A stretch of 64,000 nt of DNA from Chelativorans intermedius (lineage in GTDB: Bacteria > Pseudomonadota > Alphaproteobacteria > Rhizobiales > Rhizobiaceae): contig NZ_JAODNW010000010.1 of the NCBI RefSeq assembly GCF_025398255.1, positions 1 through 64,000 of the forward strand, given 5' to 3'. The notes under the pieces were generated by a model that did no database searches, was not told the DNA's origin, and worked only from the letters and a program-made list of their open reading frames with translations. Below are positions 1 through 64,000 of this stretch, one piece after another (position 1 is the stretch's first letter; each line of letters opens with the position of its first letter). Made by a program: the position numbers and the translations under genes.

Positions 1-64
1 CCCCCGCCGCATACTCCTGCAGGATCCCGACAATCTGTTCTTCGGTGAAACGTGATTTGCGCAT
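1..64 (-). CDS. IS3-family transposase OrfA, N-terminal fragment
   Basis: Reading the minus strand from ATG at 64, the peptide begins MRKSRFTEEQIVGILQEYAA, the classic opening of IS3/IS407-group OrfA proteins (the helix-turn-helix part that binds the IS ends). An AAGGAGA ribosome binding site lies just upstream of this ATG. Only 21 codons are in the window; the rest runs off the left edge. In this family OrfA and OrfB are joined by programmed frameshifting to form the transposase, but OrfB is not visible here. Confidence 0.85.
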   Translation of the reverse strand, partial: MRKSRFTEEQIVGILQEYAAG

Positions 65-143
65 CGTCTGTTCTCCTTGTTGCTTCGAACATTAAGAGAA
101 CAAGCTCTCCTTTTGAATGGCCCAGTTTCTTGGGGGCAGGTCA
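1..143 (-). mobile_element. Truncated IS3-family insertion sequence, one end
   Basis: The left edge holds the start of an IS3-type transposase orfA on the minus strand. The terminal sequence of the element reads TGACCTGCCCCCAAGAAACT inward from position 143 on the minus strand. The TGACCTGCCCC start is of the kind found at ends of IS3-family (IS407-like) elements. The other end lies outside the window, so length and target duplication cannot be judged. The element abuts a broken SIR2-like coding remnant on its right. Confidence 0.7.
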
Positions 144-366
144 TTTACATTCAGCAATGTTTCCCGATCGCTGAAGACCGGCGTGCCTATTTTCAGGAAA
201 AGGTCCGCGAAGCCCGGCCGCACATCGGTTATCAGCTTCTCTGTCAACTCGCGGAGGCGAATCTTGTGCGCTCCGCATGGTCTACAAATTTTGACGGCCT
301 TGCGGCGAGAGCGGCAGCGCCTTTCAGCCTGACACCGCTGGAAGTCGGCTTCGACGATCTGATGAC
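144..366 (+). pseudogene. Remnant of a SIR2-like domain protein, cut by the IS element
   Basis: Directly right of the IS end, one open frame contains GYQLLCQLAEANLVRSAWST followed by NFDGLAARAA and LTPLEVG. The T-N-F-D motif after a hydrophobic strand and the spacing resemble SIR2/SIR2-like NAD-processing domains, which are common in phage-defence proteins. No start codon or N-terminal NAD-binding segment is present, and the recognisable similarity fades after about position 366. The frame runs on to 640 only because it crosses antisense to the next gene. I read this as a broken internal piece; the family call rests on motif appearance only. Confidence 0.5.
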
Positions 367-499
367 GCACCTTGCCCTCCATTGTCTTCGAGGAAAGCAG
401 CGTGAGGCGGCCAGGCACCTTATTGCCGCATTCGCGCCAGGCGATCTGGAGGGTATCGCCAGGATGCGGGCAGGGCCGGGCTTCGACGGTCGCCAGCCG

Positions 500-799
500 C
501 TATCTCGGGCTACAGAACGCCTTGTGAAGCGCTTCCACCACCGTGAGCACCTCTGGCCGCGTGATGCGGTAGTAGACCGTCGTGCCCACGCGGCGCGATT
601 CCACGAGCCCGTCGGAGCGCAGCCGCATCAGCTGCTGTGACATCGGCACCTGGTCGATCCCCAGTTCGTTGCGCAGCTGGCCGACGGATTTTTCCTCACC
701 TCCAAGCGCACAGAGCACCAGAAGACGCTGCGGATGCGACAGGCTGCGCATCAGGTCTGCCGCCTCGCGGGAGGCCGGAATCATTTCTTCTACATTCAT
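500..799 (-). CDS. ArsR-family repressor of SqrR/BigR type (sulfide-responsive)
   Basis: This is a small winged-helix ArsR protein (99 residues from ATG 799; the frame stays open to an ATG at 835, which would give 111). The helix-turn-helix core contains QLRNELGIDQVPMSQQLMRL. It carries one cysteine in the early helix (LLVLCALGG) and one near the C-terminus (AFCSPR). Counted from 835 these are C42 and C108, closely matching C41/C107, the persulfide-sensing pair of Rhodobacter SqrR. It lacks an obvious metal-site cysteine cluster. It is divergent from a sulfide:quinone oxidoreductase-like gene, and an ATTC-N8-GAAT site overlaps its start. I infer that it represses that locus until reactive sulfur accumulates. 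Neither start has a good Shine-Dalgarno sequence; I prefer 799 because of family length. Confidence 0.8.
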   Translation of the reverse strand: MNVEEMIPASREAADLMRSLSHPQRLLVLCALGGEEKSVGQLRNELGIDQVPMSQQLMRLRSDGLVESRRVGTTVYYRITRPEVLTVVEALHKAFCSPR

Positions 800-809
800 G
801 GTCTTGAAT
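794..809. promoter_or_regulatory. Putative SqrR/BigR operator
   Basis: The sequence ATTC, eight bases, then GAAT is an exact match to the palindromic ATTC-N8-GAAT pattern recalled for SqrR binding. It sits over the preferred start codon of the ArsR-type gene and within the divergent promoter region shared with the flavoprotein gene at 1006. The site is short and the assignment rests on remembered consensus plus context. Confidence 0.5.
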
Positions 810-923
810 TTAAGATGTTTGAATGTTAGATGCAAGGACGAAGTCGGCGGCAGCCCGGTTGGGGTGTCGTGCGATCAGGTAGGTTTTCGGATGCATGGGA
901 GTGCCTTCTTCTTCGCCGCGGGT

Positions 924-937
924 TTGAGCCGGATCAA
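924..937. promoter_or_regulatory. FixK/FNR-type box (TTGA-N6-TCAA)
   Basis: An exact TTGA-GCCGGA-TCAA palindrome lies 69 bases upstream of the sulfide:quinone oxidoreductase-like start codon. This is a suitable place for an activator of the FixK/FNR/CRP family. Two more exact boxes occur at 10161 and 10202, so the locus probably responds to low oxygen as well as to sulfur. Confidence 0.6.
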
Positions 938-1005
938 GGCGCCGCAGGGCAACAAATGCCAGAAATACGCGAAGTTGGGCAAATCCGCCTGAGGAGAAGA
1001 GAGCC

Positions 1006-2298
1006 ATGTCACACATTGTCATCCTCGGTGCCGGTCTGGGCGGCGTCATCATGGCGTATGAGATGAAGGACCGCCTGCGGTCTTCCGACACGCTGACGGT
1101 CGTCAATCTCGGGTCGACCTATTCCTTCGTGCCGTCGAATCCTTGGGTTGCCGTCGGCTGGCGAAAGCCGGAGGAGATCACGGTCGAGCTGGAGCCGGTC
1201 TTCAGGCAGCGGGGGATCGGCCTGCGGCCGGAAGGCGCCAGGCGCGTTCATCCGGCCGAGAACCGCATCGAATTGCAGGACGGCTCCTTCCTCGACTACG
1301 ACTATCTGATCGTCGCCACCGGCCCCGATCTCGCCTTTGACGAGGTGCCGGGCCTCGGACCGCAGGGCCACACCTGCTCGATCTGCAATGTGGAGCATGC
1401 CGCCGGGACGAAGCAGGCCTTCGACGCGCTGCTGAAGGCGCCCGGCCCGATCGTGGTGGGCGCGGTGCAGGGGGCCTCCTGCTTCGGGCCTGCCTATGAG
1501 TTCGCCTTCATTCTCGATACGGCACTTCGCCGCGCCAGAAAGCGCGATCGGGTGCCGATCACCTTCGTCACGCCGGAGCCCTACATCGGACATCTGGGGC
1601 TCGATGGCGTGGGCGATACCAAGGGGCTTCTCGAAAGCGCCATGCGCGACCGGCACATCAAGTGGATCACCAACGCCAAGGTGACATCCGTCGAGCCTGG
1701 CAGGATGTTCGTGGAGGAGGTGGATGACAACGGAGCCACACGCGCCACGCACGAGCTTCCCTTTGCATTCTCGATGATGCTGCCGGCCTTCCGCGGCGTG
1801 CCGGCGGTGCACGGCATCGAAGGGCTTGCCAACCCCCGCGGCTTCATCACCATCGACAGGCATCAGCGCAATGCCGCCTTTCCCAACATCTTTGCGGTGG
1901 GTGTGTGCGTCGCCATTCCGCCCGTCGGCAAGACGGCGCTGCCCGTCGGCGTGCCGAAGACGGGATTCATGATCGAATCCATGGTCACGGCGACGGCGGA
2001 AAACATCGCGTCCTTGATGAGGGGCGAGGAGCCCAGGGCCGTCGCCTCCTGGAACGCGGTGTGCCTTGCCGATTTCGGCGACGATGGGATGGCGTTCGTG
2101 GCACAGCCGCAGATCCCGCCGCGCAATGTGAGCTGGTCCTCCCAGGGCCGGTGGGTGCACGCTGCCAAGATCGGCTTTGAGAAATACTTCCTGCGCAAGG
2201 TCCGGCAGGGCACGGCGGAGACCTTCTACGAGAAGCTCGCCCTGCACATGCTCGGAATCGAAAAGCTCAAGGAAATCGAACTCGAACCGGGCGAATGA
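1006..2298 (+). CDS. Sulfide:quinone oxidoreductase-like FAD flavoprotein
   Basis: A 430-residue pyridine-nucleotide-disulfide-type flavoprotein. The N-terminal dinucleotide fold is GAGLGG (residues 8-13), with a second FAD contact LIVATGPDL near 101-109 and NIFAVGV near 294-300. Cysteines at C127 (ICNVEH), C159 (GASCFGP) and C353 (AVCLADFGD) fall where the three cysteines of SQR enzymes are expected (C128/C160/C356 in the Acidithiobacillus enzyme). Sulfide oxidation with electron delivery to quinone is therefore plausible. The C-terminal tail is amphipathic, as for membrane-surface SQRs. A GAGGAGAAGAG ribosome site precedes the ATG. It is the first gene of a probable operon with a DUF2892 protein and an RND pump, divergent from an SqrR-like repressor. 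Subtype within the SQR/flavocytochrome c sulfide dehydrogenase group is not settled. Confidence 0.82.
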   Translation: MSHIVILGAGLGGVIMAYEMKDRLRSSDTLTVVNLGSTYSFVPSNPWVAVGWRKPEEITVELEPVFRQRGIGLRPEGARRVHPAENRIELQDGSFLDYDYLIVATGPDLAFDEVPGLGPQGHTCSICNVEHAAGTKQAFDALLKAPGPIVVGAVQGASCFGPAYEFAFILDTALRRARKRDRVPITFVTPEPYIGHLGLDGVGDTKGLLESAMRDRHIKWITNAKVTSVEPGRMFVEEVDDNGATRATHELPFAFSMMLPAFRGVPAVHGIEGLANPRGFITIDRHQRNAAFPNIFAVGVCVAIPPVGKTALPVGVPKTGFMIESMVTATAENIASLMRGEEPRAVASWNAVCLADFGDDGMAFVAQPQIPPRNVSWSSQGRWVHAAKIGFEKYFLRKVRQGTAETFYEKLALHMLGIEKLKEIELEPGE

Positions 2299-2325
2299 CG
2301 CCCGCCTGCAACCTTGGAGAAGAAG

Positions 2326-2529
2326 ATGACCATTGATCGTGCGGTAATGATGTTCGCCGGCCTGCTGGTGCTGGTTTCGCTGGCGCTGGGTTATGCCTAC
2401 TCACCCTACTGGTATCTGCTCGCCGCCTTCGTCGGGCTGAACCTGATGCAGGCGTCGATCACCGGCTTCTGCCCGGCTGCCATGATCTTCAAGCGGCTCG
2501 GCTTCAAGCCAGGCGCGGCGTTCAAGTAA
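2326..2529 (+). CDS. DUF2892 (YgaP-type) small membrane protein
   Basis: A 67-residue protein with two membrane segments, roughly residues 8-26 and 29-50. It carries the GFCPAAMIFKRLGF signature typical of the DUF2892 family. In YgaP this domain anchors a rhodanese; here it stands alone. Such proteins recur beside ArsR-type sulfur regulators, rhodaneses and SQR genes, and the position 27 bases after the SQR-like gene fits. The start was set at ATG 2326, preceded by GGAGAAGAAG; an in-frame TTG at 2314 is less likely. The exact function is unknown, but a role in membrane sulfur trafficking is a reasonable inference. Confidence 0.8.
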   Translation: MTIDRAVMMFAGLLVLVSLALGYAYSPYWYLLAAFVGLNLMQASITGFCPAAMIFKRLGFKPGAAFK

Positions 2530-2602
2530 GCGGACGTGGGGCGCAGCTTCCGCACCCCGCCGCAGCCCAGGCGCCCCCGATTTTTCATTCCCAGAGGTTC
2601 CG

Positions 2603-3616
2603 ATGATTCGGAAGAACATTCCTGTTTTTGCATTGCTGGCGTTCGGCCTCGCCGGCGTGTTTCACGCCGCTCACGCCGCCGCCGGCGAGTTCGCGGTGAA
2701 AAGTACAGCCATTCCCGAGATGAAGGCTGTCTTCGGCCAGGTGCAGAGCCGCACCGTGGTGCCGGCACGGGCGCGCCGGGGCGGCACCGTCAGGCAGGTC
2801 GATGTCACCGAAGGCAGCGAGGTGAGACAGGGGCAGATCATCGCCACGGTGGTGGACGAGAAGATCGCCCTGGAGCTCGACGCCGCCGAGGCGCGAATCC
2901 AGGAGCTTCTGTCCCAGCTTGCCAACGCGCGCACCGAGCTGGAGCGCGCCGAGCAGCTCTTTGCCCGCGGAGTGGTCTCGCAGGGCCGGGTGGACCAGGC
3001 GCGGACCCAGTTCGACGTGGCGACCAACCAGCTGGCCGCGGCCGAGGCGAACAAGGCGGTGATCGAGCAGCAGGCGCGCGAAGGCGAGGTGCTGGCTCCG
3101 GCCACGGGCCGCGTGCTGACCGTGCCGGTGACGCCGGGTTCGGTGGTTCTGCCCGGCGAGACCATCGCCCGCATCGCCACCGGACAGTACTATCTCCGCC
3201 TGTCCCTGCCAGAGCGACACGCCGCCCAGATCAGGGAGGGAAGCACGGTGCGCCTGGGCCAGCGCGGCCTTCGCGGCAGTGCCATGGTGGAGACGGAGCT
3301 TGAAGGCCGCATCGCGAAGGTCTATCCCGAGATCGCCGATGGCCGCGTCATCGCCGATGTCGAGGTTGCCGAGCTGGGAGACTATTTCGTCAACGAGCGC
3401 ACGCTTGTGTGGATCCCCGTCGGCAGCCGGGATGTTCTCTCCGTTCCGCCTGAAGCGGTCACGACGCGCCACGGCATAGACTATGTGAGCCTGCTGACGG
3501 CGGATGGACCGATCGAGATCGCCGTCATCCTCGGAGAGCGGTTCGTCCATGCCGATGCCGAGCGGATCGAGATCCTGAGCGGCCTGCGGGCCGGCGACAA
3601 GGTGCTCCTGCCATGA
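2603..3616 (+). CDS. RND efflux periplasmic adaptor (HlyD/MFP family)
   Basis: A 337-residue membrane fusion protein with an N-terminal signal peptide (about residues 1-25, ending AAHAAAG). It has a split lipoyl/barrel-sandwich domain and an alpha-helical hairpin of heptad-like repeats near residues 95-157 (rich in QLA..ELERAEQLF and VDQARTQFDV), followed by beta-barrel domains. Such adaptors bridge an inner-membrane RND pump to an outer-membrane channel. Its stop overlaps the start of the RND gene by four bases (ATGA), indicating translational coupling. No outer-membrane TolC partner is encoded in this window. The substrate is unknown; the sulfur-redox context hints at a stress-related compound. 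Confidence 0.85.
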   Translation: MIRKNIPVFALLAFGLAGVFHAAHAAAGEFAVKSTAIPEMKAVFGQVQSRTVVPARARRGGTVRQVDVTEGSEVRQGQIIATVVDEKIALELDAAEARIQELLSQLANARTELERAEQLFARGVVSQGRVDQARTQFDVATNQLAAAEANKAVIEQQAREGEVLAPATGRVLTVPVTPGSVVLPGETIARIATGQYYLRLSLPERHAAQIREGSTVRLGQRGLRGSAMVETELEGRIAKVYPEIADGRVIADVEVAELGDYFVNERTLVWIPVGSRDVLSVPPEAVTTRHGIDYVSLLTADGPIEIAVILGERFVHADAERIEILSGLRAGDKVLLP

Positions 3617-6600
3617 AGCTCGGTATCGCTGGCGGGCTCACCCGCGCCTTCATCGCCTCGCCGCTCACCCCGCTGTTTCTGCTCGCCGCCTTCGCGCTGG
3701 GGCTCGTCGCGCTGGTCACCCTCCCGCGCGAGGAAGAGCCGCAGATCTCGGTGCCGATGGTCGACATCCACATTCGGGCAAATGGCCTGAAGGCGGAGGA
3801 TGCCGTCAAGCTCGTCACCGAACCCATGGAGGCGATCGTCAAGAGCATTCCCGGTGTGGAGCATGTCTATTCCCAGACCCGGGATGACGGAGCGCTGGTT
3901 ACGGCGCGCTTTCTCGTCGGAACGAGCTCGGACGCGGCAATCCTGCGCGTGCACGAGAAGGTGCGCGCCAACATGGACCGGATTCCGGTGGGCATACCGG
4001 AGCCGCTCATCGTCGGGCGCGGCATCGACGATGTCGCCATCGTCGTGGTGACGCTCACCCCCACGCCGGAAGCGGCCGACCGCTGGACGGCAAACGGGTT
4101 GACGCGGCTTGCGCGCGAGCTGCAGACCGAGGTGGTCAAGCTGTCCGACATCGGCCTGACCTATATCGTCGGCGAGCAGCCCGAGGAAATCCGCGTCGAG
4201 CCCGACCCGGAAAAGCTGTCGCTCTACGGCGTCACCCTGCAGCAGCTTGCCATGAAGGTCGAGGGCGCCAACCGCTCCTTCCAGGCGGCGACCGTGCGCG
4301 ATGCGGGAGGGCAGCGCAATCTGGTGGCCGGACAGACGCTGCAGACCCTTGGCGAGATCGGCAATCTTCTCGTCACCGCGCGGGATGGCCGCCCGGTCTA
4401 TGTGCGCGACGTGGCCAGGGTGGTGCTCGCCACCGCACCGGACGAGACGCGCGTCACCGAGGTGCGCAAGACGGGAGAGGAGCTCGAACGCCTGCCCGCA
4501 GTCTCGCTCGCGATTGCCAAGCGGCCGGGGACCAACGCCGTCGTCATCGCCGAGACCATCATCGAACGGCTGGAGGAGGTGCGCGGCCGGATCTTCCCCG
4601 AAGACGTCGAGATGACGATCACGCGCGACTATGGCGAGACCGCCAACGAGAAGGCCAACGAGCTGCTTTTCCATTTGGGCCTCGCCACCGTTTCCATCGT
4701 GCTTCTTGTCGCCTTCACGATCGGCTGGCGGGAGGCGCTGGTGGTGGCCGTGGTCATTCCGACGACCATTCTGCTGACGCTCTTTGCCTCGCGCATCATG
4801 GGCTATACGCTCAACCGCGTCAGTCTGTTCGCGCTCATCTTCTCGATCGGCATCCTGGTCGACGATGCCATCGTGGTCATCGAGAACATCGCCCGCCACT
4901 GGGCCATGAAGGACGGGCGGCCGCGCCACCGGGCGGCGATCGAAGCTGTTGCGGAAGTCGGCAATCCAACCATCGTGGCCACGCTCACCGTGGTTGCCGC
5001 GCTGCTGCCCATGCTTTTCGTCTCCGGCATGATGGGCCCCTATATGAGCCCGATCCCGGCGAATGCCTCGGCAGCGATGCTGTTTTCCTTCTTCGTCGCC
5101 GTCATGGTGACACCATGGCTGATGCTGAAGCTGGCCGGCAAGGGCGAACACGCGCACGCGACGACGGGCGAGGCGGCAGACCACGGCGGATGGCTCGGAA
5201 GGGCCTACATCGCCATCGCCAGGCCCATCCTTGCCTCGCGCCTGCGCGCCTGGGCCTTCCTGGTCGTCGTCGGCGTGGCCACGCTCGCTTCGCTGGGGCT
5301 TCTCTACACCAAGGACGTCACGGTCAAGCTTCTGCCCTTCGACAACAAGACGGAGCTGCAGGTGATGGTCGATCTGCCGGAGGGCGCATCGGTGGAAGAC
5401 ACCGATCGAGCCCTGCAGCAGGTCATCGACCGGCTTGCGCCGGTGCCGGAGGTGGTTTCCTTCCAGAGCTACGCCGGCACCTCCGCGCCGTTCAACTTCA
5501 ATGGCCTGGTGCGCCACTACTACCTGCGTTCTTCTCCCGAGCTCGGCGACGTGCAGGTCAATCTCGCGCCCAAGGGCGAACGCAGCCGCACCAGCCATGA
5601 CATTGCGCTGGAGCTGAGGGAGCGCCTCGCCGGCCTCTCCCTGCCCGAGGGAACGGCGATCAAGGTTGTCGAGCCGCCGCCGGGGCCGCCGGTCATGGCC
5701 ACCCTGCTTGCCGAGATCTACGGGCCCGACGCCGAGACGCGGCGTGCCGTGGCGGCCAGGGTGCGGGAGGCCTTTGAAAGCGTTCCCTTCATCGTGGATG
5801 TCGACGATTCCTTCGGCGTGCAGGCGGAAAGGGTGCGGATCGCCATCGATCAGGACAATCTCGAATATCACCGTGTCGAGCAGGCGGACGTCTATGACGC
5901 GATTGGTGCCCTCTATGCCGGCTCCACCGTTGGCTATTCGCATCGCGGGGGAGGGCGGCAGCCGATCCCGATCCGCGTCGCTCTGCCGAAGAGCGCGAAG
6001 CTCATCGACGAGCGTGCCTTGGCGACGCCCGTTCCCGCGAACGCGCTTCCTGGAGACCGCGGCATCGTGGAGCTTGGCGATGTGGTGACGGTGACGCGCG
6101 AGCCCGCTTCCTATCCGATCTTTCGCCGCAATGGCCGCGCGGCGGAGATGGTGACAGCGGAGCTGGCAGGCGACTTCGAGGCACCCGTTTACGGAATGAT
6201 GGCAGTGGCCGACGCGATCGAGGAGGCGGATTGGGGGAATCTGCCCAAACCCGTGATCGCGCTGCACGGGCAGCCCGACGACGAGTCCCAACCCACCCTG
6301 CTGTGGGATGGCGAGTGGGAGGTGACGTGGGTCACGTTCCGTGACATGGGGGCGGCCTTCATGGTTGCCATTCTGGGCATCTACATTCTCGTGGTTGCCC
6401 AGTTCGGCTCCTTCAGGCTGCCGCTCGTCATCCTGACGCCGATCCCGCTCACCTTCATCGGCATCATGGTCGGCCATTGGCTGTTCGGGGCGCCGTTCTC
6501 TGCCACGTCGATGATCGGCTTCATCGCGCTTGCCGGGATCATCGTGCGCAACTCGATCCTGCTTGTGGACTTCATACGCCACGCGCGCACGCCCGAGCGG

Positions 6601-6873
6601 CCGCTGATCGACGTGCTGCTGGAGGCCGGCGCCATTCGCTTCAAGCCGATCCTGCTCACCGCCATCGCGGCGATGATCGGCGCGGCGGTCATCCTCGCCG
6701 ATCCCATCTTCCAGGGGCTGGCCATCTCGCTGCTCTTCGGCCTTGCCTCCTCCACGGCACTGACGGTGCTGGTGATCCCGGCGATCTATGTGGCGCTCAG
6801 GGGCAAGTCCAGCGCGACGTCCGTGCAGGAAGGGGACGCGAAGGACATGGCGCCCCACGGCGCTTCGGGCTGA
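3613..6873 (+). CDS. RND-family efflux pump inner-membrane subunit
   Basis: A 1086-residue transporter of normal RND length. A first membrane helix lies near residues 12-34, large periplasmic loops follow, and a central helix bundle contains FSIGILVDDAIVVIENIARH. The paired aspartates D417/D418 correspond to the proton-relay aspartates of AcrB-type pumps. A second bundle near 915-1065 ends with a short hydrophilic tail. It resembles HAE-1-like pumps (multidrug/organic substrates) rather than CusA, since the methionine relay of CusA is not evident. It is co-transcribed with the adaptor at 2603 and probably with the SQR-like and DUF2892 genes. It could export a toxic sulfur-related or electrophilic compound, but this is inference. 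Confidence 0.87.
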   Translation: MKLGIAGGLTRAFIASPLTPLFLLAAFALGLVALVTLPREEEPQISVPMVDIHIRANGLKAEDAVKLVTEPMEAIVKSIPGVEHVYSQTRDDGALVTARFLVGTSSDAAILRVHEKVRANMDRIPVGIPEPLIVGRGIDDVAIVVVTLTPTPEAADRWTANGLTRLARELQTEVVKLSDIGLTYIVGEQPEEIRVEPDPEKLSLYGVTLQQLAMKVEGANRSFQAATVRDAGGQRNLVAGQTLQTLGEIGNLLVTARDGRPVYVRDVARVVLATAPDETRVTEVRKTGEELERLPAVSLAIAKRPGTNAVVIAETIIERLEEVRGRIFPEDVEMTITRDYGETANEKANELLFHLGLATVSIVLLVAFTIGWREALVVAVVIPTTILLTLFASRIMGYTLNRVSLFALIFSIGILVDDAIVVIENIARHWAMKDGRPRHRAAIEAVAEVGNPTIVATLTVVAALLPMLFVSGMMGPYMSPIPANASAAMLFSFFVAVMVTPWLMLKLAGKGEHAHATTGEAADHGGWLGRAYIAIARPILASRLRAWAFLVVVGVATLASLGLLYTKDVTVKLLPFDNKTELQVMVDLPEGASVEDTDRALQQVIDRLAPVPEVVSFQSYAGTSAPFNFNGLVRHYYLRSSPELGDVQVNLAPKGERSRTSHDIALELRERLAGLSLPEGTAIKVVEPPPGPPVMATLLAEIYGPDAETRRAVAARVREAFESVPFIVDVDDSFGVQAERVRIAIDQDNLEYHRVEQADVYDAIGALYAGSTVGYSHRGGGRQPIPIRVALPKSAKLIDERALATPVPANALPGDRGIVELGDVVTVTREPASYPIFRRNGRAAEMVTAELAGDFEAPVYGMMAVADAIEEADWGNLPKPVIALHGQPDDESQPTLLWDGEWEVTWVTFRDMGAAFMVAILGIYILVVAQFGSFRLPLVILTPIPLTFIGIMVGHWLFGAPFSATSMIGFIALAGIIVRNSILLVDFIRHARTPERPLIDVLLEAGAIRFKPILLTAIAAMIGAAVILADPIFQGLAISLLFGLASSTALTVLVIPAIYVALRGKSSATSVQEGDAKDMAPHGASG

Positions 6874-6886
6874 AGCCTGGACGTCC

Positions 6887-6916
6887 CGCCGCCGGACCGG
6901 CGAACGCCCGGCGGCG
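6887..6916. terminator. Hairpin between convergent genes
   Basis: A nine-base-pair stem (CGCCGCCGG with CCGGCGGCG, twelve-base loop) lies in the 60-base gap between the RND gene and the convergent P-type ATPase gene. There is no U-tract on either strand, so it may act only as a weak or Rho-assisted terminator. Confidence 0.45.
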
Positions 6917-6933
6917 AGCACACGCGGCGCGCC

Positions 6934-8811
6934 TCACCGTTTGGAGGGGCCGCCGCTCAATGCGCGCAGTGCGTTGGCGATCACCGCCACGTCGATGCCT
7001 TCCTGCAGGAGCGCGCCGGCAACGGGGGGGATGAAGCCCATTGCGGCAGCGGCCATTGCCACACCCGAAAGGCCCAGCCCGACGAGGATGCTCTGCATGG
7101 CGATCGAGCGGGTGCGGTGCGCAATCCTCACAGCCTCGCCGACGGGGCGAAGCTGGTCGGTGAGAACGACGACATCCGCCGCCTGCGAGGAGGCGGTCGC
7201 GCCGCGCGCGCCCATGGCGATGCCGACCGTCGCCGCTGCCAGCGCCGGCGCGTCGTTGATGCCATCGCCGATCATCATGGTGGGAGCGCGCCGCATCTCG
7301 GCACGCACCGCTTCTATCTTGTCGGCGGGGTCGGCATCGGCGAGCAACGCATCGAGATTGAGCCGCGAGGCAATGCGCCTGGCCGCCTGCCTGTCGTCGC
7401 CCGTCAGCATGATGATCCGATCCACGCCCGCTGCGCGCAGCGTCTCCAGCGCCTGTGTTGCATCGGCGCGCAATGCATCGCCGAAGGTGAAGATTCCCGC
7501 AAGCCTGCCGTCGAGCGCCACGAAGACCCTCAGCACGGGCTCGCCGCCATATTTCCTTTCGCTTTCCTGGGCCCAGAGAGGCAACATTCCTTCGCCGATC
7601 ACCATGGCCCGGCTGCCGGCGACGATGCGGGTATCGCCGACGATGCCTTCCAGGCCGGCGCCGCGACGCTCACGCACCTCGCGGGGATGCGAAAGCGCCA
7701 GCGCGCGGGCGCGGGCCTCGCGGAGAATGGAGTCGACCAGAACGTGGTGGGATGCCTGCTCGAGCGAGGCCAGAAGCCGCAGTACCTCGCTTGGATCGTA
7801 TCCCGGCGCCGTCTCCTGCTCGATGAACTGGGCGCCACCGCGGGTGAGCGTGCCCGTCTTGTCGAAGATCGCCGTGCGCGCCCGGCCAAGCGCTTCCAGC
7901 GCTTGGCCGCCTTTCATGAGAACTCCGGCGCGTGCCGCCCTGGAGACGCCGCTGATGAAAGCGACGGGCGCCGCCAGGATGAGCGGACAAGGGGTGGCGA
8001 CCACCAGAACCGCAAGCCCCCGGACGGGGTCCTGCGAAACGGCCCATGCAAGCCCCGCGACCAGCAGGGTGGCGGGAAACAGGAAGAGCGCAAAGCGGTC
8101 CGCCATGCGGATGAAGGGCGCCTTGGCCGTCTGCGCTGCCGCGACCATGCGCACGATCCCGGCATAGGTGCTCTCCTCTGCGCGCGCTCCGGCGCGCATG
8201 AGGAAGGTTTCTCCGGCATTGACGGTACCGCTGCGAAGGAAATCCCCGCTGCGGCAGTTCTCCGGCAGGGGTTCTCCGGTCACCGCCGACTGGTCGATGC
8301 GCGCCGCTGCATCCACGAGCGTGCCGTCCACCGGCAGGACCTCCCCTGCACGCACCAGCAGCAGGTCGCCCACCTCGACATCGCCTACGGGAACGGTGAC
8401 CACCCCGGAATCCTCCTTCCGGTGTGCAAAGCGCGGCGATCTGTCGGAAAGCGCGGTGAGGTCGCGCTCGGCGCGGCCGCGTGCAAAGTCTTCGAGCACC
8501 GTGCCGCCGGCATACATGATAGCCACCACCACCGCTGCCAGCGACTGGTCGAGCAGCAGCGCTGCCGACATGGAAACGAGCGCGATGGCGTCGACACCCA
8601 GCCGGCCGATCCACAGATCCCTCAATATCGAGACGAACAGCGCAAGGGCGACGGGAAGCGCCCCGGCGGCCCAAATGGTTTCCGGTGTGAGTGCCGGCGG
8701 CGCCTGGAAGGTCGGCGCCCAGTGCAGCGCAAGGCCGCTCGACAGCCCCAACAGGGCCATCGCCAACAGCAATTGTCTGAGCAGGGACTCGGAGACGGAA
8801 GGTGGCTTCAT
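6934..8811 (-). CDS. Heavy-metal P1B-type ATPase without N-terminal metal-binding domain
   Basis: A 625-residue P-type ATPase. The actuator TGEP lies at residues 178-181, the membrane metal site TPCPLIL at 273-279, the phosphorylation motif DKTGTLT has D317, and the hinge GDGINDAP is near residue 515. The protein starts with about six membrane-associated stretches before the phosphorylation domain, and no CXXC metal-binding domain precedes them. The usual HP of the SEHP-like motif is replaced by HH (ASHHVLV). TPC rather than CPC in the membrane suggests a divergent P1B subgroup, so the metal cannot be named. The gene is last in a probable operon cytochrome c - universal stress protein - ATPase read from a promoter with FixK/FNR boxes. 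Confidence 0.85.
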   Translation of the reverse strand: MKPPSVSESLLRQLLLAMALLGLSSGLALHWAPTFQAPPALTPETIWAAGALPVALALFVSILRDLWIGRLGVDAIALVSMSAALLLDQSLAAVVVAIMYAGGTVLEDFARGRAERDLTALSDRSPRFAHRKEDSGVVTVPVGDVEVGDLLLVRAGEVLPVDGTLVDAAARIDQSAVTGEPLPENCRSGDFLRSGTVNAGETFLMRAGARAEESTYAGIVRMVAAAQTAKAPFIRMADRFALFLFPATLLVAGLAWAVSQDPVRGLAVLVVATPCPLILAAPVAFISGVSRAARAGVLMKGGQALEALGRARTAIFDKTGTLTRGGAQFIEQETAPGYDPSEVLRLLASLEQASHHVLVDSILREARARALALSHPREVRERRGAGLEGIVGDTRIVAGSRAMVIGEGMLPLWAQESERKYGGEPVLRVFVALDGRLAGIFTFGDALRADATQALETLRAAGVDRIIMLTGDDRQAARRIASRLNLDALLADADPADKIEAVRAEMRRAPTMMIGDGINDAPALAAATVGIAMGARGATASSQAADVVVLTDQLRPVGEAVRIAHRTRSIAMQSILVGLGLSGVAMAAAAMGFIPPVAGALLQEGIDVAVIANALRALSGGPSKR

Positions 8812-8905
8812 CAGGTGTCGGATGGATTCGGGGCGGCTCTCGTGCGGCCTGCCGCCATGCCTCCTTGCGCCGCACGCCGTCGCGCGGGACGAGCGAGATT
8901 CGCCA

Positions 8906-9748
8906 TCAGTGCGCCATCAACAGGGGAACGGGGGCTGCTTCCAGCAGCGACCGCGTAACCCCGCCCAGGACGGCCTGCCTGAACCGGGAATGGACGAAAG
9001 CGCCCATGACCAGCATGTCGATGGCCTCGTCCCTGACAAACTTGCGCAGCCTTTCGGCGGCATCGCCCTCGATGGCGGAGAGAATCTCCAGCCGCGGCTC
9101 GCAGGTGCCATGCTGCAGGAGGTGGGTGGCGAGATCCGCGCCGGGCGCCATTTGCGAGAGGTCCTTCTCGCCGGTCACGGTGACGATGAAGATGGCTTCC
9201 GCCTGCCGCAGGAAGGGCATGGCATCGGCCACGGCCCGGGATGCGCGGGCGCTTCCGTCCCAGGCAATGGCCACGCGCCGCGGCACTGGCTTCCCTCCCT
9301 TCTCCGGGACGATCACGACGGAACGGCCGCTGTCGAAAAGCACATCCTCGATCGCCGCGCCCTGTGCATTGTCTTCGGGGTCGGCGGCATCCAGAATTGT
9401 GATGTCGTTCACGCGCGCGAGCCTTACGAGACGGCCTGTCCTGGCTTCGAGGGGCGAAAGCGTGTGTTCGGCGATGCAGACCACGCCGGCCTTGCCGATA
9501 TATTCTGCCGCATCGCGCGCCGAGCGCCGAGTCATCTCCTCCAGCCGTTCGATCTCGCTCTTGAGGATGGCGGAGGCGGACCCGCCGGTTCTGGTGACCG
9601 GCACATAGAATGCCGGCGGCAGCGCGCAGACCGTCAGGCAGGCGCCATGCCGTCGCGCAAGCGCGGTGGCGAAGACCAGCGCCGGCGTTGCGGAGGGTTC
9701 CGCGCGCGCCATCACGCCTGTCAGGATGCATTTGAGCTGTTCCGCCAT
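8906..9748 (-). CDS. Universal stress protein, tandem UspA domains
   Basis: A 280-residue protein with two UspA folds (about 1-145 and 150-280). The second half keeps the DMLVMGAFVHSRFRQ and GGVTRSLLEAAPVPLLMAH stretch typical of UspA C-termini. The glycine/serine ATP-binding pattern is only partly kept. Tandem Usp proteins are common members of FixK/FNR regulons in rhizobia, and this one lies 26 bases downstream of a cytochrome c gene whose promoter has two FixK/FNR boxes. The likely role is survival under oxygen limitation or other stress; no biochemical activity can be assigned. Confidence 0.88.
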   Translation of the reverse strand: MAEQLKCILTGVMARAEPSATPALVFATALARRHGACLTVCALPPAFYVPVTRTGGSASAILKSEIERLEEMTRRSARDAAEYIGKAGVVCIAEHTLSPLEARTGRLVRLARVNDITILDAADPEDNAQGAAIEDVLFDSGRSVVIVPEKGGKPVPRRVAIAWDGSARASRAVADAMPFLRQAEAIFIVTVTGEKDLSQMAPGADLATHLLQHGTCEPRLEILSAIEGDAAERLRKFVRDEAIDMLVMGAFVHSRFRQAVLGGVTRSLLEAAPVPLLMAH

Positions 9749-9774
9749 GGTTGTTTCTCCCCTGCCTTCGGGCC

Positions 9775-10101
9775 TCAGTCCTGGAGCGTTTCGAGATAGG
9801 CGATGATGGCAGCAATCTGTTCGGGTTCGGCCACGAACTCGGGCATGTCGGGGTGTCCGACATAGATGCCCTCGGCAAAGGCTTCCTCCAGCGCATCGAG
9901 GGGATAGCGCTCGGAAAGCGTTCTGAACGCCGGGGCTTCAGGGTGCTGGCTCGTGTCGTCAATGCCGATTGCATGACACCGGGCGCAGTTTGTCTCCACC
10001 AGCGCCCTGCCATATTCGATCACCGGATCCGCAATGGCGGGTGTCACCGCAATCGCGAGCCCCAGGCAAAGGGCACTGCAAGGGAACCAGTTCCATCCCA
10101 T
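9775..10101 (-). CDS. Periplasmic c-type cytochrome
   Basis: A 108-residue single-haem cytochrome c. The signal peptide covers residues 1-24 (ending AIADP). The haem motif is C39-A-R-C42-H43, and the probable sixth ligand is M86 in GHPDMPEFV, followed by a C-terminal helix. It fits a small class I cytochrome acting as a soluble electron carrier. It is the first gene of the minus-strand operon leading into the Usp and P-type ATPase genes. Two exact FixK/FNR boxes stand 60-115 bases upstream of its start, so induction at low oxygen is likely. Its redox partner is not evident in the window. Confidence 0.87.
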   Translation of the reverse strand: MGWNWFPCSALCLGLAIAVTPAIADPVIEYGRALVETNCARCHAIGIDDTSQHPEAPAFRTLSERYPLDALEEAFAEGIYVGHPDMPEFVAEPEQIAAIIAYLETLQD

Positions 10102-10160
10102 CTCGGTTCATTGCTCCGTTTTTGACAATGGCACAATGCAGGAAGCGGCAGGGGCGAACC

Positions 10161-10174
10161 TTGACCCGCGTCAA
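10161..10174. promoter_or_regulatory. FixK/FNR-type box
   Basis: An exact TTGA-CCCGCG-TCAA palindrome lies in the divergent gap between the cytochrome c gene and the small-protein gene at 10278. It is 60 bases upstream of the cytochrome start codon and well placed to activate that minus-strand promoter. Confidence 0.65.
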
Positions 10175-10201
10175 ACCGGCGGGCGCAGGTTGCATGGGAG
10201 A

Positions 10202-10215
10202 TTGACCCTGATCAA
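10202..10215. promoter_or_regulatory. FixK/FNR-type box
   Basis: A second exact palindrome, TTGA-CCCTGA-TCAA, is 41 bases (about four helical turns) from the first in the same divergent gap. It lies 62 bases upstream of ATG 10278, suiting activation of the plus-strand small-protein/quinone-reductase transcript. Confidence 0.65.
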
Positions 10216-10277
10216 GGCACAAGGCGCCGCCCCGCGAAAAAGTGGCGGCCAACCCATTCTGTCACGGGAGACGCACC

Positions 10278-10667
10278 ATGACCGCGACCACCGCCAAGCC
10301 GGGCGAGAAATTCCGTCACGTCAGACTTGAGCTTGCACGGGAGCAGGGCCATCCGCTCGGGGACCGTGCATATGGATACGACCTCGTCATTCCGCTCGAT
10401 GCCGAGGGCAACCTCGATGCCAGGGAATGCGCCAGGCATCGCGAGCACTGCCGCGTGCGCCGGTTCCGCCCCGGCGAGGAGGATATGGTGGGTGCGTTGC
10501 GGCGCAGGCCGGGCGGCCAGTGGTTCTTCGACTATGGCGAGGGCGAGGAGGACGACGAACTCGGATTTCGCTTCAGCGACGAACGTTTCGTGCCCGGCGA
10601 ATACGTCTCGATCCTCAGCGATGGGGTGATGCACACATATCAGGTGAAGCGGGTGGAGAAGATCTGA
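10278..10667 (+). CDS. Small acidic conserved protein of unknown function
   Basis: A 129-residue soluble protein. Residues about 60-110 are rich in acidic and aromatic residues (QWFFDYGEGEEDDELGF), and the C-terminus ends HTYQVKRVEKI in a beta-rich region. I do not recognise a named family with certainty. The start was set at ATG 10278 because GGGAG precedes it; an upstream in-frame ATG at 10242 has no ribosome site and falls close to the FNR box. The gene sits directly downstream of two FixK/FNR boxes and 44 bases before a flavodoxin-fold reductase gene, so it is likely an oxygen-limitation-induced protein. It has no signal peptide or membrane segment. Confidence 0.75.
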   Translation: MTATTAKPGEKFRHVRLELAREQGHPLGDRAYGYDLVIPLDAEGNLDARECARHREHCRVRRFRPGEEDMVGALRRRPGGQWFFDYGEGEEDDELGFRFSDERFVPGEYVSILSDGVMHTYQVKRVEKI

Positions 10668-10711
10668 CGTCCGAAGCAGGCCCGCCCTCAACCTCCAGAA
10701 CAGGATTCGCC

Positions 10712-11296
10712 ATGACCCGCCGCATCGTCATCATCCAGGGGCATCCCGACCCCGACCCCCGCCGCTACTGCCGCGCCCTGGCGGATGCCTATGCGCAAGG
10801 GGCCGCGGCAGCCGGCCACCAGGTGACGAGGATCGACCTTTCGAGCCTGGACTTCCCGCTTCTGCGAAAACAGGAAGACTTTCTGCACGGCGCGCTGCCG
10901 CGCGAGCTCGAGCCCGCCAAGGAGGCCATCTTGAAGGCCGAGCATCTGGTCTTCGTCTTTCCCCTGTGGCTTGGAACCATGCCTGCCTTGCTGAAGGGCT
11001 TCCTGGAACAGGTCATGCGTCCGGGTGTGGCGTTCGCCTATGACAGCAAGGGCTTCCCCAGGACCCTGCTTTCGGGCCGCTCTGCACGGATCATCGTGAC
11101 CATGGGCATGCCGGCCTTCTTCTATCGCTGGTGGTTCTTCAGCCACGGGTTGAGCGGCATGCGCCGCAACATCCTCAAATTTGCGGGACTGGCGCCCGTG
11201 AGGGAGACGCTCTTCGGCATGATCGAGGCGGCGGGCGACAGCAAACGCCGCAAATGGCTCGACCAGATGCGCCGGCTCGGCGAGAAGGCGGGTTAG
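10712..11296 (+). CDS. NAD(P)H:quinone reductase-like flavodoxin-fold protein
   Basis: A 194-residue protein of the flavodoxin_2 (MdaB/NQO1-like) group. It has a beta-strand start RRIVIIQGHPDP, the FMN/FAD-contacting loop VFPLWLGTMPALLKGFLEQV near residues 80-100, and IIVTMGMPAFFY near 127-138. Such enzymes reduce quinones by two electrons, avoiding semiquinone radicals. An upstream open frame starting at 10427 overlaps the preceding gene in another frame and was rejected; ATG 10712 gives the full family domain. It follows the small acidic protein gene and is probably co-transcribed from the FixK/FNR-box promoter. Confidence 0.85.
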   Translation: MTRRIVIIQGHPDPDPRRYCRALADAYAQGAAAAGHQVTRIDLSSLDFPLLRKQEDFLHGALPRELEPAKEAILKAEHLVFVFPLWLGTMPALLKGFLEQVMRPGVAFAYDSKGFPRTLLSGRSARIIVTMGMPAFFYRWWFFSHGLSGMRRNILKFAGLAPVRETLFGMIEAAGDSKRRKWLDQMRRLGEKAG

Positions 11297-11386
11297 CCGG
11301 CAGCGGCCCGGAAGCGGCGCATCGGATCTGCCTGTCGCACCGGGTGGCGGAACGCGCTATATGGCTGTGAACCGGGAGGGGAGCGC

Positions 11387-13495
11387 GTGCAGCCTGACGT
11401 TGGAGCGACCCCGTTGATTGCGCTCGACGCCGTGGCCTTCGATACGGAGACCACGGGCCTCGACGTGCGCAAGGCGCGCATCGTCCAGATCGGCGGTGTC
11501 GGCATCGCACACGGTGCGGTGTCCGTTCATCAGCGTTTTGAAAGCCTGGTCAATCCCGGCGCGCCCGTGCCGGCCGCGTCGACGCGCATTCATGGGATCA
11601 CCAATGCGATGGTGCGCATCGAGCCGGCCTTTGCCGTGGCCTGGCCGCGCTTCGAGAGCTTTCGCGCCGGCCGCCCGCTGGTGGGTTATGCCATCGGCTT
11701 CGACCTCGCCATTGTGGAGAAGGAGACGGCACGCGCCGGCATTGCCTGGAAACGCCCGCGGACCCTGTGCGTGCGCACGCTGAGCCGCGTCGTCAATCCC
11801 GATCTGCGCGACTGCTCGCTGGAAGCGCTGGCCGCCTGGCTGGGCTTCGAGATTGCAAACCGCCATCAGGCACTGGGCGATGCCGAAGCGGCGGCGAAGA
11901 TCTTCACCGGCCTTCTTCCCCGGTTGCAGGCCCTGGGCATTCGCACCTTCGCGGAGGCGGAGATGGCCTCCCTGCGACAGGCGGGGCAGGCGGACGACGA
12001 AGCGCGTGCAGGATGGGTGGCGCCTGTCCTGCGGCCGGTTCCGCCGCCTTTCGCTGCCATCGACCCCTTTGCCTATCGCCACCGCGTGGGCGATCTCATG
12101 AGCGGGCCGCCTCTCGTCGTCCAGCAGGAAACGCCGCTGCGCGCGGCGATTGCCCTGATGGCGCAGCGCAAGGTCGGATCGGTCCTCGTCTCGGCCAAGG
12201 CAGAGCCGGGCCGTCCCGCCGAGGCTTATGGCATACTCACCGAGCGCGATGTCCTGCGCGTGCTGGCGACGGAAGGGGAGAGGGGGCTTGCGCGCCGCGC
12301 CGGCGAGTTTCAGAGCAGGCCGCTTGCCACCATCCGCGCCCGAGCCTTCGCCTACCGGGCAATTGGCCGCATGGAAAGGCTGGGAATCCGCCATCTCGGC
12401 GTGCGCGACGAAAAAGAAGCCGTTGTCGGCATCATCTCCGCGCGCGATCTCCTGCGCCTGCGCGCCGGCGCGGCGATCAAGCTCGACGATGCGATCGAGG
12501 CGGCGCAGTCGGACGCGGAAATGGCCGCCGCGTGGGCGTCCCTTCCCTCCGTCGCGGCCGCGCTGGTGGCGGAGGACATCGAAGCGCGCATCGTCGCCGA
12601 GATCGTCAGCGAGGAACTGCGCGCCATGACGCGCCGGGCGGCCATCCTCGCGGAGGAGGAGATGCGGCAAGCCGGCCTCGGCGGGCCGCCGGTCCCCTAT
12701 GCACTGCTGGTTCTGGGGTCGGCCGGGCGCGGTGAAAGTCTGCTTGCCGCCGATCAGGACAATGCCATCGTCTTCGAGCGGGGTGAGGCCGATGGTCCGC
12801 AGGACCGCTGGTTCGGGGCTCTGGGCGGACGAATCGCGGCGATCCTTGATACGGCGGGCATCGCCTATTGCAAGGGCGGGGTGATGGCGAAGAATGCCGA
12901 GTGGCGCGGCTCTCTGGATCTCTGGCGGCAGCGTTTCGGCCAGTGGGTTCGCCGTTCGCGCCCCCAGGACCTGCTCAATGTGGACATCTTCTTCGATCTC
13001 GTGCCCGTCCATGGCGAAAGGCGCCTCGGCGAGACTCTTTTCGAGGAAGCCTACGCGCACGGACATGGGGATGCGGCGTTCCCCCTGGTGCTCGGCGAAC
13101 GGCTCGGCGGCCTGCCGACGCCCTTCACGCTCTTTGGCAGGCTGCGCACGCAGGAGGGGCGGCTCGATCTGAAGCGCCATGCGCTTTTTCCGCTCGTCTC
13201 CGCGGCGCGGGTCCTCTCGATCCGCCACGACATCCGCGCCCGTTCGACGCGGGCGCGGCTCGAAGGACTTCTCGACAGGGGCATCGGCAGCGAACCGACG
13301 ATCCGCCGCCTCCTTGCCGCTCACGATCTGGTGCTTTCGCTGCTGCTCGTGCAGCAGGGGCGTGATCGCCATCAGGGCGTGCCCATGTCCAACAGCATTG
13401 AAATCGCTTCGTTTCCGCGTGAGCGCAGGGCAGAGCTGCAAAGGGCGCTGAAGGAAATTCAGCTCCTGCCCGCGCTCATGCGCGATCTCATGTAG
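11387..13495 (+). CDS. Exonuclease-CBS-DUF294 nucleotidyltransferase-like fusion
   Basis: A 702-residue multidomain protein starting at GTG 11387 with GGAGGGGAG upstream. Residues about 10-180 form a DEDDh exonuclease of DnaQ type (DTETTGLD near 20, later HQALGDAEAA). Residues about 235-365 carry a pair of CBS domains (FAYRHRVGDLMSG, YGILTERDVLRVL, VVGIISARDLLRL). From about 440 a DUF294 nucleotidyltransferase-like domain shows GSAGRGESLLAADQDNAIV, as in GlnD-like enzymes, followed by a DUF294_C helical region to the end. CBS-DUF294 proteins are usually predicted signalling proteins, and the exonuclease fusion is a known but uncommon arrangement. It lies 122 bases upstream of fixL in the same orientation. 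Function in vivo is unknown. Confidence 0.85.
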   Translation: MQPDVGATPLIALDAVAFDTETTGLDVRKARIVQIGGVGIAHGAVSVHQRFESLVNPGAPVPAASTRIHGITNAMVRIEPAFAVAWPRFESFRAGRPLVGYAIGFDLAIVEKETARAGIAWKRPRTLCVRTLSRVVNPDLRDCSLEALAAWLGFEIANRHQALGDAEAAAKIFTGLLPRLQALGIRTFAEAEMASLRQAGQADDEARAGWVAPVLRPVPPPFAAIDPFAYRHRVGDLMSGPPLVVQQETPLRAAIALMAQRKVGSVLVSAKAEPGRPAEAYGILTERDVLRVLATEGERGLARRAGEFQSRPLATIRARAFAYRAIGRMERLGIRHLGVRDEKEAVVGIISARDLLRLRAGAAIKLDDAIEAAQSDAEMAAAWASLPSVAAALVAEDIEARIVAEIVSEELRAMTRRAAILAEEEMRQAGLGGPPVPYALLVLGSAGRGESLLAADQDNAIVFERGEADGPQDRWFGALGGRIAAILDTAGIAYCKGGVMAKNAEWRGSLDLWRQRFGQWVRRSRPQDLLNVDIFFDLVPVHGERRLGETLFEEAYAHGHGDAAFPLVLGERLGGLPTPFTLFGRLRTQEGRLDLKRHALFPLVSAARVLSIRHDIRARSTRARLEGLLDRGIGSEPTIRRLLAAHDLVLSLLLVQQGRDRHQGVPMSNSIEIASFPRERRAELQRALKEIQLLPALMRDLM

Positions 13496-13617
13496 GCTTG
13501 CCGCATTCTTCTCTCCCCTCCCGCGCCGGTATGTCGCGGGGCGGAGTAGAGGTGGCCATCAAACATGAACTGCCCTAGACTATCCAAGAGTATCTGCGTG
13601 TTTCCTCGGGACGGCAT

Positions 13618-15006
13618 GTGATTTTCAACCAAACGGACCTGTCTTGGTTCCTGCCGCTTGTTCCGCTGGCGGTGCTCGGCGGCACCGTTCTTGCGGGAAA
13701 GTTGGCAGGATTTGCGATTCTGGCTGCCGGTGCGGCACTCCTTGCCGCGGCCGCACTGGGCACAACCCCTGGTCTGAGTGCTGCGGGGGTGGGCCTGTCT
13801 CTTGCCCTTTCGGTGATTCTCGTCCTTTTCGGTGCCCGCTGCCGCGAGGCGAGGGCGGCCATCCGCACCGCGCAGCAACAGCTCGAAGCACGCGAAACCC
13901 ATCTGCGCTCCATACTGGACACCGTGCCGGATGCCACGGTGGTCATCGATTCAAGCGGCAGGATGATCTCCTTCAACCGCGCGGCGGTCCGCCAGTTCGG
14001 CTATTCGGAGGCCGAGGCGGTGGGCCGGAACGTGAGCATCCTGATGCCCGAACCCTATCGGGGCGAGCACGACCATTACATCCAGCGATATCTGGGGACG
14101 GGCGAGCGGCGCATCATCGGCGTCGATCGGGTGGTGGTCGGGCGGCGTAAGGACGGCTCGACCTTCCCGATGAAGCTTGCCGTCGGGGAGATGCAGAGCA
14201 ATGACGGCGTTTTCTTCACCGGCTTCATCCGCGATCTGACCGAGAGGGCCGAATCCGAGGCCCGCCTGCAGGAGGTCCAGGCGGAGCTGGCGCGCCTGGC
14301 GCGGCTCAACGAGCTGGGTGAAATGGCCTCGACCCTGGCGCACGAGCTCAACCAGCCGCTTTCGGCCATCGCCAACTATGTGCAGGGTTGCAGCCGGCTG
14401 CTGCGCGGCATGGACGACGCTCTCGCCTCCCGTATGCGCGAGGCGCTGGACGAGGCGGGTCGCCAGTCGCAAAGGGCCGGCCAGATCATCCGGCATCTGC
14501 GCGAGTTCGTTACCCGCGGCGAGACGGAAAAACAGCCGGAGGATCTCCACAGGCTTGTGGAGGAGGCGGGAGCCCTCGCCCTGGTCGGCTCGCGCGAGTT
14601 GGGCGTGCGTACGGTGTTCGATTTCGATTCCGGTCCGAGGACCGTGCTGGTAGACCGCATCCAGATCCAGCAGGTGCTGATCAATCTGATGCGCAACGCC
14701 ATGGAGGCCATGAAGGAAAGCGAGGTGCGCGAACTTGTGGTGCGCATCACGCCGGGCGAGGGCGGCGAAGCGGCGGTGGAGGTCTCGGACACCGGCGGCG
14801 GCGTGCCCGAGGAAGTGGCTTCTCAGCTCTTCAAGCCTTTCCTCACCACCAAACCGGGCGGTATGGGCGTCGGCCTTTCCATATCGAAGCGGATCATCGA
14901 ATCCCATGGGGGCGAACTCACCATGCGGCGCAACGAGAAGGGCGGCGCGACCTTCCGCTTCACATTGCCTGCCGCAACGCAACAGGAGCTGGAAGATGAG
15001 CAGTGA
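13618..15006 (+). CDS. fixL: Oxygen-sensing histidine kinase FixL
   Basis: A 462-residue sensor kinase from GTG 13618. Hydrophobic helices occupy about residues 8-74. A PAS domain (about 92-210) keeps the haem pocket: H151 in [10 protein letters not shown] with R157 six residues on, and R171 in [10 protein letters not shown], equivalent to H200, R206 and R220 of Bradyrhizobium FixL. The phosphoacceptor is H242 in [10 protein letters not shown], and the ATPase domain has [19 protein letters not shown] and [10 protein letters not shown]. FixL is inactive with oxygen bound; at low oxygen it phosphorylates FixJ, which in rhizobia drives fixK. The gene overlaps fixJ by eleven bases, so the two are translationally coupled. 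No fixK or fixN genes are in the window. Confidence 0.92.
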
Positions 15007-15613
15007 TGTCGTCATTCACATCGTTGACGACGAGGAGCCTGTCAGGAAGTCGCTTGCCTTCCTGCTGAGCATATCGGGTTACGCGGTGCGGGTGCATGCC
15101 TCGGCAAAGGCCTTCCTTGCCCTGGCAGGCCAGCTCGACCGGGCCTGTCTGGTGACGGATCTGCGCATGCCGGAGATGAGCGGGGTCGAACTGCTCAAGC
15201 GGCTGCGCGAGGAAGACGCCATGCTGCCCGCCATCGTGATCACGGGACACGGAGATGTCCCGATGGCCGTCGAGGCGATGAAGGCGGGGGCGCTCGATTT
15301 CATCGAAAAGCCGTTCGAGGACGAGGTCTTGCTCGAGGCAGTGAGGCGCGCCACCGCCGAGCTTGAAAGAAGGCCGCAGGAGCGCAACGACCTTTCGGCC
15401 ATTCGAGAGCGTCTCGAGCAGCTCACCAGGCGGGAGCGGCAGGTCATGACCGGAATTGTCGCCGGTCTGCCCAACAAGACCATCGCCTATGATCTCGACA
15501 TCAGCCCGCGCACGGTGGAGGTGCACCGGGCCAATGTGATGGCGAAGATGAACGCCAAGAACCTCCCGGAGCTTGTGCGCATGGTTTTGGCTGTGGGGGA
15601 GGAAGGCTCCTGA
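14996..15613 (+). CDS. fixJ: FixJ response regulator
   Basis: A 205-residue two-domain regulator. The receiver (1-120) has acidic pocket D11/D12, phosphoacceptor D55 ([12 protein letters not shown]), switch T83 and K105 ([10 protein letters not shown]). The C-terminal LuxR-type helix-turn-helix (about 140-205) contains [20 protein letters not shown] and [14 protein letters not shown]. Length and motifs are those of FixJ. It begins inside the last codons of fixL. When phosphorylated it should activate fixK-type genes, linking to the FixK/FNR boxes at 924, 10161 and 10202. Confidence 0.93.
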
Positions 15614-15697
15614 AACCGGCTTGATCCATCGCAAGGCCAGCGGCGTGCCGCCGTATAGCTTGGACAGACGAAGCATCGTCTCGAGAAGCAGACCAGC

Positions 15698-16060
15698 TTG
15701 CCCACAAATGCAAAAATCCTCGTTGCAGCGCCAGACCCGGCCTTCCGGCGTTCGCTGGCTTTCGTCCTCGAGGCGGAAGGCTGCCATGTCGACATGGCGG
15801 ACAGGCTTTGCGATCTTGATGGGCTGCCGGCCCGCTATGCGTGCCTCGTGGTCGACCACCGGGTGATTGCTTCCGGGCCCGATGGCGCGCCGGGGTTGGC
15901 TGGCCTGCAGATGCCGGTGGTGGTGCTCGCCAGCAACCCGCAGGAGATGGCGTCCCGGGGCTTTGTCCGGGTGGTGGTGGTGAAGCCGCTGCTCGGCCAG
16001 AACCTGATCGACGCCGTACGCCATGCGATCAGGAAAAACCCGCCCGCCCCATGCCGATAG
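15698..16060 (+). CDS. Receiver-only, FixJ-like response regulator fragment protein
   Basis: A 120-residue single receiver domain from TTG 15698, with no output domain. The probable phosphoacceptor is D53 (ACLVVDHRV), with S79 in the switch position and K96 (VVVVKPLLG). The acidic pair at the N-terminus is reduced to one aspartate (AAPDPAF, D13), so phosphorylation chemistry may be weakened. It lies 84 bases after fixJ in the same direction and may be part of the same transcript. Stand-alone receivers can act as phosphate sinks or bind a kinase; either is possible for FixL. The start is uncertain: no strong ribosome site is present and no in-frame ATG lies nearby. Confidence 0.65.
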   Translation: MPTNAKILVAAPDPAFRRSLAFVLEAEGCHVDMADRLCDLDGLPARYACLVVDHRVIASGPDGAPGLAGLQMPVVVLASNPQEMASRGFVRVVVVKPLLGQNLIDAVRHAIRKNPPAPCR

Positions 16061-16455
16061 CCTGCGCAGACTATGCGGATATGGCCGCCTTCCCCGCACC
16101 CGGCGAAAGGGTCAACAAATGCCGGGCGTGGCGCACCGCGATGGCGCAACGCACTGCCGGGTCTGGCACGGGAGGTTTTGCATCCCTCGCCGCCGGCGAA
16201 ATGGAAAACAGGATTGACCTGCGGGAGGTTTTGGTCGATAGGCGATGCGCTGTCGCACGAGCGCAGCAGAACCCGACTAGGCAATAGACCATGGAAGATT
16301 CCAGTAGGCGCTTCTTCGGAAGCAGGACAGGCACGAAACGGCGCCGGTGTGTCCCGGGCCGGCACTGCCGCGTCGCCCGGCGGTCTGCAGGAATGAGGAA
16401 CTAGCCGTTCCCCACCTCCGGCCGCCCCGCGCCGCGGCCTGAAAGGAGGTGGATC
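16061..16455. other. 395-base intergenic leader before mgtE
   Basis: No convincing gene is present here; the short open frames have no start signals or family features. The right-hand end forms the ribosome-site hairpin described separately. I could not match the rest to a known riboswitch by eye, including the M-box. A long untranslated leader for mgtE is possible. Confidence 0.5.
16412..16452 (+). promoter_or_regulatory. Hairpin sequestering the mgtE ribosome binding site
   Basis: CCACCTCC at 16412-16419 is an exact reverse complement of GGAGGTGG at 16445-16452, which is the Shine-Dalgarno sequence of mgtE (ATG at 16456). Inside this, GGCCGC (16420-16425) pairs with GCGGCC (16434-16439). 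Together they form a 14-base-pair stem with an eight-base loop and a five-base bulge (TGAAA). In the folded state ribosome access would be blocked, so the element could control translation, perhaps in response to magnesium or temperature. Confidence 0.6.
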
Positions 16456-17802
16456 ATGACCTACGAACATCTCGCGGCGCTGCTCCATGACAGGGCAGAC
16501 CTCCAGGACGGGGAGGCGCTGCGCGCCTTCCTCGCTTGCCAGCATCCGGCCGACATCGCCGCCTTCATCGGCACGCGCGAACCCGGCGATGCCTGGCGCG
16601 TGCTCGATTGTCTCTCGGTACCGCGGCAGGCCGAGGTGTTCGGTTATCTCGACCGTGACTTTCAGGTGAGGCTTGCCGAGAACGTGGGGCGGGCCAAGCT
16701 TGCCTGCATCGTCACGGAGATGAACTCCGACGAACGCGCCGACCTTTTCAACGAGCTGTCCGAGGAGCAGCAGGCCGCTCTCCTTCCGGCCCTCGCCCAG
16801 GCCGAGCGCGAGGACATCCGCCGCATGGCCAGCTATGCCGAAGGCACGGCCGGTGCCGTCATGACCTCCGACTACGCGACGCTGACGGAGGAACTGACGG
16901 TCACGCAGGCGCTGGAGAAGCTGCGCCGGGAAGCGCCCGACAAGGAGACCATCAACCGAGCCTATGTGGTGGACGGTGAGCGCCGGCTGCTCGGCTCCGT
17001 GCGCCTTCAGGACCTCATCCTTGCCCCTTCCAGGGCGCGCGTTGCCGACATCATGGACCGCAACACGCTGGCCATTCCCGTCGAGGAGGACCGGGAAGAG
17101 GCGGCCCGGCGGATCGCACGTTACGACGTGGTGGCCCTGCCGGTGGTGGATGCCGAAGGCCGGCTGGTCGGCATCATCACCCACGACGACGCGCTGGATG
17201 TCATCGAGGACGAGGCCACGGAGGACTTCCACCATGTCGGCGCCTCGCGCGCGGTGGAGAACCTGCGGGATGCCGGCATCTTCATGCTCTATCGCGCGCG
17301 CATCTTCTGGCTGGTGGTCCTGGTCTTCGGAAACGTCTTCTCAGGTGCTGGGATCGCCTATTTCGAGGATACGATCGCGGCCCATGTGGCGCTCGTCTTC
17401 TTCCTGCCGCTGCTCATCGATTCGGGCGGCAATGCCGGCTCGCAATCGGCGACGCTGATGGTGCGCTCTCTTGCCACCGGCGACGTGCAGCTTGGCGACT
17501 GGGGACGTATGCTGGGCCGGGAGGTTGTGGTGGCCGCCCTGATGGGGCTGACCATGGCGCTCGCCGTCTCGCTGATCGGCATCGTGCGCGCCGGGCCGGA
17601 GGTGGCGGTCGTGGTTGCCGCCTCCATGGTGCTGATTGTCATCGTCGGCAGTGTGATCGGCATGACGCTGCCCTTCGTGCTGACCCGTTTCGGGCTTGAC
17701 CCCGCGACGGCCAGCGCGCCGCTGATCACCTCGATCGCCGATGCGAGCGGCGTGGTGATCTATTTCACCATCGCCACCGCATTCCTCTTTCCCGCTGTCT
17801 GA
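16456..17802 (+). CDS. mgtE: Magnesium transporter MgtE
   Basis: A 448-residue protein with the full MgtE layout. An N-terminal helical superhelical domain (about 1-130) is followed by two CBS domains (about 135-255, with ADIMDRNTLAIPVEEDREEA and IITHDDALDVIEDEATEDF), a connecting helix, and five membrane helices from about 280 to the end. The pore helices include IDSGGNAGSQSATLMVRSLATG. In characterised MgtE, the cytosolic domains bind magnesium and close the pore when intracellular levels are high. The gene is monocistronic. The strong ribosome site GGAGGTGG is embedded in an upstream hairpin, an unusual extra layer of control. Confidence 0.93.
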   Translation: MTYEHLAALLHDRADLQDGEALRAFLACQHPADIAAFIGTREPGDAWRVLDCLSVPRQAEVFGYLDRDFQVRLAENVGRAKLACIVTEMNSDERADLFNELSEEQQAALLPALAQAEREDIRRMASYAEGTAGAVMTSDYATLTEELTVTQALEKLRREAPDKETINRAYVVDGERRLLGSVRLQDLILAPSRARVADIMDRNTLAIPVEEDREEAARRIARYDVVALPVVDAEGRLVGIITHDDALDVIEDEATEDFHHVGASRAVENLRDAGIFMLYRARIFWLVVLVFGNVFSGAGIAYFEDTIAAHVALVFFLPLLIDSGGNAGSQSATLMVRSLATGDVQLGDWGRMLGREVVVAALMGLTMALAVSLIGIVRAGPEVAVVVAASMVLIVIVGSVIGMTLPFVLTRFGLDPATASAPLITSIADASGVVIYFTIATAFLFPAV

Positions 17803-17813
17803 CCGATGGGGCA

Positions 17814-17844
17814 GGCGGGGAGCGGCCTTCCACCGCTCCTCGCC
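17814..17844. terminator. Hairpin between convergent mgtE and ABC permease
   Basis: A twelve-base-pair stem with one G-T wobble (GGCGGGGAGCGG with CCGCTCCTCGCC, seven-base loop) occupies the 55-base gap between two convergent genes. There is no U-run, but position and stability fit a bidirectional transcription barrier. Confidence 0.5.
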
Positions 17845-17857
17845 GGCCGACAGGTGG

Positions 17858-18643
17858 TCAGGCGTCGCGGTTGCCCTGCATCACCGACGTATGCCAAGGC
17901 GTAAGCCAGCCACGCAGTTGCGCAATCAGCGTGTAAAGGCTGAGGCCGATGAGGGTAAGAAGGACGATGACGGCGAACAGGCCAGGCACCCTGAGCTCCT
18001 GCAGCATCGCCACGGCCAGGTAGCCCAGCCCCTCGTTGCCGCCGATGAACTCGCCCACGATGGCACCGATCATCGACATCACGACGGCCACCTCCATGCC
18101 GGCCAGCACCACCGGCAGGGCGGTGGGCAGGTCGAGCATGACGAAGCGTTGAAACGGCGTCGCCTGCAACATGGTAAAGACGTCGCGGTCGCCCGGCTCC
18201 ACCGATCGGAACGCCACCAGCGCATTCGAGAAGACGGGAAAGAAGGAAAGCGCAGCGGCGATGACGATCTTCGACTCCAGCCCGAAGCCGAACCAAAGGA
18301 TGAACAGCGGCGCCAGCGCGATCTTGGGGATGAGCTGCAGGCAAACGATGAAGGGTTTGAAGGCCCATTCCAGCACCTGGATGCGCGCCATCGCCATGCC
18401 CAGCGTGATGCCGATCGCCACGGCTATGAGAAAGCCGGAGACCGCCTCGATGACCGTGACGAGGGCGTGATGCCAGATGTCGGGATCGCCCACGAGCTCG
18501 ACAAAGGCGGCAACGATCTCCAGCGGGGTGGGAAGGATGAAGGCGGAGACTTCCGCCGTGCGCACATAGACCGTCCACAAGACGAGGAATACGACGACGG
18601 TGGCCGTCGGAAGGGCAATGCGCAGAAAGCGGTCGCCGGCCAT
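17858..18643 (-). CDS. ABC transporter permease (nitrate/sulfonate/taurine type)
   Basis: A 261-residue inner-membrane permease with about six helices. It has the binding-protein-dependent transport signature centred on GAIVGEFIGGNEGLGYLAVAM, characteristic of the SsuC/TauC/ThiX group. It is the last gene of a three-gene operon on the minus strand: binding protein 19434-20438, ATPase 18643-19437, permease. The start overlaps the ATPase stop by one base (TGATG). The substrate is not known; the nearby IclR regulator and bicupin suggest a small organic acid or heterocycle rather than sulfonate, but this is inference. Confidence 0.88.
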   Translation of the reverse strand: MAGDRFLRIALPTATVVVFLVLWTVYVRTAEVSAFILPTPLEIVAAFVELVGDPDIWHHALVTVIEAVSGFLIAVAIGITLGMAMARIQVLEWAFKPFIVCLQLIPKIALAPLFILWFGFGLESKIVIAAALSFFPVFSNALVAFRSVEPGDRDVFTMLQATPFQRFVMLDLPTALPVVLAGMEVAVVMSMIGAIVGEFIGGNEGLGYLAVAMLQELRVPGLFAVIVLLTLIGLSLYTLIAQLRGWLTPWHTSVMQGNRDA

Positions 18644-19437
18644 CAGTGATCTCCCGTCAGGCTGGCGCGCAGATGCACCAGCATGTCCTGAAATTCCGTC
18701 CGGCGCTGCAGGTCGAGCGAGCGCGGGCGCTCGAAGGGCATCTCCACCACCTCGGTGATGCGCGCCGGGCGGGGCGCCAGCACCACCACGCGATCGGAAA
18801 GAAAGGCGGCCTCCGTGATCGAATGGGTCACCAGGATGGTGGTCACGCGTGCCTGCTGGCAGACGGACATGAGCTCAAGATTGAGCGTGTCGCGCGTCAT
18901 GGCGTCGAGCGCGCCGAACGGCTCGTCGAGCAACAGCACCTGCGGCCCGGTGATGAGCGCGCGCGCCAGCGAGGCCCGCTGGCGCATTCCGCCCGAAAGG
19001 GCCGAGGGGCGCATCCTCTCGAAACCTTTGAGACCCACCGTCTCGCACAGCGCAAAGGCGCGTTCCTCGCGCTCGGCACGGTTCACCCCGCGCAGCCGCA
19101 ACGGCAGCGCCACGTTTTCCGCCACCGTGAACCAGGGAAACAGCCGTGCCTCCTGAAACATCATGGAGATCGGGCGTGTCGCCTCCGCAGAACGCTTCTC
19201 GCCGTTCCATACCGGGCGGCCGCGCACCAGAACCTCGCCTTCCGTCGGCTGTTCCAGACCGGCGATGATGCGCAGAAGCGTGGTCTTGCCGCAGCCCGAA
19301 GGCCCAAGAAGCGAGATGAAGTCGCCGCGCTTCATGTCGAGCGTGGCATCGCCGATGGCCCGCACGGCGTTCTCGCCGCGGCCAAAGGTCTTGCCGACAC
19401 CCGACAGGCGGATGTCGGCATCGTTGTCCATCTTCAT
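18643..19437 (-). CDS. ABC transporter ATP-binding protein (SsuB/TauB type)
   Basis: A 264-residue ATPase. Walker A is GPSGCGKTTLLRI (about residue 44), the signature is LSGGMRQRASLARAL, Walker B is VLLLDEPFGALDAMT, and the switch histidine is in VTHSITEAAFL. All residues for ATP hydrolysis are present. The sequence class is that of nitrate/sulfonate/bicarbonate importers, which pair with one permease and an NMT1-like binding protein, as here. It overlaps the binding-protein gene by four bases (ATGA) and the permease start by one base, indicating tight translational coupling. Confidence 0.9.
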   Translation of the reverse strand: MKMDNDADIRLSGVGKTFGRGENAVRAIGDATLDMKRGDFISLLGPSGCGKTTLLRIIAGLEQPTEGEVLVRGRPVWNGEKRSAEATRPISMMFQEARLFPWFTVAENVALPLRLRGVNRAEREERAFALCETVGLKGFERMRPSALSGGMRQRASLARALITGPQVLLLDEPFGALDAMTRDTLNLELMSVCQQARVTTILVTHSITEAAFLSDRVVVLAPRPARITEVVEMPFERPRSLDLQRRTEFQDMLVHLRASLTGDH

Positions 19438-20438
19438 GCCTTGAGAGCCTGATCGAGCAGATCGTTGGTGTAGAGCTGTGTGGCTGGCACTTTCCTGTCG
19501 ATCAGCCCGGCGCCGGCGAGCAGCTCCACGGCGCGTTCCCAGACCTCCGGCACGTTGCGCAGCAGGTTCTCGTTGCCCTGGGCGGCCCAGTTCTGCGCAT
19601 TGGCGCGCAGGTCCTTCTGCGCGGTCTCAAGGTTGTTGAGTCCGGTCACATCGTGCTTTTCACCGATGGTTTTCAGGATGGGAACGAGGTCTTCGGTGTT
19701 CACGATCTCGCTGGCTGCGCGATGGGTGGCGCGCAGGAAGGAAACGAACTTCTCGGGATTCTCGGCGACCTGGTCAGGCCGCGCGACATAGACCTGGCCC
19801 GGCATTCCATCGTCGATCGGCATTGCCGCCACGTCGTCGCGGGCCGACGTCGCGATCACCATGGAGGACGTGTTGCCGATGAAGGCGCCGGCGCGGCCCG
19901 CCTCGATGAGCGCGAAGGAGGCGGCGGAATCGGCCACCTTCACCTTGTTCACAGTCTGCGGAGAGATGCCGGCGCGGCGCATCATGAGATCCAGCGTCCC
20001 TTCCATGGAGCCGCCGAGCGTTGCCATGCCGACGGTCCGACCTTCGAGATCGGTGACCGACTGCACCGGGTTGTCCTTTGACGAAATGATGAAGAAGGGC
20101 GAACGCTGCGCGATCGTGGCGATCGAGATCAGCGGCGCACCGTTGTTGACATGCGAGACGATATAGTTGGTGCCGCCGGTGCGGCCGGAGTCCATCTGCC
20201 CCGCAATGGTCATCTGCGCGGCAAGCGCGGCGCCCTTGCCGGCCTCCAGCCGCATGGCCAGGCCCTCATCGGCGTAGTAGCCGGCCGCATCCGCGTAGAG
20301 TACCGACGAAAAGGAGAGCGAGAAGGAGAAAGGGGTGATGAAGTTGAATGTCGTCTCGGAATGCCCCCTGGTCGGCAGCGACAGCAGCGCCGCACTCCCC
20401 ATCGCGCCCATCATCAGGCTTCGTCTTGTCAGCTTCAC
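19434..20438 (-). CDS. NMT1/SsuA-like substrate-binding protein of ABC transporter
   Basis: A 334-residue periplasmic protein starting at GTG 20438, chosen because CAGGAGGGGAGC stands directly upstream; the frame extends to 20474 without a ribosome site. The N-terminus has a twin-arginine-like signal (TRRSLMMGAMGSAALLSLP) followed by an NMT1-like domain with two-lobe features (DAAGYYADEGLAMRLEAGKG; DLEGRTVGMATLGGSMEG). Proteins of this class bind sulfonates, nitrate, pyrimidine precursors, riboflavin or aromatic acids. It is the first gene of its operon. No operator could be recognised in the 113 bases upstream, which separate it from the IclR gene. Confidence 0.85.
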   Translation of the reverse strand: MKLTRRSLMMGAMGSAALLSLPTRGHSETTFNFITPFSFSLSFSSVLYADAAGYYADEGLAMRLEAGKGAALAAQMTIAGQMDSGRTGGTNYIVSHVNNGAPLISIATIAQRSPFFIISSKDNPVQSVTDLEGRTVGMATLGGSMEGTLDLMMRRAGISPQTVNKVKVADSAASFALIEAGRAGAFIGNTSSMVIATSARDDVAAMPIDDGMPGQVYVARPDQVAENPEKFVSFLRATHRAASEIVNTEDLVPILKTIGEKHDVTGLNNLETAQKDLRANAQNWAAQGNENLLRNVPEVWERAVELLAGAGLIDRKVPATQLYTNDLLDQALKA

Positions 20439-20551
20439 GCTCCCCTCCTGTTCAAATGTGAACTTAATGTTCATTAGACATAATCATATTCTCGCATGGC
20501 TTGCAAGACCGGAGGATTCGGCCCTTGCGGCAGAAGGCAGGCAGCGGGAAA

Positions 20552-21385
20552 TCAGGCGGGCGGGTCGCGCCTGGGTGCCGGGTCGCCGCCAAGAAGCCGG
20601 GTGATGGCGGCGGCGGCGTCCACGACCTTCTGGCGAAGGCCGCCTTCGATCACTGCTGACGTGTCGGAGGAGGCGGCCTGGGTGATGTTGATGGCGGCAA
20701 CCACGCGCCCCTCGATATCGCGCACGGGTGCTGCGATGCTGGCAATTCCGGTCTCGAACTTGCCGATCTGGACGATGGCGTCCGCCTTCCGGTCGCGCCG
20801 CCACTGGGCCACCAGCTCGCCCAGGCTGCGTGGCGTCCGGCCGGGCGCGTTCTGATAGGTCTCGTCGCGATAGAGCCGGATGAGATCGTCTTCGCAAAGA
20901 TCGGCGAGAAGCACGCGCCCCATCGTCGTGCCCGCCGCCGGCAGGCGGCTGCCCACATGCACGATGCTGGCAAGCCCCATATGGCTTGGCACCCGCAGCA
21001 TGTAGAGCACGAAACGCCCGTCCCTGACGCCCAGATGCGCCGACCAGTCGGTGGCATCGCGCAGCCTTTCGAGCTCGGGCAGCGCAATCTCCACCAGCTC
21101 GCGCGATGCCAGATAGCCGTATCCCAGACGCAGCACGGCAGGGCCCAGCGCGTAGCGCCCGCTGTTCGGATCGTGCAGCAGATAGCCCTGCTGCGCCAGC
21201 GTGTAGACGGCGCGGAACGCGGCAGAGCGCGTCGTGCCGAGCCGGCGCGCGATCTGGGAAAGCGTCATCTCGCGTTCTTCCGGCGTGAAGGCTTGCAGCA
21301 CCTGCAGGCCGCGGAGCAGGCCGGGCACGAGATATTTGTCGCCGGCCGAGCCTGTGGCCGGAGGTTGATCCAGTGTTTTGCCCAT
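20552..21385 (-). CDS. IclR-family transcriptional regulator
   Basis: A 277-residue regulator with an N-terminal winged helix (LLRGLQVLQAFTPEEREMTL, then IARRLGTTRSAAFRAVYTLA) and a C-terminal GAF-like effector domain (VLYMLRVPSHMGLASIVHVG; AAPVRDIEGRVVAAINIT). Such proteins usually control aromatic or organic acid catabolism and their own gene. ATG 21385 was chosen over an in-frame TTG at 21406. The chosen ATG sits in the centre of a perfect nine-base inverted repeat that may be its own operator. The gene is divergent from a bicupin gene 72 bases away, a probable target. Confidence 0.88.
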   Translation of the reverse strand: MGKTLDQPPATGSAGDKYLVPGLLRGLQVLQAFTPEEREMTLSQIARRLGTTRSAAFRAVYTLAQQGYLLHDPNSGRYALGPAVLRLGYGYLASRELVEIALPELERLRDATDWSAHLGVRDGRFVLYMLRVPSHMGLASIVHVGSRLPAAGTTMGRVLLADLCEDDLIRLYRDETYQNAPGRTPRSLGELVAQWRRDRKADAIVQIGKFETGIASIAAPVRDIEGRVVAAINITQAASSDTSAVIEGGLRQKVVDAAAAITRLLGGDPAPRRDPPA

Positions 21386-21394
21386 AAAACACTG
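21371..21394. promoter_or_regulatory. Perfect inverted repeat spanning the IclR start codon
   Basis: CAGTGTTTT and AAAACACTG are exact complements separated by six bases that contain the IclR gene's start codon. As DNA it is a likely autoregulatory IclR operator between the divergent promoters. As mRNA it would place the start codon in a hairpin loop. A further short A/T-rich run (GCAAAAC) lies nearby. Confidence 0.55.
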
Positions 21395-21457
21395 TCTAGC
21401 AGGCAAAACGTCGTGCGTCTAGCCTGCTGTCAGATCACAAAGAAAAGGGAGCCTCCG

Positions 21458-22405
21458 ATGACGATCCACGCAACCCCCACGTCCGCCCTGGCGCAGGAGC
21501 TGGCTGCGCACACCGGCCGCTTCACCGACAAGTCCTTCGACTGGAACGCCTTTCCCTCCAATGCCGGCTTCGACGAGCTGGCGCGCGCGCAAATGCGCTA
21601 CATCGGGGCCGGCGGCTCGCCCAAGGTGGGCGACAGCTCGACGCTCAAGCCCGACAACTTCACGCTCAGCCTCATCTATAAGGAGCCGGGCAAATATGCG
21701 GCCTGCCACAGCCATGAGATCGAGGAGAGCTTTCTCATCATCGAAGGGGTGCTGACGGTCGGCTGGGAAAAGGACGGCGAGGTTGTCGAGGTAAGGCTCG
21801 GACCGAAGGACATGATCCTCAATGCGCGCGAGATCGGCCACGGCTTCCGCAATGACGGTGTCACCCCGGTGCTGATGTCCATCTCCGTGGATGTCGGCAA
21901 GCCGCTGCCGCCCGTCTATCACTACCATCCCAAGGAACATCCCAGCGAGCTTGCCCGCAGCTTCGGCGCCGCCCCCGGCAAGACCCTGCCGTTCGACCGC
22001 AATGGCGAGCACCCGCTGCAGAAGCTGATGGCGCGCTATGTCGTGCGCCACAACGAGTTGCCCACCATCTGGGAGGATGCGGGCTTCACGCGCAAGGTCT
22101 ATGTCGGCCCCGGCGGCATCGAGCACGATACATGCCGCAAGGAGATGCTGGGCATCCCCTCGCGCGTCGGCGTCAAGCCCTACAGCCGCGATGTCGAAGA
22201 GGCGTTCCTGGTGCTTGAGGGCTCGCTCACTGTTGGCTGGGAGGAGAATGGCGAGCATGTGGAAACCGAGCTCGGCCCGCGCGATCTCGTCAAGACGCCG
22301 GCCGGCCGCAGGCACTGGTTCCGCAACAATTCCGCTGGCCCGGCGACCGTGTGGAGCGTCATCGGTTCGGCCACCGCCGGCGAAATCGCCTATCGGGCGG
22401 CCTGA
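21458..22405 (+). CDS. Bicupin-domain protein
   Basis: A 315-residue protein with two similar cupin barrels. Each has a histidine/glutamate-type motif or its remnant: ACHSHEIEESFLIIEG around 85-100, and SRDVEEAFLVLEGSLTVGWE around 245-265. The first barrel keeps the H-X-H...E metal-ligand pattern; the second has lost the paired histidines. Bicupins of this form include dioxygenase-like and isomerase-like enzymes, and I cannot name a reaction. It is divergent from an IclR regulator and near an NMT1-type ABC transporter, suggesting a small catabolic unit. No signal peptide is present, so it should act in the cytoplasm. Confidence 0.78.
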   Translation: MTIHATPTSALAQELAAHTGRFTDKSFDWNAFPSNAGFDELARAQMRYIGAGGSPKVGDSSTLKPDNFTLSLIYKEPGKYAACHSHEIEESFLIIEGVLTVGWEKDGEVVEVRLGPKDMILNAREIGHGFRNDGVTPVLMSISVDVGKPLPPVYHYHPKEHPSELARSFGAAPGKTLPFDRNGEHPLQKLMARYVVRHNELPTIWEDAGFTRKVYVGPGGIEHDTCRKEMLGIPSRVGVKPYSRDVEEAFLVLEGSLTVGWEENGEHVETELGPRDLVKTPAGRRHWFRNNSAGPATVWSVIGSATAGEIAYRAA

Positions 22406-22420
22406 GCCTGCGTCGCATTG

Positions 22421-22451
22421 CCGGGTGCCGGGCCTTCGCCCCGGCGCCCGG
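22421..22451. terminator. Hairpin between convergent bicupin and hydrolase genes
   Basis: CCGGGTGCCGGG pairs with CCCGGCGCCCGG (twelve base pairs, one wobble, seven-base loop) in the 64-base gap between convergent genes. No U-tract follows on either strand. Confidence 0.5.
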
Positions 22452-22469
22452 CGCTGTGATGGTGGGGAT

Positions 22470-24107
22470 TCAGCCCTCGCGTTCGCTGAGGAAGAGCCGT
22501 TTCAGCCGCGTCACGTCCCCGTCGGACAGGCCGCGCACACCCGTCACCTCGATCCACGCGTCGATATAGTGTTCGGGGGCGTAGACATGGCCGTGGCCCA
22601 TCGGCGCGGTCGTGGCCAGCGCCATGTCGAGAGCGATCTGCAGCAGGGTCACCACCGGATACCAGCGAAGATGGGGGGAGACGTCGGGACCGCGCGGCGG
22701 CGCCATCCACTCCGGCTCCCGGTAAAGCGCGTGATGGTCGAAGAAGGTCACCGGGTCGCTGGCATATTGCAGATAGACGATACGCATGGGGCCCCATTCC
22801 GCGCCCGGAATGTCCAGGGCGTTGTCCTGGTTTGTGAAACGGACGGCGGAGCTGTCGCGGAAGCGCGGCAGCCAGGCTGGTGTGTCCGGGTTTCGGTGAT
22901 TGGTCGCATAGTGCCAGATGCGGCTCGCAAAGGGCGGCCCGCTCCACAGCGCGCCGTGATAGGGGTCGCCCAGCACGTCGTAGAGTTCGCTGGAAAGCTC
23001 GGAGTTCAGCGTGCCGAGGCTCAGCCCGTGGAGATAGAGCCGCGGCCTGCTGTCCGCCGGCAGGCTGGTCCAGTGTCCGTAGACCGCGTTGAAGAGGGCG
23101 CGCGCCGCCTCCGCGCCGTATTCCGGTTCCACCAGCAGAGACAGCCAGCTTGTGAGATAGGAGTACTGGATGGCGACACTCGCCACATCGCCGCGATGCA
23201 GATATTCCAGCGTGTCCATGGCGGCGGGGTCGATCCAGCCGGTGCCCGTCGGCATGACGATGACGAGCACCGAGCGTTCAAAGCCGCCGATTCGGATGAG
23301 CTCCTCCAGCGCCAGCCTGGCACGGGCCTGCGGCGTGTCCGCCGCATTGATCCCGACATAGACGCGAAGCGGCTCGATCGCCTCCTCGCCCCAGAAGGCG
23401 CCGATGGTTTCGGCAGAAGGGCCCGAGGCGATGAACTCGCGTCCGGCCCTGCCAAGATCCTGCCACGCCACCAGCGAAGCCGCGCTGCCCGTCTTCGAGG
23501 GGTCTTCCGGTCTCTCCCTTTCGGGCTCGATGAGCTCGTCATAGGTCTGGAAGGAGGAATCGGCCATCCGGAGCGCCTGCCTGAGCAGCACCCCGTCGAT
23601 CAGCAGCCAGAACACCAGAACGGCAGCCGCCACGCCCAGCACGTTCGCCAGACGCCGCGGCACGAAGCGGCGCAGCCGCGCCGCGGCGAAGGTCAGCACC
23701 AGCCGGAAAAGGCGCGCCACCGCCATCACCAGCAGGAAGGTGAGGGCGGCAATGACGATGATCCGCACGGGATTGGCGGTATCGAGCGGCTCCAGGCCCA
23801 TCAGGCCGCGGATGGAGTTCTGCCATTCCGAGGCCTGCCAGAGAAAGAGGCCGGCAATGAAGGCGCAGATCACGGATGCGGCATATTTGACGAGCAGCAA
23901 AGCCCGCTCGGAAGGGCCGCGCAGCTCCAGATAGGCGGCCAGCCACCGGCCGAACACGCCGATTCCGTAGCCCGCGGCAAAGCACACGCCGGAAAGCACC
24001 CCCTGCGTCAGGAAGTTCCGCGGCAGCAGCGAGGGCGTCAGCGAGGCGGCGAAGAAGAAGGTGCCGATGAGCAGGCCAGTGGCCGAGAAGGAACGCCAGA
24101 AGTTCAT
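22470..24107 (-). CDS. Membrane-anchored alpha/beta-hydrolase family protein
   Basis: A 545-residue protein starting at ATG 24107. The N-terminal third has about four to five hydrophobic helices (SATGLLIGTFFFAASLTPSL onward, to about residue 185). The C-terminal part is a hydrolase-like domain with the nucleophile-elbow motif HGLSLGTLNS and catalytic-type regions rich in conserved tryptophan and histidine. This matches the alpha/beta-hydrolase family (Abhydrolase_9 type, DUF2319-like) found in actinobacteria and rhizobia; the substrate is unknown and may be a lipid. The open frame extends upstream to 24257 with no start signal. No operon partner is adjacent. Confidence 0.8.
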   Translation of the reverse strand: MNFWRSFSATGLLIGTFFFAASLTPSLLPRNFLTQGVLSGVCFAAGYGIGVFGRWLAAYLELRGPSERALLLVKYAASVICAFIAGLFLWQASEWQNSIRGLMGLEPLDTANPVRIIVIAALTFLLVMAVARLFRLVLTFAAARLRRFVPRRLANVLGVAAAVLVFWLLIDGVLLRQALRMADSSFQTYDELIEPERERPEDPSKTGSAASLVAWQDLGRAGREFIASGPSAETIGAFWGEEAIEPLRVYVGINAADTPQARARLALEELIRIGGFERSVLVIVMPTGTGWIDPAAMDTLEYLHRGDVASVAIQYSYLTSWLSLLVEPEYGAEAARALFNAVYGHWTSLPADSRPRLYLHGLSLGTLNSELSSELYDVLGDPYHGALWSGPPFASRIWHYATNHRNPDTPAWLPRFRDSSAVRFTNQDNALDIPGAEWGPMRIVYLQYASDPVTFFDHHALYREPEWMAPPRGPDVSPHLRWYPVVTLLQIALDMALATTAPMGHGHVYAPEHYIDAWIEVTGVRGLSDGDVTRLKRLFLSEREG

Positions 24108-24256
24108 GTCACACATTCTCCAGGCCGGCGGGGATGCAAGGGGAAGGCGACTTAAGTGTTCGCAACTTAACGTAAATCCTCGCCGGATCAACCGTCGACC
24201 CCGGGTGCGCCGGCCGAGATGCCGGATCAAGAGATGCGGGGGGCCTTGTATTTCCA

Positions 24257-24264
24257 AAGCGCTT
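24257..24264. promoter_or_regulatory. LacI-family operator half of a pair (AAGCGCTT)
   Basis: A perfect eight-base palindrome typical of LacI-type sugar repressors. Its centre is 30 bases from that of a second, larger copy at 24284, close to three helical turns. It lies upstream of the alpha-glucosidase gene. Confidence 0.55.
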
Positions 24265-24283
24265 CGGGCAAGGTCGCCGCGAT

Positions 24284-24297
24284 CCGAAGCGCTTCGG
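24284..24297. promoter_or_regulatory. LacI-family operator (CCGAAGCGCTTCGG)
   Basis: A perfect 14-base palindrome, 46 bases upstream of the GH13 start codon. AAGCGCTT-centred operators are typical of AglR-like LacI regulators of alpha-glucoside genes. No LacI gene is in the window, so the regulator must be encoded elsewhere. Confidence 0.65.
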
Positions 24298-24343
24298 CTT
24301 GCGGTTTCAATCAGCCCAGAATCGATTTGCAGGAAGAGTGCCC

Positions 24344-25942
<1,599 letters not shown>

Positions 25943-26000
25943 AGCGGTCTGCCGGATCTGGCGGGCGGCGGGAATGCCTGCCGCTGCCCGCCGCCGCCCC

Positions 26001-26067
26001 ACCAGATCAATAGTTTGTGGGCTGACTTGTCGAAACGGATGGGCACCATCTGTTTCGGTCAGACCAC
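26001..26067. repeat. Dispersed 67-base palindromic intergenic repeat, copy 1
   Basis: This stretch matches 59078-59144 at 63 of 67 positions, in the same orientation. It contains an imperfect palindrome: GAAACGGATGG and CCATCTGTTTC around a three-base loop. Two further small hairpins follow up to about 26150. It lies between the alpha-glucosidase gene and the phoD stop and resembles dispersed palindromic elements of rhizobial genomes. It is non-coding, although a frame can be read through it. Confidence 0.85.
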
Positions 26068-26168
26068 CAGAACGGTTCATCGTTTCATTGAAACGCTGAT
26101 CCGGTCTGTCTATTTGTTTTTGCTGCATTTTTGCGATGCCAGATGATTTCATCCGGCTGCAAAATGCC

Positions 26169-27749
26169 CTAGGCGGAACGCGCGGGGTCGAGCGTCACCC
26201 TGTAAAGCTCGTTGTCGCCGCGATCCATCAGCCGCACCGTCATCTGCTCGCTGGCCGCGTCGATGTCTACAAGGCCGAAGAACTGCAGGCCCGCCGAAGG
26301 CGGCAGGTTGGCACCCTGTTCCGGGCTCGGCGCCTTTACGAACTTCACCTCCGGGCCGAACGTCCCGTCCAGCGCGTTGGGGCCGAAGGTGCCCGCATGC
26401 AGCGGACCGGAGACGAACTCCCAGAACGGGTTGAAGTCCTGGAACCGGGCCTTGTCGGGGTTGTAGTGGTGGGCGGCGGTATAGTGGACGTCCGCCGTCA
26501 GCCAGACCACGTTCTGCACGCCGGCGTTCTTGATGAAGCGCAGGAGGTCGGCAATTTCCAGCTCGCGGCCCTTCGGTGCGCCGGGATCGCCATTGGCAAT
26601 GGCCTCCGCGCCGGCCTGTTCCTGCCAGTTGTCCCACACGATCAGCCCCAGCGGCATGTCGCTGGCGATCACCTTCCAGGTTGCCCGGGAGTTTGCGAGC
26701 TCACGCTTGAGCCACTGCAACTGCGCCTCGCCCATGATGCGTGCGGCGTCGGTCAGCGCCTCCTCCATGGAGGGGCCGTTGGGCCCGCGATAGGAGCGCA
26801 GGTCGATGAAGAAGACATCGAGCATCGGCCCGTAGGCGATCTTGCGGTAGATGCGGCCGGGCTCGGTCGGCGTGTAGCGGATCGGCGTCATCTCGTGGAA
26901 GGCGCGGGCGGCGCGCGCCTGCAGAAGCGGCACAGACTTTACCGTATAGCGGTCGTCGCCCGAGAGGTCCTTGGCGCTCGACCAGTTGTTCACCACCTCA
27001 TGGTCGTCCCACTGGAAGAAGGTGGGGCAGACGGCATTGAGCGCGCGCACATGCTCGTCCATCATGTTGTATTTCCATTGCGCGCGGAATTCCGCCAGCG
27101 TCTCGGCCACCTTGCGCTTCTCGTCGATCAGCACCTTGTTCACCCACTTGGTGCCGTCCTTCAGCTCCACCTCGTCCTGCATGGGGCCGTCGGCATAGAC
27201 CGTGTCGCCGGAATGAAGGAAGAAGTCGGGCTGATGTCCGGCCATGGTGGCGTAGGTCAGCATGCCGGTCTCGTCGATGCCCCAGCCCTGGCCGGCCGTG
27301 TCGCCCGACCAGGCGAAGCGCACATTGCGGCGCGCCGCCGGCGCGGTGCGGAAGCGGCCGACGATGGGTTCGGAGCTGGCCGAAACATCGTCCAGGTTCA
27401 CCGCCGTCATGCGATAGAAGATCTCCTGGTCCGGCGTCAGCCCGGCGAGCAGACGCTTGACCGCAAAGTCGCTCTCCGGGAGCGCATCGAGGGGCGGCAG
27501 CTTTACGGCGTTGGAAAAGCTTTCGGTCGTGGACACCTCGAAGAAGACGCGTGCCGGCCGGTCCGTGCGCGTCCACACCATGCCGGAGGTGGTGTCCACG
27601 TCGCCCGACTGCACACCATGGGTGAATTGCGGCCGGGCGGCGGCGCGGGAGATGGCGGGCATGGCCAGCGTGCCGAGGCCGGCGGTGAGTGCGGCCGCGC
27701 CGGTGCGGGCCAGAAGTGCACGACGGGTGGTCACTGCAAAGGGTTTCAT
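26169..27749 (-). CDS. phoD: Alkaline phosphatase D (PhoD family), Tat-exported
   Basis: A 526-residue phosphodiesterase/phosphatase. The twin-arginine signal is TTRRALLARTGAAALTAGL and a signal cleavage site lies near SRAAA. The PhoD N-terminal domain (FTHGVQSGDVDTTSGMVWTR) precedes the metallophosphatase core (FAWSGDTAGQGWG, HSGDTVYADG, QWDDHEVVNNW, VWLTADVHYTAAHHY), which carries the aspartate/histidine metal ligands expected for Ca/Fe PhoD enzymes. ATG 27749 was chosen because the signal peptide begins there; the frame extends to 27995 without features. It lies 256 bases downstream of phoX on the same strand and may share the Pho-type promoter or have its own. Confidence 0.9.
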   Translation of the reverse strand: MKPFAVTTRRALLARTGAAALTAGLGTLAMPAISRAAARPQFTHGVQSGDVDTTSGMVWTRTDRPARVFFEVSTTESFSNAVKLPPLDALPESDFAVKRLLAGLTPDQEIFYRMTAVNLDDVSASSEPIVGRFRTAPAARRNVRFAWSGDTAGQGWGIDETGMLTYATMAGHQPDFFLHSGDTVYADGPMQDEVELKDGTKWVNKVLIDEKRKVAETLAEFRAQWKYNMMDEHVRALNAVCPTFFQWDDHEVVNNWSSAKDLSGDDRYTVKSVPLLQARAARAFHEMTPIRYTPTEPGRIYRKIAYGPMLDVFFIDLRSYRGPNGPSMEEALTDAARIMGEAQLQWLKRELANSRATWKVIASDMPLGLIVWDNWQEQAGAEAIANGDPGAPKGRELEIADLLRFIKNAGVQNVVWLTADVHYTAAHHYNPDKARFQDFNPFWEFVSGPLHAGTFGPNALDGTFGPEVKFVKAPSPEQGANLPPSAGLQFFGLVDIDAASEQMTVRLMDRGDNELYRVTLDPARSA

Positions 27750-27902
27750 CGTCGTCTTCCCGGTTGGATGGACTTTCAAGCGGCTTTGCGGTCCCCGGCG
27801 ATGTCCGGGGCTATTGCATGTGGGTTGAGTCCTTGTTCGGCTTTGCCGGCCCCTCCACCAAAGATCCCTCCAGATGGGGGATCGAGGTGCGCGCGGCCTG
27901 CC

Positions 27903-27925
27903 TCCCTCCCCGTTGAGGGGAGGGA
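27903..27925. repeat. Small perfect hairpin in the phoX-phoD gap
   Basis: TCCCTCCCC pairs exactly with GGGGAGGGA around a GTTGA loop. CCCTCCCC/GGGGAGGG hairpins of this sort are frequent small intergenic elements in Mesorhizobium-like genomes. It could attenuate transcription between phoX and phoD, but no U-run follows. Confidence 0.5.
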
Positions 27926-28005
27926 TTGCGGGTCCGGTCAGGGACCTGGAAGCCTTGTGCGACTGCCCTCCGGCGATGCCGGAGGGACCCGTCACGAAAT
28001 GGCGG

Positions 28006-29973
28006 TCAGCCGATCCTGCCGCCGCCCTGCTTTGTCACCACGACCACGGAGGGCCGCACCGGCAGGCTTTCATCGAAGTCCGGCCAGCGGGTGGCGGGCT
28101 GCTCGAAGGTGGACAGCCCTTCGTCGCCCGGGTGCTGCACGGCCAGAAACAGCGTCTCGCCGTCCGGCGTGAAATAGGGCCCGCACATCTCCGCGCCGAT
28201 GGGCACACGGAAGAACAGCTTCGAGGTGCCGCGCGCCTCGCCTTCCGTATCGACGGCCCACAGACCGTCGGTGCGCCCGGTCTTGTCTTTGCTGTTGCCG
28301 TCGGTGGAGACCCACAGGCGGCCTGCCGCATCGACGGCGGCGTTGTCGGGCATGCCGAACCAGCCGTTTTCGCTGGTGGCCGGCGAGAAGGTGGCGCCCA
28401 CTTCCGCGATTGACGGATCGCCGCACTTGAGCAGGATTTCCCACCGGGACTTCGTGGAGGCGAAGTCGCCATCCGTCTCGGTGATCTCGATGATGTGGCC
28501 GAAGGCGTTCTCGGCGCGCGGGTTGGCGGCGTTCACGTCATCCGCCTTGCGACGGGTGTTGTTGGTGAGCATGCAGTACACCCTGCCGGTCTGCGCGTTG
28601 GGCTGCACATCCTCCGGCCGGTCCATCTTGGTGGCGCCCAGAAGGTCGGCTGCCCGGCGCGTCTCGATCAGCACATCCGCCTGGCTCTCGAAGCCGTTTT
28701 CCGCCGTCAGCGGCCCCTCGCCATGGACGAGCGGCAGCCACGTCACGGTGCCGTCCTCGTCGAAGCGCGCCACATAGAGCGTGCCGTCATCCAGCAGATC
28801 GGCATTGGCGGCGGGGTCGGCCTCGTTGAAGGTGCCGCTGGTGACGAACTTGTAGACATAATCGAAACGCTCGTCGTCGCCGGAATAGCACACCACGCGG
28901 CCATCGCGGTTGACCACCGTCTCGCAGCCCTCATGCTTGAAGCGGCCAAGGGCGGTGCGCTTCTTCGGCACCGAGTTGGGATCGCGCGGATCCACCTCGA
29001 CGATCCAGCCGAAGCGGTTCGGCTCGTTCGGCTCCTTGCCGATGTCGAAGCGGTCGTGGAAGTTGCCCCAGTTGTACCAGCCGCCCGGCACGCCCACGCG
29101 CGCATAGTTCTGCGCTTCCCGGTGCCCTTCCGGCAGCTCGCCGCGGAAATAGCCGTGGAAGTTTTCCTCGGCCATCAGATAGGTGCCCCAGGGCGTCACG
29201 CCGCCGGCGCAGTTGTTGAGCGTGCCGAAAACCTTCGTGCCGGAGGGGTCGGCATTGGTCTTGACCCGGTCATGGCCGGCCACCGGCCCGGACAGCATCA
29301 TCTCCGTCTCGACGGTGATGCGGCGGTTGTGCGGGCTGTCGAGCACCGGCTGCCACTTGCCGTTCTCGCCCTTGCGGATCTCGATCACCGTTCCGCCATG
29401 GGCGGCCATCTCGATGTCGACCAGCTCCTTCGTGTAGTCGCCCAGCTGCACCTTGCCGTCCACCACGCGGGCGAGGCCGGGGAACATCAGCTCGCCATTG
29501 GTGTACTCGTGGTTGACCACCAGAATGCCGCGGTCGCCTGCTGCGCCGAGCGGGATGAAGCCGATATAGTCGTTGTTGTAGCCGAACTGCCTGGCCTGCG
29601 CCTGCGCCGTCTGGTTCATGGGATCGAACTCCGGCGCGTCGGCGAACACCTTGTCGCCCCAGCGCAGGAGAATGTCGGCGTCATAGCCCTCGGCCACGTG
29701 GTGTGTCTCGTCCACGCCGGCCTCGACCTCGGGAAAGTCGAAGCTGGAGCCCGCCGCGGCTTCGGCGCGGCCGGCCAGCAGTGCCATCGGGCTCACGGTC
29801 GCGCCGATGGCGGCGACCGCCAGCGAGCCGCCCAGAAAACCGCGGCGCGAGTAGCGGCGGTTGATGATGTCGCCCATGGTGGGATTGTCGCTCGGATTGC
29901 GGCCGACATCCTCCGATTCTTCGCGGATGTCCGTGGGCGTCCTGATATCCCTGGCGTTGACGTGCTCGTTCAT
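28006..29973 (-). CDS. phoX: Alkaline phosphatase PhoX family protein (DUF839), Tat-exported
   Basis: A 655-residue protein with a long N-region and a twin-arginine signal (RRYSRRGFLGGSLAVAAIGA, about residues 39-58). The DUF839/PhoX domain follows, with motifs such as FGYNNDYIGFIPLG, LVVNHEYTNGELMFPG, GTLNNCAGGVTPWGTYLMAEEN (split across strands) and YSGDDERFDYVYKFV. PhoX enzymes use calcium and iron and release phosphate from organic esters in the periplasm. A Pho-box-like site lies 65-82 bases upstream. Together with the adjacent phoD it forms a phosphate-scavenging pair. Confidence 0.9.
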   Translation of the reverse strand: MNEHVNARDIRTPTDIREESEDVGRNPSDNPTMGDIINRRYSRRGFLGGSLAVAAIGATVSPMALLAGRAEAAAGSSFDFPEVEAGVDETHHVAEGYDADILLRWGDKVFADAPEFDPMNQTAQAQARQFGYNNDYIGFIPLGAAGDRGILVVNHEYTNGELMFPGLARVVDGKVQLGDYTKELVDIEMAAHGGTVIEIRKGENGKWQPVLDSPHNRRITVETEMMLSGPVAGHDRVKTNADPSGTKVFGTLNNCAGGVTPWGTYLMAEENFHGYFRGELPEGHREAQNYARVGVPGGWYNWGNFHDRFDIGKEPNEPNRFGWIVEVDPRDPNSVPKKRTALGRFKHEGCETVVNRDGRVVCYSGDDERFDYVYKFVTSGTFNEADPAANADLLDDGTLYVARFDEDGTVTWLPLVHGEGPLTAENGFESQADVLIETRRAADLLGATKMDRPEDVQPNAQTGRVYCMLTNNTRRKADDVNAANPRAENAFGHIIEITETDGDFASTKSRWEILLKCGDPSIAEVGATFSPATSENGWFGMPDNAAVDAAGRLWVSTDGNSKDKTGRTDGLWAVDTEGEARGTSKLFFRVPIGAEMCGPYFTPDGETLFLAVQHPGDEGLSTFEQPATRWPDFDESLPVRPSVVVVTKQGGGRIG

Positions 29974-30037
29974 GCCTGCCTCCTCGGGTGGGTCGTTCGG
30001 GGTCGCTTGATGTCCCGAAACGCTTAATCGAAGACCT

Positions 30038-30055
30038 GTTGCAGGCAGATGACAA
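30038..30055 (-). promoter_or_regulatory. Pho-box-like PhoB site upstream of phoX
   Basis: Read on the minus strand, TTGTCAT-CTGC-CTGCAAC matches the CTGTCAT-N4-CTGTCAY direct-repeat pattern at 11 of 14 positions, with the proper 11-base repeat spacing. Its distance from the phoX start and its orientation suit PhoB activation under phosphate limitation. Confidence 0.5.
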
Positions 30056-30080
30056 GAGCGGGGAAAAAATTGTCCTTTTC

Positions 30081-30110
30081 ACCGCCGTGGCGCCGGGGCG
30101 CCACGGCGGT
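30081..30110 (-). terminator. Perfect hairpin after azoR
   Basis: ACCGCCGTGGCGCC and GGCGCCACGGCGGT are exact complements separated by two bases, directly after the azoreductase stop. On the minus strand a T-rich run (TTTTTT) follows about ten bases later rather than at once, so termination may be imperfect. It isolates azoR from the phoX promoter. Confidence 0.6.
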
Positions 30111-30115
30111 GCGGT

Positions 30116-30733
30116 TCACGCCGCCAGCGCGTATTGCGAAGCCTGGCCAAGCGCCTGGGAGACCGCCTGCTGCGCGGCATCCGGGCTCAGCGCCACGCCT
30201 TCGACGCGGATCACCTCCACATCGCTTATGCCGAGGAAGGCGAGGAAGGATTTCATGTAGGGAACCGCATGGTCGAAGGCTGCCGAAGCTCCCTGCGAAT
30301 AAACGCCGCCGGAGGCCAGCACCAGATAGGCCTTCCTGCCCTTTACCAGCCCCTCCGGCCCCTTCTCGGTATAGCGGAAGGTGCGCCCGGCCCGCGCCAC
30401 ATGGTCGAACCAGCTCTTCAGCGTCGAGGGAATGGAAAAGTTGATCATCGCGGCCGCGATGACGATCGCCTCGGCCTCCAACAGCTCGTCGACGGCCTGG
30501 TCGGAGATGGCGACAGCGCGCGCCTGCTCTGGCGTGCGTGCCTCTTGCGCCGTGTAGATGCCGGCAGCGAAGTGGGGGTCGATGTGGGGCAGGGGCTCGC
30601 GTGCGAGATCGCGCGCAACCAGCCGGCTTCCCGGCCGGGCGGCACTCAGCTTCTCGGCGAGCTCCCTTGCGACCCGGCTCGAAAGAGAGGCTTCGCCGCG
30701 CGGGCTGGAGGTGACAAGCAGGATGGATGACAT
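30116..30733 (-). CDS. azoR: FMN-dependent NADH-azoreductase (AzoR family)
   Basis: A 205-residue flavodoxin-fold protein. The FMN phosphate-binding start is ILLVTSSPRGEASLSSRVAR, followed by the isoalloxazine-contacting loop MINFSIPSTLKSWFDHVARAGRTFRYTEKGPEGL and LASGGVYSQG, all hallmark AzoR segments. Such enzymes reduce quinones and azo compounds with NADH and are usually part of electrophile/thiol stress defence. The gene is divergent from a LysR regulator 128 bases away, a common arrangement in which the regulator controls the reductase. Confidence 0.92.
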   Translation of the reverse strand: MSSILLVTSSPRGEASLSSRVARELAEKLSAARPGSRLVARDLAREPLPHIDPHFAAGIYTAQEARTPEQARAVAISDQAVDELLEAEAIVIAAAMINFSIPSTLKSWFDHVARAGRTFRYTEKGPEGLVKGRKAYLVLASGGVYSQGASAAFDHAVPYMKSFLAFLGISDVEVIRVEGVALSPDAAQQAVSQALGQASQYALAA

Positions 30734-30861
30734 GGCTTTTCGTCCTTCTTCTTCGTGTCCGGCAGGGCGCCGGGAAACGGTTCGGACGGAATTTGGCGAT
30801 GGACATCCATTTTAAAAACAGGGAAAATATCGCTACAAATGATCAAGAATATAGATAGGTC

Positions 30862-31782
30862 ATGGAAGCCCAACCCACCCTGGATCAGCTGCAGGTCTTT
30901 CTCGCCGTTGCGGAGGAGGGCAGTTTTTCCGCTGCCGCCCGCAGGCTCAATCGTGCCCAGTCGGCCATCAGCTATGCCATCGCCAATCTGGAGGCGCAGC
31001 TTGAGCTGAAGCTTTTCGAGCGCACGGGCACGCGCCATCCGCGCCTGACGGAGGCCGGTGCCGCCATGGTGGAGGATGCCCGCCGCATGGCCGCCTCGCT
31101 GCAGCTCCTGCGCGCCCGCGCCCGCGGTCTCCGCCAGGGGCTGGAGGCCGAGGTGCGGCTGGCCGTAGATGTGCTTGTGCCGATGCCCGTTCTCACCCTG
31201 GTGCTCAAGGCGTTCCGGGCGACCTTTCCCACGGTCGGCGTCCACCTTCACACCGGCGCGTTGGGAGCGGTGGTCGATCTGGTGCTGCGCGGCGAGGCCG
31301 ATCTGGGCATTGCCGGTGAGGCCGGGTTCAAGAAACATGGAGAAGGCCTCGTCGTGCGCCAGATCGCCGAACGGCGCATCGTGCCGGTGGCTGCGCCCGA
31401 CCATCCCCTGGCGCTGGCGGAAAAGCCGGTTCCCGCGGCCGTCGTGCGCGAGCACTTCCAGGTCGTGATCACCGACCAGACCGAGCACACAAGAGGCCGG
31501 AACTTTCGCGTGTTCGCCTTCAATACCTGGCGGGTAAGCGATGCCCTTGCCAAGCATGCGCTGCTGCTCGAAGGGCTCGGGTGGGGCGGGATGCCCCTTT
31601 GGATGGTGGAGAAGGATCTGGCGGCCGGCCGTCTGGTGGAGCTTGTCCTGGAGCCCTATCCGCCGACCGACTACACGCTCTTTGCCATCCGGGCAGAAGA
31701 TGCGCCCTTCGGCCCGGCGGCTGGCTGGCTGGTGGAGCGTTTCGAGCGGGAGTTGAAGGATTTCTGCACTGTCAGCGCCTGA
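30862..31782 (+). CDS. LysR-family transcriptional regulator
   Basis: A 306-residue regulator. The N-terminal helix-turn-helix is LDQLQVFLAVAEEGSFSAAA, followed by RRLNRAQSAISYAIANLEAQ; the C-terminal part (about 90-295) is a two-lobed effector-binding domain. It is divergent from azoR and probably controls it in response to a quinone or other electrophile. The gap contains A/T-rich sequence suitable for promoters and a LysR T-N11-A site, but I could not single one out. Confidence 0.88.
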   Translation: MEAQPTLDQLQVFLAVAEEGSFSAAARRLNRAQSAISYAIANLEAQLELKLFERTGTRHPRLTEAGAAMVEDARRMAASLQLLRARARGLRQGLEAEVRLAVDVLVPMPVLTLVLKAFRATFPTVGVHLHTGALGAVVDLVLRGEADLGIAGEAGFKKHGEGLVVRQIAERRIVPVAAPDHPLALAEKPVPAAVVREHFQVVITDQTEHTRGRNFRVFAFNTWRVSDALAKHALLLEGLGWGGMPLWMVEKDLAAGRLVELVLEPYPPTDYTLFAIRAEDAPFGPAAGWLVERFERELKDFCTVSA

Positions 31783-31824
31783 CGGTCTCCGCCCCGCCGC
31801 CCGTGGCCGGCATTCGCCGACGCC

Positions 31825-32679
31825 TCAAGACGCCTTCACATGGTCCCGCCAGGAGTAGCGCGGTTCGTAGCCCAGCACCTTGCGTGCCTTCTCGATGGAG
31901 ATGAGCGATTCGTTGGCCGCGATCGGCCGCTTGCGCACGGCGCCGGGATAGACCTCGTCAAGCAGCTCCTCGTTGGTCCGGCTCATCACCGAATCCGCAT
32001 TGGCGATGCCGAAGACATGCGCCCCCGTGATCTTCGCCTCCAGCGCCAGCCTGGCGGCCTGCGCGGCGTCGCGCGCGTCGATATAGGTCCACAGGTTCCA
32101 GTGGCGCGAGCGTGGATCCTTGTCGAAATCGGGGAAACGGGCATAGTCCTGCGGATCCATGACGTTGGAGAGCCTGAGGCCCACGATCTTCATTTCGGGG
32201 TCCCAGCGGCAGAATTGCTCCGCCATCTTCTCCCCCATGAGCTTGGACAGCGAATAGGCGGTCTCCGGCCGTTCGATCTCCTCGTCCACGGGCACATAGG
32301 CGGGGCCTTGCGGGTAGGGAATGCCATAGACGGTCTCGCTGGAGGCCCACACCACGTTCTTGATGCCGAGCTGGCGCGCAGCCTCGAAGATGTTGTAGGT
32401 GGAAACCGTGTTGTTGGCGAAGGTGACGTGATTGGGAGCCAGCCCCGGCGCGCGGATCGCCGCCAGATGCACCACGCCTGTCACCTTCTCCACCCGTTCG
32501 TCGATCATTGAAAGCGCGGCGATCGCCTGGCCGAAATCGGCAAGGTCCGCGCGGCTGAACCGCACGTCGGCGTCGCCGGGCGGTACAAGGTCGATGGACG
32601 TCACCTCATAGCCATGTTCCATCAGATCCCGCACGCAGGCGCGCCCTGCCTGGCCGCTCCCCCCGGTTACGACGATCAT
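31825..32679 (-). CDS. NAD-dependent epimerase/dehydratase (extended SDR)
   Basis: A 284-residue extended short-chain dehydrogenase. The N-terminal nucleotide-binding motif is VTGGSGQAGRACVRDL, HLAA (VVHLAAIRAP) follows, the catalytic serine region is WASSETVYG, and the Y-X3-K pair is in TAYSLSKLMGEKM. Length and motifs fit uronate dehydrogenases and simple sugar epimerases. It lies beside an AraC regulator and GH4 glycosidases, so oxidation of a released sugar or uronic acid is a sensible guess; the precise substrate is unknown. It is transcribed downstream of the AraC gene with a 39-base gap. Confidence 0.82.
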   Translation of the reverse strand: MIVVTGGSGQAGRACVRDLMEHGYEVTSIDLVPPGDADVRFSRADLADFGQAIAALSMIDERVEKVTGVVHLAAIRAPGLAPNHVTFANNTVSTYNIFEAARQLGIKNVVWASSETVYGIPYPQGPAYVPVDEEIERPETAYSLSKLMGEKMAEQFCRWDPEMKIVGLRLSNVMDPQDYARFPDFDKDPRSRHWNLWTYIDARDAAQAARLALEAKITGAHVFGIANADSVMSRTNEELLDEVYPGAVRKRPIAANESLISIEKARKVLGYEPRYSWRDHVKAS

Positions 32680-32718
32680 CTGCTTCTCCCTTTCTGGTCC
32701 GTGATGGGCCGGACCCTA

Positions 32719-33603
32719 TCACCTCTCCGCGAGGTCTGTCATGAGCCCCAGCCGCCCCCTGCTGCGGAACGCGCCGGGCGCGCAGCCTTCGGCACGGCGG
32801 AATGCCTTGGAGAAGTAGTTGGCATCGGCAAAGCCGCAGGCGGCCGCCACGGCCTTGATGGGTGCATCGGTGGCCAGCAGCATGCGCCGGGCGCGTTCCA
32901 TGCGCTTTTCGAAGATGTAATCGGCAGGCGGCTGCCCGACCGCCTGCCTGAACACGCGCACGAAATGGGCGCGGCTCAGTCCCGCCGCCCGCGCCAGCAT
33001 GCCGACATCCATCAGCCGCCCCAGATTGTCGTCCACGAAGCGCTGCGCGCGCAACACCGCCGCCGGCAGATCCACGGTCTCCGCCGCCGTGCCGAAGGCC
33101 GCGTCGTAGAGCGCCGCCATGGCCGAATAGGCGGCGGCCGAAAGCGCACCGGGCTTCTCCGCCGTGCCGGAGAGCAGCTTGAGGCAGGCGCCTGCCAGCC
33201 GGTCCACCACCTGCGGCGTCGGCCTCAGCACGGGTCCCTCCGCCTCCAGGATCGCGCCTGCCAGGCGCAGCGCCTCCCGGCCTGCCAGGATCATCCAGAA
33301 ATATTCCCATCGCTTCCCCCGCTCCAGCCAGTAGCGGTTGGCGTGGGGAAAGGTCAGCAGCATCGTCTCACCCGGCAGCAGCACATGGCCCGCACCCTCA
33401 TAGTCGAGCCGTCCCTCACCGGCGACGGTGTGCTGGATGAGCACGAAAGGCACGGCGCCGCGCCGCAGCCCGTCCCAGGAATAGACCTCGTTCACCCGGA
33501 GTTCGTAGCCGGCCCCGCTGGCCATGCAGAACAGGCCGATCCCGCCCCTGGGAGCGGTGATCTGGCGCATGCGATGGCCATGCGCGATCAGTTCCGACAG
33601 CAC
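32719..33603 (-). CDS. AraC-family transcriptional regulator
   Basis: A 294-residue protein from GTG 33603 (AAGGGTAATTCT precedes it; ATG 33570 is an alternative). An N-terminal cupin-like ligand domain (about 15-110: GGIGLFCMASGAGYELRVNE, GHVLLPGETMLLTFP) is joined to two C-terminal helix-turn-helix motifs (MLARAAGLSRAHFVRVFRQA and IKAVAAACGFADANYFSKAF). It is divergent from the GH4-halogenase pair and probably activates it, with the downstream epimerase gene in its own transcript. Confidence 0.88.
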   Translation of the reverse strand: MLSELIAHGHRMRQITAPRGGIGLFCMASGAGYELRVNEVYSWDGLRRGAVPFVLIQHTVAGEGRLDYEGAGHVLLPGETMLLTFPHANRYWLERGKRWEYFWMILAGREALRLAGAILEAEGPVLRPTPQVVDRLAGACLKLLSGTAEKPGALSAAAYSAMAALYDAAFGTAAETVDLPAAVLRAQRFVDDNLGRLMDVGMLARAAGLSRAHFVRVFRQAVGQPPADYIFEKRMERARRMLLATDAPIKAVAAACGFADANYFSKAFRRAEGCAPGAFRSRGRLGLMTDLAER

Positions 33604-33705
33604 AGAATTACCCTTTTCAGCACAAGCTTTCTCTACACCGCCGCGCGGCGAAAGGCTACAGCTTCGGCGACGGTTCGGATGAACATTCCCGAGGAGGATG
33701 CGCGC

Positions 33706-35154
33706 ATGTCGTTCAAGGTCGCCATCATCGGCGCCGGCTCTGTCGGCTTTACCAAGAGGCTGGTCATGGACCTTTTCAAGGTGCCGGAGTTCGCCGGCAT
33801 CGAGATCGCCCTGACGGACATCAACGCGCACAATCTCGACATGATCCGCCAGATCATCGAGAAGATCGTCGCGGTGAACAATCTGCCGGCAAGGGTGACG
33901 GCGACCACGGACCGCCGTTCGGCCCTCGAAGGCGCGCGCTACATCCTGAGCTGCGTGCGCGTGGGCGGGTTGGAAGCCTTTGCCACCGACATCGACATTC
34001 CGCTCAAATACGGTGTCGACCAGTGCGTCGGCGACACGATCTGCGCCGGCGGCATCATGTACGGCCAGCGCAACATCCCCGTCATCCTCGATTTCTGCCG
34101 CGACATCCGCGAGGTGGCGGAAGAGGGCGCGCTCTTCCTCAACTATGCCAATCCCATGGCCATGAACACCTGGGCGGCGCTGAAATATGGCGGCGTGGAG
34201 ACGGTCGGCCTTTGCCATGGCGTGCAGCACGGCGCGGAACAGATCGCCAAGGTTCTGGGCGTGAAGGACGAGGAGCTGGATTATGTGTGCAGCGGCATCA
34301 ATCACCAGACCTGGTATATCGACATCCGCGTCAACGGCCGCAGGGTCGAAAGGGAGGAGCTGATTGCCGCCTTCGAGCGCCATCCCGTCTATTCCAGGCA
34401 GGAAAAGCTCAGGATCGACGTCCTGAAGCGTTTCGGCGTCTATTCGACCGAGAGCAACGGACACCTTTCCGAATATCTTCCCTGGTATCGCAAGCGCCCG
34501 GAGGAGATCGGAAAATGGATCGACCTGAGCGACTGGATACACGGCGAGACAGGCGGCTATCTGCGCCACTGCACGGAGATGCGCAACTGGTTCGAGACCG
34601 ACTTCCCGAAGTTTCTGGAAGATGCCGGCAGGCCGCTTTCCGAGCACAAACGCACCAGCGAACATGCATCCTGGATCATCGAAGCGCGGGAGACCGGGCG
34701 CGTCTATCGTGGCCATTTCAATGTCAGGAACGGCGGCGTCGTCACCAACCTGCCGGATGACGCGATTGTCGAGAGCCCCGGCTTCGTTGACCGTTTCGGC
34801 ATCAACATGGTGGAGGGCATCACCCTGCCGCTCGCCTGTGCGGCCACGTGCTCTGCCTCCATCTCCGTGCAGCGCATGGCGGTGGAGGCCGCGGTCTCGG
34901 GCGATATCGAGCTTCTGAAGCTTGCCATGCTGCACGACCCGCTGGTGGGTGCCGTCTGCACACCGGAGGAGGTGTGGTCGATGGTGGACGAGATGGTGGT
35001 GGCGCAGGCTCGCTGGCTGCCGCAATATGCCGACGCCGTGCCCGCTGCCCGCCAGCGGCTTGCCGGATCGAAGGCGGCCACGCGCGAATGGCAGGGGGCG
35101 GCGCGCCAGAAGGTGCGCACGGTCGAGGAGTTACGGCAAAGGACGGGCGCGTAG
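33706..35154 (+). CDS. GH4-family glycosidase (alpha-glucosidase/galactosidase type)
   Basis: A 482-residue family 4 glycosidase. The NAD-binding motif is VAIIGAGSVGFTKRLVMDLF, with the family's characteristic NYANPMAMNTW, GLCHGVQHG and SGINHQTWY segments, in which the cysteine and histidines bind the catalytic Mn2+. GH4 enzymes cleave by an NAD-dependent oxidation-elimination mechanism rather than classical hydrolysis. ATG 33706 has GAGGAGGA upstream. It is divergent from an AraC regulator and followed after 37 bases by a flavin-dependent halogenase homologue, an unusual partner. The substrate may be a galactoside, glucoside or galacturonide. Confidence 0.88.
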   Translation: MSFKVAIIGAGSVGFTKRLVMDLFKVPEFAGIEIALTDINAHNLDMIRQIIEKIVAVNNLPARVTATTDRRSALEGARYILSCVRVGGLEAFATDIDIPLKYGVDQCVGDTICAGGIMYGQRNIPVILDFCRDIREVAEEGALFLNYANPMAMNTWAALKYGGVETVGLCHGVQHGAEQIAKVLGVKDEELDYVCSGINHQTWYIDIRVNGRRVEREELIAAFERHPVYSRQEKLRIDVLKRFGVYSTESNGHLSEYLPWYRKRPEEIGKWIDLSDWIHGETGGYLRHCTEMRNWFETDFPKFLEDAGRPLSEHKRTSEHASWIIEARETGRVYRGHFNVRNGGVVTNLPDDAIVESPGFVDRFGINMVEGITLPLACAATCSASISVQRMAVEAAVSGDIELLKLAMLHDPLVGAVCTPEEVWSMVDEMVVAQARWLPQYADAVPAARQRLAGSKAATREWQGAARQKVRTVEELRQRTGA

Positions 35155-35191
35155 TGCGGCAGCCGCCGCCGGCCGGCCGGGAAGGAGTGCG

Positions 35192-36733
35192 ATGAAGGAG
35201 CCTGCCCGTTTCATTGTCGTCGGCGGCGGCACGGCGGGATGGATCGCCGCCTTCGTCCTTCAGGACAGCGCCCGGCGCAAGGGCCTCGACGCGAAAGTCA
35301 CGGTCGTGGAGTCCTCCAGGATGCCGACGATCGGCGTCGGCGAGGCCACCACAGCCGCCTTCCGCGTGCTCCTGAAGTATTTCGGTATCGACGAGTTCGC
35401 GTTCCTGCGCGAGACGGAGGCGAGCCTGAAGCTCGGCATCCGGCATGAAGGTTGGCGTCGCAGGGATCATGTCTACTACGGGCCCATCGACGACCCGCAT
35501 CAGGTGGTGGCCGCCCCTCCGGGCGCCCCCTCCGACTATCTCAACATCTATGCGGTGGCGGCCGGCAGGCCGGTGCAGGCCATGCATCTGTTCCAGCCGC
35601 TGCTGGAAAGCCGCAAGGCTCCCTATGCCTTGCGGTCCGACGGCACGCTCGCCCCGCTCGGTCCGTTTCACTATGCCTATCACTTCGACCAGGCGCTGGT
35701 GGGCAGGTTCTTTGCGGCCCGGGCGCGCGGTGTGGAGACCGTCGACGCGCTGGTCCGCGGCGTGGAGCGCAACGCGGAGAGCGGCCTCGTCGAGGCGTTG
35801 GTGCTGGACGACGGCAGCCGGCTCGGCGGCGACTTCTTCATCGACGCCACGGGCTTTCGCAAGCAGATCATCGTGCGCGAGCTCGCGGCCGCCTGGAAAT
35901 CCTATGCCGAGGAGCTGCCGGTGAACCGCGCGCTGCCCTTCTGGCTCGACCATGACGAAACCGCCGACATCCCCAACTACACCCGCGCCTGGGCGCAGAG
36001 TGCGGGCTGGATGTGGCAGATCCCGACGCAGACGCGGCTCGGCTGTGGCTATGTCTATTCCGATGCCTTTCTTTCGCCCGACGAGGCCCATGAAGAGGTC
36101 GAGCGGGCGATAGGCCGCAAGATCGAGGCGCGGGGCGACATCCGCTTCTCCATCGGCCGGCTGGAGACGCCCTGGCTCGGCAACTGTCTGGCGGTGGGCT
36201 TGAGCTCAAGCTTTCTGGAGCCGCTGGAGTCCACCTCCATCCACGGCACCATCGTGCAGATGATGCTCTTTTCCGGCCGCTTCCTGAAGCACCCGTCGGC
36301 CATGACGCAGGCCGACCGCGACGACTACAACCGCCGTGTCGGGCGGCAGGTCGACGATTTCCGCACCTTCGTCAACATGCACTATGTGGTGGAGCGCGAC
36401 GACACCCCGTTCTGGCGCGAGGTGCGTGCCAACCGCATCCACGCGCACACGCGCGAGCGCCTGGCCCGCTGGCAGCGGGAGATGCCACGCCGCGAACATT
36501 TCCCCGACTATCTGGACGGCCTGCCCCATGTCGAAACGCAGCTCTACTATCCTGTGCTCGACGGCCTCGGCCTGCTCGACCGTGCGGTGGCCCGCCAGGA
36601 GATGGCCCGTTCCCCCGCCCTGCGCGCCTTCGCACGCAAGGCTTACGAGAGCCTGGCGAGGGAGTATCGTCACGCCGCACTGAAGGCACTCGGCCATGGG
36701 GCGTTTCTGAAGCATGTGCGGGAAACGGCCTGA
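35192..36733 (+). CDS. Tryptophan-halogenase-like flavin-dependent protein
   Basis: A 513-residue protein with the FAD motif GGGTAGWIAAF at residues 11-21, a lysine at K80 (EASLKLGIRHEGW) in the position of the catalytic lysine of PrnA, the GWMWQIP halogenase signature (W-X-W-X-I-P) and the FLEPLEST segment carrying the conserved glutamate. It therefore retains the active-site features of flavin-dependent halogenases. No partner flavin reductase is adjacent, and the carbohydrate context is atypical for a tryptophan halogenase; related proteins in Caulobacter and Xanthomonas lie in sugar-uptake loci and have uncertain activity. It is co-transcribed with the GH4 gene at 33706; GAAGGAG precedes its ATG. 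Confidence 0.85.
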   Translation: MKEPARFIVVGGGTAGWIAAFVLQDSARRKGLDAKVTVVESSRMPTIGVGEATTAAFRVLLKYFGIDEFAFLRETEASLKLGIRHEGWRRRDHVYYGPIDDPHQVVAAPPGAPSDYLNIYAVAAGRPVQAMHLFQPLLESRKAPYALRSDGTLAPLGPFHYAYHFDQALVGRFFAARARGVETVDALVRGVERNAESGLVEALVLDDGSRLGGDFFIDATGFRKQIIVRELAAAWKSYAEELPVNRALPFWLDHDETADIPNYTRAWAQSAGWMWQIPTQTRLGCGYVYSDAFLSPDEAHEEVERAIGRKIEARGDIRFSIGRLETPWLGNCLAVGLSSSFLEPLESTSIHGTIVQMMLFSGRFLKHPSAMTQADRDDYNRRVGRQVDDFRTFVNMHYVVERDDTPFWREVRANRIHAHTRERLARWQREMPRREHFPDYLDGLPHVETQLYYPVLDGLGLLDRAVARQEMARSPALRAFARKAYESLAREYRHAALKALGHGAFLKHVRETA

Positions 36734-36770
36734 ACTTTCCGCAATCCGCGACAGCCACGGGACATCCGGG

Positions 36771-36797
36771 AAAAAAAGCCCGGCCTTCGGGCCGGGC
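36771..36797 (-). terminator. Intrinsic terminator after melA
   Basis: On the minus strand GCCCGGCC pairs with GGCCGGGC (eight base pairs, four-base loop) and is followed directly by seven T residues. This is a textbook Rho-independent terminator for the melA-agp operon. It also lies just after the stop of the convergent halogenase gene. Confidence 0.9.
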
Positions 36798-36825
36798 AAG
36801 GTTTCCGTGGGAGGAGGAGGGGATA

Positions 36826-38196
36826 TCAAGCCACCTGGCGCTTGGCCGCGGTGCGCACCCAGGCGGGCAGCCAATCGCCATGGGCGGCGATGAGCTCGTC
36901 GGTAAGGCTCCAGATCTGGTCGAGATCGAGCTCGGCGCCCGTGTGCGGGTCCATCATGGCGGCGTGGTAGATGTGCTCGCGGTTCTCGGTCATCAGTGCC
37001 GCCACCGTCAGCTCCTGGACATTGATGTTGGTGCGCATGAGCGCGGTCAGCTGTGGCGGCAGCGCGCCCACCACCGTCGGCTGGATGCCGTTGGCATCCA
37101 CCAGGCAGGGCACCTCGACGGCGCAGCCCTCGGGCAGCGAGGTGATGTAGCCCCTGTTCGGCACATTGCCGTAGATGACCGCAGGCTCGCCGGTCCACAC
37201 CGCGTTGAGGATGGAGGAGGCGTATTCGTGGCTTTCCTTCACCTCGATGCGCTCGGCCTTGCGATAGCGTTCCGCCTGTGCCTTCCAGCTTTCGATCTGT
37301 TCGACGCAGCGCTTGGGGTACTCGTCGAGCGGAATGCCGAACTTCTCGATCAGGTCCGGCCGGTCGCGCTTGATGAACCAGGGCACATATTCGGCGAAGT
37401 GTTCGGAGCTCTCGGTCACGAAATAGCCGAGACGCGTCATCATCTCGTAGCGCACCTTGTTGGGGCAGCGCGGGTTCCAGTGGCTGGGTTTGGGGAAGCG
37501 GCCCTCGCGATAGCCCTTGAAGAGCTCGGGATAGAGATTCCTGTAGGTGCCGTCGGGCTGGCGGTGCTCGAAGGTGAGATAGAACGCCATATGGTTGATG
37601 CCGGCTGCGAGATAGCGGATCTCCTCGACCGGAATGTCGAGGTCGCGCGCCAGCTCGAAGGCGGTCCCCTGCACGGAATGGCACAGCCCCACCTGGCGGA
37701 TCTGCGGGTATCTGGCGGCGATCGCCCAGGTGTTGATGGCCATCGGGTTGACATATTGCAGCAGGATGGCCCGGGGGCAGAGCTCCAGCATGTCCTCGCA
37801 CACCTGCCACAGGTGCGGCACTGTTCTCAGCCCCCGCATGATCCCGCCGATGCCCAGCGTATCGGCGATGGTCTGGCGCAGGCCGTACTTCTTGGGCACC
37901 TCGAAGTCGATGACGGTGGAAGGCTCGTAACCGCCGATCTGGAAGGCGACGATGACGAAGTCGGCGCCGTCGAGGGCGGCCCGCCGGTCCGTGTGGGTCT
38001 CCACCCTGGCCGGAACGCCCAGCGTGGAGACCAGCTTGTTGGCCACCACCGCGCTCTCCTCCAGGCGTGCGGGGTCGATGTCCATGAGCGAGACCGTGGC
38101 GCCGGCAAGCGCCGGACGCTGCAGGATGTCTCCGATGATGTTCTTCATGAACACCGTGGAACCGGCGCCGATGAAGGCGATTTTGGGATATGCCAT
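36826..38196 (-). CDS. melA: Alpha-galactosidase MelA (GH4)
   Basis: A 456-residue GH4 enzyme closely following E. coli MelA in pattern: IAFIGAGSTVFMKNIIGDIL, then SLMDIDPARLEES, VIVAFQIGGYEP, LQYVNPMAINTW, GLCHSVQGTA and AAGINHMAFYL. The cysteine/histidine manganese ligands and NAD-binding glycine motif are present. It is the last gene of an operon with an Opp-type ABC transporter, as for the alpha-galactoside (melibiose/raffinose) agp system of Sinorhizobium. It therefore probably splits imported alpha-galactosides in the cytoplasm; galacturonide activity cannot be excluded. An intrinsic terminator follows. Confidence 0.88.
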   Translation of the reverse strand: MAYPKIAFIGAGSTVFMKNIIGDILQRPALAGATVSLMDIDPARLEESAVVANKLVSTLGVPARVETHTDRRAALDGADFVIVAFQIGGYEPSTVIDFEVPKKYGLRQTIADTLGIGGIMRGLRTVPHLWQVCEDMLELCPRAILLQYVNPMAINTWAIAARYPQIRQVGLCHSVQGTAFELARDLDIPVEEIRYLAAGINHMAFYLTFEHRQPDGTYRNLYPELFKGYREGRFPKPSHWNPRCPNKVRYEMMTRLGYFVTESSEHFAEYVPWFIKRDRPDLIEKFGIPLDEYPKRCVEQIESWKAQAERYRKAERIEVKESHEYASSILNAVWTGEPAVIYGNVPNRGYITSLPEGCAVEVPCLVDANGIQPTVVGALPPQLTALMRTNINVQELTVAALMTENREHIYHAAMMDPHTGAELDLDQIWSLTDELIAAHGDWLPAWVRTAAKRQVA

Positions 38197-38214
38197 TTCT
38201 GCTTTCTCCGAAGT

Positions 38215-39897
38215 TCAAGCGGCAATTTCGAATGCGGCGCGGACGAGCCGGGCCGTGTAGTCGGTCTTGGGGTTGGACAGCACGTCCTCCACCGGGCCTT
38301 CCTCCACGATCTTGCCGAACTGCATCACCATCACGCGGTGGCACAGCGCGCGCACCACCTTCAGGTCGTGCGAGATGAAGAGGTAGGACAGGCCCTTCTC
38401 GTCCTGCAGCTTGCGCAGAAGGTCGATGATCTGCGCCTGTACCGACAGATCGAGCGCGGATGTCGGCTCGTCGAGCAGGATGAATTCCGGCTCCAGCGCG
38501 ATCGCCCGGGCGATGGCGATGCGCTGGCGCTGTCCGCCGGAAAACTCGTGCGGGAAACGGTTGAGAATGGTGTCGGGCAGCCCGGCATCCCTGAGCGCCT
38601 GGCGCACGCGGTCCACGCGCTCGCGCGTGTTGGCGCCGATCCTGTTGACGATCAGCCCTTCCTCGATGATCTGGCGCACCGACATGCGTGGGTTGAGCGA
38701 GGCGAACGGGTCCTGGAAGACCACCTGCATGCGCGAGCGCAGGGGGCGCATGGCCTTGCGCTCCTTGCCGTGGATTGCCTGACCGTCGAAAAAGATCTCG
38801 CCGCCGTTGTTGTCGATCAGCCTTATCAGCGCCTGCCCGAACGTGGTCTTGCCCGAGCCGCTTTCGCCCACCAGGCCCAGGGTCTCGTGGCGCTTCAGCG
38901 CGAGATCGAGATCGTTGACGGCCACCAGGTCGAAATAGTCGGGCTTGAAGAAGCCGCCGCGCCTGAGCCGGAAGGTGACGTTCACCTTCCGCCCCTCCAG
39001 CACGATGGGGCTGGCCGGCGAGATCGGCCTGGCGGCGCCCTTCGGCTCGGCGGCGAGAAGGCGCTGCGTGTAGGGGTGCCGCGGGTTGGCAAACAGCGCT
39101 TCCGTCTCGTTGTGCTCCCGCACCACGCCGTTCTGCATCACATACACGTATTCGGAGAACTGGCGCACGATGGTCAGGTCATGGGTGATCAGGATCACCG
39201 CCATGCCGTACTTGTCCTTCAGGTCCTTGATGAGGTGCAGGATCTGCGCCTGCACCGTCACGTCCAGCGCCGTCGTCGGTTCATCGGCGATCAGGATGTC
39301 GGGCCGGTTGGCGAGCGCCATGGCGATCATCACGCGCTGGCGCTGCCCGCCGGAGAGCTGGTGCGGGTATTGCCGGAGCCGCGCCTCCGGCTCCGGGATC
39401 TGCACCTCCTCCAGAAGCTGCCTCGCCCGCGCCATCGCCTCCTTGTTCGAGATGCGGTTGTGCAGGTGCAGGATCTCGCAGATCTGCCGGCCGATCGTGT
39501 AGACGGGGTTGAGCGAGGACATCGGCTCCTGAAAGATCATGGAGACGTCCTTGCCGCGCAGGCGCCGCATCGCCTTCTCGCTCAGGGAGACGATGTCCTT
39601 TCCGGCAAGCGTGATCTTCGTTCCCGGCTTGATGGTGGCCCGCCGCGAAAGCAGGCGCATAACCGTGCGCGCCGTCACCGACTTGCCGGAGCCGCTCTCG
39701 CCGACCAGCGCGATGGTCTCACCCTTGTGGAGCTGGAAGGACACATCGCGCACCGCGTTCACGACCCCGCCCTCCACCTTGAAGTCGACGGCGACGTTGC
39801 GGGCATCGAGGATCAGCTCGCGCCCGTGCTTGCCCAGATCGTGGCGCTCCGGCGGGGCGAAGGGATTGTTCTCGTCGAGCATTCTTCTCCCCCTCAA
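38215..39897 (-). CDS. Double-ATPase ABC transporter subunit (AgpC/AgpD-like, Opp type)
   Basis: A 560-residue protein containing two complete oligopeptide-type ABC ATPase domains. The first has GESGSGKSVTARTVMRL, LSGGQRQRVMIAMAL and ILIADEPTTALD. The second, after about residue 290, has GESGSGKTTFGQALIRL, FSGGQRQRIAIARAI and ILLDEPTSALD. It thus supplies both energising subunits that in other systems are two genes. It lies between the permeases and melA in the minus-strand operon and overlaps the upstream permease by four bases. The likely task is powering uptake of alpha-galactosides. Confidence 0.9.
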   Translation of the reverse strand: MRGRRMLDENNPFAPPERHDLGKHGRELILDARNVAVDFKVEGGVVNAVRDVSFQLHKGETIALVGESGSGKSVTARTVMRLLSRRATIKPGTKITLAGKDIVSLSEKAMRRLRGKDVSMIFQEPMSSLNPVYTIGRQICEILHLHNRISNKEAMARARQLLEEVQIPEPEARLRQYPHQLSGGQRQRVMIAMALANRPDILIADEPTTALDVTVQAQILHLIKDLKDKYGMAVILITHDLTIVRQFSEYVYVMQNGVVREHNETEALFANPRHPYTQRLLAAEPKGAARPISPASPIVLEGRKVNVTFRLRRGGFFKPDYFDLVAVNDLDLALKRHETLGLVGESGSGKTTFGQALIRLIDNNGGEIFFDGQAIHGKERKAMRPLRSRMQVVFQDPFASLNPRMSVRQIIEEGLIVNRIGANTRERVDRVRQALRDAGLPDTILNRFPHEFSGGQRQRIAIARAIALEPEFILLDEPTSALDLSVQAQIIDLLRKLQDEKGLSYLFISHDLKVVRALCHRVMVMQFGKIVEEGPVEDVLSNPKTDYTARLVRAAFEIAA

Positions 39898-41078
39898 TAC
39901 GGATCGACGGCATCGCGCAGGCCGTCACCCAGCGCGTTGAAGGCAAAGACGGTGATCAGCACGAAGACCACCGGCGAAAGGATCCACGGATAGGAGCCGA
40001 TGACGGAGAAGGTGTTGGTATCCTGCAGCATCAGGCCCCAGGAGATCAGCGGCGGCTTCACGGCAAAGCCGAGGAAGCCGAGGAAGCTTTCCAGAAGCAC
40101 CACCGTGGGAATGGCCAACGTGACGGCCACGATGATGTGCGAGAGCACGTTGGGCAGAATGTGGCGCGTGATGATGCGCATGTCGCCGGACCCCACGGCA
40201 ATGGCGGCGCGCACATAGTCGATGCGCGCCAGCGCCAATGTCTTTGAGCGCACCTCCCGTGAAAGCTGTGCCCAGCCAAGAGCGGCCAGCACCGCAATCA
40301 CGAAGGCGATAAAGACGTTGGAAGGTGCCGTGAGCGGTACCAGCGAGGTCAGCGCCAGATAGAGCGGCAACTGCGGAAACGCGAGCACGAAGTCGACAAA
40401 TCGCTGCACGATATTGTCCACGTTACCGCCCAGATAGCCGGAGCCGATGCCCACAAGCGTGCCCACCGTGGTGGTGATGGTCACCACGGCAAAGGCGATA
40501 ATCAGCGAGATGCGCGATCCGTGGATGCCGCGCGAAAGGATGTCGCGGCCGAACTTGTCGGTGCCGAGCAGGTGGAGCGGCCGCCCGTCCCTCGTGCCGA
40601 AGAAGTGACGCTCGGCCGGAATGAGGCCGAACAGGCGGTATGAATGTCCCTTCACGAAGAAGCCGACCGGAGTGGGATTGTCGAGGATCGGGCCCGTCAG
40701 AGGTTGGAAGGTCACCGGATCGAGCTCGCCCGTCTCGCCGACGGGATAGACATAGGGGATGAGGCTGAAGCTGCCGTCGGGGGCGGTGAACGAGATAACA
40801 TCCGGTGGCGCAAAGGGCGTATCGGTCGCCCGTGGGTCCATCGGTGCAAAGAAATCCGCGAAGACTGCGATGATGACAAGCAGACACACGAGAACCAGGC
40901 CCGTCATGCCGCTCACCGAGCGCCTGAAGCGCCGCCATACCAGCGTGTAGTAGCTTTCGTGGCGCTGCGGCAGGCGCACAGCGGCTTGTTCTTCCGGCAA
41001 CGTGGCATCCGGTGCCTGCAGTGGCTCGCCGGCGCTGGAAGGATGTGAGGCTGGTGGACGTAGGTCGAGATTGGTCAT
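39894..41078 (-). CDS. ABC transporter permease, DppC/OppC type
   Basis: A 394-residue permease starting at ATG 41078. A long cytoplasmic N-terminal tail precedes the first helix (SGMTGLVLVCLLVIIAVFAD). A periplasmic loop of over 100 residues follows, then a five-helix core with the loop LARIDYVRAAIAVGSGDMRI that contacts the ATPase, ending LGDGLRDAVDPY, the typical OppC C-terminus. Longer frames upstream come from reading out of phase into the neighbouring permease and were dropped. It overlaps both neighbours by four bases (ATGA). It pairs with the permease at 41075-42088. Confidence 0.88.
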   Translation of the reverse strand: MTNLDLRPPASHPSSAGEPLQAPDATLPEEQAAVRLPQRHESYYTLVWRRFRRSVSGMTGLVLVCLLVIIAVFADFFAPMDPRATDTPFAPPDVISFTAPDGSFSLIPYVYPVGETGELDPVTFQPLTGPILDNPTPVGFFVKGHSYRLFGLIPAERHFFGTRDGRPLHLLGTDKFGRDILSRGIHGSRISLIIAFAVVTITTTVGTLVGIGSGYLGGNVDNIVQRFVDFVLAFPQLPLYLALTSLVPLTAPSNVFIAFVIAVLAALGWAQLSREVRSKTLALARIDYVRAAIAVGSGDMRIITRHILPNVLSHIIVAVTLAIPTVVLLESFLGFLGFAVKPPLISWGLMLQDTNTFSVIGSYPWILSPVVFVLITVFAFNALGDGLRDAVDPY

Positions 41079-42088
41079 GCGGACTTCTCCCCGCCGAGGC
41101 GAACGCGCGGATCGAGCAATGCCAGAAGCAGATCGGCGATGATGTTGCCGATGATGAGCGTGGTTGCGAGCACCAGCATGAAGGTGGCCGTCACCCACAC
41201 ATCGCCGACCGCCATGGAGCCGACGATGGCCGGACCCACCGTTGCAAGGCCGAAGACGACGGCCACCTCGATTTCTCCGGTGAGCATGTAAGGCAGCACC
41301 ACCCCTTGATACGCGACCAGTGGATGCAGGGCGTTGGGCACGGCATGCCGCATCACCACCGCCCCTTCCGACAGCCCCTTTGCGCGCGCCGTCTCGATAT
41401 ACTGGGCGTTCAGCACATCGAGCAGATTGCCGCGCATCACGCGCATGTTGTAGGCGAGCCCGCCGAAGGTGGCGATGAAGACCACCGGCCAGACATGCTG
41501 CACGAGATTGACGAACTTGTCCCAACTCCAGGGTGCGCCGCCATAGCGGGCGGAGAAGAACATGCCCACTTCCGACACGTTGAGGCGGAAGACCAGGATG
41601 TAGAGAATGATGATCGCCAGCAGGAAGCGCGGGATGGTCAGTCCCAGAAAGGATATGAAGCTGAGCAGGGTGTCCACCCAACTGTATTGACGGGTGGCAG
41701 CGACAATGCCCAGCGATATGCCGAACAGCGAGGCCAGCAGGTGGCAGGTCAGTGCCAACGCGATCGTGGCCGGCAAGCGGTCGGCGACAACGTCTCCCAC
41801 GGGTCGATTGTAGTAGAAGCTGTGCCCGAAATCGAAACGCGTGACAATGCCGGTCACCCAGCGCACATATCGCACGATCAGGGGGTCGTCGAGCCCATGC
41901 GCCTCGCGATAGGCTCTCGCCTGTGCTTCGGCCTGCTCGATGGTCGCTCCGCCCTGGTTGATGAGCATGGAGCGGATATAGTCGGAGTAGTCGCCAGGCT
42001 TCGCCTCGATGATGGCGAAGGTCACGATGCTCAGGGCGAAGAGGATCGGGATCGCTCCCAGAATCCGGATGACGAGAAATCTCAGCAT
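41075..42088 (-). CDS. ABC transporter permease, DppB/OppB type
   Basis: A 337-residue permease with an N-terminal helix MLRFLVIRILGAIPILFALS, the OppB-like signature, and ARAKGLSEGAVVMRHAVPNAL facing the ATPase, with six predicted membrane helices. It forms a heterodimeric channel with the preceding-numbered permease. It follows the binding-protein gene by 62 bases in the operon order binding protein, OppB-like, OppC-like, fused ATPase, melA. This order matches the agp transporter for alpha-galactosides. Confidence 0.88.
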   Translation of the reverse strand: MLRFLVIRILGAIPILFALSIVTFAIIEAKPGDYSDYIRSMLINQGGATIEQAEAQARAYREAHGLDDPLIVRYVRWVTGIVTRFDFGHSFYYNRPVGDVVADRLPATIALALTCHLLASLFGISLGIVAATRQYSWVDTLLSFISFLGLTIPRFLLAIIILYILVFRLNVSEVGMFFSARYGGAPWSWDKFVNLVQHVWPVVFIATFGGLAYNMRVMRGNLLDVLNAQYIETARAKGLSEGAVVMRHAVPNALHPLVAYQGVVLPYMLTGEIEVAVVFGLATVGPAIVGSMAVGDVWVTATFMLVLATTLIIGNIIADLLLALLDPRVRLGGEKSA

Positions 42089-42150
42089 GTCGCGCAGCCA
42101 TTGGTTGGTTGGTCAGGGGGAGCGCTTCCCCCTGACCGGTCATGCAGCCA

Positions 42151-44235
42151 TCAGGTCAGCGGGCCGTCGCTGCCCGGTTCGCCCGGCAAGGTCTGGGGAT
42201 GCAGCTCATAGTCTTGCTGCCTGTCCTCGGGCACATACACCCGTTCGCGGATGATGTTGTCCTCGGCCCAGTTGTACATGAAGATCGGAGCCCCGGCCGG
42301 TATGTTGGCAAAGCGCTTGTTGATGATCAGCGCGCCCGGATATTGGGTAAGCCCCACCGAATAGACGTTTTCGGTGAACACCCTCTGGTAGCGCCTCATC
42401 AGCTCGGCGCGCTCGCCCAGATCCTGCGTGCGTACGAAGGAACGTACGATCTCCACCAGTTCTTCCTCGAAGGGCAGGAGATCGAGCGTGCCGTCCGGCC
42501 CGGCCCGGTGGAACTGGTGCACGTGCGGTCCGGTCGGCGCCAGCATCGCGGTGTTCTGCACCACCGTCACCATCTCCGGTGTTTGCCGGAAGACCTGCCA
42601 GTCGAAGCGGCCCGACTGGTAAAGCGCATCGCGCGAGGCGCCTTGCTGCAGGTTGAGGATCACCCGCAGACCCAGCTTCTGCATCATGTTGACCACGCCC
42701 TCCGCAAGATTGCGGTCGGTGTTGTAGTCCGCGTTGGCCAGTAGGGTGATCTCGACATCCTGTCCATCGGCCATCCCGTCAGGGAAATTGCGGATGCCGT
42801 TTCCGTCCGTGTCCTTCAGCCCCAGACCGTCAAGAAGCGCGTTGGCCGCCTCGAGATTGTAGGGGTAGTAGGCCGTGGATTCCTTGTCATAATAGGTCGT
42901 GCCTGCGTAAAGGCCCCCGGGATAGATGGCTGTAAACGGCCCGCGTACCAGCGATTCTCCCAGCCTCTGCCGGTCGATTGCCATGGTCACCGCCTTGCGG
43001 AAATCGAGCTCGCGATTCAGCTCACGCACGGCCTGTGCGCGTTCGTCCGGCTCGCCCCATCCATTGGCTGACATGTTCATCTGCAGCGCGTAACCGATCG
43101 TCCGCGGCCCGAACTGCAGCCTGGCAGGCGCTGTTTCCTCGGCACTGCGGCGCAGTGCCTCGACATAGCTTTCAGGCTGCTCCAGATTCGAGAAGTCGCC
43201 GGAACCGGCAACGGCCTGCACGTCGCGATCAGCCCAGGTAGACAGCCGGTAGTGCACCTCGTCGAGATAGGGGAGCTGGTTTCCCTCCTCGTCCACCTTC
43301 CAGTAGTAGGGGTTCCGGCGCAGCACGATGATGTCGTCCGGCCGGTATTCCACCGGCACCCACGCACCCATTACCGGCCAGTTCAGAAAATCCGGCGGAA
43401 ACGCGTTCTTGTATTCCTCATAGGTGTTGTCGGAATATTTCGGGTGCTGGGGTTTCAGGATATGCGACGGCCCCGGGCAGAAATTCCCATACGCCATCTG
43501 ATAGAGATATTCGGTGGGGAACGGCGTCTTGAACGTCCACCGGATCGTATAGTCGTCGATCTTTTCCAGCGTGGTGCCTTCACCGAAATTTGCCGGGCTT
43601 GCGCCATTGAGCGGCGTAACGTTCGGGTCCTGAACATGATCCTCCCAATAGAACATCACGTCCTCGGCATCGAAGGGGTCGCCGTCGGACCATCTGGCCC
43701 CCTCGATCAGGTGCATGGTGAGCTGATGGCCGTCCTCGGACCATTCCCAGCTCTTGGCGAGGTTCGGCATGGGCTGAAGTTCCTCGGCCCTGATCGTGAA
43801 CAGCGGTCCCGTACGCGTGAGGCATTCCATCATGCCGATGTCGATGCCGCCCCAGCCCTGGCTCTGGCCGGCGATGTAGTTCCAGCCCTCCGGCCGCCCG
43901 CCGATCACATGGCGCAGCGTGCCGCCGTAGTCACCGATGCCGTCGGGCATGTTGGCCGCCTTGTAGACCATCGGTTCCTTCGGCAGGCGCTCCCCGACGG
44001 GCGGCAGCTTGCCGGTCTTGACGAACTTTTCCGTCACCCATTCCGGCTCGTGATATTCGGGCAGCGCCCGGTACTCCAGAATGTCGGAAATGCCGACGAA
44101 GACGGGCTCGCTCTGGGCCGGGAATGCCGGCGGGTCGGGCGGCGTGGTGGGTTCGACCATTTGGGCCTGTGCTGCCAGCGCGGACACGCCGAGCAGAAGG
44201 CCGGCCCCGGTCAGGGTGCTCAGCTTCCTGTGCAT
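42151..44235 (-). CDS. agpA: Periplasmic solute-binding protein, family 5 (AgpA-like)
   Basis: A 694-residue binding protein, larger than most Opp-type receptors. The signal peptide covers about residues 1-25 (LSTLTGAGLLLGVSALAAQA). The SBP_bac_5 domain includes MPNLAKSWEWSEDGHQLTMH, ARWSDGDPFDAEDVMFYWED and the later FRKAVTMAIDRQRL segment. In Sinorhizobium, AgpA is the unusual Opp-family receptor for melibiose and raffinose; the melA neighbour and AraC-type regulator here support the same role. It is the first gene of the operon, divergent from the AraC gene at 44381. The symbol is by similarity and context. Confidence 0.8.
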   Translation of the reverse strand: MHRKLSTLTGAGLLLGVSALAAQAQMVEPTTPPDPPAFPAQSEPVFVGISDILEYRALPEYHEPEWVTEKFVKTGKLPPVGERLPKEPMVYKAANMPDGIGDYGGTLRHVIGGRPEGWNYIAGQSQGWGGIDIGMMECLTRTGPLFTIRAEELQPMPNLAKSWEWSEDGHQLTMHLIEGARWSDGDPFDAEDVMFYWEDHVQDPNVTPLNGASPANFGEGTTLEKIDDYTIRWTFKTPFPTEYLYQMAYGNFCPGPSHILKPQHPKYSDNTYEEYKNAFPPDFLNWPVMGAWVPVEYRPDDIIVLRRNPYYWKVDEEGNQLPYLDEVHYRLSTWADRDVQAVAGSGDFSNLEQPESYVEALRRSAEETAPARLQFGPRTIGYALQMNMSANGWGEPDERAQAVRELNRELDFRKAVTMAIDRQRLGESLVRGPFTAIYPGGLYAGTTYYDKESTAYYPYNLEAANALLDGLGLKDTDGNGIRNFPDGMADGQDVEITLLANADYNTDRNLAEGVVNMMQKLGLRVILNLQQGASRDALYQSGRFDWQVFRQTPEMVTVVQNTAMLAPTGPHVHQFHRAGPDGTLDLLPFEEELVEIVRSFVRTQDLGERAELMRRYQRVFTENVYSVGLTQYPGALIINKRFANIPAGAPIFMYNWAEDNIIRERVYVPEDRQQDYELHPQTLPGEPGSDGPLT

Positions 44236-44380
44236 CGTTCCTCCCTTTCATTACCATACGCCCGTCGCCGGGATTGCCGTCCGGTCGAGTGGCGTGCTCG
44301 TTGACGGTACCTCTTGCACAATGGCGCGCAATCCGGCTTTCTAAGCACCTTTTCCGGGTTTTAAAGATCGGGTGGGAGCC

Positions 44381-45340
44381 ATGTCGGATGTGAACGGACG
44401 CCAAACGGCCGGAGGCGGAAGGGACGTGGCCCCGCGCACGGTGCCGCGTCCCGACCGCCGCTTCTATGCCACCACCAAGGCATTCGGCCGTTTCGGCATC
44501 CGCTGGTTCATGCCGCAGCTCATGCCGGCCGAACACTGGCATGGCCATATCGAGTTCAACTGGCTCACGGAGGGCTCGATGGGCTACCTCTTCGATGGCC
44601 GTCCGGTGCGTGTCCCGCCGCGGCGGCTGGCCATGTTCTGGGCCGGGATTCCCCACCGCACCGTCAGCATCGACCGGGGCCGGGGCGGCGGTGCCCGTCA
44701 GTGCAACATCTATCTGCCGCTCGACACGTTTCTCCACATGCCCAATCTCGGCCGGCTGACGGAGACCATGATCGGCGGCGGCGTCATCATGCTGCCGGAG
44801 GATGCCGTCGACAACGCGCTCCTGGAGCGCTGGTATCGGGACTATCGCAGCGGCGATGTCGAGCGCGCCGATATCCTCAAGTCCGAGATCGCCAGCATGC
44901 TGCGGCGCACCATGCTGGTCGGCTGGGAGGTGCTCCTGCCGCCGTGGATCGAGACGCAGGAGCCGGTGGCTGGCACCGCCTCACCGCTCGGCTATGTGGT
45001 GGCCATGGTCCGCTACATCCATGAGAACCTGGCCGAGCCGATCACCTCGAAGGACATCGCGCGCGTGGTGGGCCTGCACCCCAACTATGCGCTCAACCTG
45101 TTCACCCGCGTCATGCGCGTTCCCGTGCGCCGCTTCGTCATCCGCATGCGGCTCATCAGGGCGCGTGCCCTGCTCTTCGAGGGCAATCTGTCGATCGCCA
45201 ACGCCGCCTTCCAGTCCGGCTTTACCTCGCTCAGCCAGTTCTACGCCCATTTCCGCGCCGCCTATGGCATGACGCCTCTGGAGATGCGGCGCAGCCTGGC
45301 CGCCAGCGGGCGGCTGCCCGGCCGCATGGGGGAGACCTGA
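44381..45340 (+). CDS. agpT: AraC-family regulator, AgpT-like
   Basis: A 319-residue activator. The N-terminal cupin domain (about 25-120: FMPQLMPAEHWHGHIEFNWL, RLAMFWAGIPHRTVSI) is of the MelR type, and the C-terminal double helix-turn-helix contains TSKDIARVVGLHPNYALNLF and LSIANAAFQSGFTSLSQFYA. Divergent placement 145 bases from the alpha-galactoside transporter gene matches AgpT of Sinorhizobium, which is required for induction of alpha-galactoside genes. ATG 44381 follows GGGAG; a GTG at 44372 is possible. It converges on mtnA. Confidence 0.8.
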   Translation: MSDVNGRQTAGGGRDVAPRTVPRPDRRFYATTKAFGRFGIRWFMPQLMPAEHWHGHIEFNWLTEGSMGYLFDGRPVRVPPRRLAMFWAGIPHRTVSIDRGRGGGARQCNIYLPLDTFLHMPNLGRLTETMIGGGVIMLPEDAVDNALLERWYRDYRSGDVERADILKSEIASMLRRTMLVGWEVLLPPWIETQEPVAGTASPLGYVVAMVRYIHENLAEPITSKDIARVVGLHPNYALNLFTRVMRVPVRRFVIRMRLIRARALLFEGNLSIANAAFQSGFTSLSQFYAHFRAAYGMTPLEMRRSLAASGRLPGRMGET

Positions 45341-45358
45341 CGCCCCGCGGGCAAGGGT

Positions 45359-46465
45359 TCAGGCCGCCGTCCTGGCGCGCTCGGGGAACAGCTTGGCCAG
45401 CCCCTCGGCGGAGGCTTCCGTCACGCCCCGCTCGGTGATCAGCCCCGTCACCAGCCGCGCCGGGGTCACGTCGAAGGCCGGGTTGCCTGCAGGCGTGGTC
45501 TGCGGCGCGATGCGCACCTGGCGGATGCGGCCCTCCGTGTCCCGTCCCCACACCAGCGAGACCTCGTCCTCGGATCGCTCCTCGATGGGGATCTCCTTCA
45601 CGCCGTCGCGCACCGTCCAGTCGATGGTGGGCGAGGGAAGCGCCACATAGAACGGCACGCCGTTGTCATGCGCGGCGAGCGCCTTCAGATAGGTGCCGAT
45701 CTTGTTGCACACGTCGCCCTGGGCGGTGGTGCGGTCCGTGCCGACGATCACCATGTCCACCTTGCCGCGCTGCATCAGATGCCCGCCGGCATTGTCGACA
45801 ATCAGCGTGTGCGGCACGCCGTGGCCGGCCATCTCCCAGGCGGTAAGGTGGGCCCCCTGGTTGCGCGGGCGCGTCTCGTCCACATAGACGTGGACGGGGA
45901 TCCCCTCCTCGACCGCCAGATAGATGGGTGCTGTGGCCGTGCCGTAATCGACGGTGGCCAGCCACCCGGCATTGCAGTGGGTAAGGATGTTCACCGGCTC
46001 GCCGGGTTTCTTTCCGCGGGCGATGCGGCGAATGATGTTGAGCCCGTGCCGGCCGATGCTGCGGTTGAGTTCCACATCCTCGTCGGCAATCTCGGCCGCC
46101 CTGCGATAGGCTGCCGCCGCGCGCTCGCCGGGGGGCAGGGGACGCAGCAGGTTGCGCATCTCGTCGAGCGCCCAGCGCAGGTTGATGGCCGTGGGCCGCG
46201 TGGCATGGAGCTCCTCCCACACCGCGTCCAGCGCGGCATCGCAGGGGTCTTCGCGCATGCGCATCGCCACGCCGTAGGCGGCGGCAACGCCGATCAGCGG
46301 CGCCCCGCGCACCCACATGTCGCAAATGGCGGTGGCGATGCCCGCCACCGTGCGCACGGTCTCGACGCGGAATTCGTGGGGCAGCCAGCGCTGGTCGATG
46401 AGATCGACCGACCAGCCGTCCTCGTTCACCCAGATGGTGCGGAAATGCTTGCCTTCGACTTTCAT
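45359..46465 (-). CDS. mtnA: S-methyl-5-thioribose-1-phosphate isomerase MtnA
   Basis: A 368-residue protein of the eIF2B-alpha/MtnA family. The catalytic cysteine is in [18 protein letters not shown] and the aspartate in [20 protein letters not shown], with [18 protein letters not shown] between them and the N-terminal [13 protein letters not shown] region typical of MtnA. It converts the aldose 1-phosphate (methylthioribose- or 5-deoxyribose-1-phosphate) to the ketose 1-phosphate. It overlaps mtnK by four bases (ATGA) and lies downstream of it. No mtnB, mtnC or mtnD genes of the classical methionine salvage pathway are nearby. Confidence 0.93.
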
Positions 46466-47745
46466 GACAGCCTCCCTGCCGGGGCGCCGCGCCCTTCATC
46501 AAGCAGTTGCGCCAGTTGGTTGATCTCGCCGAGCGAGGTGACATGCCGCCGGTTGACGGCGATGTGGCGGCCGAAGCGCAGCGCCGCCGCCTCGCATTGC
46601 GCGCGCAGCGCCACATCCTCGATGTCTTCGAAATCGGCGTTGTGGGCGAGGCCCAGGATGCGCCGGTGGATCTCGACGCCCGCAAAGCCCAGCATGTCCT
46701 CCCAGACGCCGTGCAGAACGTGGCCGAGCGCCTGCTCGGCGCCCAGCGTGTCGTTCTGCTCTTCATAGAGGCTGCGATGGTACAGCATGCCGGTGCGCTC
46801 CGTGCGCCAAAGCGCGGAAAACTCCTCGCGGAAGACGCGCCACGTTTCCTCGATCACATTCAACAGATAGGCGCGCATGCCCGCCCGTGAACCCCCGGTC
46901 TCGTGGCCCCTCTGCGCGAAGAAGGCCATCCAGAAATTGGCCAGCAGCATGCCGACATCGAAGGCCATCGGCCCGTAGAAGGCGAATTCCGGGTCGATCA
47001 CCCGGGTATCCTGCGCCGTCACCATCACCGAGCCGGTGTGCAGGTCTCCATGCACCAGCGTCTCGGCATTGGCGGCGAACAGGTGTTTCATCCGCTGCGC
47101 CTCCACCCTCAGGTCGCGGTCGGCACGCAGTTCCGCCACCAGAGGGTCGAGCTGCGGCGTGTGCCGGTTCATCGGCGCCCCGAAATAGGGGTCGGTGAAG
47201 ACGAGGTTCTCGGTGATGTCGCACAGCTCCACATTGTCGGCAAACAGCGCCAGGTCCGCCTTGCGCTCGCGCGCCTTCATGCAAAGGTCGGAGCCGCGGA
47301 ACAGCGTGCGCGCCATGAAGAGCCCCAGATCGCGGGCGATCCGCGGCAGCTCCTGGCCCTGGATGAGGGCGCGTCGCAGGATGATGTGCGGCGACAGATA
47401 CTCCATGGCGATGAGCGCCTGCGCCTCGTCGAAGTGGAAGACTTTCGGCACGGCCCCGGGGGCGCGCGCCTCCTGGCGGGTCAGCGCATGATACTCGAAG
47501 AAGGAGCGCTTGAGCGGCAGCGGCCAGCTGTCGCCCACCAGCCGCACATAGGGCAGGGCCTGCTTGATGACGAGGCTGCCCGTCTCGCCCTCCACGATGA
47601 AGACGAGGTTGAGGTTGCCGTCTCCCACCTCGCGCACCTTCCAGCCCTGCGGTGCCCCGCCCACCTTTTCGGCGACGGCGGCGACCGCGCCCAGCCTTCG
47701 GGGCAGCGTTTCCACGGTCAGTGCTTGAAACGCGTCGTCCGTCAT
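46462..47745 (-). CDS. mtnK: S-methyl-5-thioribose kinase MtnK
   Basis: A 427-residue small-molecule kinase of the MTR kinase family. The catalytic loop is [14 protein letters not shown] and the metal-binding [15 protein letters not shown] follows, with [10 protein letters not shown] providing the ATP lysine; the length is right for MtnK. It phosphorylates free methylthioribose (and possibly 5-deoxyribose) at C1. ATG 47745 was chosen over upstream in-frame starts because the family begins with a short run before the [10 protein letters not shown]-like loop (here [12 protein letters not shown]). It is the first gene of the mtnK-mtnA operon, divergent from an ABC sugar importer. Confidence 0.93.
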
Positions 47746-47889
47746 CCCTTCCGTCTCCTCCCTCTCTTGCCGCGGCCCCGGCGGCGATGCGGCCGCTGCC
47801 GCGACGCCGGGTCCCGCGAAGGCCGCCGATCGGGCCGGTCCCGCGCCAGTGCCAGCATGTGCGACCATGAGCACGCTACCAAGGCTCTG

Positions 47890-47916
47890 TCATTTGTCAA
47901 TCATGTTGACAAATGA
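47890..47916. promoter_or_regulatory. 27-base palindromic operator in the mtnK/ABC divergent region
   Basis: TCATTTGTCAA and TTGACAAATGA are perfect eleven-base complements around a five-base spacer. The palindrome lies between divergent mtnK and the ABC importer genes, ending 35 bases before the importer's start codon. The core TGACAAA recurs in front of the SorC-type regulator gene (54828), so I infer it is the operator through which that regulator controls both operons. Confidence 0.65.
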
Positions 47917-47951
47917 TTGAACTGTGCCTAGCGTCATCGTGGGAGGAAGGC

Positions 47952-49463
47952 ATGGGACAAGGCGCCATTTTCCGCATTGCGGGTCTCGGCAAGTCGTTCG
48001 GCCCTAACGAGGTGCTGCGCGGCGTGACGCTGGAGCTGCGCGCCGGAGAGGTGACGGTGCTGATGGGCGCCAATGGCGCCGGCAAGTCCACCCTCGTGAA
48101 AATTGTGAGCGGCGTGTACCGCGCCCAAAGGGGCGAGATGTTTCTGGGCGAGGCCCCCTTCGCGCCGGCTTCCCCGGCGGAAGCCATGCGTGCCGGTGTC
48201 GTCACCGTGCATCAGAACATCAATGACGGCGTGGTCGCCGCGCTCGACGTCGCCACCAATCTTGTGCTCGACCGGCTGAGCGGCGGAGGCCGCGGCATCT
48301 TCTTCAACCCGCGCCGCATCCGCCGCGAGGCGCGAGAGGTGGCGCGCCGCATGGGGCTCGGCATTGATCTGATGGCGGATGTCACCGGGCTTTCCCTGGC
48401 CGACCGGCAGATGGTGGCGATTGCCCGCGCCATGGCGCACGAGCCGAAGGTGATGATCCTCGACGAGCCCACCTCCTCCCTGTCGAGCAGCGAGGCCGAC
48501 CGCCTGTTTGCGCTGGTCGAGCGGCTGCGCGAGCGCGGGGTAGCCATTCTCTACATCTCGCACCGCATGTCGGACATCCGCCGCATCGCCGACAGGATCG
48601 TCAGCCTGCGCGACGGGCGCATCGTCGGTGTCTTCGAGGAAAAGCCGCTCGACTATGAGGGTGCGGTCAACGCCATGCTGGGGCAGAACCTGGGCGCCGG
48701 CGGCATCGAGTCGCGGGAGGCGACGGCGCCGGTCTTCACCGCCGACGGGCTTCGGATCGCCGAGGGCGCCAGGCCCTTCTCGCTCAGCCTGGGCATCGGC
48801 GAGGTTGTCGCCATCACCGGCCTCGTCGGCGTGGGCAAGACGCGGCTTGCCGAAACCCTGTTCGGGGTTCACCCGCCGCTTGCCGGCGCCATGCGGATCG
48901 ACGGCCGGCCCTATGCGCCGTCTTCCCCCGCTGCCGCCATTCGCCGCGGCGTCTTTCTCGTCGCCAAGGACCGGGCGAGAACGGGCATCGTTCCCGACTT
49001 CAACATCTATGAGAACATCAGCCTGCCATTCCTGCCGCATTTTTCGCATCTCGGCGTGGCCAGCAGGCGGGCGGAGCGCGCCGCCGCGCGTGCCCGGATT
49101 GCCGACCTCAAGATCGTCTGCCGCTCCGAGCGCGACGATCTTGCCACGCTCTCGGGCGGCAACCAGCAGAAGGTGACGGTTGCGCGGTGGCTTTCGCAGC
49201 CCTCGCGAATGCTCATTCTCGACGAGCCCTTCCAGGGCGTCGACATTGCAGCCCGGCACGACATCGCCGCCAAGCTGCGCGAGAGCGCCGGCCAGCGCGC
49301 AACGCTCCTTTTCCTGACCGAGCTCGACGAGGCGCTGGAGACCGCCGACCGCATCCTCGTCATGTCGGAGCACACGATCGTCGGCGAGCATCGCAACAGG
49401 AACCTCGACATGGACCGGCTGCTGGCCGATGTGGCGGGCAGGGGGCTTCAGGGCGCGGCCTGA
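47952..49463 (+). CDS. Ribose-type ABC importer ATPase (two domains)
   Basis: A 503-residue RbsA-like tandem ATPase. Domain one has GANGAGKSTLVKIVSGVY, LSLADRQMVAIARAM and MILDEPTSSLSSSE. Domain two has a variant Walker A GLVGVGKTRLAETLF, the signature LSGGNQQKVTVARWLS and LDEPFQGVDIAARHD. ATG 47952 is preceded by GGAGGAAGG. It is the first gene of the importer operon (ATPase, permease, binding protein). Because it diverges from mtnK-mtnA, the imported sugar is probably the MtnK substrate. Confidence 0.9.
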   Translation: MGQGAIFRIAGLGKSFGPNEVLRGVTLELRAGEVTVLMGANGAGKSTLVKIVSGVYRAQRGEMFLGEAPFAPASPAEAMRAGVVTVHQNINDGVVAALDVATNLVLDRLSGGGRGIFFNPRRIRREAREVARRMGLGIDLMADVTGLSLADRQMVAIARAMAHEPKVMILDEPTSSLSSSEADRLFALVERLRERGVAILYISHRMSDIRRIADRIVSLRDGRIVGVFEEKPLDYEGAVNAMLGQNLGAGGIESREATAPVFTADGLRIAEGARPFSLSLGIGEVVAITGLVGVGKTRLAETLFGVHPPLAGAMRIDGRPYAPSSPAAAIRRGVFLVAKDRARTGIVPDFNIYENISLPFLPHFSHLGVASRRAERAAARARIADLKIVCRSERDDLATLSGGNQQKVTVARWLSQPSRMLILDEPFQGVDIAARHDIAAKLRESAGQRATLLFLTELDEALETADRILVMSEHTIVGEHRNRNLDMDRLLADVAGRGLQGAA

Positions 49464-49490
49464 GGAAGAAGGACAGGGAGAGCGCAACCG

Positions 49491-50552
49491 ATGGACAGCG
49501 ACATGGCGGGCAAGGCGACGGCAAGAGTCGAGGAAGGGCAGGGCGCCCGCCCGCGCCTGTCGCCGCGCGAGCTTGCCATCCGCTATGGTTTCCTCGCCCT
49601 GCTTGCCGGCCTCATCGTCTTCTTTTCGCTGGCCACCCGCGGGTTCGCCTCGCCGCAGGCCGCGGTGTTCATCCTGCAGTCGGTCTCCATCACCGGCATC
49701 CTGGCCCTTGGCGTCACGGCCACGCTGGTGGTCGGCGGCTTCGATCTTTCGATCGGCGCCATCGCCACCTCCGCCATGATGGCGGCCGCCTATGTGATGG
49801 TGGTGCTGGAGCAGAACGCCCTTGTTGCCGTGCTTGCCTGCCTGGCCATCGGCGCCCTGGTCGGCCTCATCAACGGTCTCATCATCTGCTACATGCGCGT
49901 GCCCGATCTCCTGGCCACCCTGGGAATGATGTTCCTGCTGATCGGCCTGCAGCGCATTCCCACGGAAGGCCGCTCCATCGCCGCCGGCATGACCCTGCCC
50001 GACGGTTCCACGGCGGGTGGCGCCTTCTCTCCCGCCTTTCTGGCGCTCGGCCGCCATCGCTTCGATTTCTTCATCGAGAACCTGGTGCCCGCCTCGGTGG
50101 TGGTGCTCGTCGTGCTGGCGGTGCTCATCTGGTTCTTTCTCGAATACACCCGCTTCGGGCGCATGATGTATGCCGTGGGCTCCAACGCGCAGGCTGCCGC
50201 CTTCGCCGGCGCGCCGGTCCGGGCCTACAGGATCTGGGCCTATGTCATTTCCGGCGTGTTCTCCGCCATCGGCGGCATCCTGCTGGCCGCCCGGCTGGGC
50301 CGCGGCGACATCGCATCGGGCAACAACCTGCTGCTTGATGCCGTGGCCGCTGCCCTCATCGGTTTCGCGGTGCTGGGCGCCGCCAAGCCGAACGCCTTCG
50401 GCACCGCCATCGGCGCGCTGTTCGTCGGCGTGCTGCTGCAGGGGCTGACCATGATGAACGTGCCCTACTACACGCAGGATTTCGTCAAGGGGGCGGTGCT
50501 CGTCATCGCGCTCGTTTTCACCTTCGCGCTGCTGGGTCGCAACGGCCGGTAG
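49491..50552 (+). CDS. Ribose-type ABC importer permease
   Basis: A 353-residue permease with about nine to ten membrane helices. It carries the RbsC-type signature around GVTATLVVGGFDLSIGAIAT and the ATPase-contact loop YAVGSNAQAAAFAGAPVRAY. The ribosome site GGACAGGGAGAG is close to the ATG. It lies 27 bases downstream of the ATPase gene and 36 bases before the binding-protein gene, in a standard ribose-type operon. The first about 35 residues are a charged cytoplasmic extension. Confidence 0.9.
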   Translation: MDSDMAGKATARVEEGQGARPRLSPRELAIRYGFLALLAGLIVFFSLATRGFASPQAAVFILQSVSITGILALGVTATLVVGGFDLSIGAIATSAMMAAAYVMVVLEQNALVAVLACLAIGALVGLINGLIICYMRVPDLLATLGMMFLLIGLQRIPTEGRSIAAGMTLPDGSTAGGAFSPAFLALGRHRFDFFIENLVPASVVVLVVLAVLIWFFLEYTRFGRMMYAVGSNAQAAAFAGAPVRAYRIWAYVISGVFSAIGGILLAARLGRGDIASGNNLLLDAVAAALIGFAVLGAAKPNAFGTAIGALFVGVLLQGLTMMNVPYYTQDFVKGAVLVIALVFTFALLGRNGR

Positions 50553-50588
50553 GGCGGGATCTTGGAGGAAACACCAGTGGAGGAAAGA

Positions 50589-51644
50589 ATGAAGACCACA
50601 CGCAGACATCTGGGCCGGCTGGCAGCCGGTCTTCTGGCCGCCGGCATGGTGTGGCCGGCTGCGGCGGGCGCGCAGGAGATGCCGGCCCCCTTCGACAATC
50701 CGGGCGAGGTGGAGATTGCGCTGGTGCGCTACCTGTCCACCGGCGACTTCTTCCAGGCCTATCTCTCCGGTGTGGAGGCGCAGGCCAAGGCGCTGGGCGT
50801 GAACCTGCGCGTCTTCGACAGCCGCCAGGATGCCGCGCTGCAGGCCGACATGGTGGACCAGGCCATCGCGCTGGGTGTCGATGGGATCGTCATCCAGCAT
50901 GGCCTGACGGAATCCATGAAGGAAGCGGCTCAACGCGCCGTCGATGCCGGTATCAAGGTGGTCGCCTTTGACGTCAATGTCGAGAACGAGGCGATCCCGC
51001 AGATCGAGCAGTCCGACCGCGACCTGGCCCGCCTGGCGCTGGAGCAGGCGATCAAGGACAATGGCGAAGCCTGGACGGCGGCCTATGTCTATGTTCCCGG
51101 CATTGCGCCGCTCGACCGGCGCAACGAGACCTGGGTGGAGTTCAAGGAGCGGTATCCGGGCATCGAGGAGGTCGCCCAGTTCGGCACGCTGGACAATCCG
51201 ATCGCCAACTCCGTGGCCAATCAGGCCCGCTCCGTCCTTTCGGCCAACCCCGGCATCGAGGTGGTCTTTGCCCCCTATGACGAGTTTGCCAAGGGCGTGA
51301 AGATCGCGGTCGACGAGGCGGGGCTTTCGAGCGACGTGAAGATCTATTCCGCCGACATCTCGACCGCCGACATTGCCGCGATGCGCGAGCCCGGCAGCGC
51401 CTGGGTTGCCACCGCCGCCACCAATCCGGCCGTGGTCGGCGAGGTCTCGGTGCGCGCGCTGGCCATGCTGCTCGCCGGCGAAGACCCCGGCCGCAACGTC
51501 ATCGTGCCGCCCACCCTGATCACCCAGGACATGCTCAACGAGCAGGACATCTCCAACATGGAGGAGCTGTCGCAGAAGCTGCCGCAGTTCGCCCATGCCG
51601 ACGTGGCGGTGCCGGACTGGATGCCGCTGCCGCCGCGCGACTGA
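50589..51644 (+). CDS. Periplasmic sugar-binding protein (type 1 fold)
   Basis: A 351-residue binding protein. ATG 50589 follows GGAGGAAAGA; an upstream frame start at 50562 is less likely. The signal peptide covers about residues 1-28 (MKTTRRHLGRLAAGLLAAGM, with twin arginines and cleavage near AGAQE). The mature domain has the periplasmic-binding-protein pattern ALGVDGIVIQHGLTESMKEA, then GIKVVAFDVNV, and a C-terminal lobe VVFAPYDEFAKGV. It belongs with ribose/LsrB-like receptors. Context suggests 5-methylthioribose or 5-deoxyribose, but the ligand cannot be read from sequence. Confidence 0.88.
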   Translation: MKTTRRHLGRLAAGLLAAGMVWPAAAGAQEMPAPFDNPGEVEIALVRYLSTGDFFQAYLSGVEAQAKALGVNLRVFDSRQDAALQADMVDQAIALGVDGIVIQHGLTESMKEAAQRAVDAGIKVVAFDVNVENEAIPQIEQSDRDLARLALEQAIKDNGEAWTAAYVYVPGIAPLDRRNETWVEFKERYPGIEEVAQFGTLDNPIANSVANQARSVLSANPGIEVVFAPYDEFAKGVKIAVDEAGLSSDVKIYSADISTADIAAMREPGSAWVATAATNPAVVGEVSVRALAMLLAGEDPGRNVIVPPTLITQDMLNEQDISNMEELSQKLPQFAHADVAVPDWMPLPPRD

Positions 51645-51670
51645 GCGCCGGCGCCGCAGCGAGAAGGAAG

Positions 51671-51703
51671 AAAAAGGGGCGGTCCGTCGGGCCGCCCCTT
51701 TTT
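51671..51703. terminator. Bidirectional intrinsic terminator
   Basis: AAAAAGGGGCGG (51671-51682) is an exact complement of CCGCCCCTTTTT (51692-51703). The stem continues with TCC/GGG to a three-base loop. The T-run serves the plus-strand importer operon and the A-run serves the convergent aldolase gene on the minus strand. Confidence 0.92.
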
Positions 51704-51713
51704 CCGGGCCGCA

Positions 51714-53768
51714 TCAGCGCAGCGCTGCGGCGATGTTGCCGCCATCCACCGTGGTCACGCTGGCCGTGGTGCGCTCGGCCAGCGCCAGATGCAGGAAGGC
51801 CTGGGCCACGTCCTCGGCGCGCACCTCCAGCCCCAGAAGATTGCCGCCCATATAGTCCTTCTCTGAGACGCCGCGCGCCCGCGCGCGGCTGGCGATCATC
51901 TCGTCGGTGAGCAGGCCGGAGCGGATGCGGTCGGCATTCACCGCGTTGGAGCGGATGCCTTCGGCACCGTAGTCGAGCGCGTATTGCCGCGACAGGAACA
52001 GCGTGGCCGCCTTGGGCAGGCCATAGGCGCCGAAATTGGCGCCCGGATTGACCGCCTGCTTTGAGGTGTTGAAGAGCAGCACGCCGCCCGTCTTCTGCAT
52101 CTGGAAGATGCGCACCGCGTTCTTCGCCACGTTCTGGTGTGCGAAGAAGTTGAGCTCGAAGCTCTTGCGCAGCGTGGCATCGTCGAGTTCGCCGATCCTT
52201 CCCTGCCAGGCCGCACCGGCGTTTGAGACCACGATGTCGACGCCGCCATAGACCTCCACCGCGTGGTCGAAGGCGGCGCGCACGGCCGCCGGATCGGTGA
52301 CGTCCGCGCCCACCCCTACCGAGGCGTTGCCCGCCGCCTGCGCCGTGGCGCGTGCCTTCTCGGCATCGAGATCGACAACCACCACATGCGCGCCCTCGGC
52401 GGCAAACGCCCTGGCCGTTGCCGCGCCGATGGCCCCGGCGCCGCCGGTGACGAGCATCACCTGACCGGACAGGGGCTTGGGCTTGTTGGCGGCGAGCTTG
52501 GCCTGCTCCAGAGACCAGTATTCGAGCTCGAAGAGATCGGACAGCGCAAGCGGATGGAAGGAGCCGATGGCCTCCGCCCCCGTAACGGCCTCCACCAGCA
52601 TCTCGCCCACATCGGCGGCGATCTTCGCCTCCTTCATGCTGCGGCCGTGGCCGAACAGGCCGAGGCCGCGCACCAGGGTAAGCCGCGGCATGGGATCGAG
52701 CATGGTGCGCGCCACGTCGTCGCGCGCATTGTTGGTCTCGAAATATTCGCGGTAGCGGTCGGCAAACTCGGCCACCTTCCGGCGGATGGTCTCGCCATAC
52801 TCGGCCAGCTTGCCGGCCTCCGGCGCGGGCAGGACCATGGGCCCGGTCTTGATGCGGATGGACAGGTCGGGCGTGGAGACGCCGCGCCTGGCAAGCTCCT
52901 CGGCGTTCTCGGCATTGACGTAGTCGAGGATCTTCGGGGAGGTGCGGAAGTCCGACACCATGCGGGCAAAGCTGCCCTCGCCCTGGGGAACGGCAATGGC
53001 GCCGCGCAGATAGGGGGCGATGTCGGCGGGCGTGGCAAGGGCCGCTGGCAGGCTGACGGGCGTGAAGGGCCGTCTGCCGTGCTGCGCCACGTGCTCCTCG
53101 GCCATGGTGACGAACTCGATCATCAGATCATACGCTTCCTTCGCCGTCTCGGCGAAGGTGAAGATGCCGTGCTTGTCGAGGATGAGGCCCTGAACGGAGG
53201 GGTCTGCGTCGTAGATGTCGGCGGCCGCCTTGGCAAGGTCGAAGCCCGGCTTGATGTAGGGCACGAAGCCCAGCCGCCCGCCGAAAACCTCCCGGCACAG
53301 GGGTTCGCTGTCCTGCTGGTCGACCAGCGCGAGGATGGCCGTGGAATGGGTATGGTCGACGAATTTGTGCGGCAGGAAGGCGTGAAGCAGCGTCTCGATC
53401 GACGGGTTGGGCGCGGAGGGGTCGAGCAGATTGGCGCGCTGCATGGCCACCATGTCCTCGTCGGACAGCGCCTTCAGGCTGCGCGCCGCCAGCAGCGCGT
53501 CGAGCTTCACCGCCGGCAGGCCGGCAGGCTCGATCACGCCCATGTCCCAGCCGCTTCCCTTGACGCACAGGACCTCCCACTCGATGCCCAGAATGTCCTT
53601 CGCGCGGGTCTTCAACGAGGTGTTGCCGCCGCCGTGCAGCACCAGCCGCGGCTCGCCGCCCAGCAGACGGGTGGTGTAGACCCTGAGCGCGAGATCGCGG
53701 GAAACGCCCTTGGCGGCGTAGTCCCCCACCAGCTTTTCGGCCTGGCTGTCGTTCCAAAGGTTCTGCAT
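51714..53768 (-). CDS. Class II aldolase / short-chain dehydrogenase fusion
   Basis: A 684-residue bifunctional protein. Residues about 1-400 are a class II (zinc) sugar-phosphate aldolase domain with LHGGGNTSLKTRAKDILG, the histidine pair in KFVDHTHSTAILAL and LILDKHGIFTFAET. Residues about 435-684 are a short-chain dehydrogenase with VTGGAGAIGAATARAF, SNAGAAWQ, and the catalytic tyrosine/lysine in YGLPKAATLF. The architecture is that of the rhamnulose-1-phosphate aldolase/lactaldehyde dehydrogenase RhaEW, but no rhamnose isomerase or kinase is nearby. With MtnK and MtnA in the next operons, it may cleave a 5-substituted ribulose-1-phosphate to DHAP and an aldehyde, then oxidise the aldehyde. 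It is downstream of the SorC-type regulator gene. Confidence 0.87.
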   Translation of the reverse strand: MQNLWNDSQAEKLVGDYAAKGVSRDLALRVYTTRLLGGEPRLVLHGGGNTSLKTRAKDILGIEWEVLCVKGSGWDMGVIEPAGLPAVKLDALLAARSLKALSDEDMVAMQRANLLDPSAPNPSIETLLHAFLPHKFVDHTHSTAILALVDQQDSEPLCREVFGGRLGFVPYIKPGFDLAKAAADIYDADPSVQGLILDKHGIFTFAETAKEAYDLMIEFVTMAEEHVAQHGRRPFTPVSLPAALATPADIAPYLRGAIAVPQGEGSFARMVSDFRTSPKILDYVNAENAEELARRGVSTPDLSIRIKTGPMVLPAPEAGKLAEYGETIRRKVAEFADRYREYFETNNARDDVARTMLDPMPRLTLVRGLGLFGHGRSMKEAKIAADVGEMLVEAVTGAEAIGSFHPLALSDLFELEYWSLEQAKLAANKPKPLSGQVMLVTGGAGAIGAATARAFAAEGAHVVVVDLDAEKARATAQAAGNASVGVGADVTDPAAVRAAFDHAVEVYGGVDIVVSNAGAAWQGRIGELDDATLRKSFELNFFAHQNVAKNAVRIFQMQKTGGVLLFNTSKQAVNPGANFGAYGLPKAATLFLSRQYALDYGAEGIRSNAVNADRIRSGLLTDEMIASRARARGVSEKDYMGGNLLGLEVRAEDVAQAFLHLALAERTTASVTTVDGGNIAAALR

Positions 53769-53812
53769 GGTCTCCCCGTATCGTTTGTCGGATTGCAGCG
53801 GACGGCGGACCG

Positions 53813-54793
53813 TCACGCGGTGGCCTTGGCGGTCGTCTTGGCGCCTTTCGCCTCGATGTGCTCGATGAGGCGCCGGGCCATGCGCGAGGTCAGCACCAGA
53901 TGCGTGAAGAAACGGCCGGCGATGGCAGCCAGAAGCGGCGCGAACTTCTCGTCCTCCTGCACCACCATCAGCCGGCGGGGGATGGCGCGGATGGAATCGA
54001 AATCGGCCGAGATGATGCGACGGTTGTAGTCGCAGTCGAGCAGCCGGCCGTTGGCGTCGATGATCTGCCCGGCAATCACGCCAGCCGCGCCCTGCTGCTT
54101 GAGCGCCTGCAGCTCCGCCAGGCCAAGCGCCCCGCACTTGATGACATGGCTGTCCTCGTCCAGCGTGCCCACGGTAAACAGCGCCAGGTCGCAGGCGCTG
54201 ATGCCGTCGAGCTGCTCGCGGATGACCGGCTCCTCGCGCAGGCGGTTTGCCAGATCCGGTGTGCTGAGCACCAGCGGCGCGTAGAAATTGAGGCCGCGGG
54301 CATTGAGCCGGCGGGCGATCTCCATCGTGCACTGGTCGGGACGGTAGGAATAGGGAGAGCCGAGATTGCCGCACAGCTCCACCACGGTCACGCCCTGCCG
54401 GTCGGCATAGGCCATGGCATCGGCAATGGCATAGACGGTGCGGCCCCAGGCGACGCCCACCCGGTCGCCATTCTTCACCATCTCGAGAAACACGCTGGCC
54501 GCCAGCGTCGGGATCTCGGCAGCAGGATCGTCGTTCAGCCCTTCGCCGCCGGCGATCCACACCGTTTCCAGACCCAGCGCATCCTCCAGAAGGCGCGCCA
54601 TCCTGTCTTCGCGGAAAAGCTGTGTGGAGGTGGAGATGTGGACGATGCCCGCCTCGCGCGCCCGGCGCAGGTAGAGCGCCACGGAAGCACGCGAGATGTT
54701 GAGGCGCTGCGCCACTTCGTCCTGGCGCAAGCCGTGGGTGTAGTAAAGCCATGCCGCCTTGTGGACGATCTGATCTGCCGGACGATAAGCCAT
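53813..54793 (-). CDS. SorC/DeoR-type sugar-binding transcriptional regulator
   Basis: A 326-residue regulator. The N-terminal helix-turn-helix is LRQDEVAQRLNISRASVALY, followed by LRRAREAGIVHI. The C-terminal sugar-phosphate-binding domain (about 65-310) has VGVAWGRTVYAIADAMAYAD and SPYSYRPDQCTMEIARRLNA, as in LsrR/SorC proteins. ATG 54793 was chosen because GGAGGCGCGCT stands before it; ATG 54814 lacks a ribosome site. It is the first gene of an operon with the aldolase fusion. The likely effector is a sugar phosphate made by MtnK/MtnA or consumed by the aldolase. Confidence 0.88.
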   Translation of the reverse strand: MAYRPADQIVHKAAWLYYTHGLRQDEVAQRLNISRASVALYLRRAREAGIVHISTSTQLFREDRMARLLEDALGLETVWIAGGEGLNDDPAAEIPTLAASVFLEMVKNGDRVGVAWGRTVYAIADAMAYADRQGVTVVELCGNLGSPYSYRPDQCTMEIARRLNARGLNFYAPLVLSTPDLANRLREEPVIREQLDGISACDLALFTVGTLDEDSHVIKCGALGLAELQALKQQGAAGVIAGQIIDANGRLLDCDYNRRIISADFDSIRAIPRRLMVVQEDEKFAPLLAAIAGRFFTHLVLTSRMARRLIEHIEAKGAKTTAKATA

Positions 54794-54827
54794 AGCGCGC
54801 CTCCGGTTAGACATTATTCACGGGCTC

Positions 54828-54839
54828 TGACAAAAGTCA
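54828..54839. promoter_or_regulatory. Operator-like palindrome upstream of the SorC-type regulator
   Basis: TGAC-AAAA-GTCA is a perfect palindrome 35 bases upstream of the chosen start codon. It shares the TGACAAA core with the larger palindrome at 47890, consistent with autoregulation by the SorC-family protein. Confidence 0.45.
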
Positions 54840-55268
54840 ATCAAGCCGGAAACCGCTGCCCGCGCGCCATCTTCGCCACGTCCGGCTTTGGCCTTCTGGC
54901 CTTTGGTGAGCAACGCGGGAAACGGGACGCGTTGATCGCGCCTCTCTGCTTGTCTGCGGCAGGTCCCGCCGCCCTCTTCGGTTTCTCCGCACCCGGCCTG
55001 CCGCGGGCCCACACATGCCTTCCAGAACCGACCGCGAAGAGGGTGGCTGCCGTCGCTCTTCCGAGCACCCGGTTTCCGCGAAAGCGATGGGGGGAGGAGA
55101 AGGGCGGCGGTGCGGATGGGGATGAATAAAGTGGCGGGAAGCGAATGGCGAACAGGGAATAGCGAGCAGAGGCAACGGGTAGCCGGGGGGGCTGGGGCGC
55201 TGATTTTATCCCCGCGCGGGGCGGCGGCGCGGATATGGAAGATTGGCCGTTCCGGCCCGGAAGGAAAC

Positions 55269-55295
55269 GGAGGCCGAAGTCAGGCTTCGGCCTCC
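55269..55295 (-). terminator. Hairpin downstream of the lipoprotein gene
   Basis: GGAGGCCGAAG and CTTCGGCCTCC are perfect eleven-base complements with a five-base loop, 33 bases past the lipoprotein stop on the minus strand. The minus-strand sequence after it is CGTTTCCTT, only weakly T-rich. Confidence 0.6.
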
Positions 55296-55327
55296 GCTCC
55301 TGTCCGTCTCGTCCCCCGAAGGCGGCA

Positions 55328-55594
55328 TCAGTAGCCGCGCGGGCAGGGGGCGGTATAGCGGCGACCGTACTCGTCTCGATAGATGCACTGGTTGCTGCCC
55401 TCGGCGGCACGCCCGATGAGCGCGCCGGCGACGGTGCCGACCGCACCACCGATGATGGCGCCTTCCACCTTGTTGCCCGAGGCAAGTGCACCGATGGCCG
55501 CGCCGCTCGCGCCGCCGATCGCCGCGCCCTGCTGGGTGGGCGTGCAGGCGGCAGCCGCAACCACGAACGGCAGCAAGAGAATGAGTTTCTTCAT
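55328..55594 (-). CDS. Glycine-zipper outer-membrane-type lipoprotein
   Basis: An 88-residue small lipoprotein. The signal peptide is MKKLILLLPFVVAAAAC with a lipobox-like VAAA-C, so cysteine 17 is lipidated. A glycine-zipper region follows (GGASGAAIGALASG and GAIIGGAVGTVAGALIGRAA, about residues 26-66), and the tail has two cysteines and a tyrosine-rich CIYRDEYGRRYTAPCPRGY segment. It is related to Rickettsia 17-kDa-antigen-type and YMGG-like glycine-zipper proteins of the envelope. ATG 55594 has GGAGGTCCC directly upstream; longer frames were rejected. Confidence 0.85.
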   Translation of the reverse strand: MKKLILLLPFVVAAAACTPTQQGAAIGGASGAAIGALASGNKVEGAIIGGAVGTVAGALIGRAAEGSNQCIYRDEYGRRYTAPCPRGY

Positions 55595-55937
55595 GGGACC
55601 TCCAAGCTGGCATTGGCCCGGGCAACCCGCGAAAGGCGGGCCTGCGCCGAAGGCCGGACACAGGCCGATGCTCCCCCGTCGCCGCGCCCGCGTCAAGGGT
55701 TGTGCGTTCAAGCGGCGAAAATCCTTTGGACTTTGGCTTGTTCTGCCTCAATTTTGCCGCCGGGGGGTTCATTTCCCGCCAGATTTGTTGAATTTTCGTC
55801 GTATTCGGCACACCGAGGTCGCAATGAGACCATTTTGAGCGCCTGTTTTCTTACAGGCTCCTTTCTGTGGGAGAAGCTCCGGCGCCGCGCCTCGGGTTCT
55901 CATCATTCCACGCGCCGGACAGAAAAGGAGTTGAAGT
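55595..55937. other. 343-base region between lipoprotein and BCCT genes
   Basis: The two genes diverge, so both promoters should lie here. The central part is A/T-richer than the surroundings (around TTGAATTTTCGTCG at 55789). A six-base-pair hairpin (GCCTGT with ACAGGC, 55841-55858) lies in the BCCT leader. No gene is visible. Confidence 0.5.
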
Positions 55938-57515
55938 ATGGCTGATACATCCGTGGAGGAACACGGCCTCGAACCAGGACAGGACAATGTCCGCATTCTC
56001 GGGCTCGATGTTCACAATCCCGTTTTCTTCGTTTCCGCCGTCCTCATCGTCGCATTCGTCATTCTGGCGCTGATCTTCCGCGAGACGGCCGGCAACATGC
56101 TCGGCGGGCTGCGCGTCTGGCTGACCTCGACCTTCGACTGGGTCTTCATGATCTCTGCCAATCTGTTCGTCGTTTTCTGCCTCGCCGTGGTCGTTTCGCC
56201 GCTCGGCAAGGTGCGCCTGGGCGGCAAGGACGCCGTGCCGGAATACTCCTATGCCGGCTGGTTCGCGATGCTGTTTGCCGCCGGCATGGGCATCGGGCTG
56301 ATGTTCTTCGGCGTTCTGGAGCCGATGTACCACTTCAACAATCCGCCGCTCGGCGTGGCCTCGCCGCTGGTCGACGGCGAGGTCGTGACCGAGGCCGTGC
56401 CGGCCGCGCGCGAGGTGGCCATGGCGGCCACCATCTTCCACTGGGGTCTGCATCCCTGGGCGATCTATGCCGTGCTTGCCCTGTCGCTGGCGCTGGCCGC
56501 CTACAACAAGGGCCTGCCGCTTTCCATCCGCTCCGCCTTCTATCCCATCTTCGGCGAGCGCGTGCGCGGCTGGATCGGCCATGTGATCGACACCATGGCC
56601 GTTTTCGCCACCCTGTTCGGCCTGGCCACTTCCCTGGGGCTCGGCGCCTCGCAGGCGATGGCCGGCCTGAACGAGCTGTACGGCATTCCCAACACCGAGA
56701 CCTCCACGGTGGTCCTCATCCTGATCATCACCGCGATGGCGCTGGCCTCGGTGGTGGCCGGGCTCGACGCGGGCGTGAAGCGGCTGTCGGAGATCAACAT
56801 GGTGCTGGCGCTGGCCCTGCTGCTCTTCATCATCATCTTCGGGCCGACGCTTGCCATCATCACTGGCTTCTTCGCCAACAGCTGGGCCTACGTGAAGGAG
56901 CTGCCGGCGCTTTCCAACTGGATCGGCCGCGAGGACACCGGCTTCATGCACGGTTGGACCACCTTCTACTGGGCGTGGTGGATCTCCTGGTCGCCCTTCG
57001 TCGGCATGTTCATCGCGCGCGTCTCCATGGGGCGCACGGTGCGCGAGTTCATCACCTGCGTGCTCATCATTCCGACGCTGGTCTCCATCCTGTGGATGAC
57101 CACCTTCGGCGGCACCGCGCTCGACCAGTTCCTCATCGAGGGCTACACGGGCGTGCAGGAGACGGTGGTCGACTATGTGCCGGAGCTTTCGCTGTTCGCC
57201 ATGCTGGCCGACCTGCCGCTGGCAAGCATCTCCTCGCTCATCGGCATCATCCTGGTGATCGTCTTCTTCGTCACCTCCTCCGATTCGGGCTCGCTGGTGA
57301 TCGACACGATCACCGCCGGCGGCAAGATCGACGCGCCGGTGGCCCAGCGTGTCTTCTGGGCCACCTTCGAGGGGCTGGTGGCCATCGTGCTGCTTCTGGG
57401 CGGTGGTCTGGCCGCTCTGCAGGCCGGCGCCATCGCCACGGGCTTCCCCTTCGCCATCCTGCTGGTGGTGATGCTCTACGCCACCTGGCGGGCGCTGGCC
57501 AACGAGGAACGCTGA
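55938..57515 (+). CDS. BCCT-family choline/betaine/carnitine transporter
   Basis: A 525-residue transporter with twelve predicted helices. Family signatures are GMGIGLMFFGVLEPMYHF (about 115-132) and the tryptophan-rich WTTFYWAWWISWSPFVGMFI (about 340-360), followed by ARVSMGRTVREFI. A glycine-rich stretch in the first signature resembles that of sodium-coupled carriers such as BetP. It probably takes up glycine betaine, choline or a related osmolyte. AAAAGGAG precedes the ATG. It is monocistronic, with a strong hairpin terminator after it. Confidence 0.92.
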   Translation: MADTSVEEHGLEPGQDNVRILGLDVHNPVFFVSAVLIVAFVILALIFRETAGNMLGGLRVWLTSTFDWVFMISANLFVVFCLAVVVSPLGKVRLGGKDAVPEYSYAGWFAMLFAAGMGIGLMFFGVLEPMYHFNNPPLGVASPLVDGEVVTEAVPAAREVAMAATIFHWGLHPWAIYAVLALSLALAAYNKGLPLSIRSAFYPIFGERVRGWIGHVIDTMAVFATLFGLATSLGLGASQAMAGLNELYGIPNTETSTVVLILIITAMALASVVAGLDAGVKRLSEINMVLALALLLFIIIFGPTLAIITGFFANSWAYVKELPALSNWIGREDTGFMHGWTTFYWAWWISWSPFVGMFIARVSMGRTVREFITCVLIIPTLVSILWMTTFGGTALDQFLIEGYTGVQETVVDYVPELSLFAMLADLPLASISSLIGIILVIVFFVTSSDSGSLVIDTITAGGKIDAPVAQRVFWATFEGLVAIVLLLGGGLAALQAGAIATGFPFAILLVVMLYATWRALANEER

Positions 57516-57548
57516 GAAAGGGCCGGCTGCATCGGCCGATCCGCAAGG

Positions 57549-57577
57549 GCCCGCCGGTCGCCGCCGGCGGGCTCTTT
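57549..57577 (+). terminator. Terminator after the BCCT gene
   Basis: GCCCGCCGG pairs with CCGGCGGGC (nine base pairs, six-base loop), followed by TCTTTG. It lies 34 bases after the stop codon of the BCCT gene, with a partial U-rich tail. Confidence 0.7.
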
Positions 57578-57720
57578 GTATTCGCGCCACTCTCCGGGAT
57601 GTTACGGATTGTTATGTTGCGATGCGGGGAGGGCGCCCGTAATGTGCCGCGCGCGCCGGTGCTGAAAAGCACGGCGCAACAGCCCACCCATGCCTGCGGA
57701 TTCACCTCCGGGATTGCACC

Positions 57721-59028
57721 ATGTTCATCTCATTCTTCCCCAGACCGCGCCTGTTCTTCGCAAGCTTCGTCCTATGGAGCCTCTTTTGCATCGCCTTCTG
57801 GTATGGGGTGGCGCGGGGCCTCGGCCCGAGCTTGAGCCTCGGCGGCCTCGTGGGCTTCGGCTATCCCGAAGCGCTGGGCCCGGAGGTGGAGGAGGCGGCG
57901 CGCGCCGCCCTCGCCGAGGCGCAGTCGCGGGCCGCCGGCTTCTGGTTCTATCAGTATTTCCTGTTCGTGATCGCCCTTTTCGTCGGCGGCTGGATGTGGC
58001 TGTCGCCGCATCCCTGGGCGCGCTGGTCGGTGGCGGGCTCGGCGCTGATCTTCTTTGTCAACTGGTTCCTGGTCCAGCTCGACGTGATGATCAACGAGTG
58101 GTTCGGCACCTTCTACGACATGATACAGACCGCGCTCGGCGCGCCGGACTCGGTGGAGGCGGGCGACTATTACTGGCAGATCGTCGCCTTCCTGCGCATT
58201 GCGCTCGTCTACGTGTTCTTCGGCACGCTGTTCCGCTTCTTCGTCAGCCACTTCATCTTCCGCTGGCGCACGGCGATGAACGCCTACTACATGGCGCAGT
58301 GGCAGAAGCTGCGCCATATCGAAGGCGCTGCCCAGCGCGTGCAGGAAGACACGATGCGCTTTGCCTCGATCACCGAAAGCCTGGGGATAAGCCTGCTCGA
58401 TTCGGTGATGACGCTGATTGCCTTCCTGCCGCTCCTGTGGGGGCTGTCGGCGCATGTGAAGGAGCTGCCGATCATCGGCGAGGTGAGCCAGGGGCTCGTC
58501 TTCGTGGCCATCCTGTGGTCGGTGCTGGGCACGGCTCTGGTGGCCGTCGCGGGCGTCCGGCTGCCGGGGCTCGAATTCCGCAACCAGCGCGTGGAGGCGG
58601 CCTACCGCAAGGAGCTGGTCTATGGCGAGGACTACGCCGACCGCGCCCAGCCGCCCACGGTGCGCGCCCTGTTCGACGATGTGCGCCGCAACTATTTCCG
58701 CCTCTACCTCAACTACATGTATTTCAATCTGGTGCGCATCTTCTATCTGCAGATCGGCAATCTGGTGCCCTATATCGCGCTGGGCCCGTCGGTGATCGGC
58801 GGCGCCATCACGCTCGGCGTGATGCAGCAGATCATCCGCGCCTTCACGCGCGTGGAAAACTCCTTCCAGTATCTGGTCAATTCCTGGACGACGATCGTCG
58901 AACTGATGTCGATCTACAAGCGCCTGAAGGCCTTCGAGGCGTCGATCAAGGGCGAGCCGTTGCCCGACATCGACCGCCACTATCTGGAGCGCCGGCAGGG
59001 CGACGTGGCGCCGGAGCCGGGTTCCTAG
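57721..59028 (+). CDS. sbmA: SbmA/BacA-family peptide transporter
   Basis: A 435-residue membrane protein of the SbmA/BacA family. It has an N-terminal helix MFISFFPRPRLFFASFVLWS, a periplasmic segment, several helices and the conserved cytoplasmic stretch LEFRNQRVEAAYRKELVYGE, then VENSFQYLVNSWTTIVELMS near the C-terminus. There is no ATPase domain, so it is the proton-driven SbmA/BacA type, not a BclA fusion. SbmA imports microcins and proline-rich peptides, and BacA protects rhizobia from plant nodule peptides. Gene length is slightly above E. coli SbmA (406 residues). The symbol bacA would be equally apt. Confidence 0.9.
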   Translation: MFISFFPRPRLFFASFVLWSLFCIAFWYGVARGLGPSLSLGGLVGFGYPEALGPEVEEAARAALAEAQSRAAGFWFYQYFLFVIALFVGGWMWLSPHPWARWSVAGSALIFFVNWFLVQLDVMINEWFGTFYDMIQTALGAPDSVEAGDYYWQIVAFLRIALVYVFFGTLFRFFVSHFIFRWRTAMNAYYMAQWQKLRHIEGAAQRVQEDTMRFASITESLGISLLDSVMTLIAFLPLLWGLSAHVKELPIIGEVSQGLVFVAILWSVLGTALVAVAGVRLPGLEFRNQRVEAAYRKELVYGEDYADRAQPPTVRALFDDVRRNYFRLYLNYMYFNLVRIFYLQIGNLVPYIALGPSVIGGAITLGVMQQIIRAFTRVENSFQYLVNSWTTIVELMSIYKRLKAFEASIKGEPLPDIDRHYLERRQGDVAPEPGS

Positions 59029-59037
59029 TGGTGCGAT

Positions 59038-59065
59038 CCCAACAGATGGTAACCCATCTGTTGGG
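59038..59065. repeat. Perfect palindrome joined to the dispersed repeat
   Basis: CCCAACAGATGG and CCATCTGTTGGG are exact twelve-base complements around a TAAC loop, ten bases after the sbmA stop. The arms share CAGATGG/CCATCTG with the dispersed repeat that begins 13 bases later, so this looks like a relative of the same element. It may also end sbmA transcripts, although no T-run follows. Confidence 0.75.
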
Positions 59066-59077
59066 AAAAATCGCCCG

Positions 59078-59144
59078 ACCAGATCAATAGCTTGTGGGCC
59101 GACTTGTCGAAACGGACGGGTACCATCTGTTTCGGTCAGACCAC
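59078..59144. repeat. Dispersed 67-base palindromic intergenic repeat, copy 2
   Basis: Matches the copy at 26001-26067 at 63 of 67 positions (four transitions). The internal palindrome GAAACGGACGG with CCATCTGTTTC is slightly more imperfect than in copy 1. It lies between sbmA and the deacetylase stop codon, with the twelve-base palindrome at 59038 immediately left. Confidence 0.85.
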
Positions 59145-59150
59145 TGGGCT

Positions 59151-60122
59151 TCAGCCGTCGGCACCGGGCCGGCGTTCCGCCTCGTCGAGATATTGGCGGT
59201 AGCTCGTGCAGCGCACCTGCGGCCTGGTGCACACCGCCTCGGCGAAGCGCTCCAGCGCCCGCCAATAGGCGCCGCCGTTCATCAGGGTGAAGTGAAAGCC
59301 GATCTGCAGCGGCGTGCGCGCGCCGGCATATTCCGTCTCGAAGGCGGCAAGGAACGCCTCATAGGCGCGCTGCTCGAACGCTTCCGCCTCCGCCGGGCGC
59401 TCCTCTGCCTGCGAATGGCGCACATAGAGATTGTAGTCCATGGCGATGAGCGGGCGCCCGGCCGGGCCTTCCGGCACGAGCGGCAGGGAAAAGCGCACGA
59501 GCCCGCCCTTCGCCCGTGGCGGCACGGGCCCGCGCGAGACGGTGCTGGCGTCGTAGCGCAGGCCCGCCGCCGCCAGCGCCCGGAAAAGGCCGGGGCCGGT
59601 GGAAAGATAGGGGGCGCGAAAGCCGACGATCTCCTCCTCGGCGAAGCGCCGCCAGCCTGCCGGCTCCCCCGTAAGGCCGTTGATCGCCCAGGCATCGCGC
59701 AGGATGGTGTCGAACTGGGCGAATTCATGCGCCCACTGCGCGCCGCTCCATGCGCCGCCGTCGAAATGGCCGCAGCCGTGGCTCGCGATCTCGTGGCCCT
59801 CGGCACGCGCCTGCCAGATCTGGGAAAGGCGCCGGCGCACGTCGTCCCCGGAGGCGGCGTTGCCGACATTGCTCCTGCCTGCCGCCATGCCGGGGCCGCG
59901 ATAGCGCTTCCGCGTTTCCGGCGAGAGAAGATACACGCAGGAGAGAAAATAGGTGAAGCGCGCGCCGGTGCGGTCCGCCAGCCGCCGGCTGCGCTCCCAC
60001 TGCTCGATGGAGGAAGCCCCATCGAAGGAGATGATCACATATTGCGGCGCCTCGCCGGCTCGTGCCGGCAGGCAGGACAGAAGCGCAAGGGCGCAAACGC
60101 AAAGACGCGATAGAAAGGACAT
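59151..60122 (-). CDS. Polysaccharide deacetylase-family protein, exported
   Basis: A 323-residue protein with a signal peptide (about residues 1-22, MSFLSRLCVCALALLSCLPA). The NodB-like fold includes YVIISFDGASSIEQW (one catalytic-type aspartate), the zinc-histidine motif EIASHGCGHFDGGAW, GFRAPYLSTG with the conserved arginine, and a C-terminal region with IGFHFTLMNGGAYW. The second aspartate of the canonical TFDD motif is replaced (FDG), as in many periplasmic deacetylase relatives of uncertain activity. It stands alone, convergent with sbmA. Confidence 0.85.
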   Translation of the reverse strand: MSFLSRLCVCALALLSCLPARAGEAPQYVIISFDGASSIEQWERSRRLADRTGARFTYFLSCVYLLSPETRKRYRGPGMAAGRSNVGNAASGDDVRRRLSQIWQARAEGHEIASHGCGHFDGGAWSGAQWAHEFAQFDTILRDAWAINGLTGEPAGWRRFAEEEIVGFRAPYLSTGPGLFRALAAAGLRYDASTVSRGPVPPRAKGGLVRFSLPLVPEGPAGRPLIAMDYNLYVRHSQAEERPAEAEAFEQRAYEAFLAAFETEYAGARTPLQIGFHFTLMNGGAYWRALERFAEAVCTRPQVRCTSYRQYLDEAERRPGADG

Positions 60123-60242
60123 GCAGAGGCCGTGAAAATGAATCGCAAGGAAGGTCCCCGCCTCACCGGCTAGGGGCGAAATGTGGCAGGGTGTGGACTG
60201 CGGTCGCGGCCTCGCAATCCCGTCGCTGGTCGCAGCACTCTT

Positions 60243-60587
60243 TCAGCCGCGCCCGCCGCCTGCACAGGCCACGCAGCGCTCGGCCATCGGGTCGATCTCC
60301 AGCCGGCGGTCGGGAATGGGCTCGCCGCAATCGAGGCAATAGCCGTATTCGCCTTCGGCCAGCCGGCGCTCTGCCATGTCGATGCGGGCGAGGTCGCGCT
60401 TGCGGGCGCGCTCGGCCGCCTCCGCCATCGCCTGCTGCTGGATGGCGTCCATGCGCGACAGCCGGCCCACCGATTGCTGGTCGAGCTCGACGGGCTTTCG
60501 CGCCTCCTGTGACAGGCGCGAAAGCTCTTCCAGTTCAGCACGTTTGGCGGCCAGCCGTTGCCGCGTCCCTTCGCTGTCGATCGTCAT
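60243..60587 (-). CDS. DksA/TraR-type C4 zinc-finger protein
   Basis: A 114-residue protein. An N-terminal coiled-coil-like helix (about 5-75, rich in charged heptads) precedes a C4 zinc finger with C84-X2-C87 (YCLDCGEPIP) and C105-X2-C108 (RCVACAGG). This is the DksA/YbiI pattern. DksA family members act on RNA polymerase in the secondary channel with ppGpp; this small version lacks the DxxDxA tip motif in clear form, so its effect on polymerase is uncertain. Confidence 0.88.
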   Translation of the reverse strand: MTIDSEGTRQRLAAKRAELEELSRLSQEARKPVELDQQSVGRLSRMDAIQQQAMAEAAERARKRDLARIDMAERRLAEGEYGYCLDCGEPIPDRRLEIDPMAERCVACAGGGRG

Positions 60588-60706
60588 GGCGCCAGTCTAG
60601 CGCGGTGGCCACGGTGGCCGCTACCCCTTCCATGCGCGCAAATTTCCGTTAAAAGGCGGGCAGAAAGACAAATCTCCGGGCGAGCCCGGCCGAGAACAGG
60701 TTTTCC

Positions 60707-61369
60707 ATGTCCGACGACAGTTTCATCCGCGAGGTCAACGAGGAGCTTCGCCAGGACCAGCTCCGGGCGCTTTGGCGCCGCTACGGCACGATGGCGATTG
60801 CCGCGGCGGCGTTCGTTATCTTGGCGACCGCCGCCTATGTCGGCTACCAGTACTGGACGACCGCCCGCGCCAACCAGGCGGGCGATGCCTTTGCCCGCGC
60901 GCTCGACCTGATGGAGGAGGGCGACGCGCAGGGCGCGCTCGCCGCCTTCGAGGCGCTGGAGGTCGACGGCTACGGCGCCTATCCGGTGCTGGCGCGCCTG
61001 GGCGCGGCGGCGACCCTCGCCGACAGCGAGCCGCAGAAGGCCATTGCCCGCTACGACGCTGTCGCCCAGGACAGCGCGGTGCCAGGCGCCATCCGCGACA
61101 TCGCGCGCCTGCGGGCTGCCTTTCTGCTGCTCGATCATGGCTCCTACGACGATGTGGCAGCGCGCGTCGAGCCGCTGACGGCGGAAGGCAACGCGATGCG
61201 CCACAGCGCGCGCGAGCTGCTGGCGCTGGCCGCCTTGAAGGCGGGCGAGCGGGAGAACGCGCTGAGCCTGTTCGAGCAGATTCTCGACGACCCGCAGGCG
61301 CCGGCGGGCATCCGCCAGCGGGCGGAGATGATGTCGGAGCTGATCGTCGGCTCCGGAAGCGCGTCCTGA
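60707..61369 (+). CDS. TPR-repeat membrane protein (YfgM-like, TPR_21)
   Basis: A 220-residue protein. A short cytoplasmic N-terminus (SDDSFIREVNEELRQDQLRA) precedes one membrane helix (about 27-48, TMAIAAAAFVILATAAYVGY) and a periplasmic region of TPR-like helical repeats (LAALKAGERENALSLFEQIL). This matches the YfgM/CpoB-like ancillary family, in which YfgM works with SecYEG and periplasmic chaperones. It lies six bases upstream of der, the arrangement usual in Alphaproteobacteria, and the two form an operon. Confidence 0.88.
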   Translation: MSDDSFIREVNEELRQDQLRALWRRYGTMAIAAAAFVILATAAYVGYQYWTTARANQAGDAFARALDLMEEGDAQGALAAFEALEVDGYGAYPVLARLGAAATLADSEPQKAIARYDAVAQDSAVPGAIRDIARLRAAFLLLDHGSYDDVAARVEPLTAEGNAMRHSARELLALAALKAGERENALSLFEQILDDPQAPAGIRQRAEMMSELIVGSGSAS

Positions 61370-61375
61370 TAGCCC

Positions 61376-62785
61376 ATGGCATTCAAGGTCGCCATCATCG
61401 GCCGGCCGAATGTCGGCAAGTCAACGCTTTTCAACCGGCTTGTGGGCCGGCGCATTGCCCTGGTCGACGATACGCCGGGCGTCACGCGCGACCGGCGCCT
61501 GCATGCCGCGCGCCTGCAGGATCTGCGCTTCGACGTGATCGATACGGCGGGGCTGGAGGATGCCGCCGCCCCCACGCTGGAGGGGCGGATGCGTGCGCAG
61601 ACCGAGACGGCCATCGACGAGGCCGATGTCGTTGTCTTCATGATCGACGCGCGCGCGGGTGTTGCCCCCGACGACCGCACCTTCGCGGAGGTGGTGCGGC
61701 GCCGGGGCAAGCCGGTGGTGCTGGTGGCGAACAAGACCGATGTGCGCGCGGCCGAGGCCGGCGTCCTGGAGGCGTGGAGCCTGGGGCTCGGAGAGCCGGT
61801 GGCCATCTCGGCCGAGCATGGGCACGGCATGGCGGAGCTGCGCGACGCCATCGCCGCCGCGGCGCCGCAGGCCGGGGAAGAGGACGAGGAGCCGCGCGAG
61901 GGGGCCACGGGCGAGGGAGAGGACATCGACCCCGATGCCGAGCCCCCGGCCTACGACACCACAAGGCCGGTGCGCATCGCCGTTGTCGGGCGGCCCAATG
62001 CCGGCAAGTCCACGCTCATCAACACGCTGATCGGCGAGGAGCGCCTTCTGACCGGGCCGGAGGCGGGCATCACGCGCGATTCCATCGCGGTGGAATGGAG
62101 CTGGCGCGGGCGGGCGGTGCGCCTGTTCGATACGGCCGGCATGCGCCGCAAGGCGCGCGTGCAGGAAAAGCTGGAAAAGCTCTCGGTAGGCGAGACACTG
62201 CGGGCCGTGCGTTTCGCGGAGGTTGTGATCGTCGTTCTCGACGCCACCATGCCCTTCGACAAGCAGGACCTGCAGATTGCCGATCTGGTGATCCGCGAGG
62301 GGCGCGCACCCGTCATCGTCTTCAACAAGTGGGACCTGATCGAGGATCGGGAGCGCATGCTGGCCGAGCTGCGCGAGAAGACTGAGCGGCTGCTGCCGCA
62401 GGTGCGCGGGCTGAAGGCGGTGCCCATTTCGGCCGAAACCGGGCGCGGGCTCGACCGCATGATGGAAGCCGCGCTGGCCACCCACGAGGTGTGGAACCGG
62501 CGTGTGCCCACCGGCCCGCTCAACCGCTGGCTGGCCGCCGCCACCGCCCAGCACCCGCCGCCTGCCGTTGCCGGGCGCCGGCTGAAGGTGAAGTACATGA
62601 CGCAGGTCAAGACGCGCCCGCCGGGCTTCGTCCTGTCCTGCTCCCGGCCCGAGGCCATGCCGCAGTCCTATGTGCGCTACCTTGTCAACGGCCTGCGCGA
62701 GAGCTTCGACATCTTCGGCGTGCCGATCCGCGTGACGCTGCGCACCTCGGAAAACCCCTATGCGGGCCGCGCGAAAAAGCGCTGA
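61376..62785 (+). CDS. der: Ribosome biogenesis GTPase Der (EngA)
   Basis: A 469-residue double GTPase. The first G domain starts [20 protein letters not shown] with DTAG (VIDTAGLED) and NKTD. An acidic linker (about 160-195, [20 protein letters not shown]) joins it to the second G domain, [20 protein letters not shown], with [12 protein letters not shown] and FNKWD. A KH-like domain closes the protein (ITFRTSENPY-type end, here [17 protein letters not shown]). Der is essential for 50S ribosome assembly in the bacteria examined. The linker is longer and more acidic than in E. coli, as is common in alphaproteobacteria. Confidence 0.95.
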
Positions 62786-62794
62786 GCGGCAGTC

Positions 62795-63304
62795 TCAACC
62801 GCGCTCCAGGCGCAGGTCAACCGGCGGTCCGCTGCGGATTGTCTGGTAGACGACGCAATAGCGTTCGGTGAGTTCGAGCAGCTTTTCGAGCTTTTCCTGC
62901 GGGGCGTCGGTGTCGACCTGGAAGGTCAGGCGGATCTGCGAGAAGCCGACCGGCGCGTCCTTCGCCACGCCCAGCGTGCCGCGGAAGTCGAGATCGCCCT
63001 CCGCGGATATGGTGGCGGCGCGAAGCGGGATGTCCATCGCCGTCGCCACCGCCTTCATCGTCACGCCGGCGCAGGCCACCAACGCCTCCAGCAGCATGTC
63101 GCCGGAGCACAGTTCCATGCCCGAGCCGCCGGTGGCCGGGTGCAGGCCGGCAACGGCAAGCGCGCGTCCGGTCTCCACCTTGCAGGCGATGTTCCGGTCA
63201 TCGAGCGAGCCGCTCGCCCTGAGCGTGATGCGGGCGGCCCGGGGGTCGGAATTGTAGCGCTCCTTGAGCGGCGCCTGCATGGCGCGCAACGCGGCAGCGT
63301 CCAT
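62795..63304 (-). CDS. OsmC-family protein
   Basis: A 169-residue OsmC/Ohr-fold protein. The two redox cysteines are C78 in EALVACAGVTMKAV and C150 in TERYCVVYQTI, the positions used for thiol peroxidase activity in OsmC/Ohr proteins. The core SGMELCSGDMLLEALVACAG also contains a third cysteine (C66). It may detoxify organic hydroperoxides, but could belong to the OsmC branch of unknown substrate. It converges on der with a nine-base gap. Confidence 0.88.
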   Translation of the reverse strand: MDAAALRAMQAPLKERYNSDPRAARITLRASGSLDDRNIACKVETGRALAVAGLHPATGGSGMELCSGDMLLEALVACAGVTMKAVATAMDIPLRAATISAEGDLDFRGTLGVAKDAPVGFSQIRLTFQVDTDAPQEKLEKLLELTERYCVVYQTIRSGPPVDLRLERG

Positions 63305-63482
63305 CGCCTGTCCCTCCCTTCAACGTGCGGCAGCCCCGCGGGCGGGCGGGTGTCGGGCACCATCATAACCGAAAGCGCCCTTCGGCGCAGCGCATTCGCC
63401 GACGATCTCTTCCTGCCTGTTAACCGGTGGTCAAGGTTAACCAATTAGTCTTGCGAACGGTTCGCGTTGCGTATCGGAAGCA

Positions 63483-64000
63483 GTGAGGGGTCGGGTGTTT
63501 CGTTTGGCTGTTCGGCGTTCGCGCCCGTTGCCGGGCCGGGAGAAATCTTTTCTTGCCCCTGCGGTGATTGGCCTCGGGTTCTGGATCGGGTTTCCGACTG
63601 TGGCCGCCTATCAGGACATGGCGAGCCTCGTTTCCGGGCAGGAGACGGGCGCGCGCTGGACGGCGGTGATCGAGCGCTCGGTGGCCGGCTCCCTGCACCA
63701 GGCGGAGATGCCCTTCAGCGATGCCGGCGCGCGGCTCGACGCCTTCTCGGGCGCCGGGCGCACCGCACCCGGCATCGGCACCGTCGCCTTCCGCACGAAG
63801 GGCGCGGCGGCGGCCACCCCGGACGAGGCGCGCGTCAACCGCGCCGGGAAGTCGGGACGGCTGGTGAAGGTTCTGCCCATGGCACCGCCGAAGCCTTTCG
63901 GCGCCGGCGCGGTGGCAGGGCAGGGCAGGGCGGCGCTTCTGCTCTCGCCGCCGGTGGCGGACGAGCCGCGCATGGCCTTCGCCAGGCCGGAGATCAAGGG
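63483..64000 (+). CDS. Probable cell-wall hydrolase, N-terminal part (runs off the window)
   Basis: An open frame from GTG 63483 (GTG 63495 is also possible; GGAAG lies just upstream) continues to the window edge, 172 codons. It has a hydrophobic segment APAVIGLGFWIGFPTVAAYQ (about 26-45) that could anchor or export it, then AGSLHQAEMPFSDAGARLDA and TPDEARVNRAGKSGRLVKVL, ending FARPEIKG. This pattern resembles the N-terminal region of Hyphomicrobiales SleB-type cell-wall hydrolases, whose catalytic domain would lie beyond the edge. The call rests on remembered similarity and lacks the catalytic part. Confidence 0.55.
   Translation, partial: MRGRVFRLAVRRSRPLPGREKSFLAPAVIGLGFWIGFPTVAAYQDMASLVSGQETGARWTAVIERSVAGSLHQAEMPFSDAGARLDAFSGAGRTAPGIGTVAFRTKGAAAATPDEARVNRAGKSGRLVKVLPMAPPKPFGAGAVAGQGRAALLLSPPVADEPRMAFARPEIK

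Follow-up and report, generated by a model that had tools for sequence, protein, structure and literature searches.

A predicted SorC-regulated module for the uptake and catabolism of free 5-methylthioribose in Chelativorans intermedius

A 9.5-kb segment of the Chelativorans intermedius genome holds, according to profile searches, mtnK and mtnA, three divergently oriented genes for a sugar ABC importer, a fusion of a class II aldolase with a short-chain dehydrogenase (aldolase-SDR) and a SorC-type regulator. This locus is probably a module under SorC-type control for the catabolism of free 5-methylthioribose (MTR) and possibly also of 5-deoxyribose, a reading to which we assign a probability of roughly 0.77. 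Both sugars arise as side products of reactions that depend on SAM, in the case of 5-deoxyribose those of radical-SAM enzymes, and some cells release them. The reading is supported by the gene identities, the conserved linkage, a common operator, the family of the binding protein and the lack of matches to the genes of rival pathways. The initial annotation had proposed an importer coupled to a DHAP shunt, and this interpretation stands as regards the module, its kept linkage, its operator, the MTR-titled structure related to its binding protein and its belonging neither to rhamnose catabolism nor to methionine salvage; the accompanying claim of novelty was too broad. If the reading is correct, many Hyphomicrobiales, rhizobia included, would feed on MTR or 5-deoxyribose by means of a regulated importer and a one-enzyme cleavage.

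Organization of the locus

The features found in the window (the whole stretch of 64,000 nucleotides that was analysed) are the following:

45359-46465, minus strand: mtnA, 5-methylthioribose-1-phosphate isomerase (TIGR00512, 427 bits, cut-off 279)
46462-47745, minus strand: mtnK, 5-methylthioribose kinase (TIGR01767, 499 bits, cut-off 275)
47888-47918, no strand: operator 1, mtnK/importer divergent promoter (matrix 38.6 bits; two 12-bp boxes, 7 bp apart)
47952-49463, plus strand: sugar ABC importer ATPase (ABC_tran, two stretches; start context)
49491-50552, plus strand: sugar ABC importer permease (PF02653 BPD_transp_2, 137 bits)
50589-51644, plus strand: periplasmic binding protein, predicted to bind MTR, signal-like N-terminus (PDB 4ry8, E 3e-66; Foldseek)
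51714-53768, minus strand: fused class II aldolase/short-chain dehydrogenase, 684 aa (NF006192, 1116 bits, cut-off 639; Aldolase_II and adh_short domains)
53813-54790, minus strand: SorC/DeoR-type sugar-binding regulator (Sugar-bind PF04198, 170 bits; start context)
54809-54839, no strand: operator 2, upstream of the regulator-aldolase operon (matrix 29.8 bits; pattern match with 1 mismatch)

Every gene named in the initial annotation was found within the 9.5 kb, mostly by profile and domain scores, and the binding protein does begin at position 50589, where it had been placed. The genes mtnK and mtnA overlap by 4 bases, and the start context of mtnK includes GGAGGAGA upstream. The top PDB match of MtnA is 1t9k, "Probable methylthioribose-1-phosphate isomerase" (E 2e-75), and MtnK matches 2pyw (E 8e-103), whose molecule is named "Uncharacterized protein", as well as the methylthioribose kinase 2olc (E 2e-77). 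The listed open reading frame of the ATPase starts at 47913, inside operator 1, and the preferred start is 47952, which has the ribosome site GGGAGGAAGGC; the protein matches AraG/YtfR/RbsA-type models, in all cases under the cut-offs of those models. Similarly, the listed frame of the regulator starts at 54814, while the start at 54790 has a GGAGG site and keeps operator 2 outside the gene.

In the proposed pathway, the ABC importer would take up the free sugar, MtnK would phosphorylate it to the 1-phosphate and MtnA would isomerise the latter to the ribulose-1-phosphate, which the aldolase half may cleave into DHAP and (methylthio)acetaldehyde or acetaldehyde. The other half of the fusion, the SDR, would dispose of the aldehyde, either by oxidation to the acid or by reduction to the alcohol, and the regulator would work at both operators in answer to a pathway intermediate. 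All of these reactions in the organism, as well as the ligand and the direction of the SDR step, are what we infer from sequence.

Conservation among relatives

The relatives considered here are 80 loci, the best of at least 583 confirmed matches, and their counts therefore describe close relatives and are no census; ten loci under 15 kb were left out, which gives 70 counted loci, in which "absent" means outside the fetched stretch, whose length is about 21 kb. The initial annotation had suggested a survey of co-occurrence, and in these relatives the linkage is kept: the importer, mtnK and mtnA occur together in 70 of 70 untruncated loci, and the aldolase-SDR in 55 of the 70, with an identity of only 49-51% in seven of the 55 (80 best of at least 583 matches). 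A survey of 199 genomes of the order, with up to 11 binding-protein candidates scored per genome, found a binding protein at least 69% identical in 18, and in all 18 it lies about 4 kb from mtnK; five of the 199 have a binding protein 48-58% identical and no mtnK over the cut-off. At 26 of the 46 mtnK places in the order, no importer of this type was seen in the fetched stretch, although contig ends cut some of these places short. The conservation of the importer with mtnKA in 70 of 70 loci (80 best of at least 583 matches) is far beyond chance.

Neither the aldolase-SDR nor the genes for a RuBisCO-like protein (RLP) and a transketolase, described below, appear in the fetched stretch of five of the 70 relatives (80 best of at least 583 matches). 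The fetched stretch of Sinorhizobium meliloti pSymB likewise has the importer and mtnKA with neither of these additions, and since this species is a genetic model, that part of the module is directly testable there. The S. meliloti homologue adjoins thiC, a gene identified as SMb20615 in a paper that also names SMb20623 an S-methyl-5-thioribose kinase (PMC12542648), and because of this neighbour the psicose transporter predicted in another paper (PMC4961836) was judged to be a different locus. No literature on the importer-mtnKA copy of S. meliloti was found. In trees of MtnK and MtnA (FastTree, read for topology only) the copies of the near relatives of the window group together, but elsewhere copies from inside and outside the module are intermingled, and these trees therefore fail to separate MTR from 5-deoxyribose enzymes.

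A common operator

The mtnK/importer and regulator/aldolase promoters share an operator sequence. The matrix used to find it was built from 11 sites of six other loci, none of them from the window, and the box pattern was chosen with the window promoters in view beside those of other loci. A matrix scan of the 64 kb gives two strong sites only, operators 1 and 2, followed by a shifted overlap of operator 2 (8.1 bits) and nothing else above 5.6 bits, and the maximum in 20 mononucleotide shuffles is 11.5. Operator 1 matches the pattern with 0 mismatches where 0.00 matches are expected, for a pattern composed after the sites were seen.

Across 1.53 Mb of relatives (80 best of at least 583 matches), all 131 sites of 20 bits or more precede either mtnK/ATPase (68) or the regulator (63). 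Twelve of the 80 relatives have no such site, namely five truncated contigs (L129, L147, L149, L163 and L188) and seven loci whose SorC protein is only 31-38% identical. The conservation of the operator owes something to common descent. We infer that the SorC-type protein binds these operators. That the genes are neighbours by chance is rejected by the position of these 131 sites in the expected promoters, together with the linkage in 18 of 18 genomes and 70 of 70 loci (loci and sites from the 80 best of at least 583 matches).

The binding protein and the imported sugar

The binding protein belongs to the family of 4ry8, its nearest solved structure, which is titled as MTR-binding (38% identity over 314 alignment columns, E 3e-66). 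The first three Foldseek ranks are all "5-methylthioribose transporter solute binding protein TLET_1677" (best E 5.6e-33), while among PDB matches ribose binders appear at 5e-15 or weaker and AI-2 binders at about 1e-6. On this basis the importer's binding protein is predicted to bind MTR. Tlet_1677 of Thermotoga lettingae resembles the window protein in fold, although its host belongs to a different phylum. AI-2 (Lsr) import was considered and rejected, given scores of 30.7 bits with the LsrB model (cut-off 384) and 94.6 with the LsrR model (cut-off 486); no AI-2 kinase match was found among the ten locus proteins scanned.

The alternative that 5-deoxyribose and not MTR is the main substrate, which would make the module a salvage system of the drdKIA type to which an importer has been added, seems unlikely, though not strikingly so. 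The substrate of DrdK, DrdI and DrdA is 5-deoxyribose, and sugar transporters occur in some of their clusters (PMC6079011); in tandem, the three enzymes also convert MTR. Against this alternative stands the closeness of the binding protein to an MTR-titled protein. So does the situation in genome G099 (locus L055), where a 59%-identical binding protein adjoins mtnK, mtnB and acireductone dioxygenase, a pathway retaining the methylthio group, which ties the importer family to a methylthio sugar; mtnA was not seen in the fetched stretch of L055.

Methionine salvage and the source of the sugar

It could be argued that mtnKA feed canonical methionine salvage through MtnB, MtnC/W-X and MtnD encoded elsewhere, and that the aldolase-SDR is unrelated to them. 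Indeed, mtnK and mtnA encode the opening steps of that pathway too, and two of 44 mtnK genomes carry an acireductone dioxygenase (MtnD) over the cut-off. The remaining 42 have none over the cut-off, PF03079 has no match in the organism's own genome (99.97% complete), and the aldolase-SDR operon shares its operator with mtnK, for which reasons this reading is very improbable and was rejected. The lack of MtnD, reported for the locus in the initial annotation, thus extends to the whole genome, which also has no match to the RuBisCO family (RLP, MtnW). With regard to a DHAP shunt or 5-deoxyribose salvage, both the kinase (TIGR01767) and the isomerase (TIGR00512) were found and the methionine-salvage dioxygenase is absent, this last feature being supporting and not strictly required.

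No MTA phosphorylase match was found in the genome at E 1e-30, and PF01048 is represented there by three proteins only, two purine nucleoside phosphorylases and one AMP nucleosidase. Without matches to the dioxygenase, MTA phosphorylase or MTA nucleosidase, the likely feed of the module is free sugar from outside.

The fused aldolase-dehydrogenase

The aldolase domain resembles 3m4r and the SDR domain 4dqx. The 3m4r match (E 2e-48) is to an uncharacterised protein, the remaining matches of the aldolase domain have E 0.75 or worse, and this PDB search returned no significant stand-alone sugar-phosphate aldolase by sequence. His139, His141, His200 and the SDR residues Tyr582/Lys586 are invariant across 21 aligned rows.

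The two-domain architecture is identical to that of RhaD and RhaEW (TIGR02632), which raises the question of whether the aldolase-SDR-regulator operon is a unit for L-rhamnose, or another deoxyhexose, that merely adjoins mtnKA. The enzyme scores 499.8 bits with TIGR02632, but this is under the cut-off of 567.75, and it lies outside any rhamnose locus. RhaD-type and window-type enzymes are split in the tree with a local support of 1.000, and residue 125 is Asp in six of six RhaD-type rows and Glu in the other 15. The genome encodes its own RhaD (1079 bits) and rhamnose isomerase (843 bits) elsewhere (L092), adjoining ABC importer genes, and no rhamnose isomerase or kinase was found among the ten proteins scanned at the locus. 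The absence of rhamnose isomerase noted in the initial annotation is therefore true of the locus and not of the genome. The separate rhamnose locus and clade, together with the operator common to the aldolase and mtnK promoters, make the rhamnose reading hardly credible, and it was rejected. A broader role of the subfamily is indicated by loci L069-L071, where 52%-identical cousins of the fused enzyme occur in another gene setting: the neighbours of the enzyme in L070 are an FGGY kinase and a gene resembling glycerol-1-P dehydrogenase, and accordingly the subfamily would also serve another sugar.

As for the SDR half, its counterpart in RhaEW is described as a lactaldehyde dehydrogenase, which favours oxidation of the aldehyde, as does the greater energy that oxidation would give from an aerobic carbon source; SDRs, however, are commonly reversible. 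Reduction to the alcohol (2-methylthioethanol or ethanol) is possible, if somewhat doubtful, and is consistent with the 2-(methylthio)ethanol seen after the aldolase step in Rhodopseudomonas palustris and Rhodospirillum rubrum (PMC5893883).

A possible branch with a RuBisCO-like protein

An RLP and a split transketolase are encoded in the module of 35 of the 70 relatives, alongside the aldolase-SDR in 25 loci and replacing it in 10 (80 best of at least 583 matches). The RLP of L013, the only one scored, is MtnW-like and falls far under the cut-off of the MtnW model. These genes suggest a second route, leading to glyceraldehyde-3-phosphate. In this route 1-methylthio- or 1-deoxyxylulose-5-P would arise from 5-methylthioribulose-1-P (or 5-deoxyribulose-1-P) by a shift that the RLP catalyses, and its cleavage by the thiamine enzyme would yield glyceraldehyde-3-phosphate and a two-carbon unit. 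Homologous modules might then finish the breakdown of a single imported sugar in either of two interchangeable ways, with the aldolase-SDR (DHAP) or with the RLP and split transketolase, a tentative proposal that falls not far short of even odds. If it is true, it would give an RLP a new role and MTR metabolism a new exit in rhizobia and their kin, and the branch would possibly touch the isoprenoid precursor DXP. The variant offers a concrete candidate reaction for an RLP group for which no described function was found, and titles and abstracts on an RLP with transketolase together with MTR, rhizobia or methylthioribulose describe no such pair.

Comparison with known systems

MTR transporters are mentioned in PMC6302742 and PMC4239095, and four of the kinase-isomerase-aldolase clusters drawn by Beaudoin (2018, PMC6079011) carry sugar transporter genes, which narrows the novelty that had been claimed for this locus. 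What was not found described in the literature is an ABC importer of the window type with an aldolase-SDR fusion under a common operator. The drdK-drdI-drdA clusters resemble the window in having sugar transporter genes, a comparison made by transporter presence only, and as described they differ from it in that the window has an RbsABC-type importer and a common operator; by description only, DrdA is a fuculose-1-P-aldolase homologue, whereas the window aldolase is half of a fusion.

A dual route has been described in R. palustris, where an RLP1 isoprenoid shunt and an Ald2 DHAP shunt (PMC5893883) branch from one intermediate, resembling the gene content of 25 of the 70 relatives (80 best of at least 583 matches). 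According to the same paper the R. palustris RLP is of the DeepYkr type and goes with a cupin, in contrast to the MtnW-like RLP of L013, which goes with a split transketolase, and to the window genome, which has no RLP match.

The DHAP-shunt operon of Escherichia coli includes a putative transporter (PMC12632272), and the title of that paper states control by MtnR and CRP. The shunt of E. coli, R. rubrum and R. palustris (mtnK or mtnP, mtnA, ald2) draws on MTA or 5'-deoxyadenosine, which a nucleosidase or phosphorylase channels into it, unlike the window genome, which has no match to these, and its Ald2 is separate, while the window aldolase is fused (compared by description only). The chemistry proposed here, leading to DHAP and an aldehyde, would nonetheless be alike.

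Layout and conservation of the module

The window lies on contig C2 of a 4.18 Mb genome that is 99.97% complete. The module begins with mtnA and mtnK (minus strand), followed by the divergent importer genes for ATPase, permease and binding protein (plus strand) and then by the fused aldolase-short-chain dehydrogenase (SDR) and SorC-type regulator (minus strand). By the listed starts, the intervals between successive genes measure -4, 167, 27, 36, 69 and 44 bases. Two of these starts, 47913 for the ATPase and 54814 for the regulator, fall within predicted operators; better candidates are 47952 and 54790, both of which have a good ribosome site. Beside mtnA stands another regulator:

44372-45340, convergent with mtnA, MelR-like AraC-type regulator

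It is found at the same position in only two (L109 and L110) of the 80 named relatives, the best of 583 confirmed binding-protein matches.

The initial annotation had read these genes as an importer coupled to a kinase-isomerase-aldolase route (the DHAP shunt), and had proposed a survey of their co-occurrence. This survey covered the same best 80 of 583 loci, 70 of them untruncated and used for gene counts, and in all 70 mtnK and mtnA stand beside the importer. The SorC-type regulator is present in 69 of the 70 and the aldolase-SDR in 55, seven of which carry a 49-51% identical copy, while a split transketolase with a RuBisCO-like protein (RLP) occurs in 35. These two proposed ends of the pathway stand beside or in place of one another: 25 loci have both, 30 the aldolase-SDR alone, 10 RLP/transketolase alone and 5 neither. 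S. meliloti has the importer and mtnKA on pSymB, and a fuller module is plasmid-borne in Shinella, Pararhizobium and Mariluticola. Neither end is seen in the fetched stretches L012/L016 (S. meliloti pSymB), L049, L112, L123, L146, L170 and L187, all with importer and mtnKA. On the Mariluticola plasmid, an annotated class D beta-lactamase adjoins the module's regulator (L013, 13264-14067).

Importer and binding protein

Across the order, the binding protein has a match with an E value of at most 1e-40 in 25 of 199 genomes. Where identity is at least 69%, the gene lies inside the mtnK locus in all 18 genomes; the binding proteins of G099 and G130 (53-61%) also adjoin mtnK, and five further genomes (G023, G187, G085, G198 and G045; 48-58%) have no mtnK over the cut-off. 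The importer is in the fetched stretch at 20 of 46 over-cut-off mtnK places (44 genomes, window included), so mtnK alone does not imply it. In G099 (L055, 9373-16535) and G130 (L053), the same importer family stands beside mtnK and acireductone dioxygenase. L055, the one scanned by family, also has MtnB (TIGR03328, 176 bits; cut-off 137), a deaminase-like amidohydrolase and a nucleoside hydrolase. With these neighbours, the importer family in G099 appears to supply ordinary methionine salvage, although no mtnA is seen in the fetched stretch, and the locus in G130 is probably of this importer-fed kind too.

Among the matches listed, the named binding proteins nearest in sequence belong to Chelativorans (best segment 93%), which makes that group the probable home of the genome. 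Among solved structures, the best relative by sequence is 4ry8 (E 3e-66), followed by 5ulb (3.5e-39), and ribose-binding proteins score 5e-15 or weaker. A structure search with the AlphaFold2 model (mean pLDDT 87.5) places 4ry8 chains at ranks 1-3, with 38% identity. The listed title of this entry is '5-methylthioribose transporter solute binding protein TLET_1677 from Thermotoga lettingae', and we take its crystal to contain 5-methylthioribose (MTR) itself. Runs common to both proteins include HG, FD, IEQ.D, APLD.R...W, DEFAKG and YS.D..T.DI.

A common operator

The window and seven other loci have a motif in common in their intergenic regions. It is a pair of 12-bp boxes (TGACAWWWGTCA-like) with a 7-bp spacer, and it precedes mtnK/ATPase as well as the regulator. 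A symmetric matrix built from 11 sites in six of those seven loci, and none from the window, gives 38.6 bits at 47888 and 29.8 bits at 54809; the next scores in the window are 8.1 (overlapping the second site) and 5.6, and the best of 20 mononucleotide shuffles reached 11.5. In the 1,531,784 bases of the best 80 of 583 loci there are 131 sites of at least 20 bits, 68 before mtnK/ATPase, 63 before the regulator and none elsewhere; 12 of the 80 loci have no such site. Given these positions, the two operons of the window-type module appear to form one regulon. Common descent contributes to this conservation, and we infer that the SorC-type protein is the binder.

The fused enzyme and its substrate

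In the model of the fused enzyme (mean pLDDT 89.2), the aldolase domain resembles 3m4r and the SDR domain 4dqx. His139, His141 and His200, presumably the metal ligands, and Tyr582 and Lys586 of the SDR are invariant in 21 aligned sequences, and Asp466 suggests NAD as cofactor. Residue 125, which we take to be the catalytic acid, is Glu in 15 rows, including copies without mtnK linkage, and Asp in all six RhaD-type rows, that is, those grouping with the copy in the rhamnose locus of the window's own genome (L092). A FastTree phylogeny of 33 sequences sets the RhaD type apart with local support of 1.000.

Outside the module, the nearest relatives fall into two kinds, and therefore the subfamily name alone does not give the substrate. 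L067/L068 lie in a run with mtnA and mtnK, without an importer in the stretch. The other kind is L069-L071, of which L070 adjoins an FGGY kinase and a glycerol-1-phosphate-dehydrogenase-like protein and thus points to another sugar, families having been scanned in L094 only. In L094 (4065-11730), with similar copies in L093 and L095, a close cousin of the fused enzyme lies in a different cluster with these two genes, a SorC-type regulator and a second SDR, a candidate pathway for a further sugar. For the module itself, the mtnKA linkage and the operator point to the substrate.

The window's own genome has no match to acireductone dioxygenase or the RuBisCO family, and none to MTA phosphorylase at E 1e-30. 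It encodes three members of PF01048, namely two purine nucleoside phosphorylases and one AMP nucleosidase, and thus no MTA nucleosidase from this family is seen. Rhamnose has a separate locus of rhizobial type (L092, contig C14), where fused RhaD scores 1079 bits and rhamnose isomerase 843 bits, with ABC importer genes beside them. On these grounds the module probably acts on the free sugar taken up from outside. MTR is somewhat more likely than 5-deoxyribose, and the earlier reading is borne out in outline.

A possible alternative end in relatives

The split transketolase and RLP genes lie in the mtnKA operon or adjoin the binding protein:

L013, 731-3787, split transketolase and RLP
L014, 14366-17429, split transketolase and RLP
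L015, 3736-6793, split transketolase and RLP

In Shinella, Pararhizobium and Mariluticola, mtnK and mtnA are followed in one operon by the N and C parts of the transketolase and then by the RLP gene, neighbouring genes overlapping or standing no more than 13 bases apart; genes placed directly after mtnKA are therefore under the same predicted operator. Where the transketolase is beside the binding protein, three of ten loci have a 29-36-bit site before it (L047, 4181; L048, 5237; L052, 14658) and no comparable one before mtnK, and the other seven have no site before the transketolase. In the one set scored (L013), the RLP scores 196 bits against the MtnW-type model, whose cut-off is 409, and 73 against OiaX, whose cut-off is 700. 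It retains the IKP and KDD motifs, and the solved structure closest to it is 3qfw. Both transketolase pieces score below the cut-offs of transketolase/DXS models, one matching the N half and the other the C half. RuBisCO-family matches with one in-frame TAG occur at G115:C12:1029498-1030271 and G080:C1:2636744-2637517, which may reflect a disrupted gene or a match that extends beyond a stop codon.

Comparison with known systems

The combination of an aldolase-SDR fusion, mtnKA and an ABC importer, which the initial annotation held to be new, was not found described in literature judged mostly by titles and abstract starts, with subscription papers mostly outside its scope. The novelty is nevertheless narrower than proposed, as the available text of PMC6079011 describes kinase-isomerase-aldolase clusters, four of those drawn having sugar transporter genes, whose enzymes in tandem convert MTR too. 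According to the parts available, the DHAP-shunt operon of E. coli includes a putative transporter (PMC12632272; pathway also in PMC10986504), and S. meliloti SMb20620 (putative sugar ABC transporter) and SMb20623 (MTR kinase) share a proteomics table (PMC12542648). A review of variants refers to MTR transporters in the Borriss 2018 supplement, the term 'ABC' being absent from its available text (PMC6302742).

Of the new leads, the strongest is the RLP/transketolase pair as a putative alternative end of the route in relatives. Split transketolases for apulose-4-phosphate exist. In the literature, judged mostly by titles and abstract starts and with subscription papers mostly outside its scope, no account was found that pairs an RLP and a transketolase in MTR metabolism. 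In the available excerpts, a 'RubisCO-like MTRu-1P isomerase' appears in a table (PMC4958253), and 1,3-isomerisation by an RLP yields 1-(methylthio)xylulose-5-P (PMC5893883). We propose that the thiamine enzyme would act next on this xylulose-5-phosphate.
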